Position numbers and translations under genes: made by a program. A stretch of DNA of 64,000 nucleotides, taken from the NCBI GenBank assembly GCA_037576195.1, contig CM075103.1, positions 30,030,723-30,094,722 of the forward strand, given 5' to 3'. This stretch comes from Phytoseiulus persimilis (Eukaryota; Arthropoda; Arachnida; Mesostigmata; Phytoseiidae). Under the pieces are notes generated by a model. The model searched no databases, was not told where the DNA came from, and saw nothing but the letters and a program-made list of their open reading frames with translations. The first letter of the stretch is position 1; every line of letters starts with the position of its first letter. Positions 1-64,000 of this stretch are shown here, piece by piece.

Positions 1-1096
1 AGTTCCAAGCGCGAAGGATCTTTCGAGGCTCTCGCGAGGGCCTTCGGCACTCTCGCGGGGGCCCTCGAGGAAGAGTCTGGTCAATAGCATGTTCTTGTAG
101 AAATTCGTGTTCGGATATCGATCGAAGCGCGTCCGCAACGATTCGAGCTGACTTGAGCTCTCGGCTGTGAAGGGCTGTAAGAGGAAACGCTCCATATCTG
201 CAAGGAACGGTGGTTGTGGTTTGGTGGATTCCTCGACGCACCTTGGGCACTTGCAGGTGAAGAAGTATGTGTACTTGAGGACATCTTGCCGGAGAGCGTA
301 CGAGAACTGAAGCGGGATGTAGGCGATGTACAACTCCAAGGGATCCGACACGCTGAAGTCCTTTAGTGCCTTCAGCACGTAACGGTTGCCGCTGAACAGC
401 TGGATGAAGTCGTCTTGAAACTCGCAGCTGTGGTTGTTTTTGGAGCCCCCGAGGTAGAGAACGCGTCCCAAACTCAGAGCGTTGAGACTCGAGTAGCTCT
501 TCACGCAATGCCCGTTGATGAGAAGCTTCAACATGACCTCGAAAGCAAAGTCGGTGGAGACCTCGTGTCCGTGCTCAGACAGGAACGCCACCAGCTCTTC
601 GCATACTTCGAGAGAAGTTTCCCTCTGGTTGTCATCCAAACAATCGGCGTGTGTTACCAGGTCTCGGAAGGTACAAGCGTTTTCGAAGTAGAAACTAACC
701 GTGGGAGAGTTAGTGCTCAGTTCACGCTGAACACGGATCAACGTCCTCGAAACGAAACGCTTGAGTCCCATCTCGTCTGAGAGCTCGGAGTTCAAGATGA
801 GGCACTCGAAAACGTGGTACTCCGAGTCCTTCTCCTGTTTGCGAAAAACAGAGAAGAGAATCGGCTCGGTCGTCAGTCTCCTCCCTCTCCTTAATTACAG
901 AATCAATAATCTTGAAAGAACTCACTCGACACCGTTCCGAGCAATAAACTACGCCCGAACAAGCCGAACAACTGAGCGGGTCCGGGCATGGGTGAGCGAA
1001 ACACCAGTTGCAGGTGTCTTCCAACCGCTCTCGCAGCACAGCGGTGGCGTACGGCTCGTCGCTGTATATGATATGACCCTTAGAGAAACTCGGCAT
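1..1096 (-). CDS. SMYD-like MYND/SET protein, copy 1 (3' part beyond window edge)
   Basis: This is a two-exon minus-strand gene. Exon 1 (1096-926) carries a MYND zinc finger with regularly spaced Cys residues (DTCNWCF...CSACSG...YCSERC), the binding module of SMYD proteins. A phase-0 intron lies at 835-925 (GTGAGT donor, CAG acceptor). Exon 2 runs open from 834 to the window edge, 278 codons without a stop. It has the SMYD linker motif (YHVFEC), a SET-type NHSC motif, and the post-SET cysteines CKCPRC. The SET-domain NHSC is kept, but the usual PN after it is absent. SMYD proteins are lysine methyltransferases or catalytically altered relatives; this one looks like the arthropod-expanded SmydA group, which is inference. 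The start at 1096 is the Met just before SFSKG, matching copies 2 and 3; an upstream exon is possible. A small duplicated EGPRES segment lies near the window edge. Confidence 0.85.
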
Positions 1097-2130
1097 CCCT
1101 CCACAGCAAGAAATCTGGACCAAGCCACGATTTTCACGATATCTTAGCTTCGTTGTGATACGACGTTGATGAATAAGATGCTTGCCGAAGGATCGTTTCA
1201 AGAAGAATCTTCGCTCGGGCGAAAATCCAGATGTTCCCCCGATTTTCAGTTCTGAAAAACTCCCCTCCACGGCTCTCTCTCTCTCCCAGAATGTAGACAC
1301 CCCGTGGACTGGACGTTGGTGATTGTATCACGCCAGACGAGGAGGGGCTGAGGGATGAGTCATGATCTTTCCTGACCGGCGTTGTTTCCGTCGAGGCAGA
1401 TTCGAATGTTGATGGATACTGAGTTCAGGGTTCTGGTCGTTTCATTGCCCAAGTGTAACGACGAGTGCGTCGCCCTCCATGAAGCGCTCGCGTCATCCGA
1501 CTCATCCTCTGACGGATCCTCTGCGTTGGGATCACGCTTCACGAGAGGAACACCGGAGATATACGTTGCATAAAAATCATATGGTATTCAAAGTGCAGGG
1601 TACCGTATGGATCCACGTGACGATACAATGGAGTCCAAGGTTTGGAGCATATTCTCTGATGTACGTCACATGCCCAGCATTTCAGCCTTCCACGTCAGGC
1701 AATGTGAAGCTTGTTGATCCTTTTCTCGACACTGAATCCGGAGTCCAAGTCTCGAAACTGCTGCGATGGAGGATCAAGAGTGCGAAGCTCTTCGATCGAC
1801 GTGGTCAAGGCTCGTGTTCTGAGATCATGACTGTGCCTGGGAAATATGGTCAAGTACAGTGTGCTCTCACAGAGGAGACGGTGGGAGGCGTCGCGATCTT
1901 TTCCGGTTTTGTGGCGTGTAGGAGTGCCAACAACAGTTGTCGCGTGGAGGATTAAGACGAGGAAGCCGCTGACAGAACAACAGCGGAATATATGCCAGGG
2001 TTCTGAGACGAAGCTGGGAGCGCAAGAGAGAGGCGATGTTTGTGCGTATGAACTCGTGTGACTCTTGGATCGGAGGTCTGAAGGGAGCCAATGATTTCCA
2101 GCGACGCCCCAGTGAGCCCTGTGATGAGCT
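1097..2130. other. Intergenic spacer between SMYD copies 1 and 2
   Basis: I see no convincing gene here. A plus-strand frame of 158 codons (1479-1955) and a minus-strand frame of 153 codons (1695-2156) overlap each other and match no family I recognise. Near 1140-1160 is the block shared upstream of all five SMYD copies, reading AACGAAGC on the minus strand. Confidence 0.5.
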
Positions 2131-3789
2131 TCATCTGTAGCAGAGCCCCGCGACAAAGAGCGAGAGTTGTCGTCGGAAAGTCAATGAGGTGTTGAAATGA
2201 ATAATCAGTGAACATTGATTGAATCTGGTTGAATTGTGTTTCGATTTATTCCGAAAGTTCGCCATGAGTGGCGATTTCAGAGGACTCGGGAAACTCGTGC
2301 GACAAACGGAATCAGAGAAGATCGGTCGTGAGCTCCTCGTTATGCCCTTGAAATTTTTAATCACTGGCTGAGGAATCGCGAGCGTTACTGATGCATCCCG
2401 CTCAAACGTCGACGGGGTGGTTGATATCGTAGACGATCCCAGCCTCGCGATCTTGTTCACCAACGCATGATTTTCACCATAAAAGTCAGTGAAATAGCTG
2501 AGCGTTGATTCTTGAGTGAGTTTGAACCGGGCGTGGTGCACATGAGACGGTTGGTTAGCGCCAAAGCGAGCCAAGGTGTTGCAAAGAACGTACATTATTT
2601 TCATTCGATCATGATTGTGCACGCAGCCTTCGAGGGCAGCAGTTCCGAGCGAGTAGGCTCTCTCGATGGTCGTGTGCGAACCCTCGAGGAAGAACTTCGT
2701 CAAGAACCTATGCTTGTAAAAGTTAGTGTTCTCGACTCTGTCGAAGCGTGGCTCCAAGGAGTGCATTATCCTCTCGTTCTCGGGAGTCATTCCATGGTGG
2801 AAGAAACTCTCCAGAGCGTCGAAGCATCTGTGTCAAGCATGGGAAATCTCAGAAAGGCACCGCGCACATTTGCATGTGAAATAGTATTTCCTTCTGAGGA
2901 GCTCTTGGCGTATTGTGAAGGAGTAGTGGAGCGGAATATAGTGGGAGCGGATCTCCAGGGAATTCGAAACACTAAAATCCTTCAGAGCTCTGAAGATGGT
3001 GCGGTTCCGGTCGAAGATCTGGATATATTCCTCAGTCAGGACACAGGTGTGGTCGATTTTGGAGCCCCTCAGGTAAACAGCGTGTCCTAGGAGAAGATAA
3101 TCGTCATTCTCGAATTCCTCCACACTGTGACCGTTGATGGCCAGTTTTTGCATCACTTGTAAGATGAGGTCCCTCGGGACTCCTCGCCCACGCGTCGATA
3201 GTAACCTTGCAAGATCATCGCTAGTTTTACGGAGTTTCGCCTTCCGGTTTCCATCCATTTCGGCGGCGTGGGAAATCAGGTCGTTGAACGTCCGCCGATG
3301 CTCGAAGAAGGAACCGATGGTGGGAGACTTGCATGTCTGCTCCTCGAGCACTCGAGCTAGAGCTCTCAGAGCAAAGCGTTCCATCGCATCCGGGCCCTCT
3401 GGTCCAGTTTCCAGGAACAAACATTCGAAAGTGTGATGAATGGAATCTTTATCCTGTTTCAGAAAAGGACAATGATTCCCATATCAGTCATCACGTGCTC
3501 GACTTTTCTCTTCACTAAGATGAAACCCCAGTAACGGAGTCTCAGCGAAACTCACTCGGCACTTGGTAGAGCAATAAACAACCCGCGAACAGACACAACA
3601 TTCAATTGGTTTCGGAAGGCTTCGGTTGAAACACCAGTTGCAGGTGTCTTTCAGCCGCTCGGTGTCGACGGCAGTCGCGTAAGGTATGTCGCTGAAAATG
3701 ATTTCTCCTTTACGGAAGCTAAGCATTCTCTCAATCGACTCCGGGTCTGTCGGTCTCAGAAACTCTCGAGCTTCGTTATCAAGTGGCAC
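2131..3789 (-). pseudogene. SMYD-like MYND/SET gene, copy 2, with one in-frame TGA
   Basis: This copy has the same plan as copy 1. The MYND exon is 3789-3556 (DTCNWCF, CVCSRVVYC, CSTKC). A GTGAGT donor opens an intron at 3454-3555, and a long exon begins at 3453 (DKDSIHHTFEC). The long exon carries a SET-like region (GSKIDHTC), post-SET cysteines (CKCARC) and a C-terminal helical region resembling the SMYD TPR-like domain. The frame stays open from 3453 except for one TGA at 2833-2835, just after the post-SET cysteines, and then runs on with recognisable family sequence (ENTNFYKHRFLTKFFLEG) to 2131. Either the allele is a young pseudogene or truncated protein, or the base is an error. The SET NHSC Asn is Asp here. 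The start may be 3789 or the Met at 3726. The end is uncertain because the tail is longer than in copy 3. Confidence 0.75.
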
Positions 3790-4577
3790 TGGGGACTGTG
3801 GAGTTCCAGGTCAGATCGAGAGCCCTCCTCCTCTTCAGCGCGAGCGGGAAAGGAAGATCTCGGCCAGAAATCTCTCCAACCGCTCAGCCATCTTGTCGAT
3901 CGATGCTCTTGGAATTGACCTGCATCTGAGCTCAAGATTTCAGGGCTCTCATTGTATGATCGTCTGGAGACGAGCAACTCTTCGTATGATCGCTTCCCTT
4001 CAGAAAACTTCCGGCAAGCCGATTCAGACTCGGAGTTGCCGCGATAGCTCCCGGCCGGCAGAAATTCAGCGAAACTCTGCACGTTCACGTCTGTTTCATC
4101 ATGCGAACGCATCAAGCGCCTTCCGAAGCGGAGCATGTTTACCGTACGTGGATTTTTATGCTTTCAACCTTCGTTATCGACCCCAGTCAACTCTAGAAAA
4201 TCCACGCGTCTTGAGCTGAGCTCACTCCGAACCGGAGCCGCTCGCTGGTACGAGCGCGAGTGACTTCAACATCTTGCTTGATTTGCCACTTTCCTTTAAG
4301 AAACGGGGAGATTGCGGGAGACGCAGACGCACTGAAGCTCCAATCTCGGAACCCGAACGTTGAGCAAGTTCTTCTCGGGGAGTTCGATCCGTTCCCAACT
4401 GATTCGGAACAAAATACCTCACAGCGTTTGTGATGAGTCATCACTGATGACAGCATGCGACAAGCGCCGGAATGTTCTTAAAGGAATCAAAACTCTGCGG
4501 TCGAGTTACGAATGTTCATGGAAGCATTACTAGTCGGGAACTCGCCAAATGGACCATCAATACTTCACTTTTTGATT
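3790..4577. other. Unassigned spacer
   Basis: Overlapping frames on both strands (126 to 177 codons) match no family I know and look like chance open frames in DNA of about 50 percent GC. No repeat structure was noticed. Confidence 0.4.
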
Positions 4578-4700
4578 TACCCTGGGATTCTGGGAGATAA
4601 GGGACTACTTTTTCGGGATTCACATGCGTGTACACAAGCAGAAGTTCCCGTGATGCTTTCAGTAAAAAAAGTAGTCCATTATCTCCCAGACTTGAGGGTA
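4578..4700. repeat. Small palindromic MITE-like element
   Basis: Two arms of about 36 bases face each other. The left arm holds TCTGGGAGATAAGGGACTAC at 4589-4608; its near-exact reverse complement lies at 4671-4690, with one mismatch in this 20-base stretch. TACCCT at the outer side (4579-4584) is mirrored by AGGGTA at 4695-4700. The loop is about 50 bases and there is no coding potential. This fits a short non-autonomous inverted-repeat element. No clear target duplication was identified. Confidence 0.7.
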
Positions 4701-5281
4701 CTTACAAGAATCGATAGTGGAGGATCAATGCCCGAATTTAGTTTACGCTCCATGACCGCTTCTCGAGTACATTCACCGGGATCGCAGCCGGCGGCGCCGG
4801 CCGATCGCTTCCTAGACGGTGAGCAGCATCCGAGTTGGAATTTGTCAAACGCCGCTGAATCTGAGGCGCCATGCATCTCGTTCCTGTGGCAACCCAAAAT
4901 GTTCCTGATCCCAACCAAATGGTGACATCCCGCAAATCCGGGTTTCTTCCATACATACCCGATGTCGAAAAACCTACTTCAGTGGTTCCCGAACTTTTTC
5001 GGCTGCATTCATACCACAAACTCAGGGGATTGACCCTATACTCCGATTCGACCGGACCTCCTCCCTCATTGTATTCCCTCCTTGCCCGATAGCGGAGTTT
5101 AGGTATGCTGAGATGACCTGAGCTCTCCGAGTGACGTGGTATCCAATGAGGGCAAGTTCGGCTGACATACTCCTCTTTTCCAGCGATTCGGAATTCCGTG
5201 ATCCAGCCATAACGGTGACCGATTCGCATGACTGAGATTGGCGAAGTTTCTCAATCCCATCCTCTCTAATATCCCAGATGC
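4701..5281. other. Unassigned spacer
   Basis: Nothing recognisable. Short frames on both strands overlap without domain signals. Confidence 0.4.
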
Positions 5282-5674
5282 CTATAGGAATGCTAGTACC
5301 GAAACTAACGCAGAAGTTTTGGGCATTATCGAATCATAGTGCGCTTGTATCGGAATCGGTTTCCTGACATCTAGAGAATCATGTACAGTTTGTCTCGGAT
5401 CCGTCGCAATAAGTTCAGAGACTTCTTCCGGCGTGACCGGAATTTCAAGTTGAATGCTCATGTTACCCAATACATTGACGCATTTTCCACCCATTAAAGA
5501 CCTTAGGTACATTTCTAGAAGTCTCAGACTACTGACGCTGGGTCCAAGAAGATCGAGGTAAAGGGTGAGGTGGCGAATATTCGGAGAAGCACGAAAATCT
5601 CTTGATATGGCACAGGAGCTCAAACTATCTATCCTTAGGGAAGCACACTGAACCGCACTCCTCATCGAGGCCAC
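5282..5674 (-). CDS. Unrecognised 130-codon open frame
   Basis: This minus-strand open frame has a protein-like composition: regular leucine spacing in its first half (IRHLTLYLDLLGPSVSSLRL) and a polar second half. The leucine pattern could suit a leucine-rich or F-box type fragment, but I do not recognise the family. No neighbouring splice sites were established, so it may be an internal exon or a chance frame. It lies between the small palindromic element and the ~48-bp repeat cluster. Confidence 0.25.
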   Translation of the reverse strand: MASMRSAVQCASLRIDSLSSCAISRDFRASPNIRHLTLYLDLLGPSVSSLRLLEMYLRSLMGGKCVNVLGNMSIQLEIPVTPEEVSELIATDPRQTVHDSLDVRKPIPIQAHYDSIMPKTSALVSVLAFL

Positions 5675-5744
5675 ACTCTCACGGAGTTCAACCCGGATAC
5701 TTGTCCACCGCGCGGAACGACGACCGGTAACCTCTGAAGCGAGC

Positions 5745-5860
5745 TATGGTCATTTCGGTCGCGGAATGACCCCTCCAGACTCGGAAAACTATGGTCAGAT
5801 TGGTCCCGGAATCACCCCTCCAAACTTGGGAGAGAATGGTCGGATTGGCCCCGGAATACT
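5745..5860 (+). repeat. ~48-bp dispersed repeat, about 2.5 units
   Basis: Units of about 47-49 bases start with ATGGTCAGATTGGTCCCGGA or variants at roughly 5747, 5791 and 5837. The reverse complement of the same unit forms the larger array at 21.7-22.1 kb, and single units recur elsewhere in the window. Confidence 0.75.
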
Positions 5861-6134
5861 GTTCTTCACTAGAAGAACAGTGACTGAGAGCTTCGACCGA
5901 GCCCGCAGGGAGCTCATTCTGAGGACAGCTGACTTCTACGATGCTGTCACTGCATTTCAGGCAGATTCGCAGAAATCGATCGTTTCGAGCGAGCCTGGGG
6001 AAGACGACCTGACTGTCACTTTCGACACCTAGTATTGTACCTTTAGCACGCTTCGCCTCAAATCGGCGAGGATCGACATGAATACTTCATGACGGCAGAA
6101 AAATTGAAGGGAAAATATATGTTGAGCAAGGTCG

Positions 6135-7453
6135 TTACGAATCCGGAATAAGGAATATATAACTGAGTGCGGATCGTCCGGTTCCTCGCCTAAGCTCTGG
6201 CAGATCATTACTGATGGGTGCAAGAGCTTCTCTGGAGCTAATGAACGTTAGATGACCCTCCAACCAACGAGTGGCACAGATGAGCTTCAGTCTGCGCTCG
6301 CCTGATGAACGTGCGTAGGCTTCGGCAAGATCTCGCGGGCGTCTTACGCGCAATGAGGAGCATGTGAAGGAAGCGTAGACATCGGACACCAGGCCGGCCG
6401 TTGACCTCATGGGTTCGAGCTCGCTAAGCCCCAATACAAGATTCAAGGAATGGCTGAGCATTGACAATACTTCTGGCACCACAGTTTCAAACCAGCCAGG
6501 ACACCTCTTGAGCATTGGTTCTCAACCATTGGCCTGCCGTGGACCCTCTCCGACGGAGAGACGAACTGATTATTCGACACGCGAAAACGGACTCAGTATT
6601 CTGTTGTAGTTGTGGGTGGATAACCATGTTATTAGAATCACTTCTGCAAACTGCTCCATAGCGGACCGATCCGAGATCATCATTGAACTGTGGCCATATC
6701 GACTTGGCAATTTCGGTGAGACAATCGTTACCGGTTCGTGGCCGTCATCGAAAGAATGTTGAGTTGAAGCTTCGTCTCCGTCAGACGCATTGAATGCCAA
6801 TACTTCGTGACACACGACACGTATGAGTACGTGGAACGAGTCACTGCAGGGAGCGAGCGAGGAGCCTAGAGGTCTCTTTACGGCTTGCCCACGTTAGACG
6901 TCGGACTCCTTGATACTCAGACATTTTTGACGCTCTGAGCAACACAATGGTCCCTGAAGAGACCCAGGATATCTTCGCCCTTGTTTTCCATTTTCCAGAA
7001 GTCGGGATCATTATCGAGCTAAGAAACTCCGATAAATCATTCCGATGCGAAACAGTGATTCGTCAGACTTCACGGGCCTCACGTCGCTCCGTGCGTTACC
7101 TGAAGCGTTCAACGTTGATACTGAAAGTATATTCGGAAATTTCGTGATCCCGAGTGCAAAGACAGCAAGCTGGGCTCTCGGTAGAACACACTTGGACATT
7201 AACAACAAACATAGCAGATGTGAATAACACTGCTGGAATCATGACCCGTCAGGAGGAGGGGTCTACTTCGTGCGGACACCATTTGTGGCGCAAGATCAAT
7301 CCTGGGAGAGAAGCCGTTGAGACGTCCCATGATAGTGGCCCCATCCATGCCAGATGGCAGTTGGAGCGAAGTAACGTTCCTCAAATCGAGTCCTCTTCCG
7401 TCGAGCGCATTCATGATGTTTCGAGCGAGGCCAGCCCCTTTTTTCTGTGTCAC
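6135..7453 (-). mobile_element. Broken hAT-like (DUF4371/ZMYM-type) transposase
   Basis: Two minus-strand pieces carry motifs of the hAT-like transposases found in ZMYM-type or DUF4371 proteins. At 7453-7199 there is a segment with GMDGATIMGRLNGF, resembling the DGAxxMxGxxNG catalytic-region motif. At 6515-6135 there is SHSLNLVLG followed by a CATRWLEGH motif, typical of the C-terminal half. In an intact protein these motifs are close together; here about 700 bases separate them, so something has been inserted or rearranged. At 6513 the sequence CATTGGTTCTCAACC resembles hAT MITE ends. No full-length frame remains. The element is a relic with no sign of activity. Confidence 0.65.
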
Positions 7454-9600
7454 ATCGAAGGAGGTACCTGGTTCAGTGCATGTTGATCGTTGCTCGTTTC
7501 AACGCGAAGTGGGAAGTTCAAGGAAACGGGTTTCCCTGGTGTTGAAATCGCGGAAACGCGATCCCACGTCAACTCGATTCAAGTCTCAGAACGTTCGTCG
7601 AAGCTCCAAGTCGAAAATTGGTTGTGTGATTGCTCAAGAAGAGCTTCAAATCGTTCCGTAGTTGGTTCAACTGAAACCTCAGTTTGAGAACGTTATAGAC
7701 TCCACCCACCGTTGGTGACATCCTTCCCTCCATAATCATGGTAACAACCATGATCTGGGACCACATGGACACTTTTCATGCTTTGAGCAATCGGGTGCAT
7801 CGACAGAGAGGGCCCATAAACCGCCGGTGTTCTTGAAGGAATCGTGAGTTATATTGTGAGTTGATCTTCCTTGCCGACGTGTCCTGACCCGTCGTCGAGC
7901 ACTGAGTAGAATTTCGATTGGATGACTCCGATGACGATTGCTTTTCGGATTATGCTTCCAATCGGCTTGATCGTCTCGTTCTGGAGTACACAACCGATTC
8001 CTGTCGCGTTCCGCTCCGAATCGCTGAGATGCGATTCAAGGGGAATGGTCGCTGGTATTTAAGCGGTATTTTGGTAGAGCTCGGAAATTGCCTTCGTTGG
8101 TGTTCTCGTCGCCCGGGTGTGAGAATCCGCTTTCTCTGTGCTCGAGCAGAGTCATGTTCTGCCTCTCACAGAAAAGTACTGTATGCATGAGGGGGAATCA
8201 GTCCTTGGCGCTTTCGAACAGCGTGCTCGTGGGGGGCGCTACTGACGTGGTTCGGAACATCGTGAGTTACCTTACCGTTGTGTCTTTCGAGGAATTTCCC
8301 GGCACTCTCAGTAACTTCGTCTTGATTCTGCCAGATAGTGGTTTTCGAGGATTTCGACCGCTATCTTGTACTTTTTCAGAGCCTGGCTTATCCGGACACA
8401 CAATTCTGTACCCCAGCTGTCCCGCCTAAAGGCTGCGCTAACGTGCATTTCGCTATACGATGACCAGAGTCACATCTTGAAATAGTGATGCCGGGAGGAT
8501 CGGCTACGACTCGATTCCTGAGCTTTCGGAAGAATGTAGCTCTCATAAGTTTTCCAGAGATCCGTTCAGGACTTTGAATCTCTGTTGATCCGTTGAAGGT
8601 GTCGATTTCCACGAATTCATGCGAACGAAGTCATACGTATTCACAGGGTTGAAGGTGAGACTCTGGTACTTTGGTGTAGAAAGCGGATCCGCGTGGAGAT
8701 GGCCAAGAACCGAAAGCAGACTGAAAGATCTGAGCTCAGCACTCGTCTAGATGGGGCTCGTTTGAACAACGTATGGGCTCGACTCGTTCTGGTGAAGCTC
8801 GTTTCAACATAGGACTATGTTCTAGGGGGCGATCCGACACGACGCTGACTATCCCATCCTGCCGTCGGTTTCGGGATCACTTCTCACCTCGGTTAAACTA
8901 AGGGTCAACGCCCACTCGAAGGTCTTCGCGGTGTACGCGAAGCCACAAGAGCACTACTCCGATGTAAACCCGGGATACCCATCTTCACTCCGCTGGCTTG
9001 TTCATTCGAGGGCGGCACGGGTACTCTGCAAGCGCTCCGATTGCTACCTGGTGGGTCACACTTTCAGCAATCGGCACCGCTGACGGGTCCTAGCTCCAGA
9101 GTTGAGCGATGCAGTTTTCCAGAACCCCAGCTCTTATCTAAAATCCGCAACATCACTCAGCCATGAAAATACCCCTCGATGGATCGTGAATGCTCTAGAA
9201 CGAGAGTAATGGGGTACCAGTCCATCCACAGATACAGAACAAACAGCATTCGGTTTCTCCAGGATTCCAACGAAGGCTCACGGGCTGCCGGCCTCATTCT
9301 GCGGGTTTCGCCGGAAGTTAGCTGCAGCGAAACTCATACAAGCCAGAGTTCTTTCTCGCTGCGCTGTTGTTCGGGACGCACCGTCCTGCGCTGCCCGTCT
9401 TCCATGTTGTGCAGCTGCTCGGTTTTTCTTGTTGTTAATGGGTCGCGCAGCGCGTCCATTCTTCCGGAGTATCGAGCTCTTGAATCTGCCCCCATTTGAA
9501 TTCTCCGAAACAGAAATCGGAGAGAGGGAGCTGAGCTCTCGGGATCTAAACTACGGTAGCACATCGAGCCGCTTTTATTTGAACCCAACTTCTCGATACG
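7454..9600. other. Long spacer without recognisable genes
   Basis: Open frames are short (up to about 114 codons), overlapping and on both strands, and none shows a motif I can name. The stretch 7736-7993 on the minus strand may be further remains of the hAT-like element to its left, but I cannot show it. Confidence 0.4.
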
Positions 9601-11072
9601 TCAGGCTTCTAGTGATCGTGTTCCGTCTTGCTCAGCAGTGGCAGGCAGCGATGGCGATTCCGTCGCTTTTGACAACTTGAGACTGGCAAGTTTTTCAACC
9701 AATCGATGACCTTCCCCATGAACTTCAGTGAAGAGAGTCAGAGCCATTTCCAGATACTTTTCAAACTCGCGGTTGTAGCCGTTACTCGGGTGATTCGCGT
9801 TGGATCCCGCCAAGGTAAGACAAACCATGAACAGAATCTTCATTCGCTCATAAATGCTCAGACAACCCCCCAAGACAGCGGACGCGAGAGGAAGAAAGTG
9901 ATTTAGGTCCTTCCGAGAGTCCTTCGCGAACAACATCCTGGTCAGCAGATTACCCTTGGAGCTATCGCTCAATTGATCCATTTTCGCTTCGAGCAACGGC
10001 CGAAGACCCCGAGATAGGTGGTTCGGGACATCAAACATCAGCGTCTCGAGAATCCCGGCTCGCAGCGCCTCTGTGTCGCGGGACTCTGAAACACACCGGC
10101 TGCATTCGCAAGTGAAATAGTATCTCTCCTTGAGCATTTTCTGGCGTTTGAAAAAAGAGCTTCTCGGACAAATGTAGCTGCTGCGGAGCTCAAGGCAGCT
10201 CGACACACTGAAGTCTCTCAACGCTTTCCAAACGTAGCGGTTACCAGAGAAAATAAGCAAGTAGTCAGACGCGAAGAAGCAGCTATGGTCGCTCTTCGAA
10301 GCCCCGAGATAGAGCGCGTTACCCACGCAAACTTCATTGAAGATGTAATTGTTGTCCGTCACAGAATGCGCATTGATCCGAAGTTTCAACGGAATTTCCA
10401 GGATAAGTTCTGGAGAGACCTCATGTCCGTTCTCTGATAAAAGCAGAGCGATGCCTTCACACATCTTCCGGTAGTGCTCTAGTCGGACTTCGTCAAACTT
10501 GTCCGCGTGGGATAAGAGATCATGGAATGTTCGCGGGTGTTCGAAGAAGAAGCTGGTCGTCGGAGAATCCGACTCCTTCTCTTTCAGGACGCGAGCCAAG
10601 GTTCTCAAAATGAAGCGCTCCATGTCTTTCTCGGCATCGAGAAATTTCTTAAGAGAGAAACATTCGAAAACATGGAACGCGGTGTCTTTGGCCTGTTGAT
10701 GACGGAAGGGAATCGTTTGAATGGATCGGCTTCGTTCGATGCCCCTTCCCTCTTAAGGTGAAGAAAACAGAGAAAAAGGTCAAGAGAACTCACTTGACAC
10801 GTGGTTGAACAGTAAATGACTCGCGAACAAGAGGAACATTTGATTGTATCTGGACATATCCTTTTGAAGCACCAATTACAGGTGTCTCCTAAACGGTTTC
10901 CTTTAACCACGGTGGCGTAAGGCGTATCGATGTAGAACACTTCACCCTTGCGAAAGTTGAGCATTCTGATGTCTGATTTCCGTGCTCCTGACGGGCGGCC
11001 CCGATTAAATCTCAACTTCAGAACTTCGTTATCGAATTTCGTGGAAGGCTGACCAATGATACTCCTAGACAT
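9601..11072 (-). CDS. SMYD-like MYND/SET protein, copy 3 (complete)
   Basis: This is the best preserved copy. Exon 1 (11072-10794) encodes a MYND finger at about residues 64-93 (DTCNWCFKRICP, CSSCSRVIYC, CSTTC). A GTGAGT donor opens a phase-0 intron (10693-10793) with a CAG acceptor. Exon 2 (10692-9601) is open throughout and encodes the FHVFEC motif (to about residue 104), a SET-like core with DHSC at about 228-231, post-SET CECSRC near 288-293, and a C-terminal helical region like the SMYD TPR domain. The product is about 456 residues, or about 420 if the Met at 10964 is used, which is normal for SMYD proteins (430-490). The SET NHSC Asn is replaced by Asp and the following PN is missing, so methyltransferase activity is doubtful. 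It could act as a MYND adaptor or regulator, as suspected for divergent insect Smyd proteins such as msta. That role is inference. Confidence 0.87.
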
Positions 11073-12460
11073 GAGATGTTTCCAAAATATCATCGCTCTG
11101 AGAGGTTTCCCGATGCATCCCGATCGACGCATTCCAGATTTGCTGCATGCCGAGTTCCAGAGTGGCGCCAAGCGTTTGAACAGTGCTTATCGCAAGCATT
11201 ATCCACGAGGAACCGAGCATGGTCGTGCCGTCTTCTGTTTCGGTATTTGGCAAGTTCTGACGACACGTCGAGTGCTGATCACCCACCGGATACTACTCTG
11301 ACCTACCTGTTGCTCGGAGCCCAGCTGCAGAAGCTCTGTGGAGCCCTGCTCCTCGAATACCGAGATGTCTGCCGAATGGCCGCTTTCAGTTCGGGAATCT
11401 CCGAAACTGACTTCGTTCTGGGTTCCAGCTTACAGGAATCTTCTCGAAAATCAAGGAGAGATGAACATAGAATTCTTGGACGGACATTTTGGTTCCCTGT
11501 AGGATACGATGAAAATTGCGGCCAGGCGGTGGTTCTGGGAATGACTCATTTTTCCCGAGGTCTCCCAAAGTGCGATCGGGAAAGTGTCATTTTTTTCGGA
11601 TCAGACTCGTCGGGGTCGAGTTTGGAGCGCGAAAAACAGCCGTCAACTCGCCGAAAAACCGATCAGATTCATCAGATTCAAGGACTCGCGAAAGGCAAGT
11701 GATCGAACCCGAATTCCCCTTGTTTCGCAAATGTTTCAGAAATCGAGGGCGAAGAAGATGATAACCAGTGAAAAACAGAAGTCGTCGGACCGACCTGGCA
11801 ACTCGAAATTCGGACAGTCAGGCCATTTCTGAGTAATTCTCACTCGATGAGATACCTTCGTCTCCGCCTCGTTGAAGAGTAACGAGAGGGAATGCGAGCA
11901 TCGACCAGATGACGAAAACCCAAAGAAGGAGTGGATACGATCTTGGACCATTTCTCGACACCTCAAGATAACTGGAATCGGTCTCCTGGCGAGTGATCGG
12001 CTATGGGCTTGATCCGATACCTGACCACTTTTCGGCAGACCTAGGGGACAATCGCTCATTTTCAAGAAAACAGCCTCGCAGCTATTCCCGTCATATCCAT
12101 TTCAACAGCTCCACCGATCCCTCCTCGATTTTCGAAAGAATTCAAGTTTTAGTTGGTTACTACACGGGGCTTCCCGTTCCATGACTCCTGGCGACGAATA
12201 TCACCTGGAGCCTCGATGAAACCTCAGAGAAAATGCGTTCTCGACGTTGGAAGAACTCCACGAAGTATTCTCCAATGTTGGAATGACAAATTGTCAGCCA
12301 TCATGAGACAAGCTGAACCGGATTCCTGAGTTTCGTCCTCCGTATCGAATTTGCCTCTTCTATGAGCCAGTGCTGCACCGCGACGCAGAAGCAAATAAAA
12401 CTGCCCGACACGAAAAAAAATCGCGAAACAAAGAAGTTAACACGAATTCGTCGCAAATGG
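11073..12460. other. Spacer upstream of SMYD copy 3
   Basis: A plus-strand frame of 208 codons (11076-11702) overlaps the 5' side of copy 3 but has no recognisable domain; I treat it as chance. No promoter element was identified with confidence. Confidence 0.4.
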
Positions 12461-12469
12461 GTTGAGGTG

Positions 12470-12980
12470 AGTCGAGGTCGTTGCTTCCGCAAAATGACGA
12501 TGGACGTATGCGAGCATACCGGATATCAAGACCTGGGTGGGAAGAGACTCCGGAGACCTCACCAACCGCACCAGGCAAATGCTGACGAATCATGGAAACT
12601 TCCAGCAATACCTGCCCAGGATGAGGAAGGCAGGCTCGCCTCTTCGCACACTCTGCGGCTCCGGAGACGAATATGATGCCCATCACAGGATGATCACGTG
12701 CGCTGCACTAAGTCAACCGAAGGGTCATCTAGGAGCAAACTCGATACCGCAATTAGTGGAACACATGGACAAATCTGAAGAAGAAGAATGGGGAAGAACG
12801 ACGAGAATGTTCGATTGTATATTCCGGGAGGAAGATTGCCTACAAAGGCAGCGCCAGGGTTGGCGAGCTGTTCCCGCGGCAACGACCGGGAGCGGAGCAG
12901 CCTTGAAGAGAGCTCGAGGACAAAATGAGAGGATGACCAAGAAGCTGAGAAGAGCAAACAACGTAGCTAGCGTACAGTAG
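12470..12980 (+). mobile_element. R1-like LINE, 3' coding end
   Basis: The 147-codon frame at 12537-12980 resembles the C-terminal zinc-binding tail of R1/LOA-type LINE reverse transcriptases: TRQMLTNHGNFQQYL matches the TQ-LTGHG-F--YL signature, followed by a Cys/His region (LCGSGDEYDAHHRMITCAAL). The reverse transcriptase core is missing upstream, so this is a truncated, dead copy. It lies in the same orientation as the longer R1-type element at 22.1-24.3 kb. Confidence 0.6.
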
Positions 12981-14349
12981 TCCCGAAGATCGCTGGCCTC
13001 GAGTGTGCTGGAAGTAATACCAAACACAGGAACCTCTCTGAGTCCTCAAACACCCGAAGGCGGAGGAGAGAGTTTTACTAGAAGCGATCAGAACTCAATT
13101 TTTGTCGAAGAACACCGGAAATCATACTTTTCTTCAGCCAATGACTAAAAAACTGTGGTTACCACAACCAACTTCCGTTGAGCTTTTTTATAGAAATTTC
13201 ATTCACGAACATTCTGAGAGAGATCGGATGATCCATTCAGTCTTTATCCACGAAAAAAATGGAAACAATGAAAACACTCCTTCACCTAAACCTCAGAGCT
13301 CCACCGCTCCGAGTTCCATTTGAGTTACCAATCGGAACCACTTGTGGGAGCAGCGAGAGGAGGGTCTCGATTATATCGGGCCAAAAAGCCGGTGACATCA
13401 AATGCCCGTGCTCCTCGTGTCTTTGGGACAGCCCAACGGATGGCGAAGATTGAACTCGAACGATTTGGCCGTCGAGGGAATATCTGAGACCTGGGCACTC
13501 CAACGTGCTCAGGGACGCTTTGGTTCCGATGAAGAGAATTATCCTCCCACCGCAAAAGGGTCCAATGAAACTGTTCGTCAAAGCAGTGGACAAACACGGC
13601 TCGTTTTACCTACATCGAGCGCAAGCTGTCCGCTGTGAGCATCCAGAGCTCCAGTTGGGGGTTTCAGATGAATTTCAAATCCGAAAGCTCAAAGACGACC
13701 CTGTTTCCATTGTCTCAATGAACCGAAAGCTGCTGAGCTGAAAACTACTTACTACTCGTCAAGAACATGCGCGTGAGCTTTCGAGTACTAGGGTGTCGGA
13801 TGAGCATCAATATGCACTATCTGCACAGCCAGCACGCACGCTTCCCTATAAAGGGGGCTATGAGTGAGTGACAAGGGCAAGGGTTCCATCAAGACATAGC
13901 GACCATGGGAGAGAGATACAGGGAAGATGGGACGTGCTTATGATGGCCTACTACTGTTGGACCCAGAGACGGGATGATCCGGACAGGCCCACCCGAGGCA
14001 CTCCCTCACGAGACGTTCCGTTGGTTCCGACATATAGGGTTCTGAGCTTTAGGTAAAACCGAATTCATTGACCCATTTTTTTTGCTTGAAAACTGTTTGG
14101 CTCGTCGTATCAACTTTGTCTCGAAATGTTCGCGATGGAATTTCCTATCAACAAGCTCAACGGAAATCGGCTGTGGGGGCTATAGTTTTCTCGTTCCCGG
14201 CCGAAGAATGGGCAACTTGTCGGTGTCAATTTCCCTCTGACAATCGGCAGAAGGCTCAGAGGCAATCAGGAAGGCGCATTTGAATTCTTTCGGAAGAACT
14301 CCGCCGGTTATGCATTCGCGTCTTTAAATTCTTCAGTGCACCTCCTGCA
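12981..14349. other. Spacer upstream of SMYD copy 4
   Basis: Nothing firm. A 78-codon plus frame (13505-13741) reads protein-like but is unrecognised. CTATAAAGGGGGC near 13846-13858 resembles a TATA box with no gene clearly attached to it. Confidence 0.35.
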
Positions 14350-15130
14350 CTAGCACGCGAAGGAGTATACCACCTTGAGGAGAATGTGGCGTATGGAATG
14401 GAGGCTCCCGTACAGATGTACATGGTTGTTGAAGAGCTCGAAGGATCTCGATACGCGGAAGTCCCTCATTGGTTCCAGGATGGAGCGGTTACCAGCGAAG
14501 AGGAGCAAGTATTTAGTCATGAAGCCGCAGCAATGGTCGACCTTGGGAGCTCCGAGGTTGAGTGTGTTCCCCAAGCGAAAATCATCGATAACGTGATTCG
14601 ATGTTAACTAAGTATGCGCGTTGACCTGCGTGAGAGTTGAAGCAGGTCATCAAATGTGCGCCGGCGTTCGAAGGAATGTTCTGTTGTAGGAGATTCCTCT
14701 TCATTGAGTGGTTTATTATCCTTTCTTCGTCCACATAAATCTCGATCTATGTTGGAAACCCCGTACGCGAGAGCGAGTTCACTCTTCTGGTCGACTTCTT
14801 CTAGGAATCGGGCTGAGGTTCTCAAAGTGGAGCGTCCCACGTGTGACTCGAGGAGGGCAAGCTTCTGCCGGAAAAAAACATTCAAACACATGGTTCGCAG
14901 GGTCTTTTTCCGGTTCACAGAGAGAAGGCATCGGCTTGGATGAAACTCGGTCGCTTGCCTCTCCCGGGGAAGCAAACGGAGAGAGATGTGCCGACAACTC
15001 ACCTGACACTCAGTTAAACAATAAATAACTAGAAAGCAGGAGCAAAATTTAATTGAGTACGGGAAACTTTTGGAACAACAGTAACAAGAGTCTTCTAAAC
15101 GGTTGCGTGAGGTGTATCACTGTAGGCGAT
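14350..15130 (-). pseudogene. SMYD-like gene, copy 4 (decayed)
   Basis: The family plan is recognisable on the minus strand. A degenerate MYND exon lies around 15130-15009, with Cys pairs and YCLTEC just before a GTGAGT donor. The second exon has the linker motif NHVFECFF (near 14890) and a SET-like stretch near 14574-14350 (GAPKVDHCC, FAGNRS). The pieces lie in different frames with stop codons between them: the MYND exon itself shifts frame after YSDTPHAT, and the long exon ends after the LLQLSRR region and resumes at 14574. The C-terminal TPR-like part was not found. This is a dead tandem duplicate of copies 1-3. Confidence 0.75.
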
Positions 15131-15239
15131 TTCAACCGCATTTCAGGTTTCGGATGGCAGACGTTCCGATAGTCGTAGCTTCGTTATCGTGTCGAGGGCG
15201 GGGATTCCAGATGACACATCACGTCCACTCGAAAGTTTC

Positions 15240-16090
15240 CCGGGAACTTCTCAAAACATCATCGCCTCCGGTGAGTTCTTCAAGCTCCGAAGAGGATATT
15301 CAGAGAAATATTTCGGCTCGTTCAGGATATCGAGTAGATCTCCAGACTCTGCCGGTGATTGGGTGGTTCTGGACAGCCCTCAGCAAGAAGCGATTCCCCC
15401 TGAAGAGCTCCACGTACTCGTCCTTGAATTCGCACCTGTGATCGCTCTTCGATGCCGCGAGATACAGCGCTTTCCCTTGGTGGGTCTCCGAAAAAATCTT
15501 GAAGCATTCAACGACTTGCGCTTTGATAATTTTCTGCGCGATTTCAAGGATAAGACCCTCAGATATATCACGTCCTTGTTCCGACAGATATCGCTCGAGT
15601 GTTTCACTGCTGAGCGTGAAATCTTTCGATCGATACGAGTCCAACAGAGCAGCGTGCGTCAAGAGGTCTCCGCAAGTACGTCGGTGCTCAGAGAAGTGCT
15701 GAACCAACGGCTATTCGGAGTCCTGCTCTTCCAAGACTCGGGCCAGGCTCCTCAAGATCATTCGGTTCATTTCGAGAGGATTCTCGCGCGGGAACCCGAG
15801 TAGCTGGTACTCCAAACTATGATACGTAGCGTATTTGACCTGCTTTAGAGGAGAGGGGAGAAACCCTTAAAACGCGGTACGTGAAATATCTCCCACACAC
15901 TCCGGGCACATGCGTCCATGGTTAGAGCACCTGCGAAACTACTCATTCGGCACTTGATCGAGCAATAGATCACTTGTGAACAGGAAGAACACCTGATTTC
16001 ATCAGGACATTCGTGTTCGAAACAACAGTTGCAGGTGTCGCCCAGCCGCTCGTGATTGAGAACAGTTGAATATGGCGTTCCCGCGAATTA
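15240..16090 (-). pseudogene. SMYD-like gene, copy 5 (decayed, splice donor changed)
   Basis: The MYND exon (16090-15947) keeps DTCNCCF, CSSCSQVIYC and CSIKC. The base pair at the exon end is ATGAGT where the other copies have GTGAGT, so the normal 5' splice site is lost. The second exon begins at about 15845 with the aligned segment YHSLEY, where the motif's FEC is LEY. It meets an in-frame TAG shortly after LARVLEEQDSE and then runs open (15707-15300) through a SET-like region with ASKSDHRC. The post-SET cysteines and C-terminal region are not seen. Lesions in both splicing and reading frame mark it as a pseudogene. Confidence 0.78.
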
Positions 16091-16397
16091 ATCTCCTTGC
16101 GGAAGCTCAGCATACTCCCGTTTCGCCGCGAAATGCTTACAGGCGATCACGGAACTCTCGATGCTTCGTTATTAGATGGCGTCGGGGACTTCGTAACGCA
16201 CGGGGGTTCCACAGGAGGAATAGTTCTGAGATGCTGAGTAAGCCACGCCACTCGTCGCTGCCACAGGCGCGTCCGTGTCTGAGGTCATGCCGAATCAGAA
16301 CGCGAGTCATTCCCTACAGCGTACGACTCTCAATGGGATCAGTTCCGATCTCCAGCGATCTCAATGATGACACTTGTTGCGTTGAACACTGAAAACG

Positions 16398-17315
16398 ATG
16401 TTTCGTGCCGAGCGTGAAACCGCGAAGGGTATTGAGTTCGAAGAGTACAGAAGAGGGGTCGCGAGCCTCTGGGCAACTTCAGCCTCAGGTTCGGAGGCTC
16501 CCAGTGAAGTTTTCCGGGACCGTTCACCGACGCCAGGAAGACTCAATATCGAGGTTAATTCGTACTTCAGTCAAGAAGAAGTAAACGACATCACGTGCAG
16601 CTGTGCGGACAACTTCGACAGTGCCCGTCGGAACGAATACGTCTGCGAAAAGCTCCTGGAAATTGCGAGACAGAAAGATGAGTACATCCGATGGTTGACG
16701 GCTTGTGGCTCGCACTGGATCACGGCACAGATTCAACCGAGTAAGGATCTCATATTCTTGGCCGACTTTGGACCGTTGATCATCAGCGTCTTCAAAGGTT
16801 CCTACAAAGGAGGTCGTGTAGCGTGAGTAACCTGCGGCGAAGAGGTCCAGGGCGAAGAGTTTGTGGACCCTTATGCGAGCACCCCTAACTCTCAACTTCG
16901 CCTCCGACCCGCCGGAGTTTCCGAAGCAAGCTTTATCAGACATCTCCCCTCCACTTTCAGTCCGATTTCTGAGGACAGCCCTGGCGCAGCCTTCAAACAT
17001 CCCAAAACTATCGACGCGGAAAGAGGCTCTCCGCGAGAGCTCACCGCTTCCGTCCTGAAACATATCTTCCTCAAGAACGAGATGATGATTCCAGTGAAAC
17101 TCTGTTCAGAGGCCAAGAGCTTCCTCGCCCACAATGATCGCAGTGCGAACTGGCTCGTCGTGTCTGGCAGGTCGTTCCATGTTAGCTGTGAAAACAATCT
17201 TGAGAACAAGTGCGTCGCGCATTTCTCGGAGCTGCGGGGTGCGAAACTGATCGCATTGAGAACGCAGCGAATGCGACGTTTGGCACTGGAGAACGGTGCT
17301 CATATTCGGGACTGA
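16398..17315 (+). CDS. Unrecognised pair of open frames, possible two-exon gene
   Basis: Two plus-strand frames follow each other: 16398-16826 (142 codons) and 16863-17315 (150 codons). The first has a helical, charged middle (ARRNEYVCEKLLEIARQKDE), and the second a basic C-terminal end. Their composition is more protein-like than the opposite-strand shadows (16524-17063 minus). A GTGAGT at 16823 and AG dinucleotides near 16858 could allow splicing, but the intron would be unusually short and lacks a pyrimidine tract. I do not recognise a domain. The region is adjacent to the SMYD array and a retroelement fossil, so it may also be a transposon remnant. Confidence 0.3.
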
Positions 17316-17689
17316 ATAAAGCTGTGCGCATGCCATTGATCGCTCGATTATCCTCTGCTGCTAGAAGTCCGGTTTCCGGGCTGCTCCGGGCATATAAGGT
17401 TCCTGGATGTCGATGAGAGGATATTATGACAGGGTTGGGAATCGAGAAAAAATTATCGATTTGCGGTGGGGAAGGACCTACGGAATTGACTGAAACGATC
17501 ATGTTCGAAAAATCATAGGAAGTGAATTCGATGAAAATCGAATGTTGTCCAACGAAGGAATTGAACCATCTGAATGTCGATTCGGATCCTCGACTAGGGC
17601 ACTCGACTAGAAGCCCTCTTTCGAAATCCACACGAAATCCAGCAATTCACACGGTGCACCTCAATTTTATGGAGTTATGAAAGAACGAG

Positions 17690-18710
17690 TGGCCCCGGAG
17701 CGGAAACGAGAACATTTGCGGTTGCCATCAAGCGGAACTCTGGGTTTGCGGTCGTCCGAGTCGAACGTCAAAACGCGGACGCGGTCATCGGGCACTTCGG
17801 ACAAAGAACTTCCAAAGGAACCCGGATACTGATTGCGGATCATGCGAAACTTTCCGAAAGCAAAAAGCTTAGCGAGTGGGCATCGCGGGAGGGTTTGCGC
17901 ATTTTTGTTGACAGCGGGCACAATCCACAATTTAATGGTTCAGCGGAACCTATAATGCGAGATTTCAACACGTCATGGCCATGTGCCCATCACATCCGGA
18001 TTGTTGGAAGACCGTGGTCCGGGAAGACTCGTCCGGGAAGCCGACTCGTTGGCCGTTTGGCATAAACCAACGCCTTGGGTGCCACGCTAAGCTAGCAATC
18101 GCGGGTTCGATCCCCGGCCGGGACAACAAATTTCTTGAGTGGTAAAAAGAGGATTCAATTTATATCAGAATTGAATCTGAACCATCTTAAGACCCAAGCC
18201 CACCGTCCGCAATGGGATTTGCGAGGCGATAGGGAGTGTTTCTGAAGCAATACCGAAAGGTGATTCCGGGACACTTCTGAGGGCTGGCTGAGAGGTTCAG
18301 CCGGAAAACAAAAAAAAAAAAAAAGTCCGGGAAGACTGGGTGGTTGGTAGAAGAGAGTTTCGCGTCGGCATCGAGACATCACATCTCATCCACACCCTAT
18401 CTACACCCTCTACTATCGGTTGTTCGCCCGTTTTTGCTGTCAGGAGTGACGTCGCTCATCCCCGCGCCGACGAAAAGTTGTGTTCGGAGGGTTTGTTGTG
18501 TTCGAACGAAAAGAGGCGGTCGTTCAAAATAGAACTAGCCGTCCAAGGAAAACAGAAGAAGAGTTTCGATGCGAAGCCTTGTCAAAGATTCCACAGTTCG
18601 GCATAGGCGATCAAGTCTTCGCGGGAGTTGGAAACACTTTCATTTATAGAGGTCCTTTTGTAGCGACCGCCGGGGATGAATTCGATGGAATCAGTGGAAT
18701 CAGACGATGA
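17690..18710 (+). mobile_element. Gypsy-like retroelement integrase fossil, split by a SINE
   Basis: Left of the SINE, a segment ending near 17955 resembles an integrase core, with the PQ-NG-AE signature (PQFNGSAE). Right of it, 18340-18710 resembles the integrase C-terminal region (TIGCSP motif, then FGIGDQVF). Only this part of the element is recognisable and no LTR was identified. It is a broken fossil. The SINE insertion is younger than the retroelement. Confidence 0.55.
18030..18324 (+). mobile_element. tRNA-derived SINE with 13-bp target duplication
   Basis: The head (18031-18126) looks like a tRNA gene: a B box GGTTCGATCCC preceded by an A-box-like segment, and complementary ends resembling an acceptor stem. 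An unrelated body follows, ending in a poly-A run (18308-18324). The direct repeat GTCCGGGAAGACT flanks it at 18017-18029 and 18325-18337, a clean target-site duplication that defines the insertion. The head alone could be mistaken for a tRNA gene. Confidence 0.87.
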
Positions 18711-18896
18711 TCAGTCTTGCTTATTCAGACAATATACATCTTTAAATATAGGTGTGGAAATAGATATACTTCACTTTGTCCCACCGGCCCACGTGTGCTC
18801 CTTCTCTCACTCTGTCGGGCCGGTCACTATCTAGGTTTGGATAATTCATTAGCTTATGGCTCAGGATACCTGAAGGAGAAAGGAGGTGACTCCCAA

Positions 18897-19920
18897 GTAG
18901 ACCCATTTTCCGTTATGACGCGTAACGGAAAATCGATTCGGGGAAATGAATGGAAGACTTGCTATTTGTCCATACTCTGCAGTACTTCTAAAGAACCGGC
19001 ACCACGGCTACCAAGAGACAAGGAACCATGGTCATCTCGCGCGGCTGCAAGGTGTTTGGATCCGGAGAGCGAATATCCGTTCCCGGTCGCCGAGAAGCAG
19101 AGAATACTCGGGAATTTCCAGAAAGACGCGAGCCGATTCACCCTTTCAGGCTGCAAGTTACATGATCATGAGGAGCCTCGCCGGTTTCTCTGACTCTACA
19201 GGCTTAACGCGTCTCAGAATCTCTGTTACGCTTCGAGTGAGACTTTCGCTCGATGTCTACGACGCATCGACAAAGATGATACGCTCGATCTCTTCAGGGT
19301 CGACGATTCGTGATCCGTGCACTCCCTTCAACATTAAGAGGTTGATCCAATTGAAACTTACATTAGTATGTTCAGTCAAACATCTAAGTGATGTCAACAT
19401 ACATATATGTTCCTGCATAGACTGCCTCTTCATATTCTCGTGCTCCTGCTAATTCCACTCTCTCGTTCTCGATTGTGAAGTTATTGTGGGGCTCCAGAGT
19501 TCCGGTCCCATAGCGTCAGCAAATGCAGCACAAATAAGAGCATGATCATATTTTCTCAAAGGAGAGGTCGCCGATGGGTGTAAGTTGTTGTGTAAGCTCA
19601 ACTCGAGACCCGGTTCGCACTCCCGGAGTTTCATAAAAATACATGATTTGTGATAGAAATCCTCCAGATATCAACCAGCACCTTTGAGGAAATCTTTGAG
19701 CAACAGCATCAGCGAGATCGGGGCTTACACTTCACATACACAGTAGAGCCGCGTGAGATCTCCGTAGTCTCTCGTCTCATGGTACTCCTGGGGCTGGTCC
19801 TTGAGAAGTACTGCAAAGTCTGGATAGATAGAAAGTCTTCCATGTATTTTCCCGAATTCATTTTTCGTTATAACGGGAATACTATTTTACGTTATGCGTT
19901 ATAACGGAAAATAGGTCTAC
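18897..19920. mobile_element. Foldback-type DNA element (family B), 1024 bp
   Basis: The ends GTAGACC and GGTCTAC are exact inverted repeats flanked by the direct repeat TCCCAA (18891-18896 and 19921-19926). The first ~37 bases of each arm hold an internal palindrome (TTTTCCGTTA...TAACGGAAAA). Similarity between arms extends inward to at least 19050 and 19745, with indels. The sequence around 18955-19040 and its inverted partner around 19750-19841 also read as similar peptides (RLAICPYSAVLLK against RLSIYPDFAVLLK), suggesting the arms derive from duplicated coding sequence. No transposase was recognised, so it is non-autonomous; the superfamily is open. Confidence 0.8.
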
Positions 19921-20109
19921 TCCCAAGGAGTAGTTTTCAAGAACCCTTCATGAGAGACTCACTGGAGGAGCAACACAGGAGAACGAGGCGTCGTCTGGCC
20001 CGGTAAATGTACGGAACGTTGCAGTGCCAAGCTCGTTCACGAAATTTGAAGGAGCGAAGTAATCGAAAGGATGTTTTACTGCTTTGCTGGTGAGTCAGAC
20101 GGATAGCTC

Positions 20110-21640
20110 GTGGACTCCGGAGCCAGCCTGTACATGACGAGGAACAGGGAAGTCAACCTTTGAGTGTCAACCTTGTTCCTGTGGAACAACTCAGCCGAAA
20201 GCGTGTTTCAACTTTTTTGTCCGCAATGTGAGTAGCGAGATTCGAGAGCAGAAGGGTCGGCTGTGTCCGGAGGCAAGCGACGTCAATGGGCTGTACAGGC
20301 TGAAAAGTTGTACTGTGAGTGCCTTGGCGATCGTCTGTTCGAGGGGATTTCGAGCTCTGGCACACGGAATAAGGTCACCTCAATTACAGAAGCATGAAGA
20401 AACTACAGCAAGGTCTCGTGGAAGGAGCGTGATGCCAAGTTCTGGAGGCGCTTCCCGTGTGCGCTGCTTGAGCCGCAGGGGAGAAGAGTCGAGCACCGTT
20501 CTAAAAGCGGGGCTTTCGGGCATTTCAAGAATTCCGTCATGTTTGCTGAGCGCAGCATAGGTGACAAACTGGACACGTTTTGGGGTGACAACGGTGCGAC
20601 AGAATTCAAGAAAGATTCAGAAGAAATTCAGAAAAAACTCAAGGGAACGTTTCCCCTTGAGTCACGTGATTGGAGAGACTCCATTTCACGGATCTGCGGC
20701 TGTATAACGACTTCACTGACAGTCACGGACGGCCGGCACATGGGGAATACGGCAGCGTCTCAGGCGGATGCGATGGACGTGTAACGGGGTAGGAAGCCAG
20801 ATTGGTAGATCGTGGCTGCTCCCAGACGAACGGAGAGGACTGTGACGAAACGTATTCCCCAGTGGTCGAGGCCACGACCCTTCGATTCCTATTCGCCGCC
20901 ACGGCGCAGAAGGGCACAGAAAGGCATCAGACGTTGAAACTCGCTACCTCCACGGAAAGCTGGGATTCGATGAAATTTCATGGAGCGGCCCGAGCTGTTC
21001 AAAGTTCTAGAGAATCTCCGCCTCCTGAAAATATCTCTGTATGGCTTGGAGCGAGCGGGTCGTGTTTGGTTCGAGACACTGAGCAGGAGTCTGAAAACGC
21101 TCGCTCTGAATGAGCTCAACTCCGACAGGTGTTGTCACTACTTGACTCAGGGCAGCAGTGTCTTGGTTTTGACAATCCGCGTCGATAACTTCTCGATTTT
21201 CACCAATGACAAAGAATCGAAAAATAATCTGAGGGATTGCCCCCAAAAAATCTCGGGCCAGCCTAGCACTGACTTGATATCCGACTCCTTATGCATTCTG
21301 AGAACAAAACCATTCTCTTGGATAAGGAGGAAAACATCCTCCGGGTTTAAAAAAGGCTCGCACTCTCTGATGCGAAACCCACGTACGACAACGCCTCTAG
21401 AAGCAGGCACAAGGCTTGTCAGGGGAGGTGAAAAGGAACCGCGAATCGACGCGCCCTACCGCGAGGCCCTGGGATGCTTGATCCACATTCACCAGGTAAC
21501 ACGTCCTATGCGCGATATGTCATGCAGCAAGGTCGAGCGCATCATGCGTTATTATGAAGGAATCGTGGATATCAAACTGCAGTCCGATAGGAACAAGACG
21601 GGTCCCACGAAAAGGTTACCGACGCAGACTGGGCAGTAGT
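20110..21640 (+). mobile_element. Copia-like retroelement fossil
   Basis: A protease-like DSGASLYMT motif lies near 20115-20145. Copia reverse-transcriptase landmarks follow from about 20800: a C-SQ--G-D--ETYSPVV block and LYGLERAGRVWFETL near 21030-21085. The integrase region between them is not recognisable. No LTRs were found. It is broken in several places and looks old. Confidence 0.7.
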
Positions 21641-21649
21641 GTTGATTGC

Positions 21650-22100
21650 AGGAAATCGACCACAGGTCACGCCTTCATCCGGCGGATGGTCACGGAATCG
21701 ATGCGACCCTACTTTTCGTAGTCTAAGGGGGTAATTCCGGGATCGATCTGACCATAATTTTCTAGGTCTGAAAAGGTAATTCCGATGTCGATCTGAAGGA
21801 AATCGACCACAGGTCACGCCTTCATCGCGGCGGATGGTCGCGGAATCGATGCGACCCTACTTTTCGTAGTCTAAGGGGGTGATTCCGGGATCGATCTGAC
21901 CATAATTTTCTAGGTCTGAAAAGGTGACTCCGATGTCGATCTGACCATGTCTTCCGACGTCCATGGAAGTGATTCTGGAGCCGATCTAACTATCCTTCTC
22001 GAATCCATAGAGCTTAATCGGGGCTCAGTCTAACTATACTTTCCGGGCTCTATGGAAGTGATTCTAGGATCGATCTGACCATACTTCTCGGAGTCCACGG
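21650..22100. repeat. Minisatellite array, ~48-bp units within 147-bp higher-order copies
   Basis: Two long copies start with AGGAAATCGACCACAGGTCA at 21650 and 21797, a period of 147 bases. Each contains ~48-bp units of the type GATCGATCTGACCATA...GGTGATTCCG. More divergent single units continue to about 22100. It is the reverse complement of the repeat at 5745-5860. Confidence 0.85.
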
Positions 22101-22109
22101 CGATTATTA

Positions 22110-24281
22110 TTAGGCCCCTCTTTGTGCTCAGTCATCTTCAGACACCTCGTCGCTATATCGATCTACATCTCACCGAATTCATCACTTCTGCAGTACGATA
22201 GTTTCCCCTCCGACCTCGACGCTACCTTTATCACACTGCCCACCGCCAGATTGGTTATAGCTGGAGATTTCAATGCCCATCATGCATCCTGGAGCAGCTC
22301 GCGCAGCTGTATAAGAGGATCGACCCTCTCCGACTGAATGGCTCAGCACGACCTCCTGCTGGTTAATATCCCGGTAACATTATCCCGGTAACAACGTTCT
22401 CCAGAGGGGACCTACAGGCCTCCCTCGACCACACAATTGCTTCGAGTGGAGCCCTGCATATGATTACCGATAGGCGGGTTCTCCGTCAAGAGGAATCACT
22501 CTCTCATCACTTTCTGATCTCCTTCTCGGTGGGCGTCGACCACTCCCCAGTCCCCTCTTGCGTGCGTACACGGCCCATATCACTCTAGTTCGAGAGTCTC
22601 TCGACGCTCATGCTCCCACGCTCGAAACCTACGACGGGCGGACGGCGTCTAACCTTCTTGACATTGCCTGCCAGAATGCTCCCGGCCTCGCCGCTCAGGA
22701 ACTGGAAGACCTCCCAAGTACTGGCGGCATACAACGGCGGAGCAAAGGTGGTACTGTACATATAGCGGCCCGCTGGTGCTTGACTCGATCACGCTCGAAC
22801 GGCCTCTCCGACGTAGAGCTGCGGGCTTCCCTGCAGGCGAGCAGGAGGGAGCTCTAGAGGACAATCATCACGAGCAAGCTCGCTTGTTGGAGAGCACTCC
22901 TCGACGACGTCAATGAGGGAGATCTACCCTCCCGGAAGGCATCCAGGATCGCCACAGAAAAGAACAAGAAGAAGAGCTCCGAGTTGACTTCCGACCCATA
23001 AACTGCCTGAACACAATCTCGAAGGCAGCGGAGCACCTGGTCAACCGCAAACTGGCGATCGAACTCGAGAGCAGAGAAACTCTGTCACCGAATCAGTTCG
23101 GCTTCCGGTTGGGACGAGCGACCTTGATGGCCGAGAGTAAGGTTCTCGAGGCGGCGAACGCGCAAAGAGGAGTTGACACCAGGCGTCCACGTTGCCTACT
23201 CATCCTTTCGGACGTGAGGAACGCTCTAAGCACCATCAGTTGGGACGCAGTCAATGGCGCAAGGAGGCCGAGATATCCTCATACCTCTGACGAGTTCTGA
23301 GTTCATACCTACGGGACCACGAAGTCATTGGCCATCTTTCTCAACGTAAGCCCCTGCCTTCCTCCATCGATATCAGACTCGACGGGGAACGAATTCCGGT
23401 GACCAGTACGGCCAAGTACCTTGGCGTCATAGTGGACACCGGGCTGTCAGGGAAAGCGCACTTGACATACGCGATGGCGAAGACGACCACGGCAACCAAG
23501 GTACTCACGAGACCCCTCCCCAGAGTCGCTGGTGCAAACGCCTCCAGGTGACGAGTACTGGCCTCTGCTGCCGACAGCGTCAGGTTGTATGCCACACCTT
23601 TCTGGGCCCTTCGGGCTTCGGCTCCGGTAACCTGGGGACTTCTCGACTCAGGACTCAGCGACCAATCTGCGTGGGCATTTCACGGGCGAACCGAATAGCA
23701 TCAACGCTGAGAATACAGGTCCTGGCGGGGCAGATCCCCTACGACCTCCCCTGTCGGGGACGGGCGATCGTTCGGCACGGCACAAAAGATGGAACGAAGT
23801 CCACCCACCGAACCAAGGAGCTTTGACTCGCCGCTGCGTCCCGAACATCGAGGAGTGGATCAGTAGGAGCCACGGCTCTCTTACATACCCCCTCGCACAG
23901 GTGCTCATCGGCCACGGGTCCTTCGGCGCATACCTGGCCCGGATCAAAAAACTTCCGTCACCAGACTGTCTCCTCTGCAGCTCAGGCGCGAAAGTCACAG
24001 CGCGACACGCACTCGAGAATCGCCCGGAAACAGAGCTCTCCAGGCTGGAGTAACGCCGGATCTCGACTCATGGTTCTCGGCCGGTGTACGGGCCGACGCT
24101 GGTGAGCTCCATGCTCAAGGGACGTGAGGAGTGTCGAGCAGTCGCAATGCTTGCTGCCGATTTGATTTCGTACAAAGTTCGAAACCTCAAGCCTCATATT
24201 GACCGCTACCTAGCGGCTCGACAGCATGCGCCAGCCCAGCCCACAGTCATGAGCTCCGCGACCCCGGTCTGCGATCGATAG
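22110..24281 (+). mobile_element. R1-type LINE, degenerate but nearly full breadth
   Basis: An endonuclease-domain remnant (LVIAGDFNAHHASW) lies near 22250-22290. Reverse-transcriptase blocks follow: NQFGFRLGRAT near 23090 and the R1-type VRNALSTISWDAV near 23215-23253. KYLGVIVDTGL comes at 23417-23449, and the C-terminal region carries LIGHGSFGAYLARIK with a Cys-rich tail (CLLCSSG) near 23905-23990. This order is that of an R1-clade LINE ORF2. The frame is interrupted many times and no ORF1 was identified. The 3' end is near 24281 or slightly beyond. Confidence 0.8.
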
Positions 24282-24689
24282 AAAGGCCAAGAAGGGGACC
24301 CGAAGTAATCCCCACCGTGGGACGTGCCGGGTTGCCTTTCTGCTCGCACGGCCAATAGAGGAGCAGGGTTTGAGAGGGGATTGGCTCCCCCTCGAGGAGT
24401 TTGAGTTCTACACTATCACGAGTCGAGCTTGGATAAGCATTTCCGCTCCACTGGTGGTGTGCGTGAACGAATTCCTCCCACTTCTCGCCAAAAAAAAGGA
24501 GGTTGTTCCGAGGTCGACCTGACCAAACGTTTTGGTTTCTAAGGAGGTGAATGCGGAGTCTATCGGACCATAGCAACATGTACCAATCAGCCATATGAGG
24601 AGATTGTTTTGGAAATGATGCTGACCCAATGAAGAGAGAGGGAAGGGCCTCGATGCCACGGACCGCAGTCCAACCGCGCGAAGCGCGGC
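24282..24689. other. Spacer or LINE 3' UTR
   Basis: No gene. One divergent unit of the ~48-bp repeat lies at about 24505-24570 (GACCTGACCAAACGTTTTGG). Confidence 0.4.
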
Positions 24690-25357
24690 TGACTCCAGAC
24701 GAATAACAGCTCGGAAGAGTCGCGAGAACCAAAGTTTTCCTTCCGAACCAAGAGCCGTTCGCCGCGATGACTTTCTCCAGTCTGCTGCTGGGGCCGAGAT
24801 GTCGGCGCGTTTTCAGGCGGGGACATGAGATGAGCGCCCAGTGACTTTTGAGGTAAGAGAAAGAAGTTATCGGATCCACCAGGTCACTTCGTTTCCGGGT
24901 AGTTTGGCTTGAAATAAGAAGCTTTCGCCATCACTGAAATTTCCGAAATTGGCTTCTCTGAGGAGTCACGAGCGGTTCTCCACGGGAGAGGTCGGCAGGG
25001 GGCCTGGAGGGCTCAGTTCAGGGGGTATCTTGTATTGGATACCGTTCCTCCGATTCGCGACCGATCTGAGCGTTCTGTAGCTGGAATCAAGGGGAATCTT
25101 CTCGTTTTTTAATTTTCGAAATCGATTGAGAATTGGCGATTCCCTGATAGGTCCTTTCGGGGGTCATGGATTACATTGAGGAAAACTTCGAAGAGCTCTA
25201 GGAAACGCAACACCGATCTGATTCTGAGAAACAAAAATGCGATGCGCCTCTTCAAGAGCTCTCGATCAGAAAAAAAATCCCAGATCGGAAAAAAAATTGA
25301 CCGAAATACAGCTCAAAACACGGAGGCCTAGAGAATGTTGCAGCTCAGAAAACACAT
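24690..25357. mobile_element. Foldback family A, partial copy 1
   Basis: This copy aligns with the centre and right arm of the complete copy at 48500-49758. Shared blocks include GATGACTTTCTCCA, CGGTTCTCCACGGGAGAGGT (near 24973) and the terminal ATGTTGCAGCTCAGA (25336-25350). The left arm is absent and the right tip has decayed. No coding capacity. Confidence 0.75.
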
Positions 25358-25930
25358 GTTGTGTGGCGGTCATCGTAAGTCGGGAATTTTCTTGCTCTCT
25401 GTTCTTTTGCTCATGAATCGGTAAAAAATTATCCGATTCTGGACTTCTTTTTTTTGCATTCGATAGCCGGATGGATGACGCATCTTTTTTCCTCGACTCT
25501 CGTGGATCGGTAGAAAACTGAATTTCGCAGATCGGCTCATTGTGCGGTCATCATCCAATCAGAGTATTCCTCCGCAAGCGGTCATCAGCGATGTGCGGCT
25601 ATCATCCGACTAAAAGCCGCACACCCCAAACCTTCATCGTTCGTTAGATTCGGATGCCGCATAGAATTTACGTTCTGCGCACCGCTCCGAGCCAGAGATT
25701 TAGACCAGAGGTTATGAAAACCAGCAGAATGAACTATCAAACTGGAGTTGATGATGTAAACAAGCCTGTAGGGATGGGAGATTTCGCTTTTGTATACAGA
25801 AAATGAGCCTTGTGAGTCATGTTTACTGTTTTCGGGTCCGGTTATTATTGGAGTAAGTATTGGAATCCTCGGTTGCGCGGTTACCATTCGGTCATCATCC
25901 ACGGAACATAAGTAGGCATATATATATATG
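25358..25930. other. Unassigned AT-richer spacer
   Basis: No gene seen. GGTCATCATCC recurs at about 25547, 25598 (as GGCTATCATCC) and 25892, suggesting an old dispersed motif. Confidence 0.35.
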
Positions 25931-25932
25931 TA

Positions 25933-27165
25933 CAGGGTGTGTCCTCTAAGCTGCAACATGTTCGTGGCCTTCTTGTTTTGAGCTGTATTTCGGCCAAATT
26001 TCATCCGATCTGGGATTTTTTTTTTGATCGGAAGCTCTTGAAGCGATGCATCTCTTCGCATTTTTATTTTTGAGGACGAGATCGGTGTCACGTTTTCCAG
26101 AGCTTGTCGAAGTTTTCCTCAATTCAATCCATGGCCCCTACAAGAACCTACCAGGGAATCGCCGATTCTCAACCAATTCCGGAAAATAAAAAACGGAAAG
26201 ATTCCACTCGATTCCACTCGATCCCAGCTACAAAACGCGCAGATCGGTTGCGAACCGGAGGAACGATATTCAATACGAGATACCCCTAAATTGAGCCCTC
26301 CAGACCCCCTGCCGACCTCTCCCGTGGAGAACCGCCCTTAACATCTCAGGGAAGCCGATTTCGGAAATTTCGTTGATGGCGAAAGTTTCTCATTTCGAGC
26401 CAAACTATCCGGGAACGAACCAACCGGCTCGATCTGATAACTTTTTTTCTCACCTCTCGAGTCACCGAGCGCTCATCCCATGTCCCTCACTGAGAACGCG
26501 CCGACAACTCGGCAGGGGTCAGGACGGCTTTGATGAGTAACAGCTCGGAAGAGGCGCATGGAATCAAAGTTTTCCTAATCGAACCAAAAGCCGTTTGCTG
26601 CGATGACTTTCTCCAACCCGCTGCGGAGGGCGCCTTGTCGGCGCGTTTTCAGTCAGGGACATAAGATGAGCGCCCAGTGGATTTTGAGGTGAAAAAAAAG
26701 TTATCGGATCGACCCGTTTACTTCGTTTTCAGGTAGTTTGGCTCGAAATAAGAAACTTTTGCGATCAGTGGAATTTTCGAAATCGGCTTCCTTGAGAAGT
26801 TACGGGCGGTTCTCCACGGGAGAGGTCGGCAGGGGGTCTGGAGGGCTCAATTTAGGGGTATCTCATACTGAGTACCGTTCCTCCGATTCGCAACCGATCT
26901 GCGCGCTCTCGCAAGCGTTTTGTAGCTTGGATCGAGAGGGATCTTTCCGTTCTTCATTTTCCGAAATTGGTTGAGAATCGGCGATTCCCTGGTAGGTTCT
27001 CGTAGGAGCCATGGATTGAATTGAGGAAAACTTCGACAAGCTCTGGAAAACGTGACACTGATCTGGTTCTCTAAAATAAAAATGATGCGATAATAGGGAG
27101 GATAAGATGCGTCTTTTCAAGAGCTTCCGATCAAAACAAAAAATTCCCAGATCGGATGAAACTGG
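25933..27165. mobile_element. Foldback family A, copy 2 (right tip lost)
   Basis: It starts with CAGGGTGTGTCCTCTAAGCT preceded by TA. The left half (to about 26560) and right half (from about 26690) are reverse complements of each other over ~500 bases, for example GAACCGCCC at 26328 against GGGCGGTTC at 26806. Copy 3 ends in the mirror image of the start; here sequence similarity stops near 27165, so the right tip is missing. Frames within it are shadows. Confidence 0.82.
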
Positions 27166-29069
27166 TGAAATTCTTCGGAAACTGTCGGTAGGGTACGATG
27201 CGATGTCCCTCCGCTACTGGTTCTTGATTTTCCCGTCTGAATCGGCCGAAAGACGTCGCGAACGTTCTCCGAAGTCGCCGCCTGAATGCGTACTATCAGG
27301 AATCCTGGGACGCTGACTCTTCCGTGCTGGTGTGGGATCTTCCCAATTCGCTGCCACCATGTGATGCCACAGTTTGGACTTATACTACAAGAGGGAATAC
27401 TCTGGTCTGGATCTGGAATCCTCCTGTAGACGCCGTCGTGGCCGCTCTCTCGTGCTCGGTGCGTTGTCTGTCAAACGCTGTGAGACACCTGACTGCCGAC
27501 CGGCTGTCGGCTGCCCACCGGCATCGCCTCTGCCGGCGCATTCGCGGTGGGCCTACCGCACGGAGGGGAGCAGCACGACGCGTACAGTCGAGGATGCTCT
27601 TTATTTGGTATTATCAATGCACAATAAGCACTCTGTCGAGTGCGTGACAGAAGTATTGTGTCGACTACGGTCGAAGTCAATGGAGTTCGGGATCGTGATG
27701 AGGGAAAGGTCTCCATGAAACGGAATGAAGGTATGCACTCCAATTGACGGAGCTGCTAGATGGGTTGTATTGATCGTCAAGTATCTTGCGAAATAGGTCG
27801 TGATTGGTTCGAATGCAACTCTTCCTCTGTTCTCACGATCACTGGTATTACGGGTTGCATCCCACCGCAGTGAAAGGGATCGAGGAATCAAGTGGGATAA
27901 GCTCCACTCAGCCCGCGTCGGTTCCTTCATCGAATATCCTTTTGAAGTTCATCGATTCATCACAGGTGATTGACTCCCCTTCCGCTAACCACGCTCACTT
28001 CTGCGATAGCTGATCAACCAGAGCTCCTTCCTTTGAAAAGGTAGAATCGAAAATGCCGGCCCGGGTGCCGCCTGGAACGGGCCGCACCTCCCCCCCGCTA
28101 GCTACGCCACTGGTCTGATGTCTCGGACGCTGTGTCCCGTGTGCAATGAGCCCGCCTTGGCTCGAGAAACACGACTGTCATGGAAGGGGCGACCCGGCTA
28201 TCTTCTGCTAGACTAATAATTCCCGACAAACACACGACTTGGCTTTCCTTTGCCCTGTCCATCCGGTTCTTCTCCTAACATCTCGAGTTGGCTAATATGA
28301 AAGGACAGAAGCTCTCACCTGGCTAGAGAATCGATAACTTTCGCAAGCGAGCGCTGGAATCTGGCGAAATTCCAATGGCATCGCCGAGGATTCTGAGCGT
28401 CCGTTGCTCATTTGTCAAGAAAATTGTCTCGCTTCCAGTGCAGAGTGGGCGAAGCGTTCCAGGTTGTACATCGCCGATGCTAGCTGGAGGCGACAATCGC
28501 TTTCACTAGATGGGTTAAACCATCGAGACTCATGGCGTCGCGTCCAAAGTCTCGGTGTAGGTATTCTACAGAAGAGATCGGGAAAATACCACCGCGTCGA
28601 TTTAGTACGTAAGTTAGTTTAGAACGTAGTTTAGAATAGAGAGAGTAGTTTAGAACGGAATTACACACGGGTATCATTTAGCTGGCGTAGGCAACGTAGA
28701 TCTCGACAGATCTTCCCCTTGTTCGTTTCCAAAACGCCATGGCTCCACACGTGATGAGAACCTCAGCCGTCTCTCCAGGCTCACTGATTTGCGAGATAGT
28801 CGGTATTCGGCGCACCGACCTCTTGCCTATCCGATTCCAAATCGTGCGCTCACAGCTTTCACGAGAGTAAGGAAAATGATTTTTTCGGGATCAACGAAAA
28901 TGAAGCTATCGCTGTTTGGAGTCGAGCGCGTCAATTGCGGTTATTCATTTCAAATGAGCGACCCAACCAAATATCGCACACAGTTGGAATTATTTCTGAT
29001 GCCGCAAGAAAATTGCAGCGCAGTGTTGGTCTCCATCGACTGGTTTCCATACGATATTGTGGAGTCCCA
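27166..29069. other. Spacer without recognised gene
   Basis: No family was recognised. AGTTTAGAACG recurs three times at 28616-28660 as a short local repeat. A GC-rich stretch near 28050-28115 resembles non-coding transposon sequence. Frames up to 114 codons overlap on both strands. Confidence 0.4.
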
Positions 29070-32040
29070 GTGCAACTCGTCGGTCCTCACTGCCCTCGCG
29101 GGAGCCGAGGTTTTCGTCTTCCGGCAGGATGTTTCTCTTTCTCTCATCTATCGGATGAAGCTCTGATTCCGGTGAGCTCGATCATGCATGTTGCATGAGA
29201 TTGTGATGAAACGAAGCAAAAGCCGCTGCGGTCTGCGATAAATGTGGGGAGCTCTCAACTCAGTACCCATCTCGACCACCCTTCGTGCACCGCTGAGAAA
29301 GTTCGGGGTCCGCACATTCCTGCGGCTCAGAGGCTCCGCTATCTACTTCTCGCTCCAACTGTCCAACCACGTTCGAACCATAGCGATGTACCTGAACTTC
29401 GATGCTATTGGGTGCCGATTGATAGCGCTGCTTCATGTTGGAATCACATAACCAGCATATGTGGATGACGATGAACGCCCTCACTCATTGATTTGATTTT
29501 ATTGGACCTTACATATGCACATATGTTCCCTTTCATTTCAGGGGTGAATAGTATTGCGTTGAGAGATCATATTTCGTTGTTCTCCCATCGCCTTAGGATA
29601 TCCATCGTCCTTCTCAGGTTCCTCGCTGTTGAATCAGCTTTCAGTCCTAGTCGGTACGGGAATTACGACTGCGAGTGCTTTCCTTCCTCGCAGTCCAGAA
29701 CGACATTGGTTTGTTTAGTGTATTTCTGGTCAGACGGAGATCCTCAAGGTCATACTGGGTTTTCGAACTTCTGAGTATCTCCATGGCCTTCTCTTTTGTG
29801 TTTGTCATCGCAGTTGCCGTGAGTACCATTCTGGGCCACCTGGATGGATCCATCTGTTTCACTCTCTCGAGATACATGATTTTGCTGACCTCAATCTGTC
29901 TGACTTCACTGAGGTTTCTCAGCCTTCTGGGCATGGTGATCACTCCATTGCAGTAGGTCAGTTGTGGTATTGCGGTGGGATTCCAAAGATTTTTGGATAC
30001 TTCGAACCTGTTGAAGATCCAAGGAGTTCTCGCATTGAGTCTTTTGATCTTTGGCCTTATCCGTCAGCTTATTCCAGTGTTGGGGTAAGTAATCTTTTTC
30101 GGCCGCTATTTCGATCCCCAACCACTAATAGGATTCGACCATAGGAATTGACTTCCATGGTGTCTAAAGGTCTCGATTTTGATCAGGATCTGACGAGGAT
30201 GGTCGAAATACCATCACTCCGCTCTTCAGAGGGTTAAATCTGATTGACCTCTAGTCTCCAAATTTGGATGTCACCTCTGGAAGAGTTCTCAAATCCGTTG
30301 TGTTGCTCGTCATGAGGAGCGAATCGTCCGCGAACAACAAACCAGGAATCGTGATGTACTTTTCCTCCCTCACATCCCAGAAGTTTCCTTTTCTCGCAAA
30401 TCTGAATGCAGCCCTCGTCTTGAGGAGCTTCTTCCTAATCTGCGATGTACAGGCTAAAGAGGATAGGTGACATAGGATATCCTTGACGAAGCCCGACCGT
30501 TACGGTTACTTCCTCGGAGGTATCATTCCCCTGTTTTATGAAGATGAAGGTCTCTTCGTACAGGTGCCGGATGAGCTCAATTAGTGCCAAGCACATCCCC
30601 CTTCTCTCTCGGGTTTGTCATAGCTTTGGCCGATCGATTCGATCGTATGCTTTGGTGGCATCGAGAAATGCGTATATTAGATCCTTCTTCTGGTCTCTCG
30701 CACTTCCTATCGCTGATGTCAAGATGAACATGTCATCCTCAGCTCATTCTCAATATAAATCTTCGAAAAGACTGCAATCGTTGCCTTGCCATTCTCGTGT
30801 ACAAGTACTTGTAGAACGCATGTTGTTACGGGTTCTTTGATCCATTTCATTCACAGTTCTCCGTCGGGACGCTCATGCTCCTTGATGTGCAGTATTTATC
30901 CACGCATGGCCCTATATCCTACCATATGTTCAGGGCTGACAAATGACGAGATGTTCCGAAGACCACGACGAGACTTCAACAGGTCGAGACCGTGATCGGT
31001 TCAACCAGCTTAATGAGGAGACCCTTCCAGAAATTGCATCCCATATTTGCTTCATTCCTTGGATATTGAACCTTCCCGGCCGACCGTGGTTCGGACGATT
31101 GAGACAAGAGTTTCATGCGCGTGACCTTGATACTCGAGCTTTCCTCTCAGTTCCCTTCACAATGCTTGCAGCGTTTTTCTGCAATTTTCGGAGCATTGCG
31201 ACAAGCCGGAGTTTTCGTCTTTCGGTAGGATGTTTCCCTTTCATCCACCTCTCGAGTGAACCTCCGATACAGGGGGAATGCAATCGAACCGATCATGCCT
31301 GTTCGATGGGATCGTGATAAAGCAAAGCAAAAGCCTCTGCGGTGTGCGATAAATGTGGGGAGCTCCTCAAGAATGGGGAGAGCTGACTGCCGAAGACCTA
31401 TCTCGCCCACTCTTCGTAGACCGCTGAGAACGATTCGGGGTCCGCACATTGCAGCGCTTCAGAGGCTCCGCTATCTTCTTCCAATTCTAACTGTCTTCTC
31501 ACGTTCGAATCAGTGCGATGTACCTGCATTTCGATGCTGCTGGGCGCGGATCATTCGGGATGCTTCATGATTGAATCACATAACCAGCATCTGTCGGTGA
31601 TGATGAACGCACTCACTCATTCTCAATTCAAATCTTCGAAAAGGCTGCAGCCGTTGCCTCGACATTCTCGCGGACTAATTCTCGTAGAGTTCATACACAG
31701 TTCTTCGTCGAGTCCCTCATGCTTCTTGATGTGCAGTATTGATCCACGGATGGCCCTGTATTCCTATAATCAGGGCTGACAGATAACGAGATATTATCAA
31801 GACCACTAGAAGACTCCGTTACCGATTCAACCAGCAAGCAGCAGCGAAGAAACACTCCCAGGAATTGCATCTCATATTTGCTTCATCCCTTGGAAACCAA
31901 ATCCTCCCGGCGGACCGTCCTTCGGACGATGGAAACGGGGCTTTATGCGCGTGACCTTTATACTCAAGCATCCTCCTTCGTTCCCATCACAATGCTTGCA
32001 CCGGGTTTCTGCTATTTTCGGAGTATTGCGACAAGCTAGA
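29070..32040. repeat. Tandem array of ~840-bp units, first unit split by a LINE
   Basis: The segment 31118-31820 is repeated upstream as 29085-29492 plus 30738-30980, and downstream as a partial third copy at about 31820-32040. Matching landmarks include GATAAATGTGGGGAGCTC (29238 and 31347), GAATCACATAACCAGCAT, CTTGATGTGCAGTATT (30881 and 31727) and CACAATGCTTGCA (31158 and 31988). The unit length, from landmarks in adjacent copies, is about 840 bases. No protein family is recognised in the unit. Confidence 0.8.
29493..30737 (-). mobile_element. 5'-truncated LINE inserted in the tandem array
   Basis: The minus strand encodes reverse-transcriptase motifs, LDATKAYDRIDR near 30670-30635 and GLRQGYPMSPILFSLYIAD near 30500-30445, followed by a C-terminal region. 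The 3' end lies at the left (29493), with the hairpin CATATGTGCATATG (29514-29527) and an AAATC-type tail. Comparison with the uninterrupted second array unit places the insertion precisely, with CTCATT at both ends as a short target duplication. It resembles CR1/L2-like LINEs but the clade is uncertain. The frame is broken. Confidence 0.78.
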
Positions 32041-32894
32041 ACGGCGGGCGGAAAAATTCTTGATTGCGATACGTTGGACTTCAAGCGGCCCCACGATGCC
32101 TGAACTCCCGTTCCGAAACATTGCTCACGCTGGGGATGTTCCCCCAGTTTCCCAGATATCAGGCGAGGTCGTAGTCGGGAGTGACCCTTCATGCTTTCGA
32201 GGTGGCTGATCACGATTCAGATGCTTGTCTCCCCATTCATGTACGTTTTCATGCCTCGAGTGGGCTGCAGTCATGATTATGATGACAGGTTGATAATCCA
32301 TGGATGATTGGGACCATCACTTTCAGCTTTTGCGGAGTGGGTCACCTTACCCGTCATCCCAGGTGAACAACGAGTCCCGCTTGTAGGAAGACGACTCGGG
32401 CAGTGTCAACGTCGGGTATCTCTCTCGCCTTGTCACTTTGCCTAATCCGTGGTCATATTCATGATCGTGGCGGCGAAGTTATTTCGCGTATTATCACGTA
32501 TTCGATGACACGAAACGTTCGCTGCGGGTTCCTGAGTTTTTGACTTTTCTCGGGAGGATCTCTCTGATGATGATCGCTCTAGGTTCCTTTGTAGTGGACT
32601 TCAGCGGCCTATCGGCGTCCAGAACGGGGCTACCGATTCCAGGTTTCGGCCGGAATAAGATTGTCAGAGAGTTACGCCTGAAAAAAAAATCCGAATGCAG
32701 AACATGGAATTCTTCCCTTTGGTCCTTGAAAGGACATGGACCACTCCGTTCCGAGTCGGCAATGATCGAGATGGGAGAATCCTCCTCAGAAATCGGGTAT
32801 GCGCCGTGAACGCGCAGAGCTCTGAGACTCCTCACCTGAGGGCGTGTCTGGGCGCACTCTCACCCATCCCAGACCGGTGGCAGCTCGGATAAAA
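32041..32894. other. Region upstream of the nuclear receptor gene
   Basis: Frames of 89 codons (plus) and 113 codons (minus) overlap at 32494-32835 without recognisable domains. It presumably holds the 5' UTR and promoter of the receptor. No TATA box or binding site could be assigned with confidence. Confidence 0.35.
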
Positions 32895-35419
32895 ATGCCA
32901 GGAACCCCACCTGGAGCCACACTTGTTCGCATACGCTTCAAGATGAACTACTTTCCGCACTCCAGTCAGGATTTCTCTTCGACCGTGTCCGGAGGCCATG
33001 CAGTGGCATCTTCCTCGTCGCGAACGTATGTTCAGCATTCAGCCAACATGGATCCTGTGTTCATCTTCACTCCGGGAAACGTCGAAAACTTCGACAGTGC
33101 CCAGTGGGTTCACGCCAACGCACCATCTTCAGTCCTTCAAGCCGGTGAGAATCTCGGGGGCTTCCACACTACATCGGCCGGAACAACCTCTGGGTACCCG
33201 GAAAACGGCAACGGGCCTTTCCAGTCCCTCGGCCAGTCAACGAGCATGTGGCCTGATGTGCCGCCGGTGCAGGCGACTCAGAACGCTCATCCGGAACCAC
33301 AAGGAACGTCAGCAATGAGAAATCGAGGAGCGGTCGATGGCTTCCACCCGATCTCGGCCGGAACAACCGCTGGGTACTCGGCGAACGACCCCGGGTCTTC
33401 CCAGTTCCTCAGTCAGTCGACGGGCATGTGGTCTGGGATGCTGCCGGTGCAAGTGACTCAAAACGCTCACCTGGAACCCCGGAGAATTTCCGGAATGAGC
33501 CACGGTGGAGCGTTCGAGGGCGTCCACCCGATCTCGGCCGGAACGAAATCTGGGTACCCGGAGAACGGCGCCGGGCCTTCCCAGTCCCTCGGCCACTCAT
33601 GGAGCATGTGGCCTGGGATGCCGCCAGCGCAGGTGACACAGAACGCTCATCTGGAACCCCAAGGAACTCCCGGAATGGGCCACGGTTTCGCGAAACGAAT
33701 AAGCTCTGAGACCCGTACCGAAATTCATTCTCAAAGGAATCGAATTGTGATGCGGACAGAACAAGCCCTCAACAGCTCCGTCGGTGGAGAGTTCGGGGGC
33801 TCCGACACAATCTCGGCCGCTACGACTTCTGTGTATCCGGAGAACGGCTCCGGACATTTCCAGTACCTCGACCAGTCATCGATGCAAGTGCAAGTGACCC
33901 AGAATGTTCATCCGGAACCCCGAGGAACATCCGGAACGAGCCACGGTGTAGCGTCGAATGCTCAGCTGAATCCTCGGAGAACTTCCGGAGTGAACCACAG
34001 CAGAGAGATCTCCCAAGCGGCTGCTCACGAGGATCAGTGCGCAGTTTGTAACGCTGCCGCCACTGGAAAACATTACGGCGTTCTTTGCTGTGACGGTTGC
34101 AAGGGGTTCTTCAAACGTTCTGTGACAATGAAAGAGGGAGGAGACAACGTTCCGTACGAGTGTCAATACCAAAACTTCTGCGAGGTAAACGCTGAGAACC
34201 GAAACAAATGTCGAGCTTGTCGGTTGAAGAAGTGCTTCAGGATGGGGATGCGCCTACCCAGTGAGTTTCGTAAACTTGTTCATCTCTATTAGTCGCTCCG
34301 GGAATTATCTGAAAGAGAATACCAGCATACATTCTTTCTTACAGATCCGAATAGAACGACTGCGAACCCTCGACTAGCTACACGGGACGCGAATTTCGAG
34401 CAGCTAGCGAATGAGGCGCGTGCGGCTCTGCTAAACGCGAATTGCGAGCAGCCTGTGAGTATCCTCCTTCAGATCAACAAAGACATTCAACGATCCTTGA
34501 CGAAATCCAGAACCTTACCGGATGACAAGGTCATAACTCGCGAACCCTCTGATTATTAAGAAATTATCTTCTTCCACAGTTGCACCAAGCTTGGGAGCCC
34601 GGACGGCCTTACACACCAGTGCTCATCACAAGGCACATCATTCAGGCTTTCGACAGATTCTTGGAGAGCCTCGTAGCGTGGGCCAAAGCCACCCCAACGC
34701 TTTGCAGAGTCACCGAGGAGAGTAGAGCGATTCTGGTAGAAGGAGGTGCTACCGAAATCTTCCTACTGGACATGTTGCAGCGCTCTCAAGACCACACATA
34801 CTTCGACCTGGGCTGTAGCCTCATGTTCGTCGGCCATGTGGGGGATGATATCCTTGAACCAGATTATGTGCAAATGACGTCGCTCTTCTCGACGCTTTCC
34901 GGGGTTAAACGGCACAAGGTCACCCCGAGGGAGTTCGCGTACCTTCGGGCGATGAGCCTTTTCAATCATCGTGAGTATTTCCCTTCAGCCTTCCAGCACC
35001 CTATCTTGTTAGCATGAAGGTGTGGAATATTCGTCATCAATCCAGCTGGTGTCGAGCAACTGGGTATAAACTTTCTTTCTCCCTCTTCCTCATAGGCGTC
35101 AAGGAACCCGAAGACCATCAACGAATGAGTCTCCTCGCTAAACATTTGACACAGAAGCTGGAGATTGAGAAAACCGACGGGGAAGGCCGAGAAAAAGGGC
35201 GATTTGCGAAGCTCATGTTGATTTGGCGCAACCTATCATTCTTGGCCCGAAAGCTCCAAGTCCATCTCCGTAATACCGGGGTGAGTGAGGAGTCCTCACA
35301 AAGAGAAGTATCCTTATCGATATTTCCCGTTGCAATCGTACAAGGTTCGCTGAAACTGGGTTCTTTTGCAGGCACTTGACAGCTCTCGCATCAAAGCTAT
35401 GCTCCGGAATTCTTGTTGA
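32895..35419 (+). CDS. Nuclear receptor, NR2 (NR2E-like), five exons
   Basis: A ligand-regulated or orphan nuclear transcription factor. Exons are 32895-34260, 34345-34454, 34580-34970, 35096-35280 and 35372-35419. All introns are GT-AG, and the joined length is 2100 bases, 699 residues plus stop. The DNA-binding domain starts near residue 382 with two C4 fingers, P-box CDGCKGFFKRS and the second-finger end RNKCRACRLKKC. RACRLKKC is typical of NR2E receptors (tailless, dissatisfaction group). The linker between fingers (VTMKEGGDNVPYE) is about five residues longer than usual. The ligand-binding domain is recognisable from helix 3-4 (FLESLVAWAKATPTL) through helix 8 (FAYLRAMSLFN) to helices 9-11 (FAKLMLIWRNLSFLARKL). 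The short last exon supplies the C-terminal helix. The N-terminal region is made of tandem repeats. The start at 32895 is the first ATG in frame; 32943 is an alternative. Confidence 0.88.
33159..33920 (+). repeat. Four coding tandem repeats in the receptor N-terminus
   Basis: Units start at 33159, 33339 and 33519 with an exact 180-base period (60 residues). A fourth divergent unit starts near 33798 after an unrelated stretch (about 33690-33790). Each unit contains a GxHxxSAGT-SGYPENG block followed by MWPGMPPVQVTQNAHLEP. The repeats stay in frame and are rich in Gly, Pro, Ser and Gln, suiting a disordered activation region. Confidence 0.88.
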
Positions 35420-35495
35420 GGAAAAAATAGGCGTCAAAAACCGTGGGAAACTCAAAGCGAGTGCTGCCCCAAAACCGAGTTCACCGGCTACACTG

Positions 35496-35501
35496 AATAA
35501 A
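35496..35501 (+). terminator. Polyadenylation signal of the nuclear receptor gene
   Basis: AATAAA occurs 77 bases after the stop codon and is followed by T-rich sequence (TTGTTTTCC), the expected arrangement for a short 3' UTR. Confidence 0.6.
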
Positions 35502-35935
35502 TTGTTTTCCTCTTCGTTTACCAGTTCTATTTTCATTCCATAGTTAATTCGCCCCGCAGGTACAGGCCCTCGCACCGAGTCCTAGGCCTCGACTTGAAAT
35601 TGAGCCATACAGGGTGGCGTTTTTCAGTTGAAAATTCCCGAGCCCGATTTCGTTTTGGCCGTAATTTAGTCAATTCTCGGAGTTTTAGCGCAGAAATGCG
35701 CTTTCCTTCCGGCTTGTTCGGTGGGGTGTAACTGGGAGTGGAACGAAAAAATCGCAGCGGGAGGCCTTCAAGATTTTTGCAGACCGGGGGAAGTTTGAAT
35801 CAATTTTAGATTCCATGTGATTAATCTCGGTGGGGTCTACGCCAATCTGCCACAAGTTTTCGCGGATGGATGCATTCGGGCGCCATATTTAAATAGTCTC
35901 GCATAGTGTGCTGCTCGGCTACCCTGGGTGCTATA
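35502..35935. other. Spacer between the receptor gene and hAT 1
   Basis: No gene or repeat was recognised in this stretch. Confidence 0.5.
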
Positions 35936-35943
35936 ACCATGAC

Positions 35944-38361
35944 TAGGGCTGGACGTTCATCGCGGCATTTCAGCCGGGAATTCGCGGCATGATCGCGGGA
36001 TTCTGTCTACGGTGAATCGTGTGGGAGAGGGTGAAAGCCACCATGCTTCGTGGCAAGAAACCTACCAGTACAAGGAGAACTTATATTTATTTCAAATTCT
36101 CGACCGACGAGAAGTTTGAGTATGACATCACGGAGCACCCATCACAAGTCAAAGCACATTGTTCTGATATAAGAAGTTGTACATGGAGAGGTTGTCGTCC
36201 TTTATCGAGCGTCTGTCGTTGCGAAGAACACCGGCATATTGGCTCAAGGACCTCTCTGTAGCGACGCTGTTGATCGGCACGCTCAGACGCACAAGAGCTA
36301 TCTCGGAGAGCTCTGGAAACTGTAGTGAAGCACTGCACCACAATCCAGTCGGGTTGCTAGATGGGAGCAGGTCTTTAACTGTGGACAGGTACATTTGGAG
36401 CTCCGTCTTGCCCAAATCATTGTCTTCAAACCCCGGTATATTGTCGAAGACGAATTCCAGGGAAATCCTGACCAGGTTTGCTTTCGATGGGTCGAACACG
36501 CGGCATGCTCGGAAGAAATCTGCAGCGGGTTGTCGGAACTTCGCACTAGCATTCGCTGTCAGATAATGTCGTAACTTCGTCGAGGACTTCGTGCGGCGTT
36601 AGTGCATTCGAGATTATCTGCATGAGTTTGAAACGCATTGAACCATTCACTGAGCAATGTCAACTCGTCCATGACTAAGTGCGCACGAATATCGTTTCTC
36701 TCATTCTTCGTCAGCGTTGCTATCAGATGAGGAACATACTTCTTCAGTTGAGCCAGTTGCTCTTTCACTTCGTAGGAGCTACACAAGCTCCCTACCGAGT
36801 ATATGGCTGAAATAAAAGTGCCGGAGACCTCACGTCCGGAGAACTCAGAGTACTCGTCCAGATAATCGGCGTGATAGAGGGCCGCTCTGAACCAGCTATT
36901 CTACCTCGTGGCAACAGGCGTAGGAGGAAGTTTAACTGGCTTTGCGTGATCATGTAAGAATTGCTTGAATCTCGCTTTCCGAGCCGGACACGCTGTGAAA
37001 GCCCTCTTGACAGAAGAAACTAAATTGTTGACCTCCTGGAATGATGAATCCCACACTTCGTTCACGAGATTCAGAATATGGGCAAAGCAGGTCACATGAA
37101 CGCCATTGAGGAAAATGGCTTCAAGAGAGCATTGCCACGCCTTAGTCATGTAAGTCGCGTTATCCGTAACGAATGCGCTGATCTTCAAAGGTGGAATCCC
37201 GTACTTCTGTATTACTTTCAACAACGAGTCAGCGATCGTCTTGAAATTCGTTACTTTGAGTACGACACTCAAGTAAGAAGGCTCCGACCTTGGTTCCTCC
37301 GGGTTCGCAGCATGGAACTGCGAGCACGTTCAGGATATAACGATCCTCCACGTCAGTTGTCTCGTCGCAGACGATTGCAACAGATTTCTTCTTCCCGAGA
37401 AGAGCTCGGATATTCCTGACGTGGACATCGAAGGCTACGGGTGAATAGTTGCGGCGCGGAATACTTGCTGATGGTATCGATCCACAGGACCTCAAATTGG
37501 TCTCCAGGAAGTTTTTCAGCGTGGGATTATCGAGAGCGTGTAACGGGACGTTGCCAGCAGCAAAGGCTTCGACTAGACTCACGAGTGTGGCTTGTTGCTC
37601 CTCTTCCGCTCCGACGAATCTTCGTAAAGTTTCCACAAGAGTGACCTGCAGTTTTGATTTCTTGGCATCGGCGCTCCGGCGTTTTTGCTCCCTCCTTCTA
37701 TGACCTGAGCTCTTGAGATGTTTTGAACAACTGTCTTTACGCTTGTAATCTACAGGGATACTGCATGTGGTGCAGAAAAGACGGTCAACCGTTGCATTGA
37801 AAGTCCCGTTTGGGAATTCCTCCGCCCGCATCCTGGGAGTCACGTGGATTGCCGCTTTAGCTGTTGAGCTGTGTGCACTCATGGTTGCAGAGGCGTTGAG
37901 TAGGCTCCGTGGAGACAAGATGTTGCTCTCGTTCAACTCTACATAACGAAGACGTAACCTGCGTATCACAGCTTCCGCACGGCTTCGCCGCTCTGTTTAC
38001 ATTCTGACGGTCGTGATTGCCCGCACAAACTCTCAACGACACGCGTCGATATGAAATGTGCTGGCAGAGAACGAGAGAGAGAGAGAGGAAGAGTGGGCGT
38101 ACATCTCAACTCGTTGCGATACCGCTGACCACTGGCTTCATCGATTCGTGGCTTATTCTCGACCGATCGCTCCAAGTTTTTCGTTATTTTTTAGGGAATC
38201 GGTTCTCTCGCTGAAAACGGGTATTTTTTCGACTTCAAGTAGAACTCCAGCGGAATTTTATCGTGGCCGTTGAAGGCCGCAATTCGCGGAAGGAAGAAAA
38301 TCCCGCGGTAAGTCCCGGATATTGGCGCGGCCATCGCGGCCGCGACGAACGTCCAGCCCTA
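35944..38361 (-). mobile_element. hAT transposon 1, full length with degraded transposase
   Basis: The terminal inverted repeats start TAGGGCTGGACGTTC and are flanked by near-identical 8-bp target repeats, ACCATGAC (35936-35943) and CCCATGAC (38362-38369). The minus strand encodes a zinc-finger N-terminus with FCTTC and H-xx-H near 37770-37700, then CDETTDVEDRYILNV (first catalytic Asp region). FVTDNATYMTKA and CFAHILNLVNEVW follow. The C-terminal hAT dimerisation region (SVATERSLSQYAGVLRNDRR) lies near 36270-36210. The transposase is broken by a frame change near 37250, an in-frame TAG at 36899-36901 and a frame change near 36530. The catalytic motifs are conserved, so the break is not very old. 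The family resembles DUF4371-type hATs. Confidence 0.85.
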
Positions 38362-38375
38362 CCCATGACTGGCGG

Positions 38376-38470
38376 GTAGGCTTTGCAGCCGTTATTCAAT
38401 CGCGGTTAATGACCGCAATAACCGCGAGCGAATGGCGGTTATGTCCGCATTTAACCGCAATTTTCAACCG
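38376..38470. repeat. hAT-like end with CGGTTA motif array
   Basis: It starts TAGGCTTTGCAGCCGTTATT and then carries CGGTTA or TAACCG about every 15-25 bases up to 38458. A similar 5' end (TAGGCTTCGCAGCGGTTATT) lies at 39353 in the same orientation. Sub-terminal motif arrays of this kind are usual transposase-binding regions of hAT elements. No matching right end was found. Confidence 0.45.
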
Positions 38471-38799
38471 AACTCAAAATCGAGGGTTTATCTTATCTGA
38501 CAAGCATATGATTGTTCGGGAAAGCGTATCATCTGATGAGCATACTCAGGAGGACTGAGATCTGGAATTAGGCGCTGATAATTGAACAGAGATGAACTGA
38601 CAGACGTGAAATATGCTCTCAGCATTCAGCTCGGCTCAGCGGATTTGCAGAGACAATGCTCCGCGGAAATGTGATCTAATGATATTTGAGCAGAACTTTC
38701 GGGATTCATGAGACGATCGACTCTGCTCGGCATATCTAGTTCGCTCGCCGAAATAGTGACATCTTGTGTGATGGCTTCCGTTAAGCGAAGTTCTAATGT
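38471..38799. other. Spacer without recognised gene
   Basis: No gene or defined repeat was seen. The stretch may belong to the pogo-type relic that follows. Confidence 0.35.
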
Positions 38800-38808
38800 G
38801 GTTCCGAA

Positions 38809-39018
38809 ATGAAGACTCGACCAGCAATCATACCTGGAGATCTCACACATCACCTACAGCCTCTTGATGTTTCCATTAACAGGCCGCCCAATGACTCCAT
38901 GAGAGAGCACTGTACGCGGTGGACTCAATCTTTCAGACAGAAGGTCTACGCATCCGGTGAGATCAAGAAACCAAGCAGAGTGAGAGTAGCTATTATGTGC
39001 GTCGCACCCGCATGTTAA
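38809..39018 (+). mobile_element. Pogo/Tigger-type transposase fragment (DDE_1)
   Basis: A 69-codon frame contains AIIPGDLTHHLQPLDVSINR followed by a basic segment and GEIKKPSRVRVA. This is the conserved C-terminal part of DDE_1 transposases of the pogo/Tigger group (the PGG-T---QPLDV-IN block). The rest of the transposase is missing. It is a short relic between two hAT elements. Confidence 0.75.
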
Positions 39019-39352
39019 GGCATCCATTGAAGAATCGTGATGGAGTCCTCCGAGATAACGGGGATCTCTGACGCTCGGGCACAGCAACGATGATCTCAGA
39101 GCCCAAAGCAGCGACTTGGAGTCCGAGAAAGCTGCGAGCTGCTCGAGGTAGGACATTCGGGAGGGCATTGACAGTGTGAGACTGGTTCCCAAAGAAGTAC
39201 AAGGGAATCAGGACATCGAGAAATCTGAGAGCATCGCGGGAGGTTGGACCCGAAGTTTCTGACTATATTCATCGGATGGGAGGCTCTTCAATACAATTGA
39301 TCTAGGCTGTTCTAGATTATGCAATTGTGTCGAAAATTTTGTGACTTGCGAT

Positions 39353-42300
39353 TAGGCTTCGCAGCGGTTATTCCACCGCGAGCAATCGAGAGCGTATCTC
39401 GGCGACTCACAGGAGCAGGATTTCCAAATCAGCTGCTCCTCCCGAGATCGCGACTTCGGAGAGAGTGGGCGCCACTCCTCCGTGCTATTCTCTACACGGT
39501 GTAAGCATTGTCGTTCCCTATCGGAAGCTTCCGCACGTGATCTGCTCGTTTCGCCTCGGACTCCGAGGCAGACATCCGATTTCTCGGAACGCAGGTACGC
39601 AGGAACGGCGTTCCTTCGGTACGCGAGGAACGCTATCTTAAGCATGCGTTCCAAAGGAACGCAAGGAACGCACCACGAATAATGACTGAAAACCAACTCA
39701 AATGCCAAGGGGAGCAATCCTCGAGAGCAGACGACTCGACTCGTGAAGGTGATGATGATGATCTTTGCTGGAAAGACACAAAAACTGTGGATTTCGACTT
39801 TTTCAGCTTTCCCGAAGAAATAAAGCGAAATTACGACCGGGACGAGGAAGAAGATGAAGTAATTTCTGTAAAGCTCGACATTTCCAGTCATATCTGTCAT
39901 CGAACCTTCCACGGCAGGTCTCCCGGTTTTCCGGAAAAAATCGAAAAACCAAGTGGATCTCGCTGTACTGCGCTGCAACAGACGGGGTGTCTCGGCGATC
40001 GTCGAAGCGACAGGGAGAAGGGCCCATAGTCGCATGAGCTGCAGAGAAGGGAAAAAGAATTCCCTCAGGAGAGAGTCAGGTTGTCAGATCGAACTCTTAA
40101 ATCTTGAAAGCGCCGGGAGGAAGATCTAACACATGGTAAAAACATTGTTTGTCGGCTCAACGAGCTTCGTGGATCTATTCTCTTACCCACGAGCGAAATC
40201 GAGATAAAATTGAACATATCCAACGAGACCACTCAGAGGCAGTTCGAAAGGCGCTCAACAATGTCAGAGAGGAACGATCTCCAAAATCGTGAAGCCGTGA
40301 AACGGGACAAACTTCTAGGACCAATGTGATCCCACTCTATCGGCTCATATTCCACAAAAAGGATACGGAAAATAATGAGACCCGACCAACAAGAATGTTC
40401 GGGGCAATCTGAAAAGCGCCCAGGCGGTCCGATTGCACGAGAGTTCTCAGGGTTTCTATGACCGGAGAGAACAGCGGAGCGAGTCAGAGTGCTCCGATAC
40501 ACACAGACTGTCTCCTCATCCAGGTTCCACTAGGCAATGCGGTGGACCAATGCGTCCAATGAAAGATCAGAAGACTGCATGTGGAAAGAGAAAAACCTAG
40601 CGAGAGATGAGATAATGAATAAGAAGGAACGACGAGAGGGACACTCTCGAAGTTGGATTGTGTCTGCTTTTTGTGCGTCCAAGCAGCCCTAGCAGTCCCT
40701 TCGCCCCGAGTGCCGTCCGGATCCCTGAGTTCCATCCCGCACTCCAGAACTAGCACACTCGGCTCCCCCAGCGAACCTGAGCTTCCCCATGCACGAGACT
40801 TGGCGGACAGCAGTAGCATCGTCACAATAGCAATGGAAACTTCCTCGTCGCTTCTTGTTGTTCGACTTGTTTTCGGGTTGTCGGGTGCCGAGGATTTAGG
40901 TGTAAAGGTTTCTCGCTGTCTCTTGTTTCTTCGCTCTTCATCAAATACCATCTTCGCATCTGAAGTTCCCTCGTTCCTGCGAACCATGGCGCTAGATAAT
41001 GAGCTCTGCGAGATGGAAATGAGCAAGAACCACAGCAACATGGGATCAGACCCCACAGGTTGGGATGGAAAGTTCTTATTCGTCTCCCCCCGGACGACTC
41101 CGCAATTCAGCTGTTCCTGAATAAAATGATGTTTTTCAAATGGCTGATGGTTTCGCAACACTTCATGGCTTCGGTGCCCCTTTTCTGGACGCATTGGAAA
41201 TAGCTTGGGCAGCGATCTAATGACATTGACACATGCGGTTCCGCTGACCTTCCGAAAGCTGCCGCTTCATCTGATTTTCACTCTCGCTTTTGTCCCCAGG
41301 GTCCTCTATCGGAAAGTTCGGCTGAGTCCGATTCGGAGGAAAGAGAGATCGAGTCTTCGTCGAACACAAGAACAGCCGAGTTGAGTAAGTCTCATCACCC
41401 GATAAATCCAGAATCGAAGCATGGGTCTTCGTGAAGTTTTCTGACTTTGAACCCATATGGTTTCTGGATGCATTCATTTTTCCATTTGTTACAGATCAGC
41501 GCATCAGGCATCAATTCATAATCAGCAAAGGCCGCAAGGCGAAGGCGCAGTGCAAGCGTTGTGATCACCCAGTAACCAGTGTCAACTGCAGCGTTACGGC
41601 TATGAAGAAGCATCTCGCTTCGCACGAAAAACGAGATTCAATGCGTGAATCTTCACATCCATCAGCAGTGAAGATCACGGCCAACTTAAAGCAATGGCTG
41701 ATCGCTGCACTGGTCGCGGTGCTCCACATTTCGTCCCAGGCCATGTCTCACCCAATGGTAAGACTCCTGTTCTGGATGGCCAAGCTTGGCACTGTGAACG
41801 CCAGCATCGCATGTCAGATGACAGATGCGGAGTTCGTGAGGGTGCAGGACCTTTTGAAAACTGAATTGAAAGAGCTCAAACGATAGGGAGCCGTCTTCAC
41901 CATCATGGTCGATGAGTGGAGTCGGCGGCAAAAGCGTTTCGTGGGGGTCATACTCTATTCGAGCATGCCAATCTCGTGCCTGGGCAAGAGTTCCCTCGAG
42001 CTTTTGGCTCGTTTCTGAGAGCAAGGCACAGCCGAAAACCTCCTCCTTGCTATTCGGGACGTCCTGAAGGCCTACGATCTTGATTTCCGCGACATTTACG
42101 GTTTGACTACAGATGCAGCTTCCGCAATGGTGAAGATTGGGAAGCCTATAGCCGAAGAAAGAGGAGCGAAACCATTCTACCACCAAAAGTGTTATGCCCA
42201 TGGCATACACTTGGCGGTTTTGGAGACTCTGAATGGAAAAGAGCAGGGTGAGAAGGAGGAGAATTTCTCAACTCGGCCCTCGGGCTTCGGTCGTTTCGGA

Positions 42301-45300
42301 ATCGACGCGGATGATTTTACAAGAGACGAACAGGAAGAAGAGGAAATCTTCCAAGCTCCTACCCCGAGTGATTTCCAGCATGAGATCGGAATCACGGACA
42401 GTGGCCACTGGGCTCTGATTAAGAAGATCAGATTAATCGCACAGGAGTTGCGTCAAAGCGGCTCGAAGTCTGATCAGTTCGAGCTCATATGTCGGAGAAA
42501 CAACGTGAAAGCCCTGAAGCTGTTTTCGAACCTCACCCACCGGTGGGATAGCACTCTCGATATGCTTGAGCGCTTCCTAGAATTAGAAACTCCTTTACGC
42601 TGCTATTTCCATCACAGAGAAGAAAACTTCCCTCTCTCTGAATCAGAGATGGGTACTGTACGTACAATTCTGCCAGCGCTTAAGATCGTCGCTGAAGCTT
42701 CGACCAGACTCCAGAAAGCAAATGCCACATTATTGGTTGCGGAATCGATTCTCGGGGTAAGAAAACTCGACAAACAAACTTTCGATGCGATAGAAATGGG
42801 CGAGTATATTGATGGAAGCTTCCGCTAGATGAGGGATTCGTTTCCATCTCAGTATACATTCACTCGTCTTGACAAGGACTCGTCGAAGCACGCTTTCATT
42901 GGAAATCTTTTGGCTAATTCAGAGAAGCACGTTGCTAAGCGGAGAACAATTGCTTCGCGGTGTGCGATGTACATCAAGACTCGAGAAATCGGACACTCCT
43001 CCATGACCGACTGGAGCAATCGGACGAGATCGGAACTATCGCGGGAGAGCTCAAGAAATTCGTCCTCGACAACGAACATTCGGAGGAAGCGCGGGACTCA
43101 GAGCAGGACGACGACGATCTCGACTCCTCATATGAAGCCTTTTCTCGGAAATTCTTCCGATCTCGAAGGACTTCTAAGCGCCGCAAGGTCACCAATGTTG
43201 AAGAGGAGGCCAGACAGCGAGTGGAGCTGCTGATGGAAATGTTCGAAAAAGACGATGAGGGAGACGTTGCCATGAGTCGGATTCCGCTGAAAATGCGCGC
43301 ACTTCTCGATACCCTTCCGTCAACAAGCGCTCCTGTGGAGAGGACCTTCAGTAAAGCTCGACATCAGCAGCGATTCAACCAAGAACGACTGGATGACGAT
43401 CGAGCCGCGAGGAAGCTGACACTCCGCGACTTCTACTATCACAACAAACCAGGGGACGAGTTCATGAATAAGCATGGGATGGAATTCACAACTTCTACCG
43501 CTCCCTCAGTCGTCCGGTCGCGATCATCCAGTCCAGTTTTCGGGAACCCAGAAGGACAGTCAAACAGGTTTGTCTAGAACGTTCATTCGACGATCGCCGA
43601 GACATCCCGTCTGTTGCAGCGCTGTATATCGAGATCCATTTGGTTTTTCGATTTTTCTGGAAAACCGGGAGACCTGCCGTGGAAGGTTCGATGACAAATA
43701 TCACTGGAAATGTCGAGCGCTTCAGAAATTACTTCAGCTTCTTCATCGTCACGGTCATAATCCCGCACTATCCCTTCGAGAACGCTAAAAAAAAGTCGAA
43801 ATTCACATTTTCACGCCTTTCCAGCAGAGATCATCGTCATCACCAACACGAGTCGAGTCGCCTGCTTTCGCGGATTGCTCCCCTTGGCATTGGAATTTAT
43901 TCTCAGTCCTAATTCGCGCTGCGTTCCTTTGGAACGCATGCCTGAGATAGCGTTCCTTGCGTACCAAAGGAACGCCGTTCCTGCGTACCTGCGTTCCGAA
44001 AAATCGGATGTCTGCTCGGAGCTGTCGTGAGGAATGATTCTTGCCTGAAACCAATCTGTGACTGTGAGCGCTTTGAAAATGTTTTCGCGCAGAGACGAGC
44101 ATGAGGAGTTCCGCACCCTTCGTAACCCAAAGAGTTGGGTATGGTGTTGGTATCAAAAGGGCTCAGATAAGGCTCGATGCATCATTTGTCTCAAAGTGAG
44201 TTCTCGAGGCTTCTTCCAGCGAGCACTGATGAGTGATCGAACCGCGAGGCTCATATCCACTGGTGCATACTAGGAATTCGTTCGATCATGGGTTCGCTAT
44301 CGCGTATTATTCACCTCATAGATCCCAAAAATCTCACCGATGACTTGCGAGAACGAAACATGCAGCAGTCACGATTTCCAGATTCTGAAAAGTGCCAGAA
44401 GCACGAGCACGCTCATAGTACACTTGGAGAAACAACACGAGATCAATAAGTTCAGTCCGGTTCCCGAATCTAAGGGACAGGCCACGCTCCATCGATTTGT
44501 CGCCGATACATCTGTCCTGGGGAATCCGCATGAAATTCCAGAAGAGGAGGAACTTTGGGATAACACGGGAGCTTCGAACACATGCAGGCCGTTGAAGAAA
44601 ACAAAGCAAGCGCCAACTGATAGTTTCCTCACCAGGAAGCACAGTCTTCGGAGCGAAATCCTTCGTCTGGTTTCCGAATCGAATATAAGCTTATATCAAA
44701 TTATTTCGGATCCTTTGAGGAGAGTGTTGAGTCTCGCATACCCCGCTGATCCGCCGCCTCCCAAGTCAATCGCCACGGTGAGGAAGATTATACAGGAGGA
44801 AGCAGCGAAAGTTCGGAATGATCTACGGATGTCGCTCACGGTTGTTCGCCAGAAAGGTTCGACTATTTTCACGGGAATGTCTTCATCTATCACGCTCATT
44901 CCGACGCCCTATCCTTCTAGCAGCCGTCGTCATTATATATAACGTTATTGTATAATATTCATTGGTCACAAAGTCTCTCTTTCGTTCGATGAGACTACCG
45001 TTCTCGGGACAGACCGATACCTCACCGTTAACGTACATCATTCTGAACAAATCTTCGGGGCTTCCAAAGTCGCTCCTCTCGGCCTTGTTAGAGTCGAAAA
45101 TCGAGCCACGGGAGAATATTTGGGAGACATCATCAACCAGCGATTACGTCGTTTCGGTCTCTCGACGGAACATGTGATAGCGGCCGCGACTGATGAAGCC
45201 TCTAATGTCCTAAGGGCAGTCGACTTGATGAGCCTTGGAAGACAGAAATGCTACGCCCACGGGCTGGATCTTGTGGTGAAGAAAACCATCTACGGTCGGG

Positions 45301-46484
45301 CGGCTACGGCATTCGATTTATCGATTCTCTGATCCTCGAGTCCCCAATCGGATGACGAGCTGGACGAGGAACTGGACGAGCTCGTGACGGGCGAATAAAT
45401 CGAATCAGAAGGGGTGAACGCACCCGAGACGACATCAGACGGCGACGAATTTACGCTGGATGATAGAAGGGAGCAACTCACGGCAACAGTGCACCTCGGT
45501 GGAGCTCTCGAGCGTCTTCGAAAGAAAGCACGCGATTTCCGAAAAAAACCCAATCTCATGGACGAGATCCGCCGATTGACCGCCAGCGAAGATTACAATG
45601 GACGGCAACTGCTCGTCAAAATCGACTGTAAAACTCGATGGAATTCGACTCTGATGATGATCGAGCGTGCCCTAGAAATTCTCCCAGCGATGAACTAAGT
45701 GCTTTGTCGCCACGGGAATACCATAAACAGGGATGATTCTCGTGCTTTGAGGAGTGTCGCAACCGTGCTCTCCCCTTCCAAACGAGCCATTCTGAACCTC
45801 TGGAATAACAAGACCACGTTCAGCAATGCCGACAGGATCTTCACATGCCTCCTTAATGATCTCCAGGATTCGAGAACCGAGTTAGCTCTCCTCCTGCGAG
45901 ATAATTTGATGAAGGAAATCTCTAAAAGGAGGACAATCTTGTCTACGGCTCTGGCGGTACTAGAGGAGCCTAGGTATGACTTCAACTTCGAAAGGATGTG
46001 TGACCTGAAAGAACCTTCGGTTGAGGAGCTTCTCGATGTTTTCGCACAAATCACAGATGCACATGAACCCGTCGCCCCGCCAGAGCCCGATCCCGTTCCG
46101 CGAATTTCAGTGAGTTGAATGAGCCGATGCAAGTCCAGTCAAGCAGAATTTTTTCCGCCATTGAAAATGTTCCACTTCCAGAGAAACATCTCATGGGATC
46201 CCATTTACGAGCCTCCCAGATCTTTCGCGACTGCGGGAGCCGCGATCGACAGAAGACTGAACTTGGCTCGAGAATTCAGGCTTCATAAAGCCGGGGGCGA
46301 TCATGGCCGTCTTCTCGACCGATGCCTGAAAGCTTTATCGGAAATCCCGCCGACATCCGTACAGGCCGAAAGAGACTTCAGTTCGGTTCGATTCTTGTTG
46401 GGAGAGAACCGTGCGAGGATGAAACCGAGCACCCTCGACGATATATTCTTCTTGCGAAAAGCATTCCAGAACGAACTCTTGTGA
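39353..46484 (+). mobile_element. hAT transposon 2, interrupted by hAT 3
   Basis: The coding part runs 44058-46484 on the plus strand. A BED-type finger begins at about 44115 (SWVWCWYQKGSDKARCIICLK) and is cut by an intron with a GTGAGT donor, then continues as the HLEKQH half. Further blocks are an AAATDEASNVLRAV motif, KCYAHGLDLVV, CKTRWNSTLMMIERAL, and the C-terminal dimerisation region (IPPTSVQAERDFSSVRFLL). Stops and frame changes interrupt it in several places. Its left end is proposed at 39353 (TAGGCTTCGCAGC), with hAT 3 inserted between; that join is inference. No right terminal repeat was found. Confidence 0.6.
39569..44014 (+). mobile_element. hAT transposon 3 with ~450-bp terminal inverted repeats
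   Basis: Arms 39569-40010 and 43587-44014 are reverse complements. They end in CAGACATCC and are flanked by CTCCGAGG and CTCGGAGC, 6 of 8 identical, a possible old target duplication. The plus-strand transposase includes a BED-type finger (QCKRCDHPVTSV, HLASH) at about 41550-41630 and a short gap with a TAG at 41884. TTDAASAMVKIGKPI and KCYAHGIHLAVLETL follow from 42103, then THRWDSTLDMLERFLEL, and the hAT C-terminal block STSAPVERTFSKARHQQRFN near 43320-43380. The frame changes near 42830-42960. Outer arm regions hold clustered GGAACGC motifs. Long minus-strand frames across 39352-40035 and 40484-41194 are treated as shadows. Confidence 0.72.
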
Positions 46485-46499
46485 CGCGAAAATTGTGTT

Positions 46500-46735
46500 A
46501 AAGAGAACTAGCCTCTCCACCATGTGCCGCAGTCGTTGTGTACATATATTGTCCAGTATCTCTCACAAGCTGATGCTTTCTTAACGTTAATCATGAACTT
46601 CCCTCTGCGAAAGACGAAGGTGACCCTAAATAACTGGGAGCGGCGAGATCTGTGAACGCAACACGACTCACCCCTGGGATGAAAGGGACCATATGTGCAT
46701 ATGGAAGATCGAAATAAATCCAATCCAATCCAAGG
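46500..46735 (+). mobile_element. LINE 3' UTR, short copy
   Basis: It ends with CATATGTGCATATG (46691-46704), then AAATAAATCCAATCCAATCC. This matches the 3' end of the LINE at 29493 and that at 47390. Only the 3' untranslated part remains. Confidence 0.6.
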
Positions 46736-46924
46736 TTGCTCCACTAAGAAGCATACTCATTTGTTCGTTCTGTCGTATTTCTGCCTATTTCCGCTTCATC
46801 CATGCCGGAGATATGGGTTGGAGCTTCGAAAAACTAAGTTGTCGGTTATATAATAATATACAGACATACATCAGGTACACCCATATGGAACACTTTTCGT
46901 AAAGAACTGAAGACACGAGTACAA

Positions 46925-47390
46925 AAAAAAGTGGACTCCGTCTGGAAAGGGCACATGGAATCCAAATCCACATTGGGTCTATATCGACAATTCAGAGGGG
47001 CCAGAGGTCTCAAAATGGACTTATACGATACCTCGCGAGGAAGTCGTCTCATAGCCCTCGCCAGGGCGGGGATGCTACAGACCAGGACTGGACAACACAC
47101 TCGCGCTCCATTCATCGACACCATCCATCCATCGAGATGAGTGGCCCCCGAAACCGACCAACACGCGGTTTTGGGATGCGAGGGAGGAAAATACTCCCAG
47201 CAGGATTTCACCGTACGACTAGGACTTCACCCAGACACCACACCGGAGGACCTGAGGAGGACGAAGGATATCCCAAGACTCTGGGAAATAGAAAACAAAA
47301 AACGATCTATGAATACAAAACAAGTCACCCCTGAAATGATAGGGGACATATGTGTATATGAAAGATCGAAATGAATCCGATCCAATTCAA
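46925..47390 (+). mobile_element. LINE 3' end with C-terminal coding part
   Basis: The frame beginning near 46931 reads MESKSTLGLYRQFRG and SRGSRLIALARAGMLQTRTG, the C-terminal pattern of CR1/L2-like LINE proteins. A His/Cys region (ETDQHAVLGCEGG) continues in a neighbouring frame. The 3' UTR carries CATATGTGTATATG (47347-47360) and an AATCC-type tail. A 5'-truncated dead copy of the same family as the insertion at 29493. Confidence 0.7.
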
Positions 47391-47844
47391 GATCATGTCA
47401 CGGGCTGTATCATTAGCATTGCTTGATTTGAGAATATGCTCGAGTGCATCGCATGGGATCCAAATGATTTGGGGAGATCTCACGACTTTACAGTCAGAAA
47501 TTCGGAGTCAGAAGCTTTCGACAAACCCTAGGTCGCGCACATCGAGACGACGGTCTATCTGCACCTATCGACCAGACAGCCAACGATATCGTGAGAAACA
47601 CCACGACTGATGTATCCGGAAGGAGTCCATGGTTTCCTCATCTCTCCTTCACAAGTTTTCGCTCGAACATGCGCAATCATTTTTTAGAGCGTACAGTGAG
47701 CTCAAAGCGAGGATCCCGGAGCATCTCTCATCACGCAACACCTCTTTAGGCCCTCCTCAACCGCGGAGCACTTCGTGGGACGCAGTCGCTCCCTTGGGAA
47801 CTCAAGTTCTGTCGTACGCGGAAGTAGGGGGTCACCTACGAAGA
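47391..47844. other. Spacer without recognised gene
   Basis: No recognised gene. A 76-codon plus frame at 47629 is unassigned. Confidence 0.35.
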
Positions 47845-47985
47845 CCTCGAAAGTATTGAATCGCCTCCATAGATGCCGAATAGGATGGTCAAATCGCCCT
47901 CGGAATCATCTCCATGATCCTCGACAACTATGGTCAGATTGACCCGCGACTCACGTTCATAGACCCCGGAAAGTATAGGCTCACG
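47845..47985 (+). repeat. ~48-bp dispersed repeat, about three units
   Basis: Units resembling CTATGGTCAGATTGACCCGC (47927-47946) occur at about 47880, 47927 and 47965 with diverged sequence. They are in the same orientation as the cluster at 5745. Confidence 0.6.
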
Positions 47986-48269
47986 CCAACTATCAGGACG
48001 GTCGGATAGAAAGAATGACAAACTGATTAGTGGTTTATAATTCAGGATGCTGAGAAGAGGACGCGGCGGGAATCACTGCCTGAGAGGGAGAGGGTGCCCC
48101 ATGGCGCGATTCCAGTCACGGTTCTTTCGAGGGCCCTATATTCATTTGTGCACTGTGTTTCCCGTGTTATCGTGAACTAGGTATCGACCAATTTCAGGTA
48201 GTAACTAGAATCACGCGGGCACCAGATATGAATGCAACGAGAACGAGGTTGCAGAAATAATTTATGGAT
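47986..48269. other. Spacer without recognised gene
   Basis: No gene or repeat was recognised between the ~48-bp units and the ~78-bp repeat. Confidence 0.35.
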
Positions 48270-48455
48270 GGTTCCTTCCCAGATAGCAAGGAACAAGTCG
48301 TCGATTCTGTCGCGAGGAGCTGATTCAGGTTTAATATCCACTGGGTAGATTTTCCTTGATAGGAAGCAATATGTCGTTTTTTTTTCTCGCAAGGACTTCA
48401 TCCAGTTATGATTTCCACTAGATAGATTCTCCTGTATAGCAAGCAACAAGTCGTT
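48270..48455. repeat. ~78-bp tandem repeat, about three units
   Basis: The landmark ATAGCAAGGAACAAGTCGT recurs at about 48282, 48358 (ATAGGAAGCAATATGTCGT) and 48435 (ATAGCAAGCAACAAGTCGT). GATTCAGGT recurs as a second landmark near 48321 and 48473. Non-coding. Confidence 0.6.
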
Positions 48456-48499
48456 GCTGTGCCATCAGAGGGTGATTCAGGTGTAAAGTTGACCATATA

Positions 48500-49758
48500 C
48501 AGGGTGTGTCCTCTAAGCTGCAACATTTTCGTGGCCTTCTTGTTTTGAGCTGTACTTCGGCCAAACTTTATCCGATCTGGGAATTTCTGGGAGTTGCATC
48601 TTTTCGCATTTTTATTTTCGAGGACCAGATCAGTGTCATGTTTCCCCGAGCTTGTCGAAGTTTTCCTCAATTCAATCCATGGCCCCTATAAGAACCTACC
48701 AGGGAATCGCCGATTCTCAGCCAATTTCTGAAAATAAAAAACGGGAAGATCCCTCCCGATCCCAGCTACGAAACGCTCGCGAGAACGCGCAGATCGGTGG
48801 CGAACCGGTGGAACGGTATTCAATACGAGATACCCCTAAATTGAGCCCTCCAGACCCCCTGCCGACCTCTCCCGTGGAGAACCGCCCGTAACTTCTCAGG
48901 GAAGCCGATTTCGAAAATTTCACTGATGGCGGAAGTTTCTTATTTCGAGCCAAACTGCCCGAAAACGAAACAACCGGGTCGATCTGATCACTTTTTTTGC
49001 ACCTCTCAAGTCACCGGGCGCTCGTCTCATGCCCCTCACTGAAAACGCGCCGACAACTCAGCAGGCGTCAGGACGGCTTTGACGAGTAACAGCTCGGGAG
49101 AGGCGCATGGAAGTTTTCTTATTCGAACCAGGAGCCGTTTGCCGCGATGACTTTCTCCAACCTGCTGCGAGGGGCGCGTTGTCGGCGCGTTTTCAGTCAG
49201 GAACATGAGATGAGCGCCCGGTGACCATTGAGGTGAAAAAAAAGTCATCGGATCGACCCGGTTACTCCGTTTTCGAGTAGTTTGGCTCGAAATAAGAACT
49301 TTCGCCATCAGTGAAATTTCCGAAATCGCCTTCCCTGAGAAGTTACGAGCGGCTCTCCACGGGGAGGTCGGCAGGGGATCTGGGGGGCTCAATTCAGGGG
49401 TATCTCGTATTGAATACCGTTTCACCGTTTCTCCGTTTCGCTATCGATCCGCGCGTTCTCGCGTTCCGTAGCTGGGATCAAGAGGAATCTTTCCGTTTTT
49501 TATTTTCCGAAATTGGTTGAGAATCGGCGATTCCCTGGTAGGTTCTTGTGGGGGCCATGGATTGAATTGAGGAAAACTTCGACAAGCTCTGGAAAACGTG
49601 ACACTGATGTGGTCCTCAAAAATAAAAAAGCGAAACGAAACGTCTCTTCAAGAGCTTCCGATCGAAAAAAGAAATTCCAAGATCGGATGAAATTTGGCCG
49701 AAATACAGCTCAAAACAAGAAGGCCACAGAAATGTTGCAGCTCAGAGGACACACCCTG
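48500..49758. mobile_element. Foldback family A, copy 3 (complete, 1259 bp)
   Basis: Its terminal repeats begin CAGGGTGTGTCCTCT and it is flanked by TATA on both sides (48496-48499 and 49759-49762), compatible with a TA or TATA target. The two halves are long imperfect inverted repeats of ~550 bases (for example CTCTCCCGTGGAGAACCGCC at 48868 against the mirror near 49345-49365), leaving a short centre. No transposase is encoded. The Tc1/mariner-like tip and TA target suggest mobilisation by a mariner-type transposase; that is inference. Confidence 0.85.
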
Positions 49759-50425
49759 TATACAGCCAAAGGGTCTAGCCGGTTAGGTGCCCCACCTCGA
49801 CGGATCTTCTTGAAAACGACAGGATCGTGTTCTCTATGTGGAAGAACGTATTCCTGAAGTTTTCAGCCTTTTCCGTTACCTAGATCCAAATCTATTAACA
49901 ATGATTGAAAATAGTTCAATTAGAATCGCATGGTCAAGAGAAAACTTGAAATCGTTATATCTCGAGAACCGCTGGGCGTACAGCGTCGAAAGACAGTTTT
50001 TTGGAAAGCTCTTATCGAGGGCTATCTTCTCATATAGTGATCAGATCGCATGATTTCGAAGGCATAAAAAATCGAGGGTTTCCCAATTTAGACGGTTGAT
50101 ACCCTTCCCGTGGCCGGCCAAGAATCGGCGAAAACCAGAATGTAGCCCCAAGTACCCTCTTCCTACTCAAGAAGTTTCATCCAAATCGAAGCTCAGCCTT
50201 CGGAGTTATCGCTCCGAGTAGGTAACCGACCAGACCCCTCTCTCACTTTGGAGTCCGGAAATTCGCTCGTACTCAACTTTCACGCGCGCAACTGTCTCAA
50301 GAGAGCGCGTCTCTCAAGTTTCTGGCGTCCATGTTTGTTTCGCGTCGGTAACACGTGCGGGAACACTTCCTTGTGATTGAAAAGAACCTGGAATTCGATT
50401 CTGTGTTTCAAGGTATTGTCACGGA

Positions 50426-53400
50426 TAGACATGAATTTCCGAGACTCGGAACTCGGAAAATAATTCCCGACTCGGGAATAATTTCCGACTCGGAAATTAT
50501 TTTTTGACTCGGAAAATAATTCCCGACTCGGGAATAATTTCCGACTCGGAAATTATTTTTTGACTCGGAAATGGAGATCCATCATCAACGGACGTTTTCA
50601 ACCCACCGAAATCATCCAAGAAATGGTTTCCGACGTGGGCATGAGAAACGGAGCATCTAGAGGAGCATATGGTGATCTGTTTTTTTTTCTTTTTCTAACG
50701 AGGTGTCTAGGCCGATTGCTGGCCGGGGAAGAGGACCCAGGTAGTGTGAGACTCGTCCCGCCTGAGCAGGAAATACTCACTAACCCTCCGAGAGAACTCG
50801 GATCACAATCCTCGGTCGCCCTGCCGAAGTTGGGGGAGACGACGCAACTGGCGCTCTCTGTAATCAACAAAACAGGTCGAGTTACCGGGGAGGACGGCTT
50901 TGGGAAGCAAAGAGAGAGGGCCGGCCTCGAGAGGGCTGCGGCAGCGATGTAAGGGGCGACTTACTAAACGTTGTTCTTCTCTCGGAACGAATCCCATGGA
51001 CGGCTCTTGGAGAAGTAATCTTTTAGGAAGAGATACTTCGTGAATCTGACGTCGTCTTGCCTTTCTTGGCAGTAACGCCGTGAATGTCGGGCTTTGCTGA
51101 AGACCCGTTCAGCTGGTACGCTGGTCGGCTGGAGGGTATTGACAGTTTCGATGAGGGATGGCGGTAGGATACCATGATGCTTGACAGACTGATGAAGCCT
51201 CATGAGTTCTTGCGGACTAATCGAGTGACCGTCGGAATCCTCTTCGTCTCTATCGAAGTAGTACTCGAACCGGTTTTCTTTGACAATGCCCCTCTCAGAA
51301 CTGACTGTCTGCTCCTCCGAACCGCTCGCGCTCCCCTCATCTATGAATTTGGCGATCTCTGCTCCGATGTCGGCAACTTCCTCAAAAGTGTTGTGAAGCA
51401 CCTCGTTGCCCGCGGCGACTACATCCTCCCTGACCTCACAGAGCCAAGTATCTAGATCCGTTTCTAGTTTCTTGCTCCTCACGAAGCGCGAAAGAGCTGA
51501 GATTACGGTTCTCCTCTGCAGAATCCTCTCACAAAGATGCCTCCCAAGACTCTTGGAGAAGTTGGATTCTTCGCCTTTCAAACGGTAGATCATTTCCTGT
51601 GGGATTCGAGGGCGATAGAAGTAATGCAGAACCGACACCGCACTTGTAAGAGGGCGGGTAGAGGGCAGAATCAGTGAGGGGGAACGGCTGTTTTCCCTCA
51701 CGAGCGTGGTAACGACGTAACGCGTCCTCCTGCTTCATAAAACTCCGAAGCATGGCCAGGGTACTGTTCCATCGAGTGCGTACATCGATGACGAGGCGAG
51801 TGCCGCTCCCATTCGACACGTCCAGGAGCTCGTCATTGCAGGCCGGACTTCTGAGGAAGACCCGGCATCCGTCGCGGACCTTCGCGACCAGATTTCCGGC
51901 TGTTCCGTTGTATAGTGGGGGGCCTGCGACACGTTCTTCCTCCAACTCCGCCTCGAGAAAATCTGCAGGTTCCGAGGAAAAAGGATGTCAAAATTATAGG
52001 GGATGATCAGATATCTCTACGATGCGGAATGAAATTGTCTCAGATAACGTGCAGCCTTCTGCTTACCGCTAGCGTCAGGGTCATCATCTTGAATGCCAAC
52101 TAAATTCCATTCCCTGGGCTCCGAATTTCCTTCAACTTGTGAAGGCTCCGAGATAAAAGCCGTGCCTGCTTTCAGAGTATCCAATACGGCGAGATGGAGT
52201 GCGTATGCGAGGCACGTGAGATGGAAGAGAGGCTGTGGAGCTACTTCCTTCTTGAGGAGCTTCCCCAGTTTCTTCATGGCCTTGGCACCGTCAGTGGTCA
52301 GACCCTTGATGTCTCTCAGCTCAAGACCGAACCGTTCGAGTGCTACCACGAGAACTTCCATGAGGTTCCTGGCGGTGGCTCGATCTCGGAACCTAGAGAG
52401 AAGTTCAACAGAGTTCTCTCCAAGGCACGGAATTTTTCGTGAACAGTGTAGCGTCATTCCTGCCGAGAGAGGCCGGTTAGAAAAGTTCTGGAGTGGTTCA
52501 GTGTAGACGGAAGGGCGAATCTATGATTGGAACAGTGTCCGAGAAGGATTCTTTAGCAAGGAATCGCCTGCGCTGCCAAGTCCACTCATCACATGTGATG
52601 GCGAAGCATGCGCCCGCTTGGCGCAGCGAAGCGAGATCGCTTTTCACTTTCAGCAGAGCATTGCTACAATCGAAACTCTAGTCAGCTCTAATTTGTAGAA
52701 TATTCCATTCTCGAATAAGAATATCTATCTTTACAAGCTGGAAAAATGGAAAACAACTTACCCAGCCTCCGTGTCGCAAATCTTTCGCGCCAGATTGGCA
52801 TTGATGGGCCCTAATTTGGCTAGCCAAAATAGTATTCTCATCGCGGCGTGACTAAACACCTGGCACGGGATATTGAGCACGGCCACGAGCCACGACCGGA
52901 GTGAGTCTTTGCCCTGCTTGCGATGCATATTCATGTGAGTTTTCAGGGGCGTTTTCGTGCCTCTGGTTGTCCGTATGCGAGCGCCGCAGATCTTGCACTC
53001 CTGAGTATCTTTGTCGACCTCGATGAATTCGTTCCAGACATCGGCTTGTTGGCCACGCGGCCGGCCAACCTTTCGCTTTGTTTCGTTCGAGGGTTGAGTG
53101 GCGGATGATGCTGACATATCTGCTTCGTCCCCACTACATGATCTCGAGAATTCGCCTGCAAATACTAAGAGATATATGTATACACTCTGCAAAATTATAC
53201 GCGCACCCCCGCTCGTTTCCCTATCTGTATTCGGAGTACGAATCCCAAGCACGGTGCTGATGTCAGCTCAATCGGACGTTCCGTTCAGAAGTTACGTCGG
53301 AAAGCGGGGGTGCGCGCATAACTGCGGTCAGCAGCGGTGCGCAGGTCAGTGTATATACGGTACATCATGATCATCATCAAAACTTCGGACAACACGTTTC

Positions 53401-54202
53401 GCCAGATCTTAAGCGTGGAACAATTACCGGTGCCACGTCCTTTTCCGGCGATGAATCTTCTTCTGGGTCTTCCTTCTGGGTCTCTCCGGGAACGCTTGGG
53501 AGCAGGTTCCTCCTCAGAGTTTTCTGCGTCTGACAAAGTAAGAATGCCCTCACCGGAGTTTGCGAGATCTGAGACAGCCGCAGAAGAACTTGTGAGAACT
53601 TTCAGATTCATTTCAGAACATCTCGCATTCATCGAACGCGAGTCTTCCCTCCAACGGCAGCTGCCTACGGCTCTGTGGGTTTCCAAATGGAAGAAAATCA
53701 GAATCGAAGATTCGAAATACTTACGACGCATTTGACTCGACATCTCACGGGGTTCTTCACGAATCCACTGTGGGCTCTGAATGATGGTTCCGTTGAGCTT
53801 GTGAGCTCGCCTCGCCATTCGACGATTGTCGCGATGTGCGCGTTCGAGGAACTCAATACCTCCCACACTTCTCATGTCACCATTTCGACAACATGTTGAC
53901 AAAACTGCCTCCAGTCTGAAGAGATCGGCTCCACTGGAAATCCACTTCTTCGAGCTCAGCATCAAAAAAAAAAATCTCACTCATGCAAGCGAATGAGTGA
54001 AAAGCGTCTCAACGGAGCCAATGGCGGAGCACAGGTTCATATCCTCCTATAGATACTCCGTTTCTCATGCTCAAGTCGGAAACCATTTCTTGGATGATTT
54101 CGGTGGGTTGAAAACGTCCGTTGATGATGGATCTCCCTTTCCGAGTCAAAAAATAATTTCCGAGTCGGAAAATAATTTCCGAGTCTCGGAAATTCATGTC
54201 TA
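50426..54202 (-). mobile_element. hAT transposon 4 with perfect 8-bp target duplication
   Basis: The ends TAGACATGAATTTCC are inverted repeats, flanked by GTCACGGA at 50418-50425 and 54203-54210. The terminal repeats extend about 170-250 bases. The left one is expanded by a ~60-bp direct duplication of CTCGGAAATTATTTTTTGA-type units. The minus strand encodes a BED-type finger near 53010-52920 (CKICGARIRTTRG, HMNMHRK), LTTDGAKAMKKLGKLL and CLAYALHLAVLDTL near 52340-52190, RTRWNSTLAMLRSF near 51780, and the dimerisation block LQPTSVPAERVFSKARHSRR near 51130. Likely introns include one ending at a CAG near 51966. Coding sequence is split over several frames, so autonomy is doubtful, but the intact target site and terminal repeats point to recent insertion. 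Confidence 0.86.
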
Positions 54203-54421
54203 GTCACGGAGTTAGGCAGAACCCCCAACCAGGTGGCTCACTACAAAAAGAGACTTTGGAAAGAGTTCTTGTGAGAAAGAAATGATTGAAAAGAGACCGT
54301 CTTTGCTAGGTTGTTGATTGAAACTCCCGACTGAGAGATCAACCGTGCAGTCAAGTGAGAATGAACATGAATTCTGTTCAAAAAGTGAATCGCTCGTGTT
54401 TTTCGTCACAGAAGAGAACGA

Positions 54422-55085
54422 GTGCGCGGAAATAACGAGTCAGGTCCCACCATGCTGCACCGATGCCCGCTCTGTAATCGACAGGTTCACAATGTCAAGG
54501 GCACCCCGAGAAGAATCGCGACGGAGAATATTTCTATGAGCTACGTGAAAGAGATGCGGGATATTGTGCGGCTCGACATCAGATCCCGACACGTCAAACG
54601 GAAGAGTTATCGGGTGTGTAGGCTTCACCTTTTCGTCTCCCTCAGAACCAGGTTGACTCATTGTCAGAGAAAAGTGAACACAGATTCCACTCGGATCGTC
54701 TGAGTGGTTTCGGTTCTGTCGACACATCATTTCACTTCGCTGTCTGTCAGCTCGGAATGCCCTCTACTGGTCACCGTATGAGATTCCAGCTGTTGTCTAA
54801 ACGGCGAACCGTCTTCGTCAATCCCTTGCAGGTGTTCATCCGACACGTGCCTTGCCAGAACGATCTCCGAGGGATTTCGGCCTACTGGTGCGAATGCCCA
54901 AATGGTAATCGGACCGTAGGATGCTGTGTCCACGTGGCTGCTGTGCCCACGTGGCTGCTGCCGTGTACTACCTAGCTCTGGCTAGGTACCAGCTCCCGAT
55001 TCGGCGACCAGCGGCCGAACTCTCGAATCTCTTTCTCGTTGCGGAGCCCGAGACACAATCGGAAGAAAGCGATCTCGAGGGTTGA
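54422..55085 (+). pseudogene. MULE-like SWIM-type zinc motif ORF, frameshifted
   Basis: The frame at 54661-54975 contains ISAYWCECPNGNRTVGCCVH, a CxC...CxH (SWIM) arrangement as in Mutator-like transposases. Directly after it, the 17-base unit CCACGTGGCTGCTGT is duplicated in tandem (about 54930 and 54947), which shifts the frame. The next frame continues as VYYLALARYQLPIRRPAAEL to a stop at 55083-55085. Upstream frame 54422-54703 may belong to the same protein. The catalytic DDE region is missing, probably lost or displaced with the hAT insertion to the left. The product would be a transposon-encoded DNA-binding remnant. Confidence 0.55.
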
Positions 55086-55699
55086 GGATTTCTAGGGAGA
55101 GAAAATAAAGGAGAAAAAAAACCTCCAGGATGTGGCTCAGAGATTTTCGCAATTTTTTGAACGTTTCAAGCGCGTTTGAGTCGAATTTCCGGACTCCAAA
55201 GTGAGAGAGGGGTCTGGTCGGTTACCTACTCGGAGGGATAACTCCGAAGGCTAAGCTTCGATTTCGATGAAAGTTCTTGAGTAGGAAGAGGGTACTTGGG
55301 GCTACATTCTGGTTTTCGCCGATTCTTGGCCGGCCACGGGAAGGCTATCAACCGTCTAAATTGGGAAACCCTCGATTTTCGATGCCTTCGAAATCATGCA
55401 CTGGCTATATGAGAAGATAGCCCTCGATGAGAGCTTTCCAAAAAGTTGTCGTTCGACGCTGTACGCCCAGCGGTTCTCGAGATATAACGATTTTAAGTTT
55501 GCTCTTAACCATGCGGATTTATTTGAACTATCTTTAATTAATGTTTATAGATTTGGATCTAGGTAACGGAAAAGGCTGAAAACTTCAGGAACACGCTCTT
55601 CCACATAGAGAACACGATCCTGTCGTTTTCAAGAAGATCGGTCGAGTAGGGGCACCTAAACCTACCTTATCCGGCTAGACCCTTTCGGAAGGCGCACAG

Positions 55700-58600
55700 T
55701 TGAGAACTGCAGCGTCATCACGCGCGTCGCGAAATCAGCGTCCAGTATCAGCGCTCCAGGCAACCTCGCTCCAGGCGGTGAGTCAAACCTCAGATCTCCC
55801 CCGGGCAGGTAGCCAACGGTTCCACTACATCCCTTTGCCCGAATCTCGCAAAAGTTGGGCAAACGGCGGAAGCGGCAGCAGAACTCACAGCCACATTAGA
55901 CGAACCAGACGCGATGGAAGTCAGGGCAGAGGCCCTCCTCAGGGCGCGCAAACCCACAGACGAAGAATATGCAAATTTTTCGGTACTCATCAAACTGAGG
56001 AAAACAGTGAGGACGCGCTTCACCAAGAAGGTTAAAGGAGTCGAGGGGACAATGGCAAAAGACGTTTTGGAAGATGAGACCTGGAACCAGCTATCCAGTC
56101 AGTGGGGCGAACTAGAGTCCATCTACAGCGAGCTTCGAGAGCTCAACACGCAGATCACCCCCCTCCTCATCAAGTGCTCGACTGATCAGTACGAGGGCGC
56201 GGTGGAGCGAATAGCACTGTACGACAAGCAGTACGCGCTCACAGTCTCCAAGCTCCGGGAGAAGACCACTCCGCCGCAATCGGCACCGCAGCAAGATCCG
56301 ACACCGCAAGCAAGCTACTCGTGTCAAGCGCAGAGCAGACGATTCACCCTGCCCAAGTTCACGGGAGATCTGAAGAAGTTCCGAGAATGGTGGCAACTCT
56401 ACAACGTCCACGTTCACCGGAAGAAGATGGACCCTATCGAAAAGTGCTCATCCAAAGTAGCAAGAGGCGCTATCGGGAGCGCCAGCATTGGAAATCGCAC
56501 ACCTTGAGCTCACGGCAGGACAGTACCAGGAGGCGATCAACATCATCGGAGCCAAATTCGGGTGCCCCAGAGCGGCCGAGAAGGAACATCTCCAGGAGCT
56601 GAGAAGACTCTGCTCGGCGAGGGACCTACAGGATAACGATGAGTTCTTTCGTTTCGTTTCCTCGTTGTCGCAGAATGTCAAGGCGCTGGTCTCACTAGGC
56701 AAGACTTTCGAAGCCATTTCTATGGCACTCACACAGGACGTACTCCGGTGCCTCCCAAGAGTCATGAGTGAGGACTTCACTAGGAAGAATCTCGCTACAG
56801 TAACAGAGCCAGGCAACTCCGACAGCGAGCTGAAAGCATTGATAGAGTACCTAGAAAATGAGGTAGCGATGAAGCGAGCCTGCGGAGCTCCAGGGCCTAC
56901 AGGGCTAGGAGGTTGACAGGGTCGTTTCGGCAAAGATTTCAGCAATAGGGATAGGCAGTTCAGTCCCAAGCCAAATGGCTGGAGAGGTAACCAGCGAGAA
57001 CCCGGAAGAGGCACCGTGAGTTTTGTCGCAAAGAACCAAACAGTAGACCACTCATGCATATTCTGCTCTAGCCCTAAGCACGAATCGAAATCATGTAGAA
57101 AATCATTGTCGTATGAGGAGGGGAAGGAACTTTGCGACAAAAACAACGCGTGTTTCAAATGCCTCAGGCGAAACCATTTTGCGAAAAAATGCAGAGCTAG
57201 GAATGTAAGGTGCGAAAGGTGCAACCGGGGACATTACGCGATTATGTGCAACTCCGACAGAGCACTGGGCAGGCAAACAGAGGCACTCTCGACACGGATA
57301 GACACGTGCAAACTCAGGGAGACGCCGAAGGGATTGGTTTCCTCTCAGACCGGCCTAGTGGGTCAATTGCCCTTCAGGCACGCAGGTGTTCAGGTTCTTC
57401 CTGGACTCAGGATCAGAGCGGTCATACGTGTCAGAACACGTCGTTAGGGCCCTCAGATTAAAACCAGCATATCAGGAAAGCCTGGCGATGATAACGATAG
57501 GCGGCAACGTATCCAGCTTCGCAAAACATAACGTGTATCGCATCGGGCTCCAAAGCAGATTCGACAGCGAGATGGCCGTGGAGCTCGAGGCGACAGAACT
57601 TCCAGAGATAGCCCGGGGACACTTCCCGGTGTCGCCGGAGTCGTGGAACCTAGCTCCATTGGCAGACCACGGCGAGAACATATGCAGGCGGGAAATAGAC
57701 GTTCTTCTCGGCTGGGACATCATACCTGAAATCAAATGCGGAGCGGAGCGGGTTTTCGAAAACAGAATGGTCGCTAACGAAACCATTTTCGGCTGGACAA
57801 TAGCGGGAATGGACGAGTCACGGCGCGGAAGCGCGCAGTCGCAGGTCTTTGTGACAGCGAACTTGTACCAACCAGGTACCAGACTCAGACCCGCACAAGT
57901 CGTCAGCATGGCAACAGCAACAGCGGTGGACGTCTCGGAAGCCGGCGCAGCACAGACTGCGCCCAGTCCAGCTGCTCTCGGTTCAGCCGAAGACGCGCGG
58001 CCAGGAACCGCCGCCAAGACAGCACTCCACGAGGAAATCAAAGTAGACCTGCAGCTTCTGTGGTCAACAGAATTGCTGGGGATAGAAGATCCAAGTCAGG
58101 AGTCGGGCGATGCGGTCGAGGCCGAGCTGCAATTTTTTTTTTAAATAATCTAGAAAGGCTAGAAGAAGGCCGATACATGGTCAGTCTCCCTTTCAAGGAG
58201 AATCTGCGAACTCTAGAGGACAACGAGAATATCGCGCGAGGCAGCTTAAAAAGATTTCTAATCAAAGCTTCCAAAGACAGAGAGCTCCTCGCGGCGGTAG
58301 ACGGAGAGATGAGCCGATATATAGGAAATGGCTACGCGGAATCGGCATCCCCGAAAAAGCCGGGCGAACTAGTTCATTATCTCCCGATTCTGCCAGTGGT
58401 CAAAAGAGACCCAGATAGAAAGCTCACAAAAGTCAGAGTCGTGAAGGACGCGGGCGCGCGCAGGAAGGACGAGGCAGCGTTAAACGACGTCCTGCACGAT
58501 GGCCCAAACCTACTGCCGGACATTTTCAAGGTCCTGCTGAGATTCAGAAAGGATGAGATGGCGGTGGTGTCGGACACTGAGAAAGCATTCCTGCAATACA

Positions 58601-60530
58601 GGATCCGCCCCGACCGCCGCACTTTCCTGATATTATTCTGGGCCCCGGGAATCAGCGGCGATCCGCGGGCGCCAATCAAGGGGTATTGGAGCACTACGCT
58701 CGATTTCGGGACATCAGCGTCGCCATTCATTCATTGCGCCGGGTTGACGTACCATATCAGACACCTCGCGGAACAACACCCAGACAAAGCGCACTTCCTG
58801 AAAGACTTAGAACAACATTTCTACACGGACGACCTGGTCTTCACAGTACAAGCAGAAAACGAGGGCGCAGAATTTTTCAAGTTCATGTTCAAGGCGTTCC
58901 AGACGGGAGGCTTCAGGCTGCGGAAATGGGCGACGAATAGCTCAGTTTTGGGTCAAGAGACAAAAAGATCGCTCAGCGACCCAGATGTTCGAGTCGCCTT
59001 CGATCAAGAGGATTCCAAATTTCTAGGAATAGGTTGGAACCAGAAAACAGATCAACTTCACATAGACGTCGCGCCGGCGATAGAAACTCTAGAAGCAAAC
59101 ATTCCGTCGAAGAGAACCATCTTGAAGGGCACGGCACAGATTTACGATCCTCTCGGTTTAATGTCCCCGCTCACAGTCAGGCCGAAAATTCTGCTACAAA
59201 CATGCTGGAAGCCAAAAATCGACGGAACTGACAGGAAACATTCGCAGAGAATTCTTAGAAACAACGGACGCGCTCAAGCACGCACTTTCGTATACAGAGA
59301 AACATTAACACAAACGAGCGCGACGACAGCCGACAACTGCACGCGTTTTGCGACGCGAGCCTGTCGGCACTCGGATGCGTGGCACACATCAGAGAGATGT
59401 CGAAACGCGGCTCCGCGCAGATCTTCTTCGTCGCCTCAAAGGCGAGAGTTGTTCCAATAAAATCGACCTACTCGATCCATAAGTTAGAGCTTGTCGGGGC
59501 AGTCATGGCGGCCAGAATGGGGTCGAGGATCAAGCAGTATCTCAATTATCATTTCGAATCGTCCCATTACTGGTCCGACAACTCCCCGACGCTACACTGG
59601 ATCGAAGAGTCTCCAGACAGACTGAAAGTTTTCGTAGCGAATAGAGTGAGAGAGATTCAATCCCTGACAGCGGCGCCGGAGTGGGACTACGTCACCTCCG
59701 CGCAGAACCCAGCCGACCTGTTGAGTCGCGGAGCAAACATCGCGTCAGAGGAATACAGTTCCATGTGGCTTGAAGGGCCGAGTTGGTTAGCGGAGAAAGG
59801 GCGGCCAACAGAGAAGCACTCACTAAACAAGTTCTTTGAAAGCGAAATAGAGTCAGAAAGGAAAGCGATTAGCATGATGACGGTGGAGCTCAGGAGGCTT
59901 TCAAGCCGCTACTCGCCAGCGAGACGATCCCCGCGGGATGCTCCGGTTTCGGCAACCGAAGCATGGAGAGCATCGATCAGAGTCATCCAAGCCCTCCAAA
60001 AAAGCCAGCTCAGGGCAGAACTAGATTCAGAATGTAAGGAAATCTCGAAAGAAAGCAAGCTGGTCGAATTGGCACCGTTTCTGGACGCCGAGGGATTGAT
60101 TAGATGTCGTTCCAGACTAGAACGAGGCGAAGAGTGGGGATACGATGAAAAGTATCCAATCGTGCTATCAGGGGAAGCGCACGCAGTTAGGCTGCTCATC
60201 AGGTTTTTCCATGATAAGAAATGCTTCCACCTAGGCGGCGTCGCGGCAACATTGAGCATGCTAAGGGAGAAGTACTTCATCCTCAAGGCGCGCAAGGCAG
60301 TCAAAGCAGTCCTCAGAGACTGTAAAGTTTGCATGTTATTCTGGATCGAAGCGGCAGCGGAGCCAGCGCCCCCGATTCCGAGTTTCAGGCTGTCAACAGC
60401 CTCTCCATTCACGGTTTGCGGAGTAGATCACGCGGGACCAATCGGCTATCGTCTCCCAAGCGGAGATCTCGCCAAGTCGTACATACTGCTATTCGTCTGC
60501 TCGAATAAGGAGCAGACCGATCCCCAGTGA
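55700..60530 (+). mobile_element. BEL/Pao retroelement fossil
   Basis: Parts appear in BEL/Pao order: a gag-like region from about 55914, a zinc-knuckle region (CFKCLRRNHFAKKC) near 57150-57200, a protease with DSGSERSYVSEHV near 57400, reverse transcriptase at about 58160-59250 (ALNDVLHDGPNLLPDI block), RNase H near 59460-59760, and the start of an integrase (HLGGVAATLSMLREKYF and CKVC) near 60220-60340. No LTRs were seen on either side and the 3' part ends inside integrase. It is broken in a few places but well preserved, so relatively young among the fossils here. Confidence 0.85.
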
Positions 60531-61090
60531 GTCGGAACATCAGGTTTCAAACCCTTTGGATCGTAGCCGGGTGGATGAACTTCGTGATTCAGGTCGATTG
60601 ATCTGTCATCCGCGCTCCCAACGTGCAGATTCGGAAAGAAAGATTGAAGCTGTGGAATCTGCACACGGAAGCTCATAGTCTATGAATACCTGGAAAACAT
60701 CACGGTAACTTTTGAGTTGCCTCACCCCTTCAATGTCAGCTCTGCAGTCAGCTCTTCCAGTTGGTTTGTTGTGCTCTCTCTTTGGCAGGCTGAGCGATCA
60801 TGGTTTCCTTATAGATGGGATGCCGATGAGGCCGCATCAAATGCGAGCGGACCTCCAGCTCTATTTCGCCGCTAGATCCTCCATATATATGAAAATCCAG
60901 GGTCTGTTCGTTTGTATGTTTGTTTGTTTGTTTTTCCTCAATAGACTCCTCCTGACCTCCTCCAAACTGTCACCTGCACGCGAATTCTGACGATAAGGTG
61001 CACCGTCCCGATATGAGGCCACCCAGACTCCTTGGCCTCATCTCATCGTCATCGGATACCCTTCCCCACCCCATCTGACAGTCTGTATAG
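60531..61090. other. Spacer with a TTTG microsatellite
   Basis: No recognised gene. A (TTTG)n run lies at about 60908-60935. A minus-strand frame at 60446-60676 is unassigned. Confidence 0.45.
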
Positions 61091-61664
61091 TCAGTCTGTA
61101 CAGCACGGCTCTGTCGTTATCAATCTGAGCAAAGCCGATACCAGAGTCGAGCCATCCACTTCCGCAGAAGCAATGAAATCTGATCAAGGACACGAGTGGA
61201 AAGAGGCTGCTGATCTAGAGATCGCGAGCATGAAAAATCTAAACGTTTGGACATTCACTAACTTGCCTCCGGAACGCCGAAGTCTCGGAAATCGCTGGTC
61301 CTCTTCCAGTCCGATGTGACTTCCGCCTTCTTGACTGCAGACATGGAAGAGGTCCTGTACATGGAACAGCCAGGAGGCCACTCAGATAATACTTCTAGGG
61401 CTTGCAAACTCAACAAAAGCATCTATGGCGCCCGTCAAGCGCCTAGAATGTTGAACAAGAGAATGAGATCAATATTCCTCAGTCTTGATTTGAAACAACG
61501 TTTCACTGAACCATGCATATATCACAGTGAAGGCCCAGATCGGATCTTGATCGTTCTATTCGTAGACGATGCTATCGTTTGTGACTGACAGCACAGAAAC
61601 CGCCATCAAGGAGTTTCTCAACAAACTCCAGGGACATCTCGAGATCACGTTTCGCCCTCTAGAC

Positions 61665-61878
61665 CAGTGGTTCTAAACCTCCACTGACCCATCGACACCC
61701 TGGGCGGCTTCGTTGAAGTTTATGGACTGCCCTTCACCAAGTGGTCGACCGTTAATTCCTTGATCCACCTACGTGGACGCCAAGAAGTATGGTCAAATCC
61801 ACCCCAGCATCACCTCTGTAAAACGGAGATCGGCCATCGACCCCCAGGGGTCGATATCGACCACTTTGAGAACCACTG
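61665..61878. mobile_element. hAT MITE, 214 bp, perfect 8-bp target duplication
   Basis: The ends CAGTGGTTCT and AGAACCACTG are inverted repeats of the widespread hAT MITE type. The 8-bp direct repeat CTCTAGAC flanks it at 61657-61664 and 61879-61886. It carries one unit of the ~48-bp repeat (TATGGTCAAATCCACCCCAG near 61789). Non-coding and non-autonomous. Confidence 0.92.
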
Positions 61879-62445
61879 CTCTAGACCATTTCCTTGGCCT
61901 ACAAATAGAAAGACTCGAAGACCACAGCATAGTTATCCGTCAGGAACGGTACACCCTAGATGTCCTGGAGAGACCCAGAATGCAATCATGCAAACCACGC
62001 TCTACTCCCGAGCATCGAAATATTTACTCGCCAGACGATACTGAAGAGATCGAAGATGTTCCGTATCGGAATCTGATTGGGAGTTTGATGTACCTCAGTA
62101 TCTTTTCCGGACCCGATATCAGTTTTTTAGTGGAGTACTTATCCAGATATTCGAAACATCCCACAAAGGAACGATGGTCCGAGGGGATACGCGTACTTCG
62201 ATACTTAACGGGAGCCCCTAACTACGGGATTCTCTATAGAAGTAACGACTGCAACACGTTCCGCCACTACAGCGACGCTGACTTTGCCCTGAAATGCGAA
62301 AGAGTGTCAACGGGTCCTTGATTCTCAGTGACTCAAGGCCTCTCGCTTGGGCTAGCCAACATCAAAGAGTCATTTCTCTAACCTCATGCGAGAGTGAGTT
62401 AATTGCCGCAGTTTCTACGATCCAACTGGCCCTTTATTTCACTCA

Positions 62446-63481
62446 CAAGGGAACTATACGAAGTGTAACACCCAGATTTGAATGAGAAGGTGCCCATTTG
62501 GTAGCCCATGGTGGGTCATGTTCAGGCCCGCAGTTGATCGTCTTGAATGGGCCCGTGGTTTTTTTCTAGGGAGGTCCGAAATTCCGAAAAAAAGAGTTTC
62601 TCCTGCTTTCCAGCGCGGATTGACCCCCCTGTTCTTGATTGGTGACTCGAGTTTTCGACCCTGAATTAGTGACTGATGTGGAGAATACGCATTGAGACGG
62701 ACTAGGCACTCACTTCTCCCCCCTGGAACGTTTGCGACCGAGCGGTAGCACGATATGACGCTTCCTTGCGGTCATGATCGTGGACTAGCTCCTCAATACT
62801 CCCTGGCGATAGAATTGCGCACCATCCACTGCGCGTGCGTTAACTTGCTTCAGTATAAAAGGCGATCATAACTTCGCTGCCGGATTAGACTTCATGAGAT
62901 TTGAATTTAGCTACGAATCGGGGGCTCTACTATGAGGCCAGACAGGAAACTAGTCTTGTTCGAAGAACGTCTCCTGAGTATGGGCTCAGACGTCCCGAGG
63001 ACGACGGAAGCAGCTCCTATCAAGAGAAACGAGGAAAAAAAAAATCAATTACGAGCAAACATATTCTGTAGCATTTCTCTCCCAAGTTCTGTTGATGACA
63101 CCAAGAGAAACTTTGCATATGTGAGCGGCATGGTATGAAATGGGCTAAACACCTGTTGAAGACTATGCCTCACTGGTATCACCCAGGATATTGCTTCCCG
63201 CTCTGAGTTAGGTGAAACAAGATTCTTTCGATCTCTCTGTGTACTACCTAGTCCAGTCACTGCTTCAGAGTCGAACTCTAGTCACTTATCAGAAATGGGG
63301 GAGTAAATCGGCCCTGGAAGGCCGGAAAAAGACTTTTTTTCCGAATCTCGGGCTCCTCGAGAAAAAAACCACGGACCCATTCAAGACGATCATATGCGGG
63401 CCCGAACATGGCTCAGCATAGACTACCAAACGGGCACCCTCTCATTCAGATCTTGGTGTCACACTTCGTATAGTTCCCTTG
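62446..63481. mobile_element. Foldback family C, 1036 bp, inserted in copia RNase H
   Basis: It begins CAAGGGAACTATACGAAGTG and ends with the mirror sequence; the two arms match over about 230 bases with some differences. The 3-bp direct repeat TCA flanks it (62443-62445 and 63482-63484). The centre holds a TATA-like box and a 68-codon frame (62932-63138) that I do not recognise. Three-base target sites occur in several superfamilies, so none is assigned. Confidence 0.87.
62854..62861 (+). promoter_or_regulatory. TATA-box-like sequence inside foldback C
   Basis: TATAAAAG lies in the unique centre of the foldback element, about 78 bases upstream of the ATG of a 68-codon frame (62932). The spacing suits a core promoter, but no start site can be proved from sequence. 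Confidence 0.35.
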
Positions 63482-63752
63482 TCAGTTGACAGTAGAGCTT
63501 GGATACGAGCACGTGCCCACAGTACAAATTGACGACCAATCGACCATGATACTTGTGAGTCTTATCGCTTTCCGGTCATGTACCAAAAATATTCCTGTTC
63601 GTTTCCCTGTACGTAAGAGGTCTTGTAGAAAATGGTGTTGTCAGACTAGGATTCTTAGGAAAAGGGAACCAACTGGCAGACATTTTTACTGAAGCAACTT
63701 TTAAAAGGAACTTAGTCTGATCGGAGTTTCTGCCCACTAGCTCAGTCCGACG

Positions 63753-63896
63753 ATGACGAGTCTCTTGGTTGCAACGGCACTGTTTGCAACCACGGCCGGG
63801 TTCCTCCAATACTTGGACTGTGCAGGAAATTGCATTCTCACTCAACAGAACTGCACGATAGACCAAATTCCCGCCACTCACTTTGAGAGCACATGA
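63753..63896 (+). CDS. Unrecognised 47-codon frame with signal-like N-terminus
   Basis: It starts MTSLLVATALFATTAGFL, a hydrophobic stretch like a signal peptide, followed by a Cys-containing segment (CAGNCILTQQNC). It lies about 40 bases after the copia 3' coding end. It could be a first exon or a chance frame. The rest of the window to 64000 shows nothing else. Confidence 0.25.
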   Translation: MTSLLVATALFATTAGFLQYLDCAGNCILTQQNCTIDQIPATHFEST

Positions 63897-64000
63897 CCAT
63901 ATACATGTCCGAAGCCTATTCAAAATCAGTTTGTTTATCACCTCATGGCCGTCCACATGGAGGTGAAGAGATCTGGAAAGATTACGAAGCGTGGAAACAC

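Follow-up and report, generated by a model that had tools for sequence, protein, structure and literature searches.

P1, a five-exon gene on the forward strand of the 64,000-nucleotide stretch of Phytoseiulus persimilis DNA analysed here (the window), probably is a functional and rapidly evolving member of a small, lineage-specific family of nuclear-receptor genes. It extends from 32943 to 35419 and encodes 683 residues from the methionine at 32943. Its N-terminal domain consists of 60-residue units, whose relationships place the array before the sampled gene duplications of the family, and is interrupted by a short piece that appears to have been copied in frame from a distant site of the genome. 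The gene comprises the following parts, of which several are recognized by their similarity to P8, a related locus on the same contig.

32895-32942, + strand: alternative 5' start with a methionine at 32895, less likely (stops in relatives)
32943-34260, + strand: exon 1 coding sequence, N-terminal domain with the repeat array, then the C4 DNA-binding domain (open frame; zf-C4 E-value 1.5e-23)
34035-34253, + strand: C4 zinc-finger DNA-binding domain with P-box CDGCKG and, compared with HNF4, a 5-residue insertion before the second finger
34345-34454, + strand: exon 2, hinge (GT-AG borders, open frame, similarity to P8)
34580-34970, + strand: exon 3, core of the ligand-binding domain (PF00104 at 3.5e-8 on the spliced protein)
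35096-35280, + strand: exon 4, ligand-binding domain (GT-AG borders, similarity to P8)
35372-35419, + strand: exon 5, C-terminal end and stop (splice border, similarity to P8)

Read from the methionine at 32895, the five exons join into a single frame of 699 residues plus stop, with GT-AG borders at all four introns. The start at 32943 is more likely, because an in-frame stop separates the two methionines in P3, P4, and P8, three of the four relatives with a 5' stretch (the exception is P2). The Pfam zf-C4 domain is found in P1 with 83.5 bits (cut-off 21.1), and its eight cysteines align with those of HNF4, which identifies it as a nuclear-receptor DNA-binding domain. C-terminal to it follows Hormone_recep with 33.6 bits (cut-off 23.5), which assigns the protein to the superfamily; this ligand-binding domain is divergent.

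The 181-Mb assembly contains 36 matches to the DNA-binding domain, seven of which were assigned to the P1 family, one of them (P9) tentatively. All seven are on contig C3, as are two N-terminal pieces:

P1: the window gene
P2: 30.12 Mb, with DNA-binding domain
P3 and P4: 30.387 and 30.391 Mb, remnants of the N-terminal part, each with a stop and two units
P5, P6, and P7: 30.406, 30.412, and 30.458 Mb, with DNA-binding domain
P8: 35.985 Mb, with DNA-binding domain
P9: 38.24 Mb, with DNA-binding domain, tentative

The family thus has at most nine loci: the open P1 and P8, six decayed or truncated loci (P2-P7), and the probable, divergent P9. Only P1 and P8 are open throughout, the latter conditionally. 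P8, which lies 5.9 Mb from P1, has lost the acceptor AG of exon 3, and its open product of 626 aa depends on the use of an AG 9 bp downstream that would keep the frame; its ligand-binding domain scores 23.0 bits, just under the Pfam cut-off. P2, P5, and P7 each contain stops and have lost one zinc-binding cysteine, the frame of P5 changes inside the DNA-binding domain, P6 lacks the donor GT of exon 3, and no N-terminal start was found in the sequence stretches examined for P5, P6, and P7. P3 and P4 are 4.6 kb apart and their units are 99-100% identical, which points to a recent duplication within the cluster. Exon 3 of P1 matches P5-P8 at E <1e-40 and nothing else below 0.02, and the repeat stretch has hits at E <1e-10 within the family alone, except for the second genomic site of the insertion described below. 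P9 (C3:38242443) has the end of the DNA-binding exon and the residues following the intron in common with the P1 family. It keeps the eight cysteines of the DNA-binding domain, but its recognition helix is altered (CRDCEEFFDEF) and its N-terminus is long; it did not group with the P1 family in the first DNA-binding-domain tree, where its domain (37%) was the least similar of those compared. In this locus, which was not included in the profile search for units, neither a self-repeat nor a significant match to the P1 repeat was found (best E for the latter 0.057). P9 probably is a very divergent family member without detectable repeats. Taken together, these loci suggest a lineage-specific family that evolves fast and whose N-terminal domain is modular and probably disordered. 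A literature search retrieved no title on it.

The initial annotation had described three in-frame 180-base units upstream of the C4 DNA-binding domain and had proposed a self-comparison as a check. TRF, a lag scan, and the open frame agree on these units. TRF reports a period of 180 at 33174-33686 (2.8 copies, 78% matches, 0% indels, score 655). In the lag scan, the best self-match over 120 bp reached 86% for a lag of 360 and 81% for one of 180, and a further strong lag followed at 279, or 180 + 99. After dinucleotide shuffling of this 1.1-kb stretch (100 replicates), no self-match exceeded 51%. A unit profile built from the first three units (U1-U3) and searched with nhmmer delimited the array as follows, the scores of U1-U3 being those of the profile's own members:

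33159-33338, + strand: U1, 60 codons (1.1e-57)
33339-33518, + strand: U2, 60 codons, profile match to 33517 (2.1e-58)
33519-33684, + strand: U3, truncated at the 3' end by the insertion; the profile match extends to 33688 (8.8e-54)
33685-33783, + strand: 99-bp in-frame insertion, which together with 33784 matches C2:39605697-39605796 at 98/100 positions
33798-33954, + strand: U4, with an 18-bp internal deletion (7e-32)
33956-34009, + strand: fragment of a fifth unit, 54 bp, profile positions 123-176 (7.5e-5)

A displaced fourth unit had also been noted. It is indeed present, starting 279 bp after U3, and it is displaced because the foreign 99-bp insertion precedes it; the fifth-unit fragment adds to the array as first described. 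U1-U4 and this fragment share one open frame of 488 codons from stop to stop, which continues through the C4 domain. The residues S, G, A, P, T, Q, and N together account for 62% of positions 1-362 of the protein, the net charge of this part is -7, and Pfam detected no domain in the N-terminal part of the spliced product. From this composition, the repeat is predicted to be a disordered AF-1-like transactivation or cofactor-binding domain.

The exact period had been read as a sign of recent unequal exchange, and a recent tandem expansion inside P1 alone would be in line with the zero indels across U1-U3. Some later exchange may also have occurred elsewhere in the family, as U2 and U3 of P8 are 85% identical and perhaps reflect one such event in the P8 line. 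However, U1-U3 of P1 are only 77-80% identical to one another (differences of 20-23%), U4 is 75-78% identical to them, and U1-U3 share 72-81% identity with the units of P8. Near-identical units with their closest relatives in the same gene, which would mark a recent tandem duplication, were not found in P1: the identity is 88% between P1_U3 and P2b_U1 and 86% between P1_U4 and P2b_U2. An alignment and tree of 21 units (127-180 bp, E <1e-20), 17 of them outside P1, covered the eight scanned loci P1 to P8. Units occur in all eight, and six have at least two (four in P1, five in P2, two each in P3, P4, and P5, one each in P6 and P7, and four in P8). In this tree, units group across genes: P1_U4 with P2b_U2 (support 99/96), P8_U4 with P5_U2 and P7_U1 (97/94), P8_U1 with P3_U1 and P4_U1 (100/99), and P8_U2 and P8_U3 with P3_U2 and P4_U2 (100/98). 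P1_U2 clusters weakly (81/84) with P2a_U2 and P2b_U3, and P1_U1 and P1_U3 have no supported partner. This cross-gene grouping shows, at the level of sequence, that the multi-unit array predates the sampled gene duplications. Together with the divergence of the units it contradicts a recent origin inside P1, which we regard as most improbable.

Signs of selection were sought in dN/dS ratios, all computed without a model of saturation or gene conversion. Between P1 and P8 the ratio is 0.62 over the whole coding sequence (621 codons; bootstrap 0.50-0.77). By region, it is 0.63 (0.25-1.86) for the N-terminus before the repeat, 0.64 (0.44-0.94) for U1-U3, 0.53 (0.30-0.88) for U4 with the linker, where the alignment is unsure, 0.41 (0.20-1.06) for the DNA-binding domain, 1.25 (0.47-5.2) for the hinge, and 0.63 (0.44-1.00) for the ligand-binding domain; the values for the N-terminus, the DNA-binding domain, and the hinge are compatible with 1. 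In a separate computation, the DNA-binding domain of P1 gave 0.42-0.61 against P8, P7, P6, and P2, and only the comparison with P8 excluded 1. Among the units U1-U3 of P1 itself, the ratios in the coding frame are 0.57, 0.51, and 0.73, the lowest of the frames in two of the three pairs but not in U2/U3. For exon 3, P1 versus P8, P5, P6, and P7 yielded 0.42-0.54 with upper bounds of 0.67-0.88, whereas the six pairs among P5-P8 ranged from 0.58 to 1.36 and were all compatible with 1. Thus, constraint acts mainly on the P1 side. The near-neutral evolution of exon 3 among P5-P8 would suit a decay of P8 and possibly of the whole family, and the constraint, with ratios near 0.6, is weak.

This weakness leaves room for the view that P1, like most of its relatives, is a pseudogene, but a young one whose frame has by chance stayed open. 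Six of the nine family loci (P2-P7) indeed are damaged, by stops, frameshifts, the loss of cysteines or of a splice donor, or the absence of the 5' end. In P1, however, the frame of 683 codons is fully open, all splice sites are intact, the insertion contains no stop and its length is divisible by three, and dN/dS stays below 1, with upper bounds of 0.77 over the coding sequence and of 0.67-0.88 in exon 3 against four paralogues. A pseudogene is therefore unlikely, and P1 is better understood as a functional gene. Even so, the repeat could be absent from the mature protein, if the gene started downstream of it or if splicing removed it. A donor-like GTGAG at 33145 and an acceptor-like site at the equivalent place in each of the three units could be taken as pointing that way, but their use would excise 80, 260, or 440 bp and in each case shift the frame. 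In a simple motif scan, in which weaker sites were not scored, exon 1 contained neither GTGAGT nor GTAAGT, whereas all four introns start with GTGAGT. Moreover, the repeat is about as constrained as the ligand-binding domain (P1/P8 dN/dS 0.64 versus 0.63). Splicing-out of the repeat thus seems unlikely, and a mature protein without it, by whichever route, has a very low probability. Since the ratio of 0.64 indicates weak constraint, the repeat probably is translated. The frame, the Pfam domains, and this weak coding constraint all agree with the original proposal that the N-terminal part of a nuclear receptor is made up of the 60-residue in-frame repeat.

The 99-bp insertion has a different origin from the units around it. 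It is absent from P8, whose four units are uninterrupted by it, and from the equivalent P2b junction. The flanks of the matching site on contig C2 have no similarity to the receptor gene, and searches with the C2 flank and the window stretch, in which very common words were skipped, found the piece at two places in the genome only; with the same proviso on common words, a mobile element is unlikely. There is no target-site duplication, and a single base is shared at the 3' junction, which leaves the junction ambiguous by one base. The insertion adds 33 residues in a stop-free frame, and both differences between C2 and the window fall on third codon positions of the window frame, too few to weigh. 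A direction from C2 to C3 is inferred because the piece interrupts the repeat; both contigs are chromosome-sized (52 and 39 Mb) and taken to be separate chromosomes. A copy of a distant site that is absent from relatives and lacks the hallmarks of a transposon is what defines a templated insertion, and the piece probably arose when a double-strand break was repaired from a template, and probably was retained because the frame stayed intact. Templated insertions at repaired breaks, as described in two studies (PMC11724301, PMC7969033), are alike in taking about 100 bp from a distant site, with no target-site duplication and minimal homology at the junctions. The case of P1 differs in that it was found in an animal genome assembly, in frame, and within an exon of a transcription factor.

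The subgroup of P1 is less clear than its membership in the superfamily. Among solved structures, the DNA-binding domain matches HNF4 alpha best (3cbb, E 8.6e-21), followed by NR2C2; the matches of the ligand-binding domain (RXR, then ER and HNF4) are all weak. P1 shares with HNF4/NR2A the P-box CDGCKG and the KKCFRxGM end, but its DNA-binding domain is only 60% identical and it differs by the 5-residue insertion and the repeat N-terminus. The initial annotation had favoured NR2E (tailless, dsf, PNR). The RNxCRACRLKKC region of P1 resembles the tll- and dsf-like domains of the genome, whereas in the tll-, dsf-, and PNR-like domains, names that we assign to the other receptors from motifs, the first two cysteines of the second finger lie further apart. 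In the first tree, the four NR2E-like domains of the genome grouped at 95/95 with the P1 family outside. Forcing P1 into NR2E lowered lnL by 3.64 (p-AU 0.311), and forcing it into HNF4 by 0.69 (p-AU 0.479); across six placements on 66 columns (HNF4, the four NR2E-like domains, two subsets of these, TR2/4-like, and RXR-like), p-AU ranged from 0.25 to 0.48. P1 is thus best described as NR2-like, the clade tests separating none of the NR2E, HNF4, TR2/4, and RXR placements; the more specific NR2E assignment is neither supported nor rejected.

P1 could be a derived HNF4. In a search of the whole genome, the DNA-binding domain of HNF4 alpha had no match of more than 60% identity over most of its length, and two partial matches of 22-23 residues reached 61-64%. 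One report records HNF4 from the dust mite D. pteronyssinus and its lack in A. lycopersici (PMC7738191). For the P. persimilis assembly, loss, an assembly gap, and a highly derived HNF4 are all possible. The supplementary nuclear receptors of nematodes descend from HNF4. They likewise expanded in one lineage through repeated duplication (PMC10938818), but the P1 family differs in its small size, the decay of most loci, and the repeated N-terminal domain common to them.

Nuclear receptors usually are a stable gene set in arthropods. The P1 family would be a birth-and-death family with a common modular N-terminal domain, would clearly exemplify the gain of coding sequence through templated insertion, and offers a natural series for the study of domain evolution, with two open four-unit genes and decayed loci that hold one to five units. 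In the proposed mechanism, the zinc fingers would tether the modular repeat domain to DNA, the number of units would change slowly through unequal exchange, and break repair would have copied the C2 piece into P1 between units 3 and 4, where it was retained with the frame preserved. That the 60-residue repeat is an activation module that sets the output of the receptor, tuned by unit number and sequence, and that one member gained 33 residues by in-frame DNA capture, is as a whole a speculative proposal and rather doubtful.

Of the window's other reading frames, 20 were searched with Pfam (18 out of the 39 with 170 codons or more, and two shorter ones), which detected transposon remnants and a few weak matches. 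Just downstream of P1, a broken hAT-type transposase lies on the - strand (36152-37996), its hAT dimerisation domain (5.7e-10) and a weak, sub-cut-off DUF659 match being in frames that neighbour each other. A Pao-type retroelement at 57778-60527 (+ strand) has matches to Peptidase_A17 and to an integrase zinc-binding domain in two frames that overlap.
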